This document shows, piece by piece, positions 1-39,552 of a stretch of DNA of 39,552 nt (positions are counted from its first letter, which is position 1; every line of letters begins with the position of its first letter). The position numbers and the translations under genes were made by a program. This stretch comes from an uncultured Erysipelotrichaceae bacterium (lineage in GTDB: Bacteria; Bacillota_I; Bacilli_A; Erysipelotrichales; Erysipelotrichaceae). The notes beneath the pieces were generated by a model. It saw only the letters and a list, made by a program, of their open reading frames with translations. It did no database searches and had not been told where the DNA came from. The DNA lies in the NCBI GenBank assembly GCA_946537255.1, contig CAMNFS010000015.1, positions 1 through 39,552 on the forward strand, read 5' to 3'.

Positions 1-165
1 GGTTTGGGTATCCGCCGATATACATGGATGCTACCTGAGCGGATTTATCTGCATTATAGCTTCCATGCAATGCTTGCCCGTTTCCAAGGAATACAGCTGG
101 CCGTTTCCATGGATTGAGCAAGTACAAGGTTTGGACGACGATGACACTTGATCAATCCATTCTTC

Positions 166-477
166 TTAAGCTAATTCGATGCTGGAACTGGAATTCATCT
201 GATTCTGAATCAGCATCATGCGCTGCTCTTCCACCTCTCTCAGACCGATCGTATGAAGCAATTCATCAATCGGACGGCCCACAGCAGTGGCATAGCGGCA
301 GATAAATGAAATCGTAGGATTCTTATTCTCTCCCAGTGCTTTCGCAAACTGTGAGCGGGAAATACCCATCATTCGCGCAATCCTTTCCTGGTTGAATGAT
401 GCGTTATGCTGGGATTTTCTGAATTCCCAATCCTCTCTAATCACATCCATCGCCACTTCCTCATAGTTCTTTGCCAT
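166..477 (-). CDS. XRE-family helix-turn-helix regulator
   Basis: This encodes a 103-residue DNA-binding protein. The central segment (QERIARMMGISRSQFAKALG, about residues 31-50) is a Cro/C1-type helix-turn-helix, followed by NPTISFICRYATAVG, which matches the rest of the five-helix XRE fold. It probably acts as a cytoplasmic transcription regulator, but the target is unknown. The ATG at 477 is preferred over one eight codons upstream because GGAGG lies 7 bases before it. It lies downstream of tRNA-Asn and is separated from it by a strong terminator, so it likely has its own promoter. No toxin or phage partner is visible, although XRE proteins of this size are often antitoxins. Confidence 0.85.
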   Translation of the reverse strand: MAKNYEEVAMDVIREDWEFRKSQHNASFNQERIARMMGISRSQFAKALGENKNPTISFICRYATAVGRPIDELLHTIGLREVEEQRMMLIQNQMNSSSSIELA

Positions 478-521
478 TCTTTCACCTCCATTACCAAACA
501 AACTGTGTGTGTCTAAACGTC

Positions 522-556
522 AAAAAAGCCCGTTAGATTAGCAATCTAACGGGCTT
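522..556 (-). terminator. Intrinsic terminator after tRNA-Asn
   Basis: A 14-bp perfect stem with a 3-base loop is followed on the minus strand by six T residues. It lies 11 bases past the tRNA 3' end and separates the tRNA from the HTH gene. Confidence 0.92.
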
Positions 557-567
557 ATAAGCCTATA

Positions 568-643
568 TGGCGCCTCAAACAGGGCTCGAACCTGTGACCT
601 AGCGGTTAACAGCCGCTCGCTCTGCCGACTGAGCTATTGAGGC
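568..643 (-). tRNA. tRNA-Asn (GTT anticodon)
   Basis: The 76-base sequence folds as a full cloverleaf. The acceptor stem GCCTCAA pairs with TTGAGGC, the anticodon stem AGCGG/CCGCT encloses the loop CTGTTAA (anticodon GTT), and the T arm contains GGTTCGAGCC. The terminal CCA is encoded at 568-570. It is transcribed alone between its own promoter and terminator. Confidence 0.97.
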
Positions 644-652
644 ACGACTCAT

Positions 653-681
653 ATAATATCACTGTCCTTCAATTTGTGCAA
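653..681 (-). promoter_or_regulatory. Promoter of tRNA-Asn
   Basis: The -35 TTGCAC (676-681) and -10 TATTAT (653-658) are separated by 17 bases. The -10 ends 10 bases before the first tRNA base. Confidence 0.75.
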
Positions 682-827
682 TACATTTTCAAAATATTTG
701 CATCACTGTACTCTTCTGTTACTTCAGATCTTCTTAAGTAAGCAATACACTGCAGAAATTGGCTGGTGAAGTCTTGAATTTTTTTTCTGAATGCTTTGCA
801 CTGCAGAAGGAGTCTGAACCCGGCATG

Positions 828-928
828 AAAAAACAGAGTCTGATCAGATCAGGCCCTGTCTGAACGCACGGATAAGTGGTAGGGGTTAACCGTGCAATTT
901 CAGCAATTTCATGTCATATGCATCGCAC
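828..928 (-). ncRNA. Candidate small RNA of about 100 nt
   Basis: No open reading frame explains this stretch, yet on the minus strand it has the layout of a small RNA gene. A perfect -10 TATAAT lies at 935-940. A hairpin with arms GCACGG/CCGTGC follows (866-871 with 890-895). Next comes a terminator-like stem at 833-859 with a single mismatch and six T residues at 828-833. The -35 is poor. It lies between the nusG terminator and the tRNA promoter and belongs to neither. Identity and function are unknown. I could not match it to 6S, SRP or tmRNA. Confidence 0.35.
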
Positions 929-1007
929 ATGTTGATTATACATTAATAACATTCAGATTTGCATGAACTTAATGTGAATTTTCATGTGATTTACACATTT
1001 ATTACAT

Positions 1008-1046
1008 GAAAGGCAAAAGGCGGTCTAATCCCCGCCTCTTCCTTTC
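1008..1046 (-). terminator. Terminator of rpmG-secE-nusG
   Basis: GGCGG/CCGCC, extended by A-T pairs, forms a hairpin immediately after the nusG stop codon, followed by TTTTG and CCTTTC. Confidence 0.8.
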
Positions 1047-1048
1047 AT

Positions 1049-1636
1049 TCAGTCTTCCACTTTCTGAAGATCGTTGTAATTGATGTCTGTCGGTGTATCA
1101 CGTCCAAACAGCATCGTCAGAACACTCGCAACCTGAGTCTGATCGTTCATGGAACTGACACGGCCTTCCATACCGGAGAATGGTCCGGTCAGAATACGTA
1201 CCGTATCACCAACACCAAAGTTCACTACGACCTTCTTGTCGCTCTGACCCATCCGACGGAGAATGGATTCCATCTCTACCGGAGAAACCGGGAACGGTTT
1301 TGCGCCGCCGCCGGAAGAGCCGATAAATCCCGTGACACCTGGCGTATTTCGTACAACATACCATGCATCATCCGTCATAATCATTTCTACAAATACATAT
1401 CCGGGAAACATGTTTTTCATCTTCTCAACCTGTTTTCCGTTTTTGATCTCCACTTCCGCTTCTTCCGCAACCAGAATACGGAACAGATAATCCTGAATAC
1501 CCATCGACTCAACCCGCTTCTCAAGGTTTTCCTTGACACGGTTTTCATGGCCGGAATAAGTGTTGACTACATACCAGCGCTTTTCATGTTCCTCATCAAT
1601 GATGGGATTGACTGCTTTTTCTTCCTGTTCACTCAT
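1049..1636 (-). CDS. nusG: Transcription termination/antitermination factor NusG
   Basis: NusG binds RNA polymerase and affects elongation, pausing and Rho or ribosome coupling in the cytoplasm. The 195-residue product has the NGN domain (WYVVNTYSGHE near residue 21; FPGYVFVEM near residue 77). A C-terminal KOW domain follows (VGDTVRILTGPFSGMEG, about residues 142-158). Length and domain order are typical. The gene starts 6 bases after the secE stop and closes the operon with a hairpin. The ribosomal protein genes rplK-rplA that often follow nusG are absent here. Confidence 0.97.
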   Translation of the reverse strand: MSEQEEKAVNPIIDEEHEKRWYVVNTYSGHENRVKENLEKRVESMGIQDYLFRILVAEEAEVEIKNGKQVEKMKNMFPGYVFVEMIMTDDAWYVVRNTPGVTGFIGSSGGGAKPFPVSPVEMESILRRMGQSDKKVVVNFGVGDTVRILTGPFSGMEGRVSSMNDQTQVASVLTMLFGRDTPTDINYNDLQKVED

Positions 1637-1642
1637 ATCTCA

Positions 1643-1828
1643 TTACACTCCGATTCCGATCATTCTCAGGCCATATGCAACAATTAAATCGCAGAGCACA
1701 AAGAACGCCGCAAAAAAGCCTGTGAAAATCACTACTTCCGCAGTATCATTTGCTACGTCCTTGCGGCTTGGCCAGCGAACCCGCTTTGCCTCTTTTTTTA
1801 TGCCGCTCCAGCTGAATGTCTTATCCAT
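1643..1828 (-). CDS. secE: Preprotein translocase subunit SecE
   Basis: This is the 61-residue small subunit of the SecYEG channel in the cytoplasmic membrane, which clamps SecY during protein export. The N-terminal half carries the conserved amphipathic stretch (KEAKRVRWPSRKDV, about residues 11-24). One membrane helix follows (about residues 31-55). Single-span SecE of this size is usual in Bacillota. It sits between rpmG (14-base gap) and nusG (6-base gap), the classic operon order. Confidence 0.95.
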   Translation of the reverse strand: MDKTFSWSGIKKEAKRVRWPSRKDVANDTAEVVIFTGFFAAFFVLCDLIVAYGLRMIGIGV

Positions 1829-1842
1829 AATCTCAATCTCTC

Positions 1843-1995
1843 CTATTTCGTTTCCTTATGAAGCGTTTTTCTGCCGCATTTCGGGCAGTACTTGTTGAGC
1901 TCCAGTCGCTTCTGGCTGTTCTTTTTCCGGTTCGTCGTGTAATTTCTTGAAAGACATTCCGAACATGCCAGTATGACCTTCCCGTCCTTTGCCAT
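1843..1995 (-). CDS. rpmG: 50S ribosomal protein L33
   Basis: This 50-residue ribosomal protein of the large subunit begins [20 protein letters not shown] and ends [16 protein letters not shown]. The pairs C-x2-C at residues 11 and 14 and C-P-K-C near residue 36 form the zinc ribbon of the C+ type of L33. The start is fixed by homology; GAGG lies about 10 bases upstream inside a hairpin arm. It is the first gene of the rpmG-secE-nusG operon. Confidence 0.95.
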
Positions 1996-1998
1996 AAT

Positions 1999-2041
1999 AA
2001 AAAAACCTCAGATGCTTTCTCAATTTAGCATAAGAGGTTTT
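1999..2041 (-). terminator. Terminator of the histidine phosphatase gene, overlapping rpmG promoter
   Basis: AAAACCTC pairs with GAGGTTTT and the inner arms TTATGCT/AAGCATC extend the stem. Seven T residues follow and run almost into the rpmG start codon at 1995. The rpmG promoter lies inside this element. Confidence 0.8.
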
Positions 2042-2050
2042 CACAGTCAA
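2022..2050 (-). promoter_or_regulatory. Extended -10 promoter of rpmG-secE-nusG
   Basis: The -35 TTGACT (2045-2050) and -10 TAAATT (2022-2027) have 17-base spacing, and an extended TGC motif (2028-2030) precedes the -10. Predicted initiation near 2015 falls in the loop of the upstream gene's terminator, so the operon mRNA would lack the 5' arm and escape termination. Confidence 0.6.
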
Positions 2051-2061
2051 CCAGCAAACCT

Positions 2062-2724
2062 TCATCGTTTCGGATAATCTGCCGGATCAGAACGATCCAC
2101 AAACTGTTCCGGATCAGTCGGAATTGACAGGAGTTCCCAGTTTCCGTCAGTGAAGCGGAATTTCATGATTCCGCAGTTTGGAAAAGCGTACTGAGTCGGA
2201 TCAATCTTTCTGCGCTGCCGGGTGAATTCATCCGTATCCATCCCAAACAGCGTTTCCAGCATGATCATGCCGTAGTTTCCATGCGAAACAATCAATACCT
2301 TCTCTCTGTGGAGCGCTTCTGATGCAATCCGTCCCATCGTATCCGCAATCCTTTTCCGGATTGATTCCGCGCTGTCTCCTCCGATATCCGCATAATCCGT
2401 CGTCCGTTTCCGTCTGGCAAATTCTTCTTCCATTTCACTCATCAGTCTGCCATCCAGGCTTCCAAAGCAGACCTCTTTCAGTCCCTTCAGCGGCATCGCA
2501 GCCGTATTGTGACGCGCAAGAATAATCGCAGCTGTATCCACACACCGTTCACTGGACGAACAGTATGCCCGGTCAAACGGAATCATCCGCAAAGCTTTCT
2601 CAGCTCTTCCCGCATCCAGGATCCCTTTTTCCGTAAGCGGGCTGTCGCACTGTCCCTGCAGTCTTCGCTCGACATTGAATACCGTCTGTCCGTGCCGTAC
2701 ATAATAGAAGTCCACCTGCTTCAT
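2062..2724 (-). CDS. Histidine phosphatase family protein (phosphoglycerate mutase-like)
   Basis: The 220-residue protein opens with the catalytic RHG motif (R10-H11-G12, in VRHGQTVFN). It carries a second catalytic histidine in VLIVSHGNYG, diagnostic of the branch 1 histidine phosphatase fold. It uses a phosphohistidine intermediate and is expected to be cytoplasmic. Its substrate cannot be read from sequence: cofactor-dependent mutases, broad phosphatases and metal-independent phosphoserine phosphatases share the motif. The start overlaps the stop of the upstream HAD gene by four bases (ATGA), so the two phosphatases are translationally coupled. The gene ends in a terminator shared in space with the rpmG promoter. 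Confidence 0.88.
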   Translation of the reverse strand: MKQVDFYYVRHGQTVFNVERRLQGQCDSPLTEKGILDAGRAEKALRMIPFDRAYCSSSERCVDTAAIILARHNTAAMPLKGLKEVCFGSLDGRLMSEMEEEFARRKRTTDYADIGGDSAESIRKRIADTMGRIASEALHREKVLIVSHGNYGMIMLETLFGMDTDEFTRQRRKIDPTQYAFPNCGIMKFRFTDGNWELLSIPTDPEQFVDRSDPADYPKR

Positions 2725-3527
2725 TTTTTCCAGTCCTCAATATTCCGCTTCCCATTCAGTATTTCCATCAGCACATGCTCCACAAGCTCAGTGACGGTAT
2801 CTGCCCGACGGCGAATGGACTCTTTTGCGGAAGAGACTGTCACCGCACAGCCGGCAAGATCAAACAGTTCCAGATCATTGTCGTTATCTCCGAACACCAG
2901 CACTTCTTCCGGATCAATCCCGGTACAGTCAAGAATACAGCGCATCCCTTTTGCCTTGGATACACCTGTCGGGAAAAAATCCAGCCATTGCCTGTCACTC
3001 GGCACGACGGTGCAGCGATCCCCGTATCTTTTTTTCCAGTATTCGGAATCATCCACTCCGTTTTCCACAAACATGGAAATTTTGGAATACGGGAAGGATA
3101 TTTCCTCCACCCGTTCGACCGGATGACAGCGTACCCGGACCACTTCTCTCAGATGGTTCAGAAACTTTTCATCATCCGCATCCGCGTATACGCACTCCGC
3201 CGCTGTTGCCATTGCCCGTAAATCCGGATGACGCCTGATGTCCTGAAGTATTTCCTTTCCAAGAAGCGGGTCCATCAGTTCCTGACTGATCATCCTGCTA
3301 TTAAAATAGGTAACACACCCGTTCTGAGTGATATAGGAAATCTGATCTCTGACTGGCTGGAACAGGTTCTGAAGATTGTCATACTGCCGGCCGGATGATG
3401 CCGCAAATCCAATCCCCTCATTGATCAGCCCCTGTATCAGACCGCAGGTTTCCGGTCTGAGATTCAGCGCTCCGTTCAGAAGCATGGTTCCATCAAGATC
3501 GGAAGCGATCATTCGTATTCGTGTCAT
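2721..3527 (-). CDS. HAD-IIB (Cof-type) hydrolase
   Basis: This is a 268-residue haloacid dehalogenase superfamily phosphatase of the Cof/YbiV type. Motif I is DLDGTM (nucleophile D9, acid D11), the motif III lysine sits in VSKAKGM, and motif IV is GDNDNDLELF. The large cap between motifs II and III marks class IIB, which typically dephosphorylates sugar phosphates or cofactors. The ATG at 3527 is chosen because GGGAGG lies 7 bases upstream; a longer frame to 3581 has no ribosome site. It overlaps the histidine phosphatase gene by four bases. Confidence 0.9.
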   Translation of the reverse strand: MTRIRMIASDLDGTMLLNGALNLRPETCGLIQGLINEGIGFAASSGRQYDNLQNLFQPVRDQISYITQNGCVTYFNSRMISQELMDPLLGKEILQDIRRHPDLRAMATAAECVYADADDEKFLNHLREVVRVRCHPVERVEEISFPYSKISMFVENGVDDSEYWKKRYGDRCTVVPSDRQWLDFFPTGVSKAKGMRCILDCTGIDPEEVLVFGDNDNDLELFDLAGCAVTVSSAKESIRRRADTVTELVEHVLMEILNGKRNIEDWKK

Positions 3528-3631
3528 TTCTTTCCTCCCGTGATACGCCAGGCATCCCCTGCCGAAAGGCAAATCAAGCATACTCCAACCTCACATGATT
3601 CGAAACAGTTTTCTGAAGGAATCCTGCCCGC

Positions 3632-3661
3632 AAAAAACCGGCCCTTATCGAGCCGGCTCAG
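3632..3661 (-). terminator. Terminator after the solute-binding lipoprotein gene
   Basis: AGCCGGC pairs with GCCGGTT around a 9-base loop, followed by TTTTTTG on the minus strand, just past the stop codon at 3669. Confidence 0.88.
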
Positions 3662-3668
3662 CACCGCA

Positions 3669-4460
3669 TTACTGATTGGAAAGATCCGCACCGAAATACT
3701 TTTTGGAAAGTTCGGCAAGTTTGCCGTTTTCCCGCATCTGTTTCAGCGCATCATTAATCGCACTGCGAAGAGAATCATTATCCGCTCCTTTGACCAGCGG
3801 AATCGCATAGGCGGTTGCCTCATCCATCTGAGCAACCACATTCAGTCTTGTTTCACCGGTTGTCACAAGATAATCCTGAACCGAAGTGGATGCGTTGATG
3901 GTCGCATCAACCTGACCGTTGATCACCATGCTCATCGTCTCCGCAAGCGTATCAACACCCTTGACGTCTGCCCCAAAGGATTCACCGATTTCCATATAGG
4001 TACTGCCGATGGAATTCGCTGTTGTCTTTCCTTTCAGATCACTGAACCCTTTGATCTCAGTATTGGAAGCACTGACAACAAGCACGGTATGATCATAGGC
4101 ATATGGATCCGTGAAATCATAGGTTGCCTTTCGATCCTCTGTGACATCCACGCCATTGACCACAATATCATAGGTACCGGCTGTCTCGCCGGCGAACAGT
4201 CCGTCCCATGGCGCTTCGATAATATTTGCTTCAACACCCAGGATTGAGGCAATATTCTGCGCTACTTCCACATCAAACCCAACCAGTTTGTCACTGTTGT
4301 CATGAAAGGAGAACGGCTGCCAGTCTCCCTCCAGACCCACCGTAAGTTTTCCCGCCTTTTTTATTCTCGCCAGATGATCCTCCGACGAGGCTGCGGCAGA
4401 ACCGGATGCACATCCGGCAAGCATTGCCGCCGCGGCAACTGCACATACTATTTTTTTCAT
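3669..4460 (-). CDS. Amino acid ABC transporter substrate-binding lipoprotein
   Basis: The 263-residue product has a lipoprotein signal (lipobox LAGC, Cys17), so it should be anchored to the outer face of the membrane. The rest is a family 3 solute-binding protein: GKLTVGLEGDWQPFSF, then VGFDVEVAQNIA, then a second lobe with GKTTANSIGSTYME. This family binds polar amino acids. The start is set by AGAAGGA 6 bases upstream. No permease or ATPase gene is nearby, and the gene has its own promoter and terminator, so it must share a membrane complex encoded elsewhere or act as an orphan receptor. Confidence 0.92.
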   Translation of the reverse strand: MKKIVCAVAAAAMLAGCASGSAAASSEDHLARIKKAGKLTVGLEGDWQPFSFHDNSDKLVGFDVEVAQNIASILGVEANIIEAPWDGLFAGETAGTYDIVVNGVDVTEDRKATYDFTDPYAYDHTVLVVSASNTEIKGFSDLKGKTTANSIGSTYMEIGESFGADVKGVDTLAETMSMVINGQVDATINASTSVQDYLVTTGETRLNVVAQMDEATAYAIPLVKGADNDSLRSAINDALKQMRENGKLAELSKKYFGADLSNQ

Positions 4461-4523
4461 TCTGTCCTTCTTTCCGACGGCAGAACCGTCTGTCCTTCCG
4501 AGATTATTTCCGGAGATGTGCAT

Positions 4524-4552
4524 ATTCTATTACATGCCTCAGGTTTTTCCAA
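4524..4552 (-). promoter_or_regulatory. Promoter of the solute-binding protein gene
   Basis: The -35 TTGGAA (4547-4552) and -10 TAGAAT (4524-4529) have 17-base spacing. It lies just past the metA stop codon, and no terminator separates the two genes. Confidence 0.55.
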
Positions 4553-4580
4553 ACCATATGCACTTCTTTCGCTGTTCTGT

Positions 4581-5519
4581 CTATTTCCTGTTTCTGTGAG
4601 CTTCCGGAATGGCAGAGAGTTCAAACGGCGTGGACTGATAAACAAAATAATTCAGCCAGTTGGAATAGATCAGATTCGCACCGCTTCTCCAGGTATTGCG
4701 CGGGCGTTTCTGATCATCGTCATCCGGATAATAGTTCTCCGGCACATGAATCGGGAGTCCGAGATTCTTATCCCGCAGATATTCACTCTCAAGCGTCAGA
4801 GTATCGTATTCGGAATGCCCGGTAATAAAGATCTGCGTGCCGCCGTCTGTTGAAATCGCATAGATTCCCGCTTTCTCGCTCTCCGCAAGAATCTTCAGTT
4901 CCTTTACCGCTTCTACTTCATCTCTGTGGATGGTAGTATGGCGGGAATGCGGCACAAGGAAAACATCATCAAACCCACGGAACAGAATGGAACCTTTATG
5001 GGTAATGGTATGCTCATAAATACCGAACAGTTTTTCTTCCAGCGGATACTTTCTGATGCCGTAGTGATAGTACAGGCCGGCCTGTGCGCCCCAGCAGATA
5101 TGAAAGGTGCTGTATACATGGGTTCGGGTCCACTCCATGATTTCACACAGTTCATCCCAGTACTCAACTTCTTCAAACGGCATCTGTTCCACCGGCGCGC
5201 CGGTAATGATCATGCCGTCATAGAACTTGTCCCTGATTTCATCGAACGTCTGGTAATAGGTGATCATATGCTCCGCCGAGGTATTCTTTGCGGTATGTGT
5301 TGATACTCTCAGAAGTTCCATTTCAACCTGAATCGGTGTATTTCCAAGAAGCCTGGCAAGCTGGGTCTCCGTTGTTATTTTTGTAGGCATCAGATTCAGA
5401 ATCAGAATATGAAGCGGACGGATATCCTGTGTGACAGCCCGTTCAAGATCCATAACGAATATATTTTCTGATTCCAGTATCTCTCTGGCCGGCAGCCCGG
5501 CAGGTATTCTGATCGGCAT
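4581..5519 (-). CDS. metA: Homoserine O-acetyltransferase, MetA family
   Basis: This cytoplasmic enzyme acylates homoserine, the first committed step of methionine synthesis. The 312-residue protein has the MetA triad at the family's standard positions: Cys142 (FHICWGAQ), His235 and Glu237 (TGHSEYD). Residue 111 is Glu (TGAPVEQ). In characterised MetA proteins Glu111 goes with acetyl-CoA and Gly111 with succinyl-CoA, so acetyl transfer is predicted despite the common name homoserine succinyltransferase. AGGAGG lies 7 bases before the start. No SAM riboswitch or T-box is visible in the short leader, and no other methionine genes are in the window. Confidence 0.95.
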
Positions 5520-5560
5520 GCAGTGTTCCTCCTGAAGAAAATTCCGTAATCTATTCCTGT

Positions 5561-5566
5561 ATTATA
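5561..5566 (-). promoter_or_regulatory. -10 element of the metA promoter
   Basis: A perfect TATAAT lies 42 bases upstream of the metA start. No good -35 is found at 16-18 bases. Confidence 0.5.
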
Positions 5567-5603
5567 CCCCTCTGTTATCCGGCAAGGAATTACAACCTTT
5601 ATC

Positions 5604-5816
5604 TCATGCGGCCATGCCGTTCAGACGGATGGAATCCGCTGAGTTTTTTGAAACAGACGCACTTTGTCTTCTGATCAAATGAGCCCGATAGATCTCACGT
5701 ACTTCATTGCAGAGATCTTCCTGTGCATTTGCTCCGTATGATTCCCATGTATCCTGAAATTCATGGGATGTATTTTTCGGACTGTTCACCGGCGGCTTCT
5801 TTTCGAAAAAATCCAT
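5604..5816 (-). CDS. Small hypothetical protein
   Basis: This is a possible 70-residue protein beginning MDFFEKKPPVNSP, with a predicted helical middle (EDLCNEVREIYRAHLIRRQS). There is no signal peptide, membrane segment or motif I recognise. The ribosome site is weak (GAATGAAAG close to the ATG) and no clear promoter is seen. It lies between the divergent CHAP gene and metA with no overlap. It could be real or a chance open frame. Confidence 0.4.
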   Translation of the reverse strand: MDFFEKKPPVNSPKNTSHEFQDTWESYGANAQEDLCNEVREIYRAHLIRRQSASVSKNSADSIRLNGMAA

Positions 5817-5895
5817 CTTTCATTCAGCACTTTATTAAACGAAATTGAATATTGATGATTACTAAGCGGATTTGGATATTTCATGCCTGCATGTA

Positions 5896-5911
5896 CTGTA
5901 AGCGTTTTCGG
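5896..5911 (+). promoter_or_regulatory. cre-like CcpA operator upstream of the CHAP gene
   Basis: CTGTAAGCGTTTTCGG fits the catabolite-responsive element WTGNAANCGNWNNCW at all but the two outermost positions. It lies about 37 bases upstream of the CHAP -35. HprK, the kinase that activates HPr for CcpA, is encoded in this window. Confidence 0.5.
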
Positions 5912-5947
5912 GTGTAACCGCTTAATTTTGCGAATTCATTAACGATG

Positions 5948-5976
5948 TTGACGCGGCTTATTTTGCTTGCTAAACT
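5948..5976 (+). promoter_or_regulatory. Promoter of the CHAP hydrolase gene
   Basis: The -35 TTGACG (5948-5953) and -10 TAAACT (5971-5976) have 17-base spacing, with an extended TGC immediately before the -10. Confidence 0.65.
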
Positions 5977-6018
5977 GCCGGTTGTGCCTGAAAACGGCAT
6001 GAATTGGAGGTATGAATT

Positions 6019-6504
6019 TTGGAATTCACAGGATTAAGAAAACTGATGTGCGCAAACCTCATGACCGGAATGCTGCTGGCGGCAGGAACATCAGAAGTTA
6101 AGGCAGACGAGTGGGAAGAGCCTGTCTGGACAGAAGACTTCATCTATGACTCCGGAATGGTAAGTCCGGCATATAACCCATATTTCGGAGGCTGGTCCAA
6201 CTGCACCTGGTCCGCCTGGCAGATTGCATATGAAAACACCGGCATTGCCCTTCCTGAGTTCGGTTCAGCCGGTGCCTGGATGTATAATGCGGCAAGAATG
6301 GGTTTCGCGACCGGGAACACCCCCGCCGCAGGAAGTATTATTGTCTGGTCCCATCATGTCGGATATGTCAGTGCCGTCAGTGAAGACGGATCCATGCTCT
6401 ACATCATAGAAGGAGGCTACTGCGGAGGCTATCATGAAGGCTGGTTCCCGGCCGGTGCCGGACGCTCCCGTCAGTCCCTTCTTGGATATATTTATCTCTG
6501 GTGA
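6019..6504 (+). CDS. Secreted CHAP-domain peptidoglycan hydrolase
   Basis: The 161-residue protein has a Sec signal peptide (basic LRK, hydrophobic core to about residue 22, likely cleavage after VKA at residue 29). A single CHAP domain follows. The catalytic cysteine is Cys62 in SNCTW and the histidine is His113 in SHHVGYV; Glu131 in IIEGGY is the likely third polar residue. CHAP enzymes are cysteine amidases or endopeptidases that cut cell-wall peptide. Translation starts at TTG, 8 bases after GGAGG; an ATG at 6012 is out of frame and too close to the ribosome site. It is monocistronic, with a promoter, a nearby cre-like site and a strong terminator. Confidence 0.88.
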   Translation: MEFTGLRKLMCANLMTGMLLAAGTSEVKADEWEEPVWTEDFIYDSGMVSPAYNPYFGGWSNCTWSAWQIAYENTGIALPEFGSAGAWMYNAARMGFATGNTPAAGSIIVWSHHVGYVSAVSEDGSMLYIIEGGYCGGYHEGWFPAGAGRSRQSLLGYIYLW

Positions 6505-6530
6505 GTATTCACCTTCTGCTGCGCAACATC

Positions 6531-6559
6531 ACCGCGGACTTCCGCGGTTTTCTTTTTTC
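6531..6559 (+). terminator. Terminator of the CHAP gene
   Basis: ACCGCGG and CCGCGGT form a perfect stem with a 4-base loop followed by TTTTCTTTTTT. It abuts the stop codon of the convergent HAD gene. Confidence 0.92.
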
Positions 6560-7382
6560 AGATCAGACCGTACTTCAGAAATGCGTTGCGGATCCCGTCT
6601 TCAAGAATCGGAGTCGTTACCCAGTCCGCAGCTTTCTTGGCCGCTTCCATCGCATTTCCCATGGCGATTCCGACTCCGCAGAAGCGGATCATCGGGATGT
6701 CATTTTCACTGTCACCGATCCCGATGGAATCCTCTATGGATGCGCCATAATAATCAAGCACTCTCTGAATACCGGTTGCTTTGGTTATCGAAGCATTTGT
6801 GATTTCCGCACAGTCATCAAATTCCGGATCACGGACCGTGACCGTGAGAGTAAACCGGTCAGGAATCGACTGTCTCAGTTTCTCAAAACTGGTTCCGTGA
6901 CGGGTATAGGCACAGACCTTATAAATCTTCTCCTCGGGATGTTCATAGTATTCCGGATAGAAACAGTTGTCCCAGAGATTCCGCCGCCGTTCATCCCCGG
7001 TTTCGGCATCGCCGGCAAAGTAACGCATCAGAACGTCATAACCGAACTCATCACAGTATCCGCCGGCCTGTCCTTCCGCAACATATCCCATATCCGCCGC
7101 GTGAATCAGCTGCTTGAGAAGGTCTTCATCTTCTTTTGACAGCGGCTGGTCGTAGATCCGTTTCCGCTCCGCGTAAACCATGGATCCGGCACCGAAGACA
7201 AATCCATCCACATCGGCCCGGAGATATTTATTACAGCCGGCAAGACAGCGGCCCGTGCACAGAAACACCTTTGCCCCGTTTTCTCTTGCCTGACGGACTG
7301 CTTCCTGAGCACTCTCCGGAACCCTTCCAAGTTCCGGGCTGAACAGAGTTCCGTCTATATCCAAAAATACGTATTTTCTCAT
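6558..7382 (-). CDS. HAD-IIB (Cof-type) hydrolase with a structured leader
   Basis: This is a 274-residue cytoplasmic HAD phosphatase. Motif I is DIDGTLF (D8, D10), motif II is FLCTGR, and motif IV is GIGDSENDIPM. A large C2-type cap lies between motifs II and III, as in Cof/YbiV proteins acting on sugar or cofactor phosphates. AGGAG lies 7 bases upstream of the ATG. It is convergent with the CHAP gene. A folded leader that ends in an intrinsic terminator at 7424-7460 precedes the start codon by about 40 bases, suggesting regulation by premature termination; this could point to a small-molecule ligand related to its substrate. Confidence 0.9.
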   Translation of the reverse strand: MRKYVFLDIDGTLFSPELGRVPESAQEAVRQARENGAKVFLCTGRCLAGCNKYLRADVDGFVFGAGSMVYAERKRIYDQPLSKEDEDLLKQLIHAADMGYVAEGQAGGYCDEFGYDVLMRYFAGDAETGDERRRNLWDNCFYPEYYEHPEEKIYKVCAYTRHGTSFEKLRQSIPDRFTLTVTVRDPEFDDCAEITNASITKATGIQRVLDYYGASIEDSIGIGDSENDIPMIRFCGVGIAMGNAMEAAKKAADWVTTPILEDGIRNAFLKYGLI

Positions 7383-7423
7383 TTTGTTTCTCCTGCTTTC
7401 GAATGGATTTTAGCATTGACCAC

Positions 7424-7460
7424 AGAAAGAGAAAAGACCTGCAGTCAGGTCTTCTCTTTC
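7424..7460 (-). terminator. Intrinsic terminator inside the leader of the HAD gene
   Basis: On the minus strand GAAAGAGAAGACCTG pairs with CAGGTCTTTTCTCTTTC around ACTG, with a two-base bulge and a pyrimidine-rich 3' arm. No gene ends here; it precedes a start codon, as attenuator terminators do. Confidence 0.75.
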
Positions 7461-7556
7461 GTATTTGCCTGTTCGGCTGTCTTAGGGGATAGAATCTCTG
7501 AGATACCTGCTAAAGGGGGAGCATGTACTCAGGGCAAGTTTGCTGCTTGCATTCTC
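7424..7556 (-). ncRNA. Candidate riboswitch or attenuator leader, alternatively a small RNA
   Basis: About 130 non-coding bases on the minus strand can form an ordered structure. A hairpin GCAAG/CTTGC comes first. A long interrupted hairpin follows (CTGAG, TAC, TGCT pairing with AGCA, GTA, CTCAG) with a CCCCCTTT loop. Both lie inside a possible closing helix AGAAT/ATTCT. The terminator comes last. The 3' side of the long hairpin (CAGGTATCTC) is also complementary to the 5' arm of the terminator (GAGAAGACCTG) apart from one unpaired base, so the two folds would compete. A -10 TATTAT lies at 7557-7562 with a weak -35. I recognise no known class. The C-rich loop would also suit an anti-Shine-Dalgarno small RNA. 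Confidence 0.45.
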
Positions 7557-7642
7557 ATAATAATCATCCGAATACGCAGAATTATGGTGAAAATATGTGA
7601 GATTGTGTGATTTCTTCTGTTTTTCTCTTCAAAATAACCGGT

Positions 7643-7682
7643 ATGCATGCCTCGTATGCATGTAAAAGAATTCACATGCATG
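7643..7682. repeat. Triple ATGCATG repeat with inverted repeat
   Basis: ATGCATG occurs at 7643, 7656 and 7676. The second and third copies belong to a perfect inverted repeat TGCATGT-N10-ACATGCA (7657-7680). It lies between the HAD leader and the divergent recombinase-like gene promoter, where an operator would be expected. Confidence 0.5.
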
Positions 7683-7720
7683 TTTTGCCTTCCGCGGCCC
7701 GAGATTTGCTTCGATTTTTC

Positions 7721-7749
7721 TTGCAAAACGCCCCTTTACCATCTATTAT
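7721..7749 (+). promoter_or_regulatory. Promoter of the recombinase-like gene
   Basis: The -35 TTGCAA (7721-7726) and -10 TATTAT (7744-7749) have 17-base spacing. Initiation near 7756 means the open frame upstream of that point is not translated. Confidence 0.65.
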
Positions 7750-7880
7750 TTACACATTCTAAGAAGATCTACGGCCTCGGAAAGCGTGTTTATGGTCGCA
7801 TCACTCCTTTGCCAGCGCAAAGGAAGAAAGGAAAAACAGATACAGAAGCTTTCCGCTGTATAATGCAGGACAGATTCACC

Positions 7881-9020
7881 ATGAAAAACAGGACTCCGGA
7901 CGGATTCACTGCCGGACAGTGGGACGCGGTAACGGAGGGGCTTGATCTCAATCCAAACACCGTGAATGACTACCGAAAGGTCCTTAATCGTCTTCACGAC
8001 TACAACAACGGGTCATTGGATATTCAGACAATGACCAAAGAACAGGCGGTTGAATATTTCAACTACCTGGATCAGCTCGGGCAAGACGGAAAGATGTCTC
8101 CGAATACGATTCACCGCTACAAGGCAACCCTCCGTTCCGTCGGCTCCCGGATTGAAAAGCATCCGGAACTCTGGCCGGATTATGTCAACCCTTTTACAAA
8201 ACTCGTAACCAACGAAAGCCGGAAGCGTACCGAATATACTCAGGAGATGTTCGCGGATCCTGAAGACATCCGAAAACTTCTGAACGCGATGCCGCTGTAC
8301 TCCCGCGAAGACAGGCTCATTTTCTCTTTCATGGCCAATATCGGCATGACCTCTGCGCAGATTCAGAATGTGCGGATCAGTCATTTTCGATACGCGTCCA
8401 GGGAAAAAAATGATCTTTATCTTGATATTAATGAAGGAGTCTTTCTGGAGAAGTCGGATCAGCCTTCCAGCCAGAGTATTTATATCAGAGAAAACTATCC
8501 CGTACGGCTCGTACGGGAAGCACCCGGCCATACGATTACCTGGAATTACACCGGAAGCTTCAGTTTTCAGCCCGATTTCCAGGATCAGCTGAAGGAATAC
8601 TATTCCTATATCGGTGTTTCCGATGACAACCGGCCGTTCTTCCTGACCGCAAGGCATCTGATTTTCAATTACCGGGCTATGCACCACATGGTTCTCGTCA
8701 ACTGTGAAAGGGCCGGGGTTGATCACAGCAGAATCACACCGAATCAGATCAGCCGTTTCGGCATTCTCCGTTCTTATTTTCTGACAGAACAGCTTGCAAG
8801 ACATAACAAGTACGTACAGGAACTTCAAAACGCAGATCCCCGGCAGGCGGAAGAGATCCGCAGACTGAATGCCGAATGTGAGGAAATGATTCAGAAACTG
8901 GATCAGGACGGCAGAATCGGCGAATGGAAAGACCGCTTCCCGATCCCCCTGAAAGAACGGGTGGATTCCATGAAACAGTATCTTGGAGAGGAATTTCTGA
9001 AAAAGGCAGCCGGTCTCTGA
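7881..9020 (+). CDS. Tyrosine recombinase-like protein with degenerate active site
   Basis: This is a 379-residue protein. The N-terminal part (to about residue 95) looks like the SAM-like core-binding domain of phage integrases (NPNTVNDYRKVLNRL; SPNTIHRYKATLRSV). The rest resembles the catalytic fold, but key residues are missing. The box I arginine is replaced in ANIGMTSAQIQNV, and the HxxR motif reads NQIS in ITPNQISRFG. A charged helical insert (about residues 300-345) occupies the region before the C-terminus, and no nucleophile tyrosine context is evident. It probably binds DNA without recombining it. The start is taken at 7881 with AGGA 10 bases upstream; ATG 7863 is possible. It is monocistronic. 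Confidence 0.65.
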   Translation: MKNRTPDGFTAGQWDAVTEGLDLNPNTVNDYRKVLNRLHDYNNGSLDIQTMTKEQAVEYFNYLDQLGQDGKMSPNTIHRYKATLRSVGSRIEKHPELWPDYVNPFTKLVTNESRKRTEYTQEMFADPEDIRKLLNAMPLYSREDRLIFSFMANIGMTSAQIQNVRISHFRYASREKNDLYLDINEGVFLEKSDQPSSQSIYIRENYPVRLVREAPGHTITWNYTGSFSFQPDFQDQLKEYYSYIGVSDDNRPFFLTARHLIFNYRAMHHMVLVNCERAGVDHSRITPNQISRFGILRSYFLTEQLARHNKYVQELQNADPRQAEEIRRLNAECEEMIQKLDQDGRIGEWKDRFPIPLKERVDSMKQYLGEEFLKKAAGL

Positions 9021-9044
9021 GCAGATCCCCGCAGAAAAAAATGT

Positions 9045-9089
9045 GCCTCGGACAGTCACTTATGATCCGGGGCTTTTCTTCTGTTTTTT
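9045..9089 (+). terminator. Terminator of the recombinase-like gene
   Basis: GCCTCGGA pairs with TCCGGGGC around a 13-base loop, followed by TTTTCTTCTGTTTTTT. Confidence 0.75.
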
Positions 9090-9745
9090 CAGTTCAGCTG
9101 ATGGGATCCGGGATCCGGCTGAAACAGATCAATGATCCATTCCGCGTTGATGACGGGAAAATTCTCATCATCGATCCTGTACCGGTCTTTGTCCTGTTCC
9201 AGTTCTTCTTCTATCATGGTGACCGGAATCAGAAAGGACATTCCCCTGTCCTCCGTACGTACATTGATCTTCATGACACCGTTTTCCGTACGCTGATATT
9301 CAATACCGGTGACATCTTCCGCGCTTCCCTTGCGATTGTCGATAAATTCAATCAGAGAATCATATTTTGCCAGTTCAACCAGCCGGTCATCCACACCATC
9401 CTCAAAAATCTGTATCTTTTCCGAGAATTCCGAAAGTGTCGGGGTCCGCCGCATCCTGTAGCCTGCCGCCGCCGGACCGGCCGCGATCTTTCTGACCGCC
9501 TCCGGAACCTCCGGCTCACTGCTGACAAACAGGATGAAACGGTTTTTCCGATCCACATAAACCAGAGGGTACTGAATCATGTAATCCCGCTTGCAGTGCG
9601 GGCATGAAATACGAAAAAGATCACCGCTGACACACCGGTCCCGAAGATCCGGATCCGTATCTGTGATGATACTGTCGTATACCTCTGTTTCAAACTTCCG
9701 CCCGCAGTAAGGGCAGACATAAGTCACTGTCCGTGATTCGTTCAT
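9089..9745 (-). CDS. CpXC zinc-binding domain protein
   Basis: The 218-residue protein carries two CxxC knuckles, C11-C14 (CPYCG) and C48-C51 (CPHC). They are spaced and framed as in the CpXC family, with a conserved YPLVYVDR stretch after the second. The remainder is acidic with no recognisable catalytic motif. CpXC proteins are widespread in Bacillota and uncharacterised; a zinc-stabilised fold is the only safe inference. Its ATG overlaps the stop of the upstream gene (TGATG), so the two are co-translated and may work together. Confidence 0.82.
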   Translation of the reverse strand: MNESRTVTYVCPYCGRKFETEVYDSIITDTDPDLRDRCVSGDLFRISCPHCKRDYMIQYPLVYVDRKNRFILFVSSEPEVPEAVRKIAAGPAAAGYRMRRTPTLSEFSEKIQIFEDGVDDRLVELAKYDSLIEFIDNRKGSAEDVTGIEYQRTENGVMKINVRTEDRGMSFLIPVTMIEEELEQDKDRYRIDDENFPVINAEWIIDLFQPDPGSHQLN

Positions 9746-10446
9746 CAGTTCAACTCCTGTTTTTCATAACTGCCGAGGCACACTCCCGCCCGTGCCCCCT
9801 GTTCCTTAAGCCGCTCATACATCAGGCGGTTTTCCGAGCTGAGAGCTCCGGCAAAAACCACCAGAAGCCGGTGATCCTCACTCCCGAAGGAATAAGGAAG
9901 GGTTCGCAGCACGGTACCGGCAGCGTATTCCTGGCTATCCTCCAGAAGAACTCCCTCCGCAAATGGGCCGCTGAATCTGCACAGCCGCATGTCATATTCA
10001 CGGATTCCGGCTTCTTCTATGAATCCGGCTTTTACCACATCCGGATAAAAATCATCCCGGATCGTATCCAGCAGCGTGTTCTCCCGGGTTTCCATCAGAT
10101 GACTTGGAACATCCTGATATTTCCCGGCCAGAAACGCGCTGTTCTTATCTATCATTCTCTGAGTCGGTTCCACCGTTCTCGCTTCCAGTCCCGCCAGCTG
10201 CTCCGGTGTAAACTCTCCGAGTATTTCCTCCTTGCACAGCCCCTTCTCGCAGTCGTGCCATTCCTGACCAATGGAAAGCACATGAAAACGAAGACTTCCA
10301 TCTCCATCAATAAAACTGCTGCACAGAATAAAACAATCCTGTTCCTTTACTGTAACAGCTCTGCTGCATTCCTCTGTCAGGGCATCCGCTTCAAGAACAA
10401 CATAATTGTGGTAGTAATCGCGGAACCCCATCTCGCGGAGTTTCAT
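9745..10446 (-). CDS. Hypothetical protein paired with the CpXC protein
   Basis: This is a 233-residue soluble protein that I do not recognise. It has no signal peptide, membrane segment or nucleotide motif, contains several cysteines, and is rich in acidic residues. GGCAGGT lies just before the ATG. It starts a two-gene operon with the CpXC gene through a one-base stop/start overlap. A good extended -10 promoter lies upstream. Coding status is well supported by the operon layout; function is unknown. Confidence 0.75.
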   Translation of the reverse strand: MKLREMGFRDYYHNYVVLEADALTEECSRAVTVKEQDCFILCSSFIDGDGSLRFHVLSIGQEWHDCEKGLCKEEILGEFTPEQLAGLEARTVEPTQRMIDKNSAFLAGKYQDVPSHLMETRENTLLDTIRDDFYPDVVKAGFIEEAGIREYDMRLCRFSGPFAEGVLLEDSQEYAAGTVLRTLPYSFGSEDHRLLVVFAGALSSENRLMYERLKEQGARAGVCLGSYEKQELN

Positions 10447-10467
10447 AAAAACCTGCCTGTTACCTGA

Positions 10468-10496
10468 AATATAACAGGAAAACGGCAGGAATCCAA
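10468..10496 (-). promoter_or_regulatory. Promoter of the hypothetical/CpXC operon
   Basis: The -10 TATATT (10468-10473) has an extended TGT directly upstream. TTGGAT (10491-10496) lies 17 bases away. Inverted repeats CTGTTA/TAACAG overlap the -10 and could be an operator. Confidence 0.5.
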
Positions 10497-10535
10497 TATC
10501 TGTACTCTGTCAAAAGTGGAATTCTCATCGTTTTT

Positions 10536-11198
10536 TCAGGATTCGCTGTTCTCAGCGCTCATCCATTTCCGAACGATTTCCGTAAGATCACCAAGCTGTT
10601 CAATCACCGCATCCGGCCGCTCGGCGAGAAGCGCCTGGCGCTTGCCGGGGTTGCTTGGAAAAGCAGCTGTAAACACTCCGGCACGATGTCCGGCAGCGAT
10701 ATCCATCGGGCTGTCTCCGACATACATCGCTTTCTCACACTGCAGCATCGCCTGTGCCTTCAGGATACCTTCCGGATCCGGTTTGTCTCGGGTCACATCC
10801 TCATGCCCGATGACCACCGACATTCGATCCATCATGCCGTTTTTCTCAAGCAGTTCAGCAAGAGAAACATGATAGCGGGTACTTACTGTCCCGGTCAGCA
10901 CCCCCATCTTCTTCAGATCATCCAGCAGTTCCATGGCTCCCGGCATCGGATGGATCAGATCACGAAGATTCGCTTTCTGATAGGCACGGTATTCTGCCAC
11001 ACATTCCCAGGGGTCCTTCTCGGGAAAGAATTCCGCCATCTTTACTTCAAGTGCAGGACCAAGCACGCTGATTCTGCGTTCTTCCGTAAACTCTTCGATG
11101 GTACGGTATTTTTCAAACAGGTAACCATAGCTTGCCATGATGGCAGGCTCTGTATCCATGATGGTTCCGTCAAAGTCAAACAATACGCAGCAGTTCAT
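10536..11198 (-). CDS. ppaX: HAD-IA phosphatase, PpaX-like pyrophosphatase
   Basis: This is a 220-residue HAD class IA phosphatase: motif I FDFDGTIMDT, motif II TVSTR, motif III lysine in RDKPDPEG, motif IV YVGDSPMDI. PpaX removes the pyrophosphate released when HprK uses phosphate to dephosphorylate P-Ser-HPr, and it is usually encoded beside hprK. Here it directly follows hprK with a TGATG overlap, which is the main support for the name; phosphoglycolate phosphatase is the alternative. ATG 11198 lies 9 bases after GGAGG; GTG 11201 is an alternative start. Confidence 0.8.
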   Translation of the reverse strand: MNCCVLFDFDGTIMDTEPAIMASYGYLFEKYRTIEEFTEERRISVLGPALEVKMAEFFPEKDPWECVAEYRAYQKANLRDLIHPMPGAMELLDDLKKMGVLTGTVSTRYHVSLAELLEKNGMMDRMSVVIGHEDVTRDKPDPEGILKAQAMLQCEKAMYVGDSPMDIAAGHRAGVFTAAFPSNPGKRQALLAERPDAVIEQLGDLTEIVRKWMSAENSES

Positions 11199-12157
11199 CA
11201 CATGCCGCCTCCGGAAACATGCTTCAGCATGTCGTGCAGACGTTCCTTGAACTGTTCCGTGCTGTTGTATCCCTCTTCCTTCAGGATGAAGTTGGATACA
11301 GCGGTTTCAATCAGCGCCCGCATGGAACGTCCCGGACTGACCGGAAGCGCCATCGCAGGAATATTGACACCCATGATGTTGGTGAACGCGGTCATCTCAT
11401 CACCGATCCGTTCATATTCCTCACTCGCGTCATATTTCACCAGATTGATGACAAGATCAATCCGCGAACGCGGAGACAGATTATTCGCGCCGAACATGCG
11501 TTCCACATCTATAATCCCGATACCCCGGATTTCAAGCATGCCCTTCAGAAGCTCCGGCGCGTGACCGTAAAGACTGTTGTGAATCTTCTGCACATCCACC
11601 CGGTCATCCGCGACCAGCACCTGACCATCCCGGACCAGTTCCATCGCAATTTCTGATTTTCCCATGCCGCTTTCGCCGGTGATCAGAACTCCCTTGCCAT
11701 AGATGACCATCAGATCTCCGGACAGAGTTTCTTCCGGGGCAAGACGCTCATCCAGAAAGGTAATCAGATCCACCATCATCCGGTAGGTATCATTTCTTGT
11801 CCGGAACACCGGGAAGTTTCTTTCCATCGCCACTTCCTTCAGAACCGGAGGAATCTCATTGTTTTTTGTAATGATCAGCATCGGTGTCAGTCCATCCGTA
11901 AAGGTAGGGAAACGGGACCGCTGCTCCTCTTCACTCAGATGGCCGATATATTCGATTTCCTTGTTTCCGATAATCACTACCCGCCTTGGCTCCGTGGGTT
12001 TGAAATACCCGGACAGTTCAAAACCCGGACGGTTAACATCCGGGATTACAACCCATCGGTTCAGTGATTCCTCATTTCCGGTCAGCTGTTCCAGCGAAAA
12101 GAAGTCAACGATTTCCTGAATCATGACTCTTTTTGAATTCATATCCGTATCTGTCAT
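11198..12157 (-). CDS. hprK: HPr kinase/phosphorylase
   Basis: This bifunctional cytoplasmic enzyme phosphorylates HPr on a serine and reverses it, setting carbon catabolite repression through CcpA. The 319-residue protein has an N-terminal domain (about 1-130), a P-loop GESGMGKS (161-168, Lys167), the ADDRVD motif (Asp184, Asp185) and the family signature LEIRGIGIIDV. The position of the conserved P-loop-neighbouring histidine (His140 in the Lactobacillus casei enzyme, 21 residues before the P-loop lysine) is Ser146 here. The start at 12157 is supported by AGAGGTG 8 bases upstream; a longer frame to 12247 overlaps the rhomboid gene and lacks a site. Confidence 0.95.
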   Translation of the reverse strand: MTDTDMNSKRVMIQEIVDFFSLEQLTGNEESLNRWVVIPDVNRPGFELSGYFKPTEPRRVVIIGNKEIEYIGHLSEEEQRSRFPTFTDGLTPMLIITKNNEIPPVLKEVAMERNFPVFRTRNDTYRMMVDLITFLDERLAPEETLSGDLMVIYGKGVLITGESGMGKSEIAMELVRDGQVLVADDRVDVQKIHNSLYGHAPELLKGMLEIRGIGIIDVERMFGANNLSPRSRIDLVINLVKYDASEEYERIGDEMTAFTNIMGVNIPAMALPVSPGRSMRALIETAVSNFILKEEGYNSTEQFKERLHDMLKHVSGGGM

Positions 12158-12179
12158 GGAGAGCACCTCTGTGACTGAA

Positions 12180-12710
12180 TTATAGCATGACCATGGCAAG
12201 CAGGAATCCGGCGATAAACCCTCCCGCATGTCCGAGCCTTGAAACATTGGGCATGAAGTTCACTGCCAGATTCACAATCAGAGTCCGAAGCACGGAAAAC
12301 ATCACACTCTGCTGCTGAAGCATTCCCAGTTTGAACAGAAGCACCATATAAGCCGCAAACAGCCCGTACAGTCCTCCGGAAATGCCGATGGTAATGGTGT
12401 CTTCCTCCCCCAGCCATACCGCAAGCGCATTGCCGGCAATAATGGAAACCAGCAGAATCAGCCCGAATCTCAGATGTCCGAATACCGGTTCGAGTGATCC
12501 CATGCTGTAAAGAGAATACATGTTCATGAGCACATGCCACACCTGCATATGCAGAAATCCAGACGCAATCAGACGCCAGTACTCCCCCCGCTTGACACGC
12601 AGGGGAAGCAGAGCACCGTATTTCACCGCGGTATCCAGCGGATACTGCGACTGGCTGATCAGAAAGAACAGAACTGCGCAGACTGCGATCACAGCATACG
12701 TGAGGATCAT
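12180..12710 (-). CDS. Rhomboid family intramembrane serine protease
   Basis: The 176-residue integral membrane protein has about six hydrophobic helices. The rhomboid dyad is visible: Ser111 in GISGG and His161 in GHAGG, with the oxyanion-region pair His59 and Asn63 (WHVLMN). It should cleave transmembrane substrates within the cytoplasmic membrane. It lacks soluble extensions, so it is a minimal rhomboid core. Its start overlaps the uvrA stop by four bases and it ends 22 bases before hprK, placing it inside the repair/hprK operon. Substrate is unknown. Confidence 0.92.
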   Translation of the reverse strand: MILTYAVIAVCAVLFFLISQSQYPLDTAVKYGALLPLRVKRGEYWRLIASGFLHMQVWHVLMNMYSLYSMGSLEPVFGHLRFGLILLVSIIAGNALAVWLGEEDTITIGISGGLYGLFAAYMVLLFKLGMLQQQSVMFSVLRTLIVNLAVNFMPNVSRLGHAGGFIAGFLLAMVML

Positions 12711-15559
12711 TTTGTTTTTCCTCCGGCCGCCTCTTTCGTCCAGGCAAGCGCCTTTTTCACATACTGTCCAGTCCAGGACTCCTTCACTTCCGCAACCTGT
12801 TCCGGCGTTCCCTGGGCAATAATCGTACCGCCGTTGTCACCGCCTTCCGGTCCAAGATCAATAATCCAGTCCGCGCATTTGATGACATCCAGATTATGCT
12901 CAATGACAATTACGGTATTGCCGGTATCCGCGATTCTGTCCAGCACTGCGATCAGCCGCTTGACATCGTCCGCATGCAGGCCGGTTGTCGGCTCATCCAG
13001 AATGTACACGGTTTTCCCGGTTGCTTTTTTCTGAAGCTCCGATGCCAGCTTGACACGCTGTGCCTCACCGCCGGAAAGCGTTGTAGAGGACTGACCGAGC
13101 TTGACATATCCAAGTCCGACATCATACAGAGTCTGAAGCTTGTTTCGGATCTTGGGATGATTCGCAAACAGCTCCAAAGCTTCTTCGACTGTCATCTCCA
13201 GTACATCGTAGATGTTCTTTCCCTTGAAGGTACACTGGAGCGTTTCCTCATTATACCTTCGCCCATGACATACCTCACAGGGAACGTAGACATCCGGAAG
13301 GAAGTTCATGGAAATGACCCGGACACCATCTCCCCAGCATGCCTCACATCTTCCGCCTTTGACATTGAAGGAGAAACGGCCCTTATCATATCCGCGCAGC
13401 CTGGCTTCGGGAGTGTTCGCGAATACCGCCCGGATATCATCAAAAACACCGGTATATGTCGCAGGATTGGACCGGGGTGTCCGGCCGATCGGATTCTGGT
13501 CAATCTGCACCAGCTTGTCAATATTGGAAAGACCCTTTACCTTGTCATACTTTCCCGGATGAATCCGCGTATAGCCAAGATTCTGCTGTACCGCCTTCAT
13601 GAAGCACTCATTCACCAGTGTGGATTTTCCGCTGCCGGAAACACCGGTGACCGCGATCATCTTCCCAAGCGGAAACTTCACATTGATTTTCTTGAGATTA
13701 TGCTCAGCGGCACCGATCAGTTCGACGGATTTTCCGGTTCCCCTGCGGCGTTTGTCAGGCACTTCAATCCGTTCTCTTCCGGACAGATATTTTCCGGTGA
13801 TGGAATCCTCTGACCTGAGAAGATCCTCCGGGGTACCGCTGAAAATCACCTCACCGCCATGAATTCCGGCGCCGGGGCCGATGTCAACGATCCAGTCTGA
13901 ACTCATCATGGTCTCTTCATCATGTTCAACCACAATCAGGGAATTGCCGAGGTCACGCATGTTCTGAAGCGTGGCGATCAGCTTGGCATTGTCTCTCTGA
14001 TGCAGACCGATACTCGGCTCGTCCAGCACATAAAGCACGCCGGAAAGCTTTGAGCCGATCTGTGTCGCCAGCCGGATCCGCTGTGCCTCGCCTCCGGAAA
14101 GGGTTCCGGCAAGACGGTCAAGCGTCAGGTATTCAAGGCCGACATCCTTCAGAAATGACAGACGGCTGCGGATTTCCTTCATGACAAGCTCGGCGATCTT
14201 CGCCTGACTTTCGGAAAGCTTCACGTTTTCTGTCCAGGCAAGCGCCTTTTCAACCGACATGGAGGTAAAGCCCGTAATGCTGAGATCATCCACCCGCACG
14301 GAAAGAGCCTGTTCGTTCAGGCGCTGACCATTGCAGCGAGGGCAGACCGTCTCGACCATGAAGGAATGGTACCAGTCCTTGGACATGGCGGAGCTTGTTT
14401 CCACATAGCGGCGCTCAATCATATCCTTTACCCCTTCGATATAATCGTTGCGCGTGTAGGTATTACCGCCTGTGCTGGTAATCTGATAGGCAATCGGCCG
14501 GTCACTCCCATGAAGAATAATATTCAGCTGACGGTCAGTGAGCTTACTGATGGGTACATCCTGAGAAATCTTATAGGCCTTCAGAAGGGTTTCAAATGTC
14601 TGCCATTCAATATTTTCCGTACCGACAATATTCTTGTAATAGCGGATACCGCCCTCACGGATCGTTTTCGTACGGTCCGGAATCAAAAGATCAATATCCA
14701 CTTCCTCCGTAAAACCAAGTCCCTTGCAGTTATCGCACGCCCCAAGCGGCGCATTGAAGGAAAACAGACGGGGTTCAAGTTTGGGAACTGAAAAGCCGCA
14801 CACCCTGCATGCATAGTTGCTGGAAAACAGTTCTTCCTTCTCCCCTTCCAGCACCGCTGCCATGCCAGAGGCAAGATTCAGCGCTGTTTCCATGGAATCA
14901 TGAATCCGGCTCCTGGCTTCCGGCTTTTTGATAATCCGGTCAACAATCACATCAATATTATGACGTTTGTTTTTCTCAAGATCGATGTCGTCCTCAAGCA
15001 TTTTGACTTCACCGTCAACCCGCACCCGGACATAGCCATCCTTCTGCAGCTTTGAAAAATAGTCCTTGAAAGTTCCTTTTTTATTCCGGATCACCGGCGC
15101 CATGACAGTCAGTCTTGTTCCGTCCTCAAGTTCCATGATCTGGCTTACCATTTCGGAAATATCCTGACCGGTGATCGGAATATTGTGAGTCGGACAGTAG
15201 GGAACTCCGCATCTTGCATAGAGAAGACGCAGATAGTCATAGATTTCCGTCACGGTTCCGACGGTCGAGCGGGGATTGTTGGATGTGGTTTTCTGGTCAA
15301 TCGAAATCGCCGGTGAAAGACCCTCAATCATCTCCACATCCGGCTTGTCCACACCGCCGAGAAACTGTCTGGCATAAGCGGACAGAGATTCTACATAGCG
15401 GCGCTGACCCTCAGCGTAAATCGTATCAAACGCGAGACTGGTTTTTCCGCTTCCGGACAGACCGGTCATGACAACAAGTTTGTTGCGGGGTATTTCCAGT
15501 GAAATATTCTTGAGGTTGTTTTCCCTGGCACCCCGGATGATCAGCTTATTCTGTTCCAT
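12707..15559 (-). CDS. uvrA: Excinuclease ABC subunit UvrA
   Basis: UvrA is the damage-recognition ATPase of nucleotide excision repair and works with UvrB and UvrC. The 950-residue protein has two ABC modules, with Walker A GLSGSGKTS near the N-terminus and GVSGSGKST in the second half. Each has an LSGGEAQR signature. Zinc modules are visible (CRVCG...CDNCKGLG and CEACWGDG...CEVCHGRR). The start at 15559 follows AGAGG; it overlaps the 3' end of mutS by 14 bases, implying coupled translation. uvrB, its usual neighbour, is not in the window. Confidence 0.98.
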   Translation of the reverse strand: MEQNKLIIRGARENNLKNISLEIPRNKLVVMTGLSGSGKTSLAFDTIYAEGQRRYVESLSAYARQFLGGVDKPDVEMIEGLSPAISIDQKTTSNNPRSTVGTVTEIYDYLRLLYARCGVPYCPTHNIPITGQDISEMVSQIMELEDGTRLTVMAPVIRNKKGTFKDYFSKLQKDGYVRVRVDGEVKMLEDDIDLEKNKRHNIDVIVDRIIKKPEARSRIHDSMETALNLASGMAAVLEGEKEELFSSNYACRVCGFSVPKLEPRLFSFNAPLGACDNCKGLGFTEEVDIDLLIPDRTKTIREGGIRYYKNIVGTENIEWQTFETLLKAYKISQDVPISKLTDRQLNIILHGSDRPIAYQITSTGGNTYTRNDYIEGVKDMIERRYVETSSAMSKDWYHSFMVETVCPRCNGQRLNEQALSVRVDDLSITGFTSMSVEKALAWTENVKLSESQAKIAELVMKEIRSRLSFLKDVGLEYLTLDRLAGTLSGGEAQRIRLATQIGSKLSGVLYVLDEPSIGLHQRDNAKLIATLQNMRDLGNSLIVVEHDEETMMSSDWIVDIGPGAGIHGGEVIFSGTPEDLLRSEDSITGKYLSGRERIEVPDKRRRGTGKSVELIGAAEHNLKKINVKFPLGKMIAVTGVSGSGKSTLVNECFMKAVQQNLGYTRIHPGKYDKVKGLSNIDKLVQIDQNPIGRTPRSNPATYTGVFDDIRAVFANTPEARLRGYDKGRFSFNVKGGRCEACWGDGVRVISMNFLPDVYVPCEVCHGRRYNEETLQCTFKGKNIYDVLEMTVEEALELFANHPKIRNKLQTLYDVGLGYVKLGQSSTTLSGGEAQRVKLASELQKKATGKTVYILDEPTTGLHADDVKRLIAVLDRIADTGNTVIVIEHNLDVIKCADWIIDLGPEGGDNGGTIIAQGTPEQVAEVKESWTGQYVKKALAWTKEAAGGKTK

Positions 15560-18086
15560 TATCCTCTCCCTTCCTGACTTCTTCAATCAGATCCGCAAGA
15601 ACCGTCCAGGCTTCCCGCGGCGAAAGATCATCCGCATTTATGGACTTCAGTGTATGAATCACGGAATCCGCCAGAGGATCTTCCTTTTTCATTTCGATGA
15701 GCTGATAGCTCTGCTGTACAACCCGTTTTTTGGATTCCAGTTCCTTCTGCAGACCTTTTGCCCGTTCGATTACCGCCTCGGGAAGACCGGCAAGTCGTGC
15801 GACATTCACACCATAGGAGCGGTCTGCCCGGCCATCCTTGATCTTGTACAGAAAGGTCACCTGATCTTTTTCTTCCTTCACCGCCACATGAACGTTGCGT
15901 ACGCATCCGATGGAGTCCGTCAGAGATGTCAGTTCATGATAATGCGTACTGAACAGTGTTTTGGCATGTATGCAGGAAGCGATATATTCAATCATTGCCT
16001 GGGCAAGCGCCATTCCGTCATAGGTGGATGTTCCGCGTCCGATTTCATCAAACAGAATCAGGGAACGCTCGGTTGCCTCCTGCAGAGCCCGGTTTGCCTC
16101 GGTCATCTCCACCATGAAGGTAGACTGTCCGGACAGAATATCATCACTGGCGCCGATCCGGGTGAAAATCCGGTCAAAAATCGGCATCACTGCTGATTTT
16201 GCGGGTACATAGCATCCGATCTGGGCCATGATCGCCATCAGCGCGGTCTGACGCATGTAAGTGGATTTGCCGCCCATGTTCGGTCCGGTGATCAGAAGAA
16301 TGGAATCCTTGTGATCCATGTGAATGCTGTTGGCGACATAGCCTTTTTTCAGCCGTTCATTCAGGATTGGATGCCGTCCCTGCTCGACTGCGAATTCATC
16401 CTCACTGAAAGAAGGACGCACATAGCCATAGCGGCTGGATATCTCCGCGAGCGCCGCATAGCAGTCCAGTTCAGAAAGCAGAACCGCGAGCTTCTGAAGC
16501 TTTGCCAGCCGCGCCCGGATTTCCTCCAGCATGGCAGCGAACAGCTGCTTCTCAATCCGGATCGCGTTTTCTTCCGCATGCAGAATCTGGTCTTCCTTCT
16601 CCTTCAGCTGCGGTGAGATAAACCGTTCATTATTTACCAGAGTCTGCCGGCGGACATATCCCCATTCCTCTTTTACCTGAGACGCCGCCGCTTTTGAAAT
16701 CTCTATATAATATCCGAATACCTTGTTGTATCCGATCTTCAGGGTGCGGATTCCTGTCCGTTCGCGTTCCTGAGCCTCCATATCGGAAATGAATTTCCGG
16801 CCGTTGCGCTGAATGGATCTTGCTTCGTCGAGTTCCTTCGAATAGCCATCCGCGAACGCGCCTCCGTCAGAGATGCTCGCGGGCGGCGTTTCCACAAAGG
16901 CACCATCCATCATCTTCCTGAGATCTTCAAGAGAATCCGCGGATGCGTATTCCGGAAATACCTGGGGATCCGCGAGCTTCAGAATCCCGGGCACCTCATT
17001 CAGTGTCTTGGAAAGCCGCAGGCAGTCCTGGGCGTTGGCGGAATTCAGCGCACATCTTGCGATCAGACGCTGCAGATCATAGATCCGTCCCAGATGGTCC
17101 CGCAGATCGTTTCTGACCATGAACTGTTTTTTCAGAAACTCCAGACGGTCAAACCGTTTTTCGATTTCACTCTTCCGCACCAGAGGTTTTTCAATCCATT
17201 TTTTCAGCAGTCTGGATCCCATTGCCGAGCGGCATACATCAAGAAACGACCAGAGCGTTTCGCCTTTGTTTTCTCGGTGGAGGGATTCAATGAGTTCAAG
17301 ATTCTGAATTGTGCTGAAGTCCATGTACAGCACTTCGCTTTCACTTTCAATTCTTGCCGGAGAAAGATGCGAAAGCACATGTTTCTGAGTTGCCTCCAGA
17401 TAATGAAGAAGTCTTCCGCACGCTCTGTTCTGATAATCCCGGCGCAGACGGTCACAGAGCGGAAGATATGCCTGCGGAATATCCGTCTCATCACAATAGC
17501 TGACCAGAATCCGGATTTCCCTCAGGGCCTGTACTGCCTTTTCATCGAATCCATGCCGGACCACAGCTTCCCGGACACTGTTTCTGAGAAGATTCTGAAT
17601 CAGAAGACTCAAGGACTTCCCAAGATCAATCACAATGAACTCACCGGTGCTCACTTCCGAAAGAGCCAGAGAGTATCCGCCCGGATGATCCTCGATCGAC
17701 GCCAGATACACAGACGATTTTTCATCTGTTATTTCTTCCATGACGGTCCCCGGGGTAATGACCCGGATCACATCTCTTTCCACAATGCCTTTGGCTTCCT
17801 TGGGATCCTGCATCTGCTCGACAATCGCGATCTTATATCCCCGCTGTACAAGCCGCTGTACATATCCGGATACAGCATGATGCGGAACCCCGCACATCGG
17901 AACCCTGTCCTTGACACCTGCATTTTTGCCGGTAAGGATTAAATCCAGTTCCCGGCTTGCGGTTTTCGCGTCATCAAAAAACATCTCATAGAAGTCGCCG
18001 ATCCGATAGAAAACAAGTGCATCCGGATAGTTTTCCTTCACTTTGAGATACTGCATCATCATTGGTGAATATTTGATTTCATCCAT
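15546..18086 (-). CDS. mutS: DNA mismatch repair protein MutS
   Basis: MutS recognises mismatches and recruits MutL. The 846-residue protein has the mismatch-contact motif GDFYEMF near the N-terminus. Connector, lever and clamp regions follow, and the C-terminal ATPase has GPNMGGKST (Walker A) and LILFDEIGRGTST (Walker B). Length is usual for MutS1. A GGGG site precedes the ATG. mutL, which often follows mutS, is absent; instead the gene overlaps uvrA by 14 bases and heads the mutS-uvrA-rhomboid-hprK-ppaX run. Confidence 0.98.
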   Translation of the reverse strand: MDEIKYSPMMMQYLKVKENYPDALVFYRIGDFYEMFFDDAKTASRELDLILTGKNAGVKDRVPMCGVPHHAVSGYVQRLVQRGYKIAIVEQMQDPKEAKGIVERDVIRVITPGTVMEEITDEKSSVYLASIEDHPGGYSLALSEVSTGEFIVIDLGKSLSLLIQNLLRNSVREAVVRHGFDEKAVQALREIRILVSYCDETDIPQAYLPLCDRLRRDYQNRACGRLLHYLEATQKHVLSHLSPARIESESEVLYMDFSTIQNLELIESLHRENKGETLWSFLDVCRSAMGSRLLKKWIEKPLVRKSEIEKRFDRLEFLKKQFMVRNDLRDHLGRIYDLQRLIARCALNSANAQDCLRLSKTLNEVPGILKLADPQVFPEYASADSLEDLRKMMDGAFVETPPASISDGGAFADGYSKELDEARSIQRNGRKFISDMEAQERERTGIRTLKIGYNKVFGYYIEISKAAASQVKEEWGYVRRQTLVNNERFISPQLKEKEDQILHAEENAIRIEKQLFAAMLEEIRARLAKLQKLAVLLSELDCYAALAEISSRYGYVRPSFSEDEFAVEQGRHPILNERLKKGYVANSIHMDHKDSILLITGPNMGGKSTYMRQTALMAIMAQIGCYVPAKSAVMPIFDRIFTRIGASDDILSGQSTFMVEMTEANRALQEATERSLILFDEIGRGTSTYDGMALAQAMIEYIASCIHAKTLFSTHYHELTSLTDSIGCVRNVHVAVKEEKDQVTFLYKIKDGRADRSYGVNVARLAGLPEAVIERAKGLQKELESKKRVVQQSYQLIEMKKEDPLADSVIHTLKSINADDLSPREAWTVLADLIEEVRKGEDNGTE

Positions 18087-18108
18087 ACTTTACCCCAAAC
18101 GCCTGTCC

Positions 18109-18117
18109 ATTATATCA
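18109..18117 (-). promoter_or_regulatory. Extended -10 promoter of the mutS operon
   Basis: TGATATAAT is a perfect extended -10 (hexamer at 18109-18114), 23 bases upstream of the mutS start. No -35 of note is present, as often seen with extended -10 promoters. Confidence 0.6.
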
Positions 18118-18202
18118 GAATTACCCGTTTTCCATACGCTTGGGGCTATACTGATAAAGAGAAGGACAATGTCTGTCCATTCCAGAAGAAAGGAGATCCG
18201 AA

Positions 18203-19231
18203 ATGAACGAAAAAAACAAGAATCTCTCTATTCACGCTAAAGCAGACAGAATCGAAAATGAAACCACGGCAAAACAGGAACAGGAAGCCGCTGAAATCAG
18301 GGAAAAGAAAAAGAAAGCAGAAGAGAAAGCCGACCAGGCCCGGGCGGAAGCGGAAAGGAAAAAGAAACTCGCCGAAGAGGCCGCGAAAAAGAAAGAAGCA
18401 GAAGACAGTCAGCGCCGCACGGAAGAAGAGGCGGTTAAGAAAGAGAAGGAACAGACAGCTCAGAACCGAAACCAGCAGCTGCTTCAGGCTGGCGCGGCCG
18501 CAGCCGGTACCATCGCTGCATCTCAGCCGGATCAGCATTCCGGCGCTTTCTGGAAAGGCGTCATTCTCGGGCTGCTGGCCGGAGTCCTTGGATGTTATCT
18601 TCTGATGCGGCCTGCTTCCCCTGCTGTTTCAGCAGCGGATACACCGGCTCCGACTCCGTCCATTGTCACGGATGTGGTTCTGGATGATGACGGCATCCTC
18701 GGCTATACCGCGGCGGATTTTCAGGAAGCGGTGCTTGGGGGTGCAAGCGAACACCAGGAACTGATCGTCATGGAACAGCCGCTTTCCATTTCCACAACGA
18801 TCACAAGAGCCGGCCTTGGTAATTTCCCGATCTTCTCCAAGATGAAGGATGTAACCTATTATGGATCCGGCATCTATACGGTGGATCTTTCCCGCATGGA
18901 TAAAGCCCATATTCAGGTTCATGAAGATCTTCGGACCGTTACTGTCACCATCCCGCACGCAGTTCTTCAGTACGTCAATACGGATGTGACAAAGACTGAA
19001 TTCGAGGATACCGAAAAAGGATTTCTCGCGTTCGGAGATATCAAGCTCACAGCCGAGGAAACAAATGAACTGGAAAAATCAGTCTATCACGCCATGCATG
19101 AGCGGCTTGACAGTGAGGATCTCTACAACGAAGCAGACCGCTTCGCAGTCCTCAAGACATGGGAAGTCTTTCAGCCCCTCATTACCGCCGTCTCACCGGA
19201 ATACAAGGTGGAGATCATATTCGAGAAATAA
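18203..19231 (+). CDS. Membrane-anchored DUF4230 protein with charged coiled coil
   Basis: The 342-residue protein has three parts. Residues 20-90 are a Lys/Glu/Ala-rich coiled coil of the TolA type. Residues 116-135 are one membrane helix (WKGVILGLLAGVLGCYLL). The remainder is an exported domain that resembles DUF4230 (YYGSGIYTVDLSRMDKAHIQV; TVTVTIPHAVL). With no signal peptide and a charged N-terminus, the coil should face the cytoplasm and the DUF4230 domain the outside. Function is unknown. AAAGGAG lies 7 bases before the ATG. It is divergent from mutS and monocistronic. Confidence 0.85.
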   Translation: MNEKNKNLSIHAKADRIENETTAKQEQEAAEIREKKKKAEEKADQARAEAERKKKLAEEAAKKKEAEDSQRRTEEEAVKKEKEQTAQNRNQQLLQAGAAAAGTIAASQPDQHSGAFWKGVILGLLAGVLGCYLLMRPASPAVSAADTPAPTPSIVTDVVLDDDGILGYTAADFQEAVLGGASEHQELIVMEQPLSISTTITRAGLGNFPIFSKMKDVTYYGSGIYTVDLSRMDKAHIQVHEDLRTVTVTIPHAVLQYVNTDVTKTEFEDTEKGFLAFGDIKLTAEETNELEKSVYHAMHERLDSEDLYNEADRFAVLKTWEVFQPLITAVSPEYKVEIIFEK

Positions 19232-19235
19232 AAAG

Positions 19236-19277
19236 AAAAGTCTTCCGGATCCCTGTTTCCTTCCGGAAGACTTTTTC
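19236..19277. terminator. Bidirectional terminator between DUF4230 and rnz
   Basis: A 13-bp perfect stem (AAAAGTCTTCCGG) has T residues on the plus side and an A-rich flank that supplies T residues on the minus side. It overlaps the rnz stop codon and serves both convergent genes. Confidence 0.92.
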
Positions 19278-20193
19278 ATTCATTGTCAAACCTCAGTTCC
19301 TTATGCATGCCGCACGTCCCGCACCGGCTTTCAGGAAAAATACTGCGGGCGTTTTCAATCCATTCCTCCGGCCTTGTCTCCGAGGGACTGAAATGGGTCA
19401 GCCACAGCTCCTTTGCGCCGGCCTTTTGGGCGATCTGAGCCGCTTCTGAAAACACCATATGCTTTTTGACTTTGGCAGCTTCAATCCGTTCATCACTGCC
19501 ATACATTCCCTCAAGGACCGCAAGATCCGCGTTCCGGCAGTACTTTACAATCCGTTCCGTCGGCCTCGTGTCGGTACAGCAGGTGACTCTGAGTCCTTTT
19601 CTTTCTTCTCCCAGCACCATGTCAGGAGTATAGGTCACGCCGCTGTCAGTGATCGTTTCCCCTTTCTGAAGTCTTGACCAGTACCGGACCGGGATGCCCA
19701 GAGCTTCCGCCCTTTCCTTATCGAATTTCGGCCGCCGCTCCTTTACCAGAGAATACCCGTAGGTAACAATACTGTGCTGGGCATGAAACGCCTGGATTTT
19801 CAGGGATGGATCAAAATCCGCTGTGAATTCGCATTCCGGATCCGTCAGTTCCAGGCCGCGCAGTTCAAATGGAAAACCGGCAACTGCGCACAGTTTCGGA
19901 ACAATTTCCGTCAGATGTTTCGGACCCACAACCGTGACCGGCTCCTGTCTGCCTGACATCCCCATCGACATCAGAATTCCCGGAAGCCCCATGACATGAT
20001 CCCCGTGATAATGGGTGAGCAGAATCAGATCAATGGAGTGCGCGCTCAGTCCCGCTTCCTTCAGAGCAATCTGTGTTCCCTCGCCGCAGTCTATCAGAAT
20101 ACCATGACCGCCGCAGCGCACATAAAGGGAGGTCAGCCATCTTCCCGGCAACGGCATCGTGCCGCCGCATCCAAGCAGTGTTACATCAAGCAT
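19276..20193 (-). CDS. rnz: Ribonuclease Z
   Basis: RNase Z trims the 3' ends of tRNA precursors. The 305-residue metallo-beta-lactamase fold protein has the zinc motif LTHYHGDHVMGLPG, the typical N-terminus LLGCGGTMPLPGR, and the C-terminal HFSPSE histidine motif (LTHFSPSE). Its length matches the bacterial short form. The start at 20193 follows TGGAGA; the longer frame to 20307 runs through the preceding small gene. It overlaps that gene by 8 bases. tRNA-Asn in this window encodes its CCA, so it would not strictly need this enzyme; other tRNAs may. Confidence 0.95.
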   Translation of the reverse strand: MLDVTLLGCGGTMPLPGRWLTSLYVRCGGHGILIDCGEGTQIALKEAGLSAHSIDLILLTHYHGDHVMGLPGILMSMGMSGRQEPVTVVGPKHLTEIVPKLCAVAGFPFELRGLELTDPECEFTADFDPSLKIQAFHAQHSIVTYGYSLVKERRPKFDKERAEALGIPVRYWSRLQKGETITDSGVTYTPDMVLGEERKGLRVTCCTDTRPTERIVKYCRNADLAVLEGMYGSDERIEAAKVKKHMVFSEAAQIAQKAGAKELWLTHFSPSETRPEEWIENARSIFPESRCGTCGMHKELRFDNE

Positions 20194-20470
20194 GATCTTT
20201 TCTCCAGTATGCGTGCACATATTCCGGACTGCCCAGAATACGCTGCAGATGAATGCATTCCCGGGAATGCTCAAATAACCGGCTGTCCGCTCCGGTTTCA
20301 AAATCAATCAGAAAGGAGATCTGATTCCGTTCAAAATCAATTCCGGTTTCCAGACCGCAGACCGACGGGTACTCTCTGAGAGAGCTGACTGCCGCATCCT
20401 TCTGTTCTGCCAGATCCTGCAGATCTGTAAACCGGTATATCCGCATCATCCGCATCATCGCAACTATCAT
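20186..20470 (-). CDS. Small hypothetical protein upstream of rnz
   Basis: This is a 94-residue soluble protein with a methionine-rich start (MIVAMMRMMRIYRF). It has an alternating pattern like a small alpha/beta fold (QISFLIDFETG) and resembles no family I can name. AAGGA lies 7 bases before the ATG, and the stop overlaps the rnz start region by 8 bases, so translation is likely coupled. The terminator at 20498-20520 separates it from the GH32 gene upstream. Function unknown. Confidence 0.6.
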   Translation of the reverse strand: MIVAMMRMMRIYRFTDLQDLAEQKDAAVSSLREYPSVCGLETGIDFERNQISFLIDFETGADSRLFEHSRECIHLQRILGSPEYVHAYWRKDHA

Positions 20471-20497
20471 ACCGCAATCCTTTTCCTGCGTCCGCTG

Positions 20498-20520
20498 AAA
20501 AAAAGCCGGGATTTCCGGCT
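20498..20520 (-). terminator. Terminator of the GH32-HAD-GH32 operon
   Basis: AGCCGG and CCGGCT form a short GC-rich stem followed by seven T residues, directly after the stop codon at 20526. Confidence 0.88.
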
Positions 20521-20525
20521 GATTT

Positions 20526-22013
20526 TCATACCATCAGTTGATGGAAAGTGACATTCATATACAGATCGCCATCGGCGAAAAAGGAGAATCCATCCGCGTC
20601 CAGTTCGGTTCCGATCACTGCGGACATGACCTTTTCCCCGTCATTGACAAATACCTCCACGCTGAACCGGTCAAGGATCAGACGGATCTTAAGACGGCCC
20701 CGGTCATGATTCACTCTGGCCCGGCGCTGGTTGATCACAGCCCGTCTGGAACCGGAGAACTTACGGTCAATCTTCAGCGTGGATTCATGAGGCCGGAAGC
20801 TTACCCCGGTCCGCCATTTTTCATTCTGAGCAAACCGGACCGCGAACCGCTGATACATCACGGATGGGTCCGCAGGCCAGAGCTCAATTTCCAGATCCGC
20901 CGTCCGGCCCCGGATGCCGTTGATTCTGAGATCGCCGTCACACAGATGAATATTCTTTCTTTCCACCGGGCTGCAGCGGTATTGTTCCAGCTCCCGGATA
21001 GGCGTCTGAAAGAGAATGCCGTTTTGCATGGAAAGTTCTCTCGGTATGCTCATCATACCGAACCACGGTGTGGATTTTGTATGCAGGTTACAGGTATCCC
21101 AGTTCTGCATCCAGCCGATCATGACCCTTCTTCCATCTTCTGTAAGAATGGTCTGAGGGGCATAGAAATCAATTCCGTAATCAATGGAATGATTGTCCTT
21201 TTCCGCAAACCTCTCACTCTCCGGATCATAGTCACCGGTCAGATAAAACGTGCCGTTGCCGTTATGATACTCAAATCCCTTCGGAAGCATGTCCTGGGCA
21301 CTGCCCAGAAGGACATGTTCCCCGTCGAGCTCAAAGAAATCCGGGCACTCCCACATCAGACCGATCCGGTTTTCATTTGCCGCCATGACATGCATGTATT
21401 CCCAGTGAATCAGATCAGAACTCCGGTACAGCAGAAACCAGCCGCCGTGCCCGGTATGATTGTCCGCGATCAGTGCCCTCCATGAACCGTCCGGCATTCT
21501 CCAGAGCTTCGGATCCCGGAAGTCATGAAAACTTCCACCCTGCGGAAGCATGGATCCGTCAATCACCGGATTCTGAATAAACTTCTCATAGTTCACTCCG
21601 TCACCGAAGGCAAGATTCTGGGTCTGAATATCCACATCAGTGCCATCCTCATCCGTTCTGCGGATGACGCCTGTATACATCAGTACATGCCGGCCGTCAT
21701 CCGTAACCGCGGCACTTCCGGAAAAGCATCCGTTCTGATCCCAGATCTCATCCGGCGCCAGAGCGCAGGGAAGATATTCCCAGTGCAGAAGATCCCTGCT
21801 TACGGCATGACCCCAATGCATCGGCCCCCAGTGACTGTCAAACGGATGATACTGATAGAACATGTGATACATCCCGTCATAGAAGGAAAACCCATTGGGA
21901 TCATTCATCCATCCAACCCGGCTCGACAGATGAAACATCGGTCTGTCTTCCGGCCGGATCTGTTTTTCCATCTCCTCTTCATAGGCCCTTGCCTTTTTCA
22001 GTTCTTCCCTCAT
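20526..22013 (-). CDS. GH32 sucrose-6-phosphate hydrolase / beta-fructosidase
   Basis: The 495-residue protein has the complete GH32 signature: WMNDPNG (nucleophile Asp38), FRDP (Asp167, transition-state stabiliser) and WECP (acid/base Glu222). A five-blade propeller and C-terminal beta sandwich fit the length. No signal peptide is present, so it acts inside the cell on sucrose-6-phosphate, sucrose or short fructans. It overlaps the upstream HAD gene by four bases and is the last gene of a three-gene operon. No PTS or ABC sugar transporter is in the window, so the substrate route is unknown. Confidence 0.93.
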   Translation of the reverse strand: MREELKKARAYEEEMEKQIRPEDRPMFHLSSRVGWMNDPNGFSFYDGMYHMFYQYHPFDSHWGPMHWGHAVSRDLLHWEYLPCALAPDEIWDQNGCFSGSAAVTDDGRHVLMYTGVIRRTDEDGTDVDIQTQNLAFGDGVNYEKFIQNPVIDGSMLPQGGSFHDFRDPKLWRMPDGSWRALIADNHTGHGGWFLLYRSSDLIHWEYMHVMAANENRIGLMWECPDFFELDGEHVLLGSAQDMLPKGFEYHNGNGTFYLTGDYDPESERFAEKDNHSIDYGIDFYAPQTILTEDGRRVMIGWMQNWDTCNLHTKSTPWFGMMSIPRELSMQNGILFQTPIRELEQYRCSPVERKNIHLCDGDLRINGIRGRTADLEIELWPADPSVMYQRFAVRFAQNEKWRTGVSFRPHESTLKIDRKFSGSRRAVINQRRARVNHDRGRLKIRLILDRFSVEVFVNDGEKVMSAVIGTELDADGFSFFADGDLYMNVTFHQLMV

Positions 22014-22792
22014 TCCTGAACCATCTCCTTCATACTGTGGTCCAGCGCATCCACTATGGTTTCCACCACATAGTCAGCCCGCTGCTGAACCTCTGATGGT
22101 GCATACGGAAAGGTATAGGATACATCACTTGCCTCAAGCAGCGGCAGATCATTGATGGAATCTCCGATGCCGTACAGACGGATCGGACCGTATCGCTCTT
22201 CCATCTTCTCTTTCAGAAGAAGGACGCCTTTCCCTTTTGAGCAGCCCCGCGGCGCGATGTCAATTTCAACGACATTCTGAAACGCTTCAACCCGGTCACC
22301 GAAATGATCATTCACCCACTTCGCGTAGCGGGCCGCATCCTCCAGTGATTCAGTATGGATGCTTACCTGATGGATCAGACCTTCCGGACAGTCTTCAATA
22401 CCGGTAATGACATAGTATTTCCCCGGATAGTCCATTTTCCTGAAAACACAGATATCTCCGTTGACATCCAGCGTCAGTCTGAATCCCTTCGGATTCATCT
22501 CTCTGATCAAAGCGTCCGCAACCTCCGGATCCACTCCCCGCCGGTAGATTTCCTGAAAGCTGCCGTCAACGATATTGGAACCGCTGCTGGTAATCATAAA
22601 ATCCGGCTTCACTTTTCCGGTAATGAACGGTGTCAGTCCTCCTACCTGTCTGCCGGTGCACAGGCCGAAAAGATTACCGGCTTTCTGATATTCCCGGATC
22701 TTTTCCACATTCTCAGCCGGCAGTTTCCGGTCTTCCTCCGCTTTGTAAAAATACAGTGTTCCGTCAAAATCACTCGCAAATACTTTCTTCAT
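22010..22792 (-). CDS. HAD-IIB hydrolase in the beta-fructosidase operon
   Basis: This is a 260-residue Cof-type HAD phosphatase. Motif I is SDFDGTL (D8, D10), motif II is GLCTGR, the motif III lysine sits in GCSKGKG, and motif IV is GIGDSINDLPL. AGGAG lies 9 bases before the ATG. It sits between two GH32 genes, 12 bases after the first and overlapping the second by four, so a sugar-phosphate substrate from the same pathway is a reasonable guess. Nothing in the sequence fixes the substrate. Confidence 0.9.
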   Translation of the reverse strand: MKKVFASDFDGTLYFYKAEEDRKLPAENVEKIREYQKAGNLFGLCTGRQVGGLTPFITGKVKPDFMITSSGSNIVDGSFQEIYRRGVDPEVADALIREMNPKGFRLTLDVNGDICVFRKMDYPGKYYVITGIEDCPEGLIHQVSIHTESLEDAARYAKWVNDHFGDRVEAFQNVVEIDIAPRGCSKGKGVLLLKEKMEERYGPIRLYGIGDSINDLPLLEASDVSYTFPYAPSEVQQRADYVVETIVDALDHSMKEMVQE

Positions 22793-22804
22793 AATGCGGA
22801 TCTC

Positions 22805-24262
22805 CTATATGACAAAATCATCCCTGACAGACGCCTTCAGTTTCCAGACAGTCACCGACAGATTATCCGTATGGATCAGTCCGTGTTCATCCTCCTGCGG
22901 ATAGATATGGCTGGTGAATGTCTCTTCCCCGTCATTGACAAACAGCTCTGCTGAGCTTCGGTCAATAAAGATCCGAAGTTTCTTCAGCGGGGTTTTCAGC
23001 GGCATGTCCAGCACTTCAAATACATTCTGATTGAAGCGCAGATTCATTCCGGTCCGATCAACCGTGCAGAGATTCCTTTCCGCGTCATAATGAATCCGGA
23101 ATCCGCCGCTGCCGTCTTTTCGAGCAAAAAGAGTCAGATCCGCATCGCCGCCGCTGCAGAGCACTTCCAATTCGCATGCGGCCGGCAGAACCTTCGGGTC
23201 CTTTTCCATTCCATCCCGCAGTTTTTCAACTGCGCGCACCGGATTCTGATAAAGAACTCCATCCTGAATCCTCAGTTCTCTTGCCAGGGTCATACTGCCC
23301 TCCCAGTCTTCCTCTTCGGTAGGGTAGTGATTATCCGGAAGACCGATCCAGGTAATCATGACCGCCCTGTCCGGATCCTCCACATTCGCGGCAAGCTGGG
23401 CCGCATAGAAATCAAACCCGTAATCCAGATACTGATACGGAGCTTCCGGCGTGAAGGTCAGGGTATCGTAATCCATCTGTCCGATCAGATAGACATTATG
23501 ATTTGTGCTTTCTCCCCGGCCGGGAAGTTTTGTATACTGCGGCGAAAAAATCAGAATGTCCTTTCCGCTGATCCTTTGAATGCACGGACACTCCCACATG
23601 CCTCCGAACTCCTCATATCCAGGCACCTTCAGCTGTCCGGAAAACTTCCAGCCGCTCAGCAGATTCTCCGATTCATAGATCAGAACCGTACCCCGAAGAT
23701 CCAGCGTCTGTGCTCCGATAAAGATATAGTATTTTTTCTTTTCTTCATTCCATACAATTTTCGGATCCCGCTGATGTTCGCTGTAATCCGGTCTTGGCCC
23801 GAACAGCGGTTCCGGCAGTTTTTCCGGTCTGCCGTCTTCCCCGAGAACGGCCGCGCACGTATAGGGAGTACGGACCCAGTTTTCATCCCGGTGATTGCCG
23901 GTATAAAAGAAGTAAAGGTCATCCCCCGCGGAAATTGCACTTCCGGAATGGGTGCCCTTGTTGTCATAATCCCGGTCCGGGGCGAGACCGATTCCCTCGT
24001 TTTTCCAGACAACCAGATCTTCGGAAGAAACATGGTACCAGTACTTCAGTCCATGTACGGCGCCCCAGGGACACCATTGGTAAAACAGATGCCACACTCC
24101 TTCATACAGCGCAAAGCCATTGGGGTCAGACGAAAGTCCGGTCACAGGCTGCACATGATAGAACTGTCTGAATCCGGATGCGGAAATACGGCTGTGAAGT
24201 TCCCTGATTTCCTCCGGACTCTTCAGAACCCGGTAACGCTCATCTCTTGTCCATTGTTTCAT
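22805..24262 (-). CDS. Second GH32 beta-fructosidase
   Basis: The 485-residue GH32 protein is divergent from its neighbour. The nucleophile motif reads SSDPNG (Asp46) rather than WMNDPNG, losing the conserved Trp-Met-Asn. The QRDP (Asp166) and MWECP (Glu224) motifs are intact, so it should be active. No signal peptide is present. The altered subsite around the nucleophile suggests a different fructoside preference from the downstream paralogue. AGGAG lies 7 bases before the ATG. It is the first gene of the GH32-HAD-GH32 operon. Confidence 0.9.
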   Translation of the reverse strand: MKQWTRDERYRVLKSPEEIRELHSRISASGFRQFYHVQPVTGLSSDPNGFALYEGVWHLFYQWCPWGAVHGLKYWYHVSSEDLVVWKNEGIGLAPDRDYDNKGTHSGSAISAGDDLYFFYTGNHRDENWVRTPYTCAAVLGEDGRPEKLPEPLFGPRPDYSEHQRDPKIVWNEEKKKYYIFIGAQTLDLRGTVLIYESENLLSGWKFSGQLKVPGYEEFGGMWECPCIQRISGKDILIFSPQYTKLPGRGESTNHNVYLIGQMDYDTLTFTPEAPYQYLDYGFDFYAAQLAANVEDPDRAVMITWIGLPDNHYPTEEEDWEGSMTLARELRIQDGVLYQNPVRAVEKLRDGMEKDPKVLPAACELEVLCSGGDADLTLFARKDGSGGFRIHYDAERNLCTVDRTGMNLRFNQNVFEVLDMPLKTPLKKLRIFIDRSSAELFVNDGEETFTSHIYPQEDEHGLIHTDNLSVTVWKLKASVRDDFVI

Positions 24263-24304
24263 TTTTCAGCTCCTGTAATGATATTTCCTGATTTCTTTGA
24301 TTTC

Positions 24305-24310
24305 ATTGTA
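24305..24310 (-). promoter_or_regulatory. -10 element upstream of the GH32 operon
   Basis: TACAAT preceded directly by TG lies about 43 bases before the GH32 start. No convincing -35 is present. Confidence 0.35.
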
Positions 24311-24340
24311 CAGGAGTTTTCCGTCATTTTTGTCATAATA

Positions 24341-24371
24341 CAAAAAACAGCCGTGAGCCAAGCCCACGGCC
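24341..24371 (-). terminator. Terminator of serC-serA
   Basis: GCCGTG and CACGGC form a stem with a 9-base loop, followed by TGTTTTTTG on the minus strand, directly after the serA stop. Confidence 0.9.
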
Positions 24372-24376
24372 ATGAA

Positions 24377-25540
24377 TTATTTGATTTTCCTGACTCTCAG
24401 AACACCGTCAATCGCGGAAAGTTTCGCAAGGACCGTGTCATCCACTTCAGAATCGAGATCCATCAGCGTATAAGCCAGATCGCCCTTGGACTTGTTTGCC
24501 ATTTCAGCGATATTCACACCGGATTCTCCAAGCGCACCGGTAAACTGTCCGATCATATTGCGGACATTGCGGTGAAAGATACCGATTCTGGCGGTTCTTG
24601 CGGCAGGTCCCATATCACAGTTCGGGAAATTGACCGAGTTGCGGATATTTCCGTTTTCGAGATAATCCTGCAGTTCGTCCACTGCCATCTTGGCACAGTT
24701 ATCCTCAGATTCCTCTGTAGAAGCGCCAAGGTGCGGGGTCGTAATGCAGTTCTTATGACCGGAAACGGTCGGATTCGGGAAGTCGCTGACATAGCGGCGG
24801 ACCTTTCCGGAATCAATGGCCTTAATAACTGCCTCTTCATCCACAAGCGCATCTCTTGCCATATTCACAATAACAACGCCGTCTTTCATTTTATCAATCG
24901 CCTCAGCGTTGATCATATGGCGGGTGCTGTCCATCAGCGGAACATGAATCGTGATATAGTCACACTCCCGGAAGATATCCTCAAGGTTTGTCACATGCGT
25001 GATTTTCCGGGACAGATGCCATGCACTGTCAACTGATACATAGGGATCATAGCCATAGACATCCATGTCCATGTATACTGCGGAGTTGGCAACTCTTACG
25101 CCGATATACCCAAGACCGATGATGCCGAGCTTCTTGCCCTGCAGTTCGGTTCCGGCAAACTGCTTTTTCTGCTTTTCCGTATCCGCCGCGATATTGGCAT
25201 CATCCTTGTTTTCACGGACCCAGTCAATTCCTTCAACAATATCTCTGCTCGCCAGCAGCATGCCTGCAAATACAAGTTCCTTCACACCGTTCGCATTTGC
25301 GCCCGGGGTATTGAAGACAACAATTCCCTTTTCAGCGCAGCGCTCCAGCGGAATATTGTTTACGCCGGCACCGGCCCTGGCGATCGCCAGCAGATTGTCC
25401 GAGAATTCCATGTCGTGAAGCTTGGCAGAACGTACCAGAAGTCCCTCCGCTTCCTCAACCTTATCGGTTTTGGTAAATGAGGGGTGAAACCGCTTCAGAC
25501 CGACCTCAGCGATATTATTCATGCATGCATACTTAGGCAT
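24377..25540 (-). CDS. serA: D-3-phosphoglycerate dehydrogenase
   Basis: SerA oxidises 3-phosphoglycerate to 3-phosphohydroxypyruvate with NAD, the first step of serine synthesis. The 387-residue protein has the Rossmann motif GLGYIGVRVANSA, the catalytic region NMARDALVDEEAV and the histidine motif TPHLGAST. A C-terminal ACT domain (LAYTLMDLDSEVDDTVL) may sense serine. It is the short form, lacking the intervening ASB domain. The start at 25540 follows GGAGGAG; it overlaps serC by 8 bases. Confidence 0.95.
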   Translation of the reverse strand: MPKYACMNNIAEVGLKRFHPSFTKTDKVEEAEGLLVRSAKLHDMEFSDNLLAIARAGAGVNNIPLERCAEKGIVVFNTPGANANGVKELVFAGMLLASRDIVEGIDWVRENKDDANIAADTEKQKKQFAGTELQGKKLGIIGLGYIGVRVANSAVYMDMDVYGYDPYVSVDSAWHLSRKITHVTNLEDIFRECDYITIHVPLMDSTRHMINAEAIDKMKDGVVIVNMARDALVDEEAVIKAIDSGKVRRYVSDFPNPTVSGHKNCITTPHLGASTEESEDNCAKMAVDELQDYLENGNIRNSVNFPNCDMGPAARTARIGIFHRNVRNMIGQFTGALGESGVNIAEMANKSKGDLAYTLMDLDSEVDDTVLAKLSAIDGVLRVRKIK

Positions 25541-26630
25541 TGACTTCTCCTCCATGCTTTTCTTCAAATTTCTTCATGAACGCGACCAGTTTTTCAACAC
25601 CCTCCTTCGGCATGGCGTTGTATATGGAAGCGCGCATTCCGCCGACGGTACGGTGTCCCTTCAGGGATACCAGTCCTTCCGCTTCCGCCTCTTTGACAAA
25701 CAGCGCGTCCATCTCCTTGTCTCCGGTCACAAACGGAACATTCATCAGGGAGCGGTCCTTCTTTTCAACTGTTCCGTGGAAGAGCCTGGAAGAATCCAGG
25801 AAATCGTAGAGAATCTTCGCTTTTTCCTCATTGCGGGCCGCGATTGCGGAAAGGCCGCCCTGCTTCTTCAGCCACTTGAAAACAAGTCCGCATACATAGA
25901 TATTCCAGCATGGCGGAGTGTTATACAGACTGTCCGCGTCAGCGTGTGTCTTGTATTTCAGCATCGTCGGAGTACCTTCCAGTACATCATCTGAGATCAG
26001 ATCCTTACGGATGATCACAATCGTCACACCGGCAGGCCCGACATTTTTCTGAACACCGCCGTAGATGATTCCGTACTTCGTGACATCAACCGGACGGCTC
26101 AGGAAATTACTCGAAACATCCGCAACCAGAATATGTCCCTTGGTATTCGGAAGTTCCTTATATTCCGTTCCGTAAATGGTGTTGTTTTCACAGATGTATA
26201 CATAATCCGCATCCTCAGGGATATCAAGATCACTGCAGTCCGGAAGATATGAGAAGGTACGGTCCGCGGAAGACGCAACTGCGACTGCCTCTCCGTATCT
26301 GGACGCTTCCTGCCATGCCTTCTTTGCCCACTGACCGGTAATGATATAGGCGGCCTTCCGGTTCTTCATGAGATTCATCGGAATCATCGCAAACTGAGTC
26401 GATGCACCTCCCTGAAGGAACAGGACTGCATAGTTATCCGGAATTCCCATCAGATCGCGCAGATCCTTCTCTGCTTCTTTGATAATACTGTCATACACTT
26501 TTCCGCGATGACTCATTTCCATGACTGACATACCGCTTCCATGGTAGTCCATCATTTCTTCGGCACACTGTTTCAGTACCTCTTCCGGTAATACCGCCGG
26601 ACCGGCCGAGAAGTTATATACCCGACTCAT
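25533..26630 (-). CDS. serC: Phosphoserine aminotransferase
   Basis: SerC converts 3-phosphohydroxypyruvate and glutamate to phosphoserine and 2-oxoglutarate using PLP. The 365-residue protein begins NFSAGPAVLPEEVL and has the PLP lysine at Lys195 in GGVQKNVGPAG. The contact GGASTQF (about residues 74-80) is also present; all are typical of SerC. AAGGAGG lies 8 bases upstream. It forms a two-gene operon with serA. No serB gene is recognised; a HAD or histidine phosphatase elsewhere would have to provide the last step. Confidence 0.96.
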   Translation of the reverse strand: MSRVYNFSAGPAVLPEEVLKQCAEEMMDYHGSGMSVMEMSHRGKVYDSIIKEAEKDLRDLMGIPDNYAVLFLQGGASTQFAMIPMNLMKNRKAAYIITGQWAKKAWQEASRYGEAVAVASSADRTFSYLPDCSDLDIPEDADYVYICENNTIYGTEYKELPNTKGHILVADVSSNFLSRPVDVTKYGIIYGGVQKNVGPAGVTIVIIRKDLISDDVLEGTPTMLKYKTHADADSLYNTPPCWNIYVCGLVFKWLKKQGGLSAIAARNEEKAKILYDFLDSSRLFHGTVEKKDRSLMNVPFVTGDKEMDALFVKEAEAEGLVSLKGHRTVGGMRASIYNAMPKEGVEKLVAFMKKFEEKHGGEVNA

Positions 26631-26658
26631 TGATCTTTCCTCCTTGCATAACGAACTT

Positions 26659-26664
26659 ATTATA
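26659..26664 (-). promoter_or_regulatory. -10 element of the serC-serA promoter
   Basis: A perfect TATAAT lies 29 bases upstream of the serC start. The -35 region is A/T rich without a clear hexamer. Confidence 0.5.
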
Positions 26665-26751
26665 TGAAAAATATGATGAATGATAAGGGAAAACTCTGCT
26701 GAAAATGAGAATTTTTCAAAGATTTCAGCGCTGTTTTTCCGGCATTTTCAT

Positions 26752-26767
26752 AAGAAAGCGTTTTCTT
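26752..26767. promoter_or_regulatory. cre-like site upstream of serC
   Basis: AAGAAAGCGTTTTCTT is a near-perfect palindrome matching the CcpA operator core, with only symmetric changes at the outer T/A positions. It lies about 90 bases upstream of the serC -10 element. Confidence 0.45.
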
Positions 26768-26790
26768 TTCATACAGATCCGCCCATATGA

Positions 26791-26813
26791 TAAAAGACCG
26801 TTTCCGGTCTTTT
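26791..26813 (-). terminator. Terminator of the secreted protein gene
   Basis: AAAAGACCG-GAAA-CGGTCTTTT is a stable GNRA-type hairpin with a T-rich 3' arm, immediately after the stop codon at 26816. Confidence 0.85.
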
Positions 26814-26815
26814 CG

Positions 26816-27487
26816 CTATCGATTGAATCCTCCCTCGACAAGTTTTACCTTATCTGAGGTTTCCGTCCGTTTGTCTTTTTCCTGAACCAGCGAATCCGTA
26901 TAGATGACTCCGGTTTCAATCGGTTCATCACTCACTTTCTCAATATCGGCAATACTTCCGTTGAGATACTCATAGTTATTGAAGTTTCCGCTGGACGCAA
27001 GACCGTTCGATCCTCCGAAATACTGTTTCGCCCGGTCTGAATCAATGACAAACTCAATGACGCTGGCATCCAGTGCCGCGCTGCATCCGTTCGGCGCATC
27101 AACCGCAGCCTTGGCATCCACCTTCACAACCGGAATCGTGATTCCGGTATCCAGCACAATATAGTACCTGGAGCCGATCGGCCCGAAGTTATATCCCATG
27201 GCAACTCCGATGAACCCTTCCTCATCCAGCAGAAACCCGGTCTCCTCATCCACCTCACAGTTGTTATGGATGTACTGATACTGGGCACTGCCGGTGCTGG
27301 TGATCATCCGATAGTCCTCATAGGTTTTCGTACTGCTGGAACTGCAGGTACCGATACTTACGGATTTGAACTCCTTCTTATAGTCCTTCAGCTTTGCGAG
27401 CGTGAAGTCCTCACGGGCAAATCCTGATCCGGTAAATAACAGAGCGGCTCCTGCAAGAGCACTTGTCAACAGTCTGAATGCTTTCAT
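26816..27487 (-). CDS. Secreted hypothetical protein
   Basis: The 223-residue protein has a clear Sec signal peptide (MKAFRLL, hydrophobic core, likely cleavage after GSGFA at residue 24). The mature part is acidic with two cysteines near residues 48 and 81. Its middle (GVAMGYNFGPIGSRYYIVLDTGITIPV and the following VIEFVID) resembles an exported beta-rich family common in Bacillota that I cannot name. No catalytic motif is evident. It lacks a Shine-Dalgarno sequence, and its predicted promoter would make a nearly leaderless mRNA. Its terminator lies just downstream. Confidence 0.75.
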   Translation of the reverse strand: MKAFRLLTSALAGAALLFTGSGFAREDFTLAKLKDYKKEFKSVSIGTCSSSSTKTYEDYRMITSTGSAQYQYIHNNCEVDEETGFLLDEEGFIGVAMGYNFGPIGSRYYIVLDTGITIPVVKVDAKAAVDAPNGCSAALDASVIEFVIDSDRAKQYFGGSNGLASSGNFNNYEYLNGSIADIEKVSDEPIETGVIYTDSLVQEKDKRTETSDKVKLVEGGFNR

Positions 27488-27498
27488 AAGTAGTTACG

Positions 27499-27527
27499 AT
27501 TCTACTCTTCTTTTTCATATGCGTCAA
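27499..27527 (-). promoter_or_regulatory. Promoter of the secreted protein gene
   Basis: The -35 TTGACG (27522-27527) and -10 TAGAAT (27499-27504) have 17-base spacing. The -10 ends only 11 bases before the ATG, so the mRNA leader would be about 5 bases. Confidence 0.65.
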
Positions 27528-27599
27528 ATCCGCTGTTGGGCACCCAATACCGTTTCAAAGCCTCTGAGGCGCCATGCATACATGCCCGGTCCGGCTTTC

Positions 27600-28730
27600 C
27601 TACTCCTTTGGATGCATTTCCAGAACCTGCTCAATATTCGGCACAAGATCCTTTTTGCGGGAAATGGATGGCCGGATCACATAGGAGGTTCCGTCAAATG
27701 TCCCTCTTCCCGTATCCACGTAGGCGGTCTGAATCACTTCTGCCGCTGCCGGATCAGAACAGACGATATAGGTTACGCGACGAACTTCTCCCATTGCGCT
27801 GATCTGAGCAAACAGCATATCCACCCCGGAAGCTGCAAGTTCCTGCGGAATAAAGGCAGCCATTCGATCTGCCATTTCTTTCGCTTCCGCTTCAGTGGAA
27901 ACATCGATCACGCCGATCCCATACGTCGTCGAACCGGCTTCATACTGTTTGTAATCAGCCATGAATATCTCCTCGTCCGTCATTCCTTCATGAGAAGTCT
28001 TTCTTCTGAACATTTCCTGGAAGAAAGCGTCTGTATCCGTGATCCCGGAAATCCGGCTGAGTTCCTTTACCGCTTCGGCATCTGCCGGAGTGAAGGCCCC
28101 GGGCAGAAGATTGATGGTATCCGACAGCACCGCCCCCAGCATGACCGCCGCGGTTTTCTGATCAATCTCAAGACCGTAATTCCGGTATTTGATCCACAGG
28201 ATGGTAGCAGCGGAGCCAAGCGGTCTTCCATCAAAAATCATCTGACTCCCGCTCGTCACCGTTCCATCGCCATGGTGATCTATGATACTGAGGATCACCG
28301 CGTCCTCCAGTCCGTCCGCAGACTGCGCATAATCACTGTGATCTACCAGAACCATGTTCAGACCAGAAGCGTCCGTCAGCAGTTCCGGAGTCTGCAGTCC
28401 CGCCTGTTCCAGCACATATTCCGTTTCCTTATTGACGGGGCCGAGAACCACAGGCCGGGCATCATATCCCAGCTGGTTCAGAATATCCGCGCAGGCTATC
28501 GCGCTTGCGACCGTATCCGTATCCGGAGCTTTATGCCCGGTCACATAAACCGGTCCCTCTATGGGTTTCATGCCATCCCACTCACTGCGGTTCAGAAGAA
28601 TATTGAGTTCTCTTTCCGCGGCATGTTTCTTTTCCGCTTCCATACGGCCGCTGAAAAAGCCCGCTGTTCCTGTCGCAGTCAGAATCAGAACTGCCGCAAT
28701 AACTTTCCACCATTTATTCCCAGACTTCAT
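27600..28730 (-). CDS. Membrane-anchored family II (DHH) inorganic pyrophosphatase
   Basis: The 376-residue protein has the motif set of manganese-dependent family II pyrophosphatases: GHKAPDTDT (His66, Asp70, Asp72), VDHSD (Asp130), DHH (151-153), LSDT, and the C-terminal SRKKDLVP of the DHHA2 domain. Known members are cytoplasmic. This one has an extra 55 residues with a basic start (KSGNKWWK), a membrane helix (about 9-26) and a charged linker, which predicts a domain anchored outside the membrane. Several motif positions are changed (N to A in GHKNP, N to S in VDHN), so substrate may also differ. AAGGAG precedes the start by 6 bases. Confidence 0.88.
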   Translation of the reverse strand: MKSGNKWWKVIAAVLILTATGTAGFFSGRMEAEKKHAAERELNILLNRSEWDGMKPIEGPVYVTGHKAPDTDTVASAIACADILNQLGYDARPVVLGPVNKETEYVLEQAGLQTPELLTDASGLNMVLVDHSDYAQSADGLEDAVILSIIDHHGDGTVTSGSQMIFDGRPLGSAATILWIKYRNYGLEIDQKTAAVMLGAVLSDTINLLPGAFTPADAEAVKELSRISGITDTDAFFQEMFRRKTSHEGMTDEEIFMADYKQYEAGSTTYGIGVIDVSTEAEAKEMADRMAAFIPQELAASGVDMLFAQISAMGEVRRVTYIVCSDPAAAEVIQTAYVDTGRGTFDGTSYVIRPSISRKKDLVPNIEQVLEMHPKE

Positions 28731-28826
28731 CGTTTCTCCTTTTCACAGACGTTCCGCGATAAAACCGCATCCATCCTTTTTTATTCCATATCAGACAGAG
28801 AGACCGTCTGTGCCCTGTTCTTTCTG

Positions 28827-29756
28827 TCAGATGGTTTTCCAGACGCCTGCCGCACTGCAGCCAAGACGCCATAGATATCCAAACTTTCCCTGATCCGGAT
28901 TCAATATGCCTGCGGGCTTTTCAGCAGAACGGCAATCCATCCGAAACACCATGACGCCCGTGTATTTTTCCCCGTCTTCCGCATTCCTGTTCAGCATCTG
29001 CTTTTCTTTCTCAGCCATCTCATCTCCGGTATATGTCAGACGCTCAAGCATGCAGTTCTTCCATGCGGCTAATTCGCATTTGATCAGTACCGTGCCTTCT
29101 CTTCTGACTTCCTCGCTGTAAAGACTGGATTCTCCAAGGTGAATCTCAGGAAACAGATCTTCCGCAGCGCCAAGATATTCCTCCAGAGTTATTTTCTGAT
29201 CCATGATTATCTCCGCAGCTGATAAGGAATTTACATACCGGATATGCCAGGGCTCATATGCATAGCCGGTAATATGTTCCTTGTGGGCAGGATAGCGAAG
29301 AATGAATCCATACGCGGGAAGCTTTGGGTGGATCCTTTCCCACAGGACCTCGTTTGAAACAAGTTCTTCATTCAGAATAACGGTTCTGTTATCGATCACC
29401 AGAAGAAGGTCCAGTGCCAGGCCGGTATGATGCTCGGAAAAGCCTGGCTGAGCAACTGTTTTCGCGGCATAATCCGCTCCGTATGTTTCCGTAAAGGACA
29501 TCATGATCTGCCGTTGTGTTTCGAGGCTTCTGAAGGCTGAATCAAGATCCACGGGAATTCCTTCCCGTTCCAGATCCTCTTTCAGACCAAGGTACGCCTG
29601 AAATGCATTGCGTTCGATGATGATATCCTCTCCGATCCCGTTCAGAGTGTGAAGGGTTTCCAGATCATTTCCCCAGTCTTCCGGAAGCGGATTCTGTTTA
29701 TTGACAAGTACCATGTAATTCATCTGTCCGTCCGCTTCCTCCTTCCCAATGATCAT
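28827..29756 (-). CDS. VanY-like D-Ala-D-Ala carboxypeptidase (M15B), apparently 5'-truncated
   Basis: The product shows the M15B zinc peptidase motifs SAFRS, SEHHTGLALD (metal ligands His and Asp), and EPWHIRYV (catalytic and zinc residues). VanY-type enzymes trim the terminal D-alanine of wall peptides and are normally exported. Here the frame starting at 29756 has no signal peptide. The same frame stays open and protein-like for 29 more codons upstream (ends YDVPWEF) back to a TGA at 29844-29846, with no usable start. I infer that the exported N-terminus was lost. A C-terminal extension of about 110 residues, ending GYLWRLG, follows the catalytic domain. It may still make a cytoplasmic, inactive product. 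Confidence 0.7.
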   Translation of the reverse strand: MIIGKEEADGQMNYMVLVNKQNPLPEDWGNDLETLHTLNGIGEDIIIERNAFQAYLGLKEDLEREGIPVDLDSAFRSLETQRQIMMSFTETYGADYAAKTVAQPGFSEHHTGLALDLLLVIDNRTVILNEELVSNEVLWERIHPKLPAYGFILRYPAHKEHITGYAYEPWHIRYVNSLSAAEIIMDQKITLEEYLGAAEDLFPEIHLGESSLYSEEVRREGTVLIKCELAAWKNCMLERLTYTGDEMAEKEKQMLNRNAEDGEKYTGVMVFRMDCRSAEKPAGILNPDQGKFGYLWRLGCSAAGVWKTI

Positions 29757-29854
29757 GAACTCCCATGGAACATCGTATTCCCGTGGCTGATCTGCTTTCA
29801 GTTCTGCACTTGCCGCTGAACCATCCGGATGAAAACAGGATATTCAGAAGCGGA

Positions 29855-30372
29855 TCAGTGTGGCTGAAAATCATGGTTATCCATAAACACATAACCATTT
29901 CCCGGAAAGAATGTCAGATAAACAATCCCGGCTGTAATGAGTACCGCTGCGATTACGAAGAGAAACAGATATTTCGATGCCCATTTCTTCTGTCCCAGTT
30001 CAAACGCCAGCAGCATGCATGCGATCATGCTTGAAACATAAATTATGATATCCACAATCAGGATACCGGTCCGGGTCAGAGACTGATAAAAAGCAAAGGC
30101 TCCCAGCTGAATCATCATTCCCGCAGCTGCGCAGAGTACAAAGGAGGAGAAATACCCGCTGCACCCCGTTCTGCGGCCGTGAAAGATTCCCGCCGCAAGA
30201 AACGGATACCAGATCATCTTCATATGTTCCAGGCGGTCTCATTCACCGGAAAGATACATCCGGCTATCGCAGATATCACACCGGAAGGAAGGATTTCATG
30301 GACAAAATGCATGCATGTCCCTTCCACAATCACAACAATCATTGTAATGATCTTATCCCGCCTGCTGATCAA
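29855..30372 (-). pseudogene. DUF6512-like membrane protein, frameshifted
   Basis: Two frames together encode one protein like DUF6512. The first starts at TTG 30372 (GGAGG 9 bases upstream) and reads through MHFVHEILPSG to CIFPVNETAW. The second begins at HMKMIWYPFLAAG (30223) and continues through three more hydrophobic helices to the stop at 29855. The family's junction is a VNES-WEH-K-type motif; restoring one G in the GG run at 30229-30230 would give NETAWEHMKMIW in one frame. A one-base deletion therefore breaks the gene, unless it is a sequencing error. Four to five membrane helices are predicted in the intact form. Function is unknown. Confidence 0.72.
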
Positions 30373-30401
30373 ACTTTTCGTCCTCCGGATTCAGCACTCC
30401 G

Positions 30402-30431
30402 ATTATACCAATTAATTTCCATCGCTTTCAA
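30402..30431 (-). promoter_or_regulatory. Promoter of the DUF6512-like gene
   Basis: The -35 TTGAAA (30426-30431) and a perfect -10 TATAAT (30402-30407) have 18-base spacing. Confidence 0.65.
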
Positions 30432-30715
30432 TTTTCAGGGATTCTTATCGAAAATCCATATCCTTCCTTGTAAAAGGGACAATGATTTCATTTCCTGCAT
30501 ATGCGGAAATCATCGGCTTCAGAAATCACTTTCCGACTGCCTGCTTCTTTCCCTCACACAGCCATCGTCTGAATCCCGCATCGTTTCCGATGCGGTGAGA
30601 GAATGGATCGACTGGCTTTATTCGCTAATGAACCGTTCGGATTTCTGCCATTTGCACAAAGCAGAATGCGCTAAGATAAAACATGGCAGTCTTGGTCTCC
30701 GGGAGGTAAGAAACT
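30432..30715. other. Intergenic region with an isolated hairpin
   Basis: No gene is seen here. A perfect 8-bp stem with a TTTC loop (CCGCATCG/CGATGCGG, 30576-30595) has no T-run on either side, so it is not a terminator. A weak promoter (TTGCAC at about 30653, GATAAA 17 bases later) may serve the downstream hydrolase gene. Confidence 0.4.
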
Positions 30716-31492
30716 ATGAGAATTCATGAATTCGGTGACAGAAAGAACCCTGTCATTCTGCTTCTGCCCGGGACAATGTGTTACTGGAAGGGGAATTTTG
30801 GCGGTGTCATTGACAAACTCAGCCAGGATTTCTTTGTCGCGGCAGCAGCTTATACAGGGTTTGATGAAGCGGATACAGAAAACTATGTCAGTCTGACAGA
30901 TGAATTGAAACGGATTGAGGATTATGTCTGTCAGCACTATAACGGCGAAATACGGGCTGTTTACGGAAGCTCCCTTGGAGGGACTTTTGTGGCCCATCTC
31001 ACCGCGAGGCATAACATCCATATGAAGTACGGGATCATCGGAAGCTCGGATCTGGATCAGGCGGGAAACCTGAAAGCCGGTTTCATGGCGGATCTGATGG
31101 TGAAGATCACATACAATTTCATTCATACGGGGCAGTATCAGTCCAGACTGATGCGGAAGCGTTACGCAGAGCAGATGGCGGATCCGGATCCGTATAACAG
31201 AGCATTTGTGTCAATGGTCGGCCGTGACCGATATGACATGAGCTTTATCTCCAGAGAAAGCATGAAGAATCAGTTCCGTTCCGATCTCACCACTCCTCTT
31301 CCTCAGCATATCAGCAACGGGGAAACAGAAATACACATATTCTACGCGAAAAAAATGGGCGGGAAATACCTCGAGAGATACCGGAAATACTTCAAGGATC
31401 CTGTCATTCATGAACAGAACATGCGTCATGAGGAATTTCTTGGTGTTTATCCGTCAGAATGGTGCGCACTTGTCAGAGAAATCTGCCTGTAG
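30716..31492 (+). CDS. Alpha/beta hydrolase
   Basis: The 258-residue protein has the alpha/beta-hydrolase layout. An oxyanion-region strand comes first (ILLLPGTMCYW), then the nucleophile elbow GSSLGG (serine near residue 85). A C-terminal histidine is found in NMRHEEFLG, close to the end as in the family. No signal peptide is present, so it is cytoplasmic. The substrate cannot be inferred. GGGAGG lies 9 bases before the ATG. It stands alone, with its own terminator. Confidence 0.85.
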   Translation: MRIHEFGDRKNPVILLLPGTMCYWKGNFGGVIDKLSQDFFVAAAAYTGFDEADTENYVSLTDELKRIEDYVCQHYNGEIRAVYGSSLGGTFVAHLTARHNIHMKYGIIGSSDLDQAGNLKAGFMADLMVKITYNFIHTGQYQSRLMRKRYAEQMADPDPYNRAFVSMVGRDRYDMSFISRESMKNQFRSDLTTPLPQHISNGETEIHIFYAKKMGGKYLERYRKYFKDPVIHEQNMRHEEFLGVYPSEWCALVREICL

Positions 31493-31511
31493 CTTCCGTC
31501 TGTGCAGATCA

Positions 31512-31541
31512 GCGCAGCCTGACAGGCTGTGCTTTTCTTTT
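31512..31541 (+). terminator. Terminator of the alpha/beta hydrolase gene
   Basis: CAGCC and GGCTG form the core of a hairpin, extended by GC, followed by TTTTCTTTT. Confidence 0.7.
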
Positions 31542-31817
31542 CGATGCGTTTTTACTCATTGAAGGGCATCTTACAGAATCGCGTCGATCCGTACTGTTTC
31601 TGTCCCGGGCAGATTCTGCATGACCACCGCATGCCGACTGCAGAACAGGAGAGAAAACACCGATAAATGCAGGCTGGGCCGCGCAATTCCTGTCGGTTGT
31701 TTCAAGGGGCAGACACGATGCGGACTCTGCATTTTCCTGACCCCATCCTGCCCTGCAGATACCGCAAATATCAGCGAACCCCTTCCCTAATCGGCAGTTT
31801 CATGAGAAAATCCTATC
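31542..31817. other. Intergenic region without recognisable genes
   Basis: An open frame extends upstream of the ABC gene from 31667 but has no ribosome site and no protein-like content. I see no structured RNA, repeat or clear promoter in this stretch. Confidence 0.5.
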
Positions 31818-31835
31818 AGTTAGTATTCACTAACT
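31818..31835. promoter_or_regulatory. Palindromic operator upstream of the ABC exporter
   Basis: AGTTAGT-ATTC-ACTAACT is a perfect 7-bp inverted repeat with a 4-base centre, 18 bases upstream of the ATG. The form is typical of TetR-family operators that control exporters. No TetR gene is in the window. Confidence 0.6.
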
Positions 31836-31852
31836 ATATGAATGGGGGACGT

Positions 31853-33655
31853 ATGAAAGAAAAGAAACAAAGTAATCTCTCAGTTCTTCTTGGCTATGCC
31901 GGAGAGTATAAAGGGCTTACCTATGCGGGAATGCTTCTGTCGGCAGTCGCCATGGTTCTGGGAATGGTGCCGTATGTATGTATATGGCATGTCCTGAAGG
32001 ATCTTATTGCAGTTGCGCCCGACTGGAGCAGGGCGGTGAATATATCCCGTTATGCCTGGATGGCTTTCGCTTCGGCAGTCGGCGGCATAGCAGTGTATTT
32101 CGCTGCCCTGATGTGTACACACCTTGCGGCTTTCAGAACAGCATCGAATATCCGCAAACAGGGTGTATCACATCTGATGAAAACTCCTCTTGGCTTCTTT
32201 GACAATAATGCGTCCGGACTGCTGAGAAACAAGCTGGACAACGGCGCCTCGGAAACCGAAACCCTTCTGGCGCATAATCTGGCTGATATCGTCGGGACAG
32301 TCGCCATGTTTGTCACCCTGATCATTCTGATGATCCTGTTCGACTGGCGGATGGGACTGGCGTGTCTGTTGGCGGGGGTGGTATCCGTCGGAGCTCTGTT
32401 CTCCATGATGGGCGGCAAGAACGCTGCCCTTATGGCTGAGTATCAGGCCGCTCAGGATGTTATGAGCAAGGCCGGAACAGAATATGTCCGCGGGATTCCG
32501 GTTGTAAAAGTGTTCCAGCAGACCGTGTATTCCTTTAAGGCATTTGAAAAAGCCATTCATGATTACAGTGCCAAAGCAGAGCACTATCAGGCAGATGTCT
32601 GCAAGGTTCCTCAGGCCATAAATCTTACTGCCACGGAAGGCGCGTTCATTTTCCTGATTCCGGCCGCCATGCTGATTGCGGGATCAGCGCTCAGTTCCGG
32701 AACCTTCCGGGAGTTTGTCACGAACTTCGCGTTCTACAGCGTTTTTTCTGCCGTTGTATCGACTGCTCTGGCAAAGATCATGTTTGCGGCTTCAGGAATG
32801 ATGCTGGCAGATACGGCACTGATGCGGATCAATCAGGTCATGAATGCGCCGGTGCTTCCGATATCAGAAAATACGAAGAAGCCCGCGGACAGCAGTGTTG
32901 TGTTTGAACATGTCTCCTTCACCTATGAAGGATCGGATTATCCGGCGCTGGATGATGTGTCATTCACGGCAGAAGACTCCCAGACGATCGCACTGGTCGG
33001 TCCTTCCGGAGGCGGAAAAACAACGGCTGCTTCCCTGATTCCTCGTTTCTGGGATGTGAGCAGCGGAAGTATTAAGATCGGCGGTACGGATGTCAGAGAA
33101 ATTGATCCGCATGTACTGATGGAAAAAATTGCCTTTGTCTTTCAGAATGATCATCTGTTTAAGACATCGGTCCTCGAGAATGTCCGGGCAGCCAGACCTT
33201 CTGCGAGTGAAGAAGAAGTACTGGCAGCTCTGCACACTGCCCAGTGCGACGATATCATAGCCAAACTTCCGAAAGGGATTCACACCGTAATCAACGCGAA
33301 GGGTGTCTATCTTTCCGGCGGTGAACAGCAGCGAATCGCCCTGGCCAGGGCAATCCTGAAGGATGCCCCGATCATCGTCCTTGATGAAGCGACCGCCTTT
33401 GCCGATCCGGAAAATGAAGTTCTCATACAGAAAGCTCTGAAGAATCTGACAGATCACAAGACCGTTATTATGATTGCCCACCGGCTTTCCACTGTCGTTA
33501 CAGCCGATAAGATCCTGGTGCTTGATTCCGGCCGGCTGGTGGAAGAAGGCAGTCATGCGGAACTGCTCGCAAAAGGCGGAAGATATGCCCGCATGTGGAA
33601 TGAATACAACCAGGCTGTCAGCTGGAAGATCGGTTTTGAAAAGGAGGCAGCTTAA
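31853..33655 (+). CDS. ABC exporter half-transporter, subunit 1
   Basis: The 600-residue protein fuses a six-helix membrane domain (about residues 1-330) to an ABC ATPase. The ATPase has Walker A GPSGGGKTT, signature LSGGEQQRIALARA, Walker B IIVLDEATAFADPE and H-loop IAHRLST. The DEATAFADPENE wording is shared with the IrtA/YbtP-like branch that moves siderophores or related compounds, but direction and substrate are not certain. The start at 31853 follows GGGGGAC. One base separates its stop from the second half-transporter gene, so the pair forms a heterodimer. Confidence 0.9.
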   Translation: MKEKKQSNLSVLLGYAGEYKGLTYAGMLLSAVAMVLGMVPYVCIWHVLKDLIAVAPDWSRAVNISRYAWMAFASAVGGIAVYFAALMCTHLAAFRTASNIRKQGVSHLMKTPLGFFDNNASGLLRNKLDNGASETETLLAHNLADIVGTVAMFVTLIILMILFDWRMGLACLLAGVVSVGALFSMMGGKNAALMAEYQAAQDVMSKAGTEYVRGIPVVKVFQQTVYSFKAFEKAIHDYSAKAEHYQADVCKVPQAINLTATEGAFIFLIPAAMLIAGSALSSGTFREFVTNFAFYSVFSAVVSTALAKIMFAASGMMLADTALMRINQVMNAPVLPISENTKKPADSSVVFEHVSFTYEGSDYPALDDVSFTAEDSQTIALVGPSGGGKTTAASLIPRFWDVSSGSIKIGGTDVREIDPHVLMEKIAFVFQNDHLFKTSVLENVRAARPSASEEEVLAALHTAQCDDIIAKLPKGIHTVINAKGVYLSGGEQQRIALARAILKDAPIIVLDEATAFADPENEVLIQKALKNLTDHKTVIMIAHRLSTVVTADKILVLDSGRLVEEGSHAELLAKGGRYARMWNEYNQAVSWKIGFEKEAA

Positions 33656-33656
33656 G

Positions 33657-35399
33657 ATGTTCGGAAAAAAATTTCAGAGAACCTACGCGCTTACGGATAA
33701 GGGTGTTGAAAATGTCAGAAAAGGTACGTTCTGGACCGTTATTGTCAATCTTACTGTCATGGGCGGTGCCGGCATACTGTATCTGTTAATGAAAGACTAC
33801 ATGGCAGTCATCACAGACGGCCGACCGCTCCCAGGAGCGGCATTGTATCTTGCGCTGACTGTCGGCTTTGTACTGCTGTCCTTTCTCACCCATCTGGAAC
33901 AGTACAAAGCGACATACGGTCTTGTATATTCGGAAGTAAAAAATGTACGGATCTCACTGGCAGAAAAACTAAGAAAACTGCCGCTTGGCTACTTCGGCAA
34001 ACGGGATCTCGCTGATCTTACGGAAACGATCATGGGAGATGTCAACCGTCTTGAACATGTCTGGTCCCATTGCCTGGGCTATCTGTATGGCGCGTTTGTC
34101 TCTACCGCTGTGATCGCATGCATCCTGATGATATATGATTACAGACTTGCGCTTGCCTGTCTCTGGGGTGTTCCGGTCGCGTTCCTGCTGCTGTTTGGAT
34201 CAAGAACGATTGAAAAGCGGAATTCGGAAAAGAACAAACAGGCTGCGGTCGCCGTATCTGACGGCATTCAGGAAGCGATTGAAAATGTCCGTGAGATCAA
34301 AGCGACAAACCAGGAAGAACGATATCTGAATGATCTGTTTGATAAAATCGATACCCATGAAAAAATCATGAAACACGGCGAACTTGTGACAGGCATGTTT
34401 GTCAACAGCGCCAGCGTGATCATGCGGCTTGGCATCGCTACCACCATGTTTACAGCTGTTCATCTGATCTCAAGCGGGAAGATTGATTTCATGATGCTGT
34501 TTCTCTTCATGATGGTCATCACAAGAATCTATGCTCCGTTTGATCAGGCACTTGCACTGATTGCGGAAATGTTTGTTTCCCAGGTATCAGCGAAGCGTCT
34601 GAATGAAATCTATGACACCCCGGAATCATCAGGCAGTGAAGTCTTTGAACCGGATGGTCATGATATTGAATTTAAGAATGTCAGCTTTGCCTATAACGAT
34701 AAAGAAGTCCTTCATAATATCAGCTTCACAGCCAGGGAAGGAGAAGTCACGGCTCTGGTCGGTCCTTCAGGATCCGGAAAAAGCACCTGTGCCCGTCTTG
34801 CGGCAAGATTGTGGGATGTGACCTCCGGCAGCATTACCGTCGGCGGTATTGATATCAAGACAGTTGATTCAGAAGTGCTGCTGAAGGACTATTCCATGGT
34901 CTTCCAGGATGTTGTGCTCTTTGATGATACTGTCCGGGAGAATATCCGTCTCGGCAGGCACGGCGCAAGCGATGAAGAAGTATATGAAGCCGCCAAAGCC
35001 GCCAACTGTCTGGAATTCATTGATAAACTGCCACAGGGATTCGATACTCTGATCGGAGAAAACGGTGCCAGATTATCCGGCGGTGAAAGACAGAGAATCT
35101 CCATTGCCAGAGCATTATTAAAGGATGCACCGATCGTACTGCTGGATGAGGCCACCGCATCTTTGGATGTCGAAAACGAGACAAAGGTTCAGAATGCTCT
35201 GTCAAGACTGCTGGCCGGAAAAACGGTACTGGTCATTGCCCACCGCATGAGAACGGTTGAGAATGTAGACAGGATTGTAGTGATCAGCGACGGAAAGGTT
35301 GCGGAACAAGGCAGTCCGAAAGAACTGTACGCCAGGGAAAACGGCATTTACAGACACATGCATGACCTGCAGACCGCCAGTGCCGGCTGGAGTATCTGA
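33657..35399 (+). CDS. ABC exporter half-transporter, subunit 2
   Basis: This is the 580-residue partner of the preceding protein: six membrane helices, then an ATPase with Walker A GPSGSGKST, signature LSGGERQRISIARALL, Walker B IVLLDEATASLD and H-loop IAHRMRT. Both ATP sites of the pair look complete. GGAGG lies 9 bases before the ATG. The gene ends the operon; no clear hairpin follows before the convergent nitroreductase gene. Drug, peptide or metal-chelate transport are all possible. Confidence 0.9.
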   Translation: MFGKKFQRTYALTDKGVENVRKGTFWTVIVNLTVMGGAGILYLLMKDYMAVITDGRPLPGAALYLALTVGFVLLSFLTHLEQYKATYGLVYSEVKNVRISLAEKLRKLPLGYFGKRDLADLTETIMGDVNRLEHVWSHCLGYLYGAFVSTAVIACILMIYDYRLALACLWGVPVAFLLLFGSRTIEKRNSEKNKQAAVAVSDGIQEAIENVREIKATNQEERYLNDLFDKIDTHEKIMKHGELVTGMFVNSASVIMRLGIATTMFTAVHLISSGKIDFMMLFLFMMVITRIYAPFDQALALIAEMFVSQVSAKRLNEIYDTPESSGSEVFEPDGHDIEFKNVSFAYNDKEVLHNISFTAREGEVTALVGPSGSGKSTCARLAARLWDVTSGSITVGGIDIKTVDSEVLLKDYSMVFQDVVLFDDTVRENIRLGRHGASDEEVYEAAKAANCLEFIDKLPQGFDTLIGENGARLSGGERQRISIARALLKDAPIVLLDEATASLDVENETKVQNALSRLLAGKTVLVIAHRMRTVENVDRIVVISDGKVAEQGSPKELYARENGIYRHMHDLQTASAGWSI

Positions 35400-35454
35400 T
35401 TCTTATTTCCACTCATCAGAAAACCATACTCCCTGTCTGAAGGCTGAGTCTTAA

Positions 35455-36210
35455 TCAATAAAGTCTGTATTCAGCATTCAGCGTAAGTTCTCTGTCTTCG
35501 CCAGTATCAGAAAACAGTTTTCTATCATATCTGTAACCGTTATGTTCGAGGCAGAGATCCATGAAGCAGATGAAAATCCCAATATCGATTCGATTGTAGA
35601 ATGAGACCTTATCTGCAGGCATGATTCCTCTTTTACCGGCCTTTCTGTATCTGTAAACAGAAAGGCCGTCTTTGTTTTTTACAAACCAGGGCTGAGAATT
35701 GCACGCACTCGGCGCAAATCTGACGAACTCACTCACGCCCGGGAGCTGTTCCCCTTCCCATATTTCTTCGATGGGTTTTCTCCTGCTCTTAAACATATCC
35801 CTGCGGTATTTTGAGTCATCACTGATTTTCCGGACAGAAAACATGATGACGAATTCCATATCCGGAAAATAATCTTCATGTGGTTTCCCTATTCCAAACC
35901 AAAGCGTTCCGATATTTCGGGATACAAGATAAAGATCGAGCTGTTCACCCAGATATCCGATATTCTGCAGACAGCCGTCTTTCTTTTCACTGTAAAGCAG
36001 AATACAGTATTCTCCGCCCCGCGTGCAGGTGGTCTTGTTTTCCGGAACAATGCGGATGGCAGTTTTGATTTCAGGATTCAGGGGCGTAAACTCTGAATAT
36101 GCATTCTGTATATCGTTCCGTTCGTCTTCGCTGATGGATTCGTTTCCAGCACCTCTGAAAGTATGAAACGACTTCCTCTTGAATATCATTTCATATAAGA
36201 TGTCGTTCAA
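35455..36210 (-). CDS. Nitroreductase-family protein
   Basis: The 251-residue protein begins NDILYEMIFKRKSFHTFRG and contains FAPSACNSQPWFVKN, the two signatures of the putative TM1586-type nitroreductase family, which is expected to bind FMN as a tandem-repeat single chain. A cytoplasmic oxidoreductase role is likely; the substrate is unknown. I place the start at TTG 36210 because GGGGGTG lies 6 bases upstream and homologues begin at this point; the ATG five codons earlier lacks a site. It is convergent with the ABC exporter operon. Confidence 0.82.
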   Translation of the reverse strand: MNDILYEMIFKRKSFHTFRGAGNESISEDERNDIQNAYSEFTPLNPEIKTAIRIVPENKTTCTRGGEYCILLYSEKKDGCLQNIGYLGEQLDLYLVSRNIGTLWFGIGKPHEDYFPDMEFVIMFSVRKISDDSKYRRDMFKSRRKPIEEIWEGEQLPGVSEFVRFAPSACNSQPWFVKNKDGLSVYRYRKAGKRGIMPADKVSFYNRIDIGIFICFMDLCLEHNGYRYDRKLFSDTGEDRELTLNAEYRLY

Positions 36211-36215
36211 TATGA

Positions 36216-36420
36216 TCACCCCCATTGCCGATCGGCCATTGTTTCATCGTCCCGGACTACGGGACCGTATGGATCTGCAGGCTTTGATTCTTCTACCGCA
36301 AATGATCTCTGCCCTGATGCGGATCCATTTTCCATGACTCTTTGAGCAGATTTCCACATCCGGATTCTCTTTCATCTGAACCGGATCTTCTTTTTCCCGA
36401 GCGACATATCGTTTTTTCCG
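36216..36420 (-). pseudogene. Remnant of a PNPOx-family flavin-binding protein
   Basis: The frame 36420-36244 reads KEDPVQMKENPDVEICS and GKWIRIRAEII, matching the central strands of pyridoxamine-5'-phosphate-oxidase-like split-barrel proteins (NPxVEIC...WIRIxGE). It has no start codon, and after about 40 residues the match ends and a stop follows. I read it as a decayed gene fragment. A separate 39-codon open frame (36335-36216) overlaps the ribosome site of the nitroreductase gene and may be chance. Confidence 0.55.
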
Positions 36421-36481
36421 TAAGACTCAGGAATCCCGCCGAAACACAGCGTCCGCTGTAATCCTGCAGAGACTCAGACTT

Positions 36482-36688
36482 TCATATTCGTTCCACGATC
36501 AGTTCTGCCGAACCTTCCGCAAGAGAATTACTCTCATCATAATGGATGTGATCTCCCTTAACGCCATCCGCGAGCAGTGTCAGATGTTTTGCAAGGGAAA
36601 GCATTCCCTCTCTGTTTGCTGATATAACGATTTCATCGTTTTCAGCAGTCACCTTTATTTCCGCACCATCAATCCATTCCAGTCTCAT
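36482..36688 (-). CDS. Imm32-like immunity protein
   Basis: The 68-residue protein matches the Imm32 pattern: ISANREGMLSLAKHLTLLA, then GDHIHYDESNSLAEGSAELIVE. Imm32 proteins are predicted to neutralise polymorphic toxins; many genomes carry them without the toxin. It is small, acidic and cytoplasmic. GAGGAG lies 4 bases before the ATG at 36688. It lies 130 bases downstream of sdpI in the same direction. No toxin gene is visible, so this may be an orphan immunity gene that protects against a neighbouring strain. Confidence 0.75.
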   Translation of the reverse strand: MRLEWIDGAEIKVTAENDEIVISANREGMLSLAKHLTLLADGVKGDHIHYDESNSLAEGSAELIVERI

Positions 36689-36764
36689 GTTTCTCCTCAC
36701 AGGCATCAGTCTGCCGAAATCTCAGAAAACCTGAAAATGTCAGCCTTCATGACAGAATTCATCT

Positions 36765-36797
36765 GAAAACATACGGAATGTCTATACACATGTTTTC
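36765..36797. repeat. Inverted repeat between sdpI and the Imm32 gene
   Basis: GAAAACAT and ATGTTTTC are perfect 8-bp arms around a 17-base centre. There is no T-run, so this is more likely an operator or an RNA structure than a terminator. Confidence 0.4.
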
Positions 36798-36821
36798 GGA
36801 TTGATCTTTTATAGATACAGT

Positions 36822-37463
36822 TCACAAGCCTTTCTTTACATGCAGCCAAAAGGAATAAATGCATGGTACAAGCACCATGATCACAAGGATGCCGACCATC
36901 CATTCAGCCGGAGCAAACCGTGTCACACAGTTTATGATCAATAAAATACCGCAGATCATCCACAGATACCCGGCGAGACGATGTGTCCTGTTCCAGTTTT
37001 CTTCATTTGCAAGCGTCCAGGGAATCTTTATCCCGATCGTGTAGTTCTGTCTTGCTTTCGGCAGATAGTTACCGATTACGATGAACATCAGACCAAGCAA
37101 CAGTTCACTTAAGAAAGTGACGTCCGGTTTATAGCCGAGATTGACCGAATAAACTGTTGCTGCAGCGAGAAGAGAAATAACCGGAGGAATCCATACCATG
37201 AGCGAGAACATTTTCGGACTGATGTTCTGCTTCTTCGGATCATTGAATGTGATGAATGTTCCAAGCCAGAGTATTACAAGAAGCAGCAGCGGTAACCCAA
37301 ACACCGCAACAGCCTTACTGCTGAACCCATTCGCTTCATTATTCACTCCGAAATGTGTTGCCATCACATCCGGCAGACGATTCCAGCAGATGATGCCGAT
37401 CAGCACGGGAAGAATTGTCACAATACTTGCAATGATCAAAGATTTTTTATTTGCTTTCAACAT
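36822..37463 (-). CDS. sdpI: SdpI-family immunity protein
   Basis: The 213-residue membrane protein has a DUF1648 N-terminal part (LPDVMATHFGVNNEANGFSSK) and an SdpI C-terminal part (YTIGIKIPWTLANEENWNRTHRLAGYLW), with about six helices. In Bacillus subtilis SdpI protects the membrane against the SdpC toxin and sequesters the repressor SdpR. It overlaps sdpR by 17 bases, so the two are co-translated, as in the known operon. The toxin genes sdpABC are absent from the window, so this is an orphan immunity pair, or the toxin is encoded elsewhere. Confidence 0.92.
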   Translation of the reverse strand: MLKANKKSLIIASIVTILPVLIGIICWNRLPDVMATHFGVNNEANGFSSKAVAVFGLPLLLLVILWLGTFITFNDPKKQNISPKMFSLMVWIPPVISLLAAATVYSVNLGYKPDVTFLSELLLGLMFIVIGNYLPKARQNYTIGIKIPWTLANEENWNRTHRLAGYLWMICGILLIINCVTRFAPAEWMVGILVIMVLVPCIYSFWLHVKKGL

Positions 37464-37731
37464 CAGAATTTTCTCCTTTCAGTTCTGAAATCCACAGCAT
37501 GATCTCTTCTAATACAGATGTATTTAACTGGTAGTATATGAAGTTCTTTTCCCTGCTCTCAAAAATCAGATCCGCCTGCTTCAGAATCTTAAGATGATAA
37601 GAGATCGTTGCGCCTGTCATATCAAAATGTGATCCAATGTCTCCCGCAGAAAGAGGCCCTTTTTTCAGCAATTCAAGAATCTGTCGCCTCACCGGATCAG
37701 ACAGTGCTTTAAATGTTTCTGCAAATGACAT
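37447..37731 (-). CDS. sdpR: ArsR-family autorepressor SdpR
   Basis: The 94-residue winged-helix protein (FKALSDPVRRQILELL, then GATISYHLKILKQADLI as recognition helix region) lacks the metal-binding cysteines of ArsR. It resembles SdpR, which represses its own operon until bound by SdpI at the membrane. Two strong palindromes bracket its promoter, consistent with autorepression. GGAGAG lies upstream of the ATG. It heads sdpR-sdpI, possibly extended to the Imm32 gene. Confidence 0.92.
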   Translation of the reverse strand: MSFAETFKALSDPVRRQILELLKKGPLSAGDIGSHFDMTGATISYHLKILKQADLIFESREKNFIYYQLNTSVLEEIMLWISELKGENSDVESK

Positions 37732-37755
37732 GCCAGTCTCTCCTTCCCCGATAAC

Positions 37756-37777
37756 TATTTAGATGATTTTCTAAATA
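37756..37777. promoter_or_regulatory. SdpR operator 1 (downstream of -10)
   Basis: TATTTAGA-N6-TCTAAATA is a perfect 8-bp inverted repeat lying just downstream of the -10, over the expected transcription start. Confidence 0.75.
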
Positions 37778-37778
37778 C

Positions 37779-37806
37779 ATTATGTGATGTCCGCAGAAAT
37801 ATTCAA
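37779..37806 (-). promoter_or_regulatory. Promoter of sdpR-sdpI
   Basis: The -35 TTGAAT (37801-37806) and -10 CATAAT (37779-37784) have 16-base spacing. Operators sit immediately on both sides. Confidence 0.65.
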
Positions 37807-37809
37807 GAG

Positions 37810-37833
37810 GTATTTAGAAATTTTTCTAAATAC
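37810..37833. promoter_or_regulatory. SdpR operator 2 (upstream of -35)
   Basis: GTATTTAGAAA-TT-TTTCTAAATAC is a perfect 11-bp inverted repeat. Its centre lies 55 bp from operator 1, about five helical turns, so two dimers could bind one face. Confidence 0.78.
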
Positions 37834-37990
37834 CAGTCTGCGCAGATTCCATCATCAATTGTTTTTTATTGATCAGAGAACGACGATCACGCCAATCAAT
37901 GAGGAATAATACCAACAGTCATTCCTTTGTGTCTGTTGAGCTCTTTTTCATCTTCCAGTGAAACCCGTTGTCTCTCAGGCACAGCCATTA

Positions 37991-38019
37991 ATGTTTCGTG
38001 TCATCCTGTCATGTTTCGT
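37991..38019. repeat. Direct repeat ATGTTTCGT at 20-bp spacing
   Basis: Two copies of ATGTTTCGT start exactly 20 bp apart (37991 and 38011) in a 270-base gap with no gene. Such spacing suits a protein binding two successive turns on one face. No gene or promoter can be linked to it with confidence. Confidence 0.35.
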
Positions 38020-38104
38020 ATTATTTCAATGTAACCGTGTAACTTCAGGTGCAGCCTAAAGTATAAAGCTGCATGCTACGATCATCCGATCGACAGACTG
38101 GAAT

Positions 38105-38596
38105 TCACTGTTCTGAGTCAATCCAGTTATCAGCTTCCTCTCTGGAATGAAAAATAATAATACGTCGACTATCCTGATACTGTTCAATCAGTTCATAAAT
38201 TCCAGGAAGCTGATCCTTCGGGAAATCCAATATATACTGACGAAAATCCGGATCAAATTCCTGCTCTATCCAGGGCATGTCTTCACGAATCGTTCCAATC
38301 CGTGAAGCGGCCCCTTTCAAACACTCATCCAAAGGAAGATCCAGAAAGAAAACGTCCGTACACGCTTCAAACCTCAGCGGCAGAGTCCGCTGGTAATTTC
38401 CGTCGATGATCCAACGATCTGTCTGCAGAATCATCTGTAGTTTTTGATCGAATTCCTCACGGGTAACCGTTGTTCTGTCCGGTTTATGAAAGATCCTGTC
38501 CAGATAATAAAGCGGAAGACCTGTCTTATCCTTCAGTTTTCTCGCAAAAGTGCTCTTGCCCGCTCCCGGACTTCCGATCACAATAGCTCTTTTCAT
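38105..38596 (-). CDS. FlaR-like P-loop kinase (adenylate kinase-like)
   Basis: The 163-residue protein opens with a P-loop (GSPGAGKST) followed by LPLYYLDRIFHKPD and WIIDGNYQ, the pattern of small kinases annotated as topology modulation protein FlaR or AAA family ATPase. It probably phosphorylates a small molecule. ATG 38596 lies 9 bases after AAGGA and overlaps the upstream stop (TGATG); GTG 38599 is an alternative start. The true substrate is unknown for this family. Confidence 0.85.
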   Translation of the reverse strand: MKRAIVIGSPGAGKSTFARKLKDKTGLPLYYLDRIFHKPDRTTVTREEFDQKLQMILQTDRWIIDGNYQRTLPLRFEACTDVFFLDLPLDECLKGAASRIGTIREDMPWIEQEFDPDFRQYILDFPKDQLPGIYELIEQYQDSRRIIIFHSREEADNWIDSEQ

Positions 38597-38784
38597 CACA
38601 GCAATTCCTTCAATTCTTTCCTGACTGTGTCTGAATGCTTTTTTTCATACTTCTCCAATGTGAGTTTATCGAGGTTTTCCTGACTTACAATTCCCGTGCA
38701 GGCTTCATGCCACGACTTCCAATGGACATAGGCTTTCTCCTTTATTTCGTCGGCTGTCTCCATCTTTTTCAAAATGATACCCAT
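38596..38784 (-). pseudogene. Truncated GNAT acetyltransferase
   Basis: The 62-residue frame begins like a full GNAT protein (DEIKEKAYVHWKSWHEACTGIVSQENLDKLTLEKYE). It then ends after 20 more residues with a stop overlapping the next start. The acetyl-CoA binding core, about 100 residues, is missing, so it cannot be an active acetyltransferase. A strong AGGAGG lies 9 bases before the ATG, so the fragment may be translated and couple ribosomes to the FlaR-like gene. An internal deletion is the simplest explanation. Confidence 0.65.
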
Positions 38785-38881
38785 GTGGATGTTCCTCCTT
38801 AAATTGCAGGTTATGTCCTTTGCTGTTCTTTCAGAAATCCATTCCCTCAGTCACTCTGCGAATCCGTTATTGTCGATAACC

Positions 38882-39508
38882 TCAGCCGCACATCCTTTTC
38901 ACCGCATCAGCCGGACATATCCTCAGACAGTTTCCGCAATGAAGACAGTGTTCCTGCTCAATAAAAAACGAATGAGTCTTTCGACTGATACATCCCTGTG
39001 GGCAGGCAGATACACAGATTCCGCACCCGGTGCAGATATCCGTAATGAAATATCCTTCCGATCTCTTTTCTGCGCCTCCAAAGGAAAAGGAAATTCGTTC
39101 AATCGGTTTCTTTGACAGATCAAACCATTCTCCGGAACCCTCATAGATCTGAAACACCGTCAGGGCTTTCATTGACTCCTCTGTGGGATAAATCTGATAC
39201 ATGTACGAGTTCTTCTGAAACAATTCCGGAATCTTTTCATACCCGAGTTCCCGTACTTTTCCACGAACAGATACGGCAGTGCTGGTCATTGTGTCCTGAC
39301 CTTTTATCGCAGTAAATGCCAGAACACCCCGTTTGATCAACCGGTCATAAAAGCCTTTCCCTTTTGCGGTAAGAAAATAAAGGCTGTCATCATCACAGTC
39401 CATCATGTCGATAGCAGCTGTAATCGGCAGTCCATCATCATCTACTGTCGCAACGATTGTCCTGTGTATTTCATGAACAATATACTGTAAATAGTCTTTT
39501 GTTTCCAT
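38882..39508 (-). CDS. PNPOx-like flavoprotein fused to a 2[4Fe-4S] ferredoxin domain
   Basis: The 208-residue protein joins a split-barrel FMN-binding domain of the pyridoxamine-phosphate oxidase type (IVATVDDDGLPITAAIDMM, then LYFLTAKGKGFYDRL) to a C-terminal ferredoxin. The ferredoxin has two cluster motifs, CTGCGICVSACP and CLHCGNCLRICP. It likely passes electrons between flavin and iron-sulfur centres in anaerobic metabolism. AAGGAG lies 8 bases before the ATG. It is followed by the acetyltransferase fragment and the FlaR-like gene in the same direction. Confidence 0.92.
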   Translation of the reverse strand: METKDYLQYIVHEIHRTIVATVDDDGLPITAAIDMMDCDDDSLYFLTAKGKGFYDRLIKRGVLAFTAIKGQDTMTSTAVSVRGKVRELGYEKIPELFQKNSYMYQIYPTEESMKALTVFQIYEGSGEWFDLSKKPIERISFSFGGAEKRSEGYFITDICTGCGICVSACPQGCISRKTHSFFIEQEHCLHCGNCLRICPADAVKRMCG

Positions 39509-39525
39509 TCAGCATTTCTCCTTAT

Positions 39526-39552
39526 AAAACGGACTCCCATTTACAGGAGTCC
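39526..39552 (-). terminator. Terminator of a gene beyond the right edge
   Basis: GGACTCC and GGAGTCC pair around an 8-base loop, followed by GTTTTAT on the minus strand. It should end a gene that lies past the window edge. Confidence 0.65.

Follow-up and report, generated by a model that had tools for sequence, protein, structure and literature searches.

A putative C-rich small RNA family of the Erysipelotrichaceae with a response regulator-type promoter box

The question raised by this locus is what lies in the non-coding stretch in front of a HAD-IIB hydrolase gene. The window is the whole stretch of DNA analysed, 39,552 nucleotides of a contig from an uncultured Erysipelotrichaceae bacterium. 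Erysipelotrichaceae are common gut and rumen bacteria. An earlier note, made from the sequence alone, described the element as an unassigned riboswitch-like leader and offered an anti-Shine-Dalgarno small RNA as an alternative. We think it likely that the element is a stand-alone gene for a trans-acting small RNA (sRNA), activated through a promoter box, whose C-rich sites block ribosome binding on other mRNAs. The sRNA family is previously uncatalogued and absent from Rfam.

The element occupies positions 7610-7426 on the minus strand. A promoter is followed by two hairpins, one of them with a C-rich loop, and then by a CCCC segment left single-stranded and a terminator (Table 1). The nested helices and C-rich loop described earlier are present on this strand, and no gene ends inside the element. 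The intrinsic terminator, which had been placed about 40 bases before a start codon, was also detected independently and ends 43 bases from the HAD ATG (7382). The promoter directly upstream of the RNA had been overlooked. Because close homologues are separated by indels of 1-2 bases, the RNA was read as non-coding. The element had been matched to no known riboswitch class, and the same result was obtained when the window copy and a sister copy were compared with Rfam 15, which includes LhrC. No family matched at gathering score, and none was convincing when permissive E-values (E <=10) were tried.

Table 1. Positions of the sRNA gene, its parts and the adjacent HAD gene in the window.
Feature	Position	Strand	Remarks
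Three-repeat promoter box TCACACAATCTCACATATTTTCACCATAATT	7580..7610	-	Cores 10 and 11 bp apart; aligned in all homologues
-10 element TATTAT	7557..7562	-	17 bp downstream of box in window copy; gap-free column conservation in 58 members
sRNA	7426..7551	-	~126 nt; conserved block in relatives; start (~7551) placed from the -10, end from the terminator T-run
5' hairpin GCAAG...CTTGC	7534..7550	-	Covariation
Second hairpin, bulged, displaying the C-rich loop	7498..7532	-	Two-sided changes at all 8 modelled pairs
C-rich loop CCCCCUUU	7512..7519	-	Candidate Shine-Dalgarno-pairing site 1; looped in individual folds
Single-stranded UUCUAUCCCCU	7484..7494	-	Near-invariant; candidate pairing site 2 (seed)
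Small GCC/GGC hairpin	7467..7477	-	Closest relatives only
Intrinsic terminator of sRNA	~7426..7460	-	Also at the equivalent place in homologues inspected
HAD-IIB family hydrolase (Hydrolase_3)	6558..7382	-	PF08282, E 2.6e-45; adjacent only in some close relatives

Homologues were sought at several depths. By DNA similarity the region was found in 15/39 relatives, all of the same genus as the window. A loop plus seed pattern was run over 84,980 genomes and returned 29 loci, labeled only Solobacterium sp., Lactimicrobium massiliense or Erysipelotrichaceae. Covariance model R1, whose E-values are rough owing to a short calibration, identified the RNA in 60/245 genomes of the order, including 41/50 in the genus, and in 12 genera. 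No match fell outside a single family, the Erysipelotrichaceae, among these 245 genomes. The model found nothing in 9/50 genomes of the genus, so the RNA is not present in every member, and permissive scoring yielded a weak match in one of the nine. When 30 apparent negatives were rescored permissively, five genera were added (g20, g30, g32, g64 and g76), each with a promoter box, which independently confirms the weak matches. Nearly all weak matches inspected had the box, a 5' hairpin, a C-rich middle hairpin, ATTCTATCCCCTTAT and a terminator. Homologues are thus present in at least 17 genera of the Erysipelotrichaceae and were found nowhere else in the order.

The near-invariant ATTCTATCCCCTTAT precedes the terminator across family members. 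The alignment of 16 sequences has TTCTATCCCCT invariant in 16/16, as is the seed UUCUAUCCCCU, which also occurs in nearly all further members, spanning at least 17 genera. Together with the C-rich loop and the -10, upstream repeats of the TCACATAATTT type are among the most conserved parts of the alignment.

These repeats form a family-wide promoter box, TCACATAATTTnACATAATnnTnACATAATT, with three repeats at a constant distance from the -10. The spacing between box and -10 was identical in 58 members; box columns 1-5 and 7 belonged to the search pattern used for this check, and the remaining columns did not. A strict three-repeat scan of 60 relatives, allowing <=3 mismatches, found 16 places, while the reversed pattern found 0. 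All 16 lie directly upstream of a C-rich sRNA, either type A (the window type) or a sister type designated B. Two-repeat matches at C50 and C41 were judged to be chance, the box being only partial there. Because its direct repeats are 10-11 bp apart and stand beside the -35, we infer that a response regulator of the OmpR/PhoB type binds the box. In part of the genus (L023, L033, L036, L041 and others) the space from box to -10 also contains the inverted repeat GACCGAyGGTCGG, possibly a second regulator site.

The structure was examined by energy and by covariation. The 142-nt fold has an energy of -44.3 kcal/mol versus -28.9 +/- 3.2 kcal/mol for shuffled sequences (z = -4.8), and 0/200 shuffles were as stable. 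The terminator accounts for much of this excess stability, and z is -2.1 without it. The earlier note had proposed looking for covariation, and the hairpins do covary across homologues. Among 51 distinct members aligned with the covariance model, 96.7% of the cells were pairing, with two-sided changes at 11/13 pairs, including every modelled pair of the second hairpin. Pairing dropped to 26-48% when partners were slid by 1-3 columns, and 0/500 shuffles matched the real alignment on any of five structure measures. The 5' hairpin GCAAG...CTTGC covaries with GCAGA...TCTGC, CAGAC...GTCTG and others. A covariance-model alignment is biased towards its model, so members were also folded singly and unaligned, over the part running from the predicted start up to the seed. 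The same two hairpins, with the CCCC segment unpaired, came out in nearly all of them. Stem sequences differ between members (CUGA/UCAG, UUGAAUA/UAUUCAA, CUGAUUAUUG/CAAUGAUUAG), and the C-run in the loop of hairpin 2 is retained while its stem sequence varies. Plain MAFFT plus RNAalifold recovered 4 pairs only, because MAFFT misaligned hairpins of unequal length, and was superseded by the covariance model and the individual folds.

The window genome carries three copies, the type A copy of the window and two of type B, which contain CCCCUUUGU. Type B is recognized by the landmarks GACCGG-ACUCCCUUUC-CCGGUC and AAAUCCCCUUUGUAAAUGAUG, and its flank around the CCCC core differs from that of type A. 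The first B copy (L055:2468-2650, G000:C12) has the same promoter box as the window copy and a CCCCUUUGUAAAUGAUG seed. The second (L172:1400-1580, G000:C18) has the same box and seed, and its 5' hairpin adds a third CCCCC stretch. Type B was present in 9/40 genomes tested, with <=2 matches each, and box variants lie upstream of the copies inspected. Tandem copies occur in G129 and G239. L126 has three copies within 500 bases and L122 has two. Where C-rich sRNA genes are arrayed in twos or threes (L126:201-669, L122:201-437, L127), most have a box of their own, and several of the terminators also have CCCC(C)U loops, e.g. GCACAUCCCCUAGCAC.

The mechanism that we propose begins with an activator, most probably a response regulator of the OmpR/PhoB type, which would bind the three direct repeats reaching the -35 and switch on the promoter. 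An RNA of ~110-130 nt, predicted from conserved sequence and structure, would then be transcribed and stop at its own terminator. Its two conserved C-rich sites, the hairpin 2 loop and the unpaired seed, would base-pair with G-rich ribosome-binding sites on several mRNAs and prevent translation from starting. As the sister copies share the promoter box in the same genome and have another C-rich seed (AUCCCCUUUGUAAA), a single signal would release several translational repressors, a small and partly redundant set. Conservation, covariation and architecture all give good support to the anti-Shine-Dalgarno sRNA suggested earlier, its function being putative.

Three OmpR-type regulators are encoded in the window genome. 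For two of them, comparison with NCBIfam and solved structures gave no match at equivalog level, while the third was read by eye; no link between the sRNA and any of the three was found. The promoter box resembles a Pho box. A search with PhoU returned two Na/Pi-cotransporter-like fusions only, with no promoter box near either. These PhoU-domain fusions of ~560-620 aa (G000:C2:40449 and G000:C46:4666) had no pst-type operon beside them. Candidate targets were sought as AGGGGATA before ATG in 8 genomes. Many plausible ribosome-binding sites were found, often of transporters as judged by eye. No orthologous target recurred across the 8 genomes, so no target is claimed. Perhaps a single response regulator acts throughout the family mainly or only via C-rich sRNAs, converting a signal into repression of translation without direct protein-coding targets, and the 15-base seed is near-invariant across at least 17 genera because targets hold it in place; we offer this family-wide regulon tentatively and with some doubt.

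The genes downstream of the RNA were then compared between members; several were named by eye from sequence motifs. They encode HAD, uridine kinase-like P-loop, RapZ-like, phosphatase-like, transketolase-like or transporter-like proteins, or lie on the opposite strand. Because downstream genes vary in identity and strand, the RNA was taken to be a gene of its own. The control over the HAD-IIB gene that had been claimed is not supported, as the RNA is constant from relative to relative and its downstream gene is not; the HAD gene is not a dedicated target and is reached by read-through at most. In the lineage of the window, such read-through might let the sRNA double as the HAD operon's 5' leader. 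HAD lies on the same strand ~100-120 nt past the seed in the close relatives L001, L003, L004 and L035, and no consensus promoter for HAD was seen in the interval. We nevertheless regard this dual use as unlikely, the terminator being strong and the arrangement lineage-specific. The divergent neighbour on the other side of the sRNA (7647-9020, plus strand) has a SAM-like domain of the phage-integrase kind (PF13102). In many genus members a relative of this gene is likewise found upstream of the sRNA, so that synteny of the two is kept in part of the genus. A small secreted CHAP-domain protein (PF05257; 6019-6504, plus strand) adjoins the HAD gene, and a similar one lies beside the sRNA in L040.

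The C-runs could instead sequester an RNA-binding protein or a further RNA, leaving ribosome-binding sites alone. The seed ATTCTATCCCCTTAT is conserved beyond the needs of a Shine-Dalgarno complement, and the search described above gave no recurrent mRNA target, both of which would suit such a sponge. We know of no C-binding regulator of this kind in these bacteria. The flank of type B differs around the common CCCC core, which fits different target sets better than one protein site and makes a sponge quite improbable in our judgement. A protein site has also been discussed as a possibility for the conserved nonamer of the streptococcal csRNAs (PMC3091779).

In the remaining alternative, a ligand bound to hairpin 2 would choose between the terminator and an anti-terminator, making the element a riboswitch or leader that attenuates transcription of the HAD gene. 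The terminator is 43 bases from the start codon, HAD adjacency is retained in some close relatives, and the complementarity claimed between CAGGTATCTC and GAGAAGACCTG is a genuine 9-bp alternative pairing in the window genome (duplex -12.7 kcal/mol, 0/200 shuffles as good). Across 25 homologues, however, the pairing is strong in the window genome only, the median duplex is -3.0 kcal/mol, and the alternative pairing beats the 5% shuffle threshold in 2/25, including the window copy, where chance predicts ~1. The native fold is also the more stable. Forcing the alternative in the full RNA gives -27.5 versus -43.1 kcal/mol, a cost of 15.6; before the 3' arm of the terminator exists the values are -20.5 versus -22.2 kcal/mol, a cost of 1.7. 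Downstream genes in other members are unrelated or on the opposite strand, and conservation is highest in unpaired C-rich sequence rather than in a structured pocket. The competing fold is not conserved, the downstream gene changes, and two sister RNAs elsewhere in the genome have the same box, so the riboswitch or attenuator reading was rejected as highly improbable.

An sRNA gene of this design was compared with three known systems, the csRNAs, LhrC and RoxS/RsaE, for which pairing with ribosome-binding sites has been demonstrated or proposed (PMC3091779, PMC4132741, PMC4409812). The csRNAs of streptococci, controlled by CiaR, have stem-loops around an unpaired anti-ribosome-binding-site sequence and are multicopy and variable in location; in their promoters, direct repeats with an 11-bp separation serve an OmpR-type regulator, and the -10 lies at a fixed distance behind them (PMC3091779). 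The window RNA is likewise short, multicopy and variable in location, with stem-loops flanking an unpaired C-rich seed, a direct-repeat box and fixed -10 spacing. The csRNAs belong to a different bacterial family, and their box, TTTAAG-N5-TTTAAG, stands at 10 bp from the -10, with UCCUAAA in the seed, whereas here there are three ACATAATT-type repeats and UUCUAUCCCCU. The CiaR box NTTAAG-N5-TTTAAG was absent before the -10 in the window and homologous promoters, which carry the ACATAATT-type repeats.

The LhrC family of Listeria depends on LisR, is multicopy, carries UCCC motifs both in loops and in the unpaired stretches that join its stem-loops, and is induced by envelope stress (PMC4132741). 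The window RNA is similar in copy number, in its C-rich motifs in loop and single strand, and in its probable two-component control, but unlike LhrC it has no Rfam match. RoxS/RsaE of Bacillus and Staphylococcus depends on ResD/SrrA and blocks ribosome-binding sites with C-rich regions (PMC4409812). C-rich regions and an upstream site of response-regulator type, to which a regulator is predicted to bind, are features of the window RNA as well. CCCCUUUGU of type B is common to the duplicated CCCCUUUGUU of RoxS and is missing from the window copy; it may represent convergence on the ribosome-binding-site complement. With RF01820 (RsaE/RoxS), 0/13 whole genomes scored above the 79-bit cut-off, and one control genome, presumably Bacillus subtilis, did. 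The best sister-type copy scored 24.5 bits (E 0.09), a level that unrelated terminators also reached in that search. By analogy the RNA would work like the csRNA, LhrC and RoxS/RsaE systems, and by the tests made it is a member of none.

No trans-acting sRNA described for Erysipelotrichaceae was found in the literature searched, subscription papers being outside its scope. The family now has a searchable RNA with a promoter motif, a seed and three candidate regulators in the window genome. The pattern in which a two-component system acts through a C-rich RNA on ribosome-binding sites, as in Streptococcus, Listeria and Bacillus/Staphylococcus, would thereby extend to a distant lineage. Since the same arrangement appears in this distant lineage with unrelated sequences, it suggests that the coupling of two-component systems to C-rich RNAs arose repeatedly.
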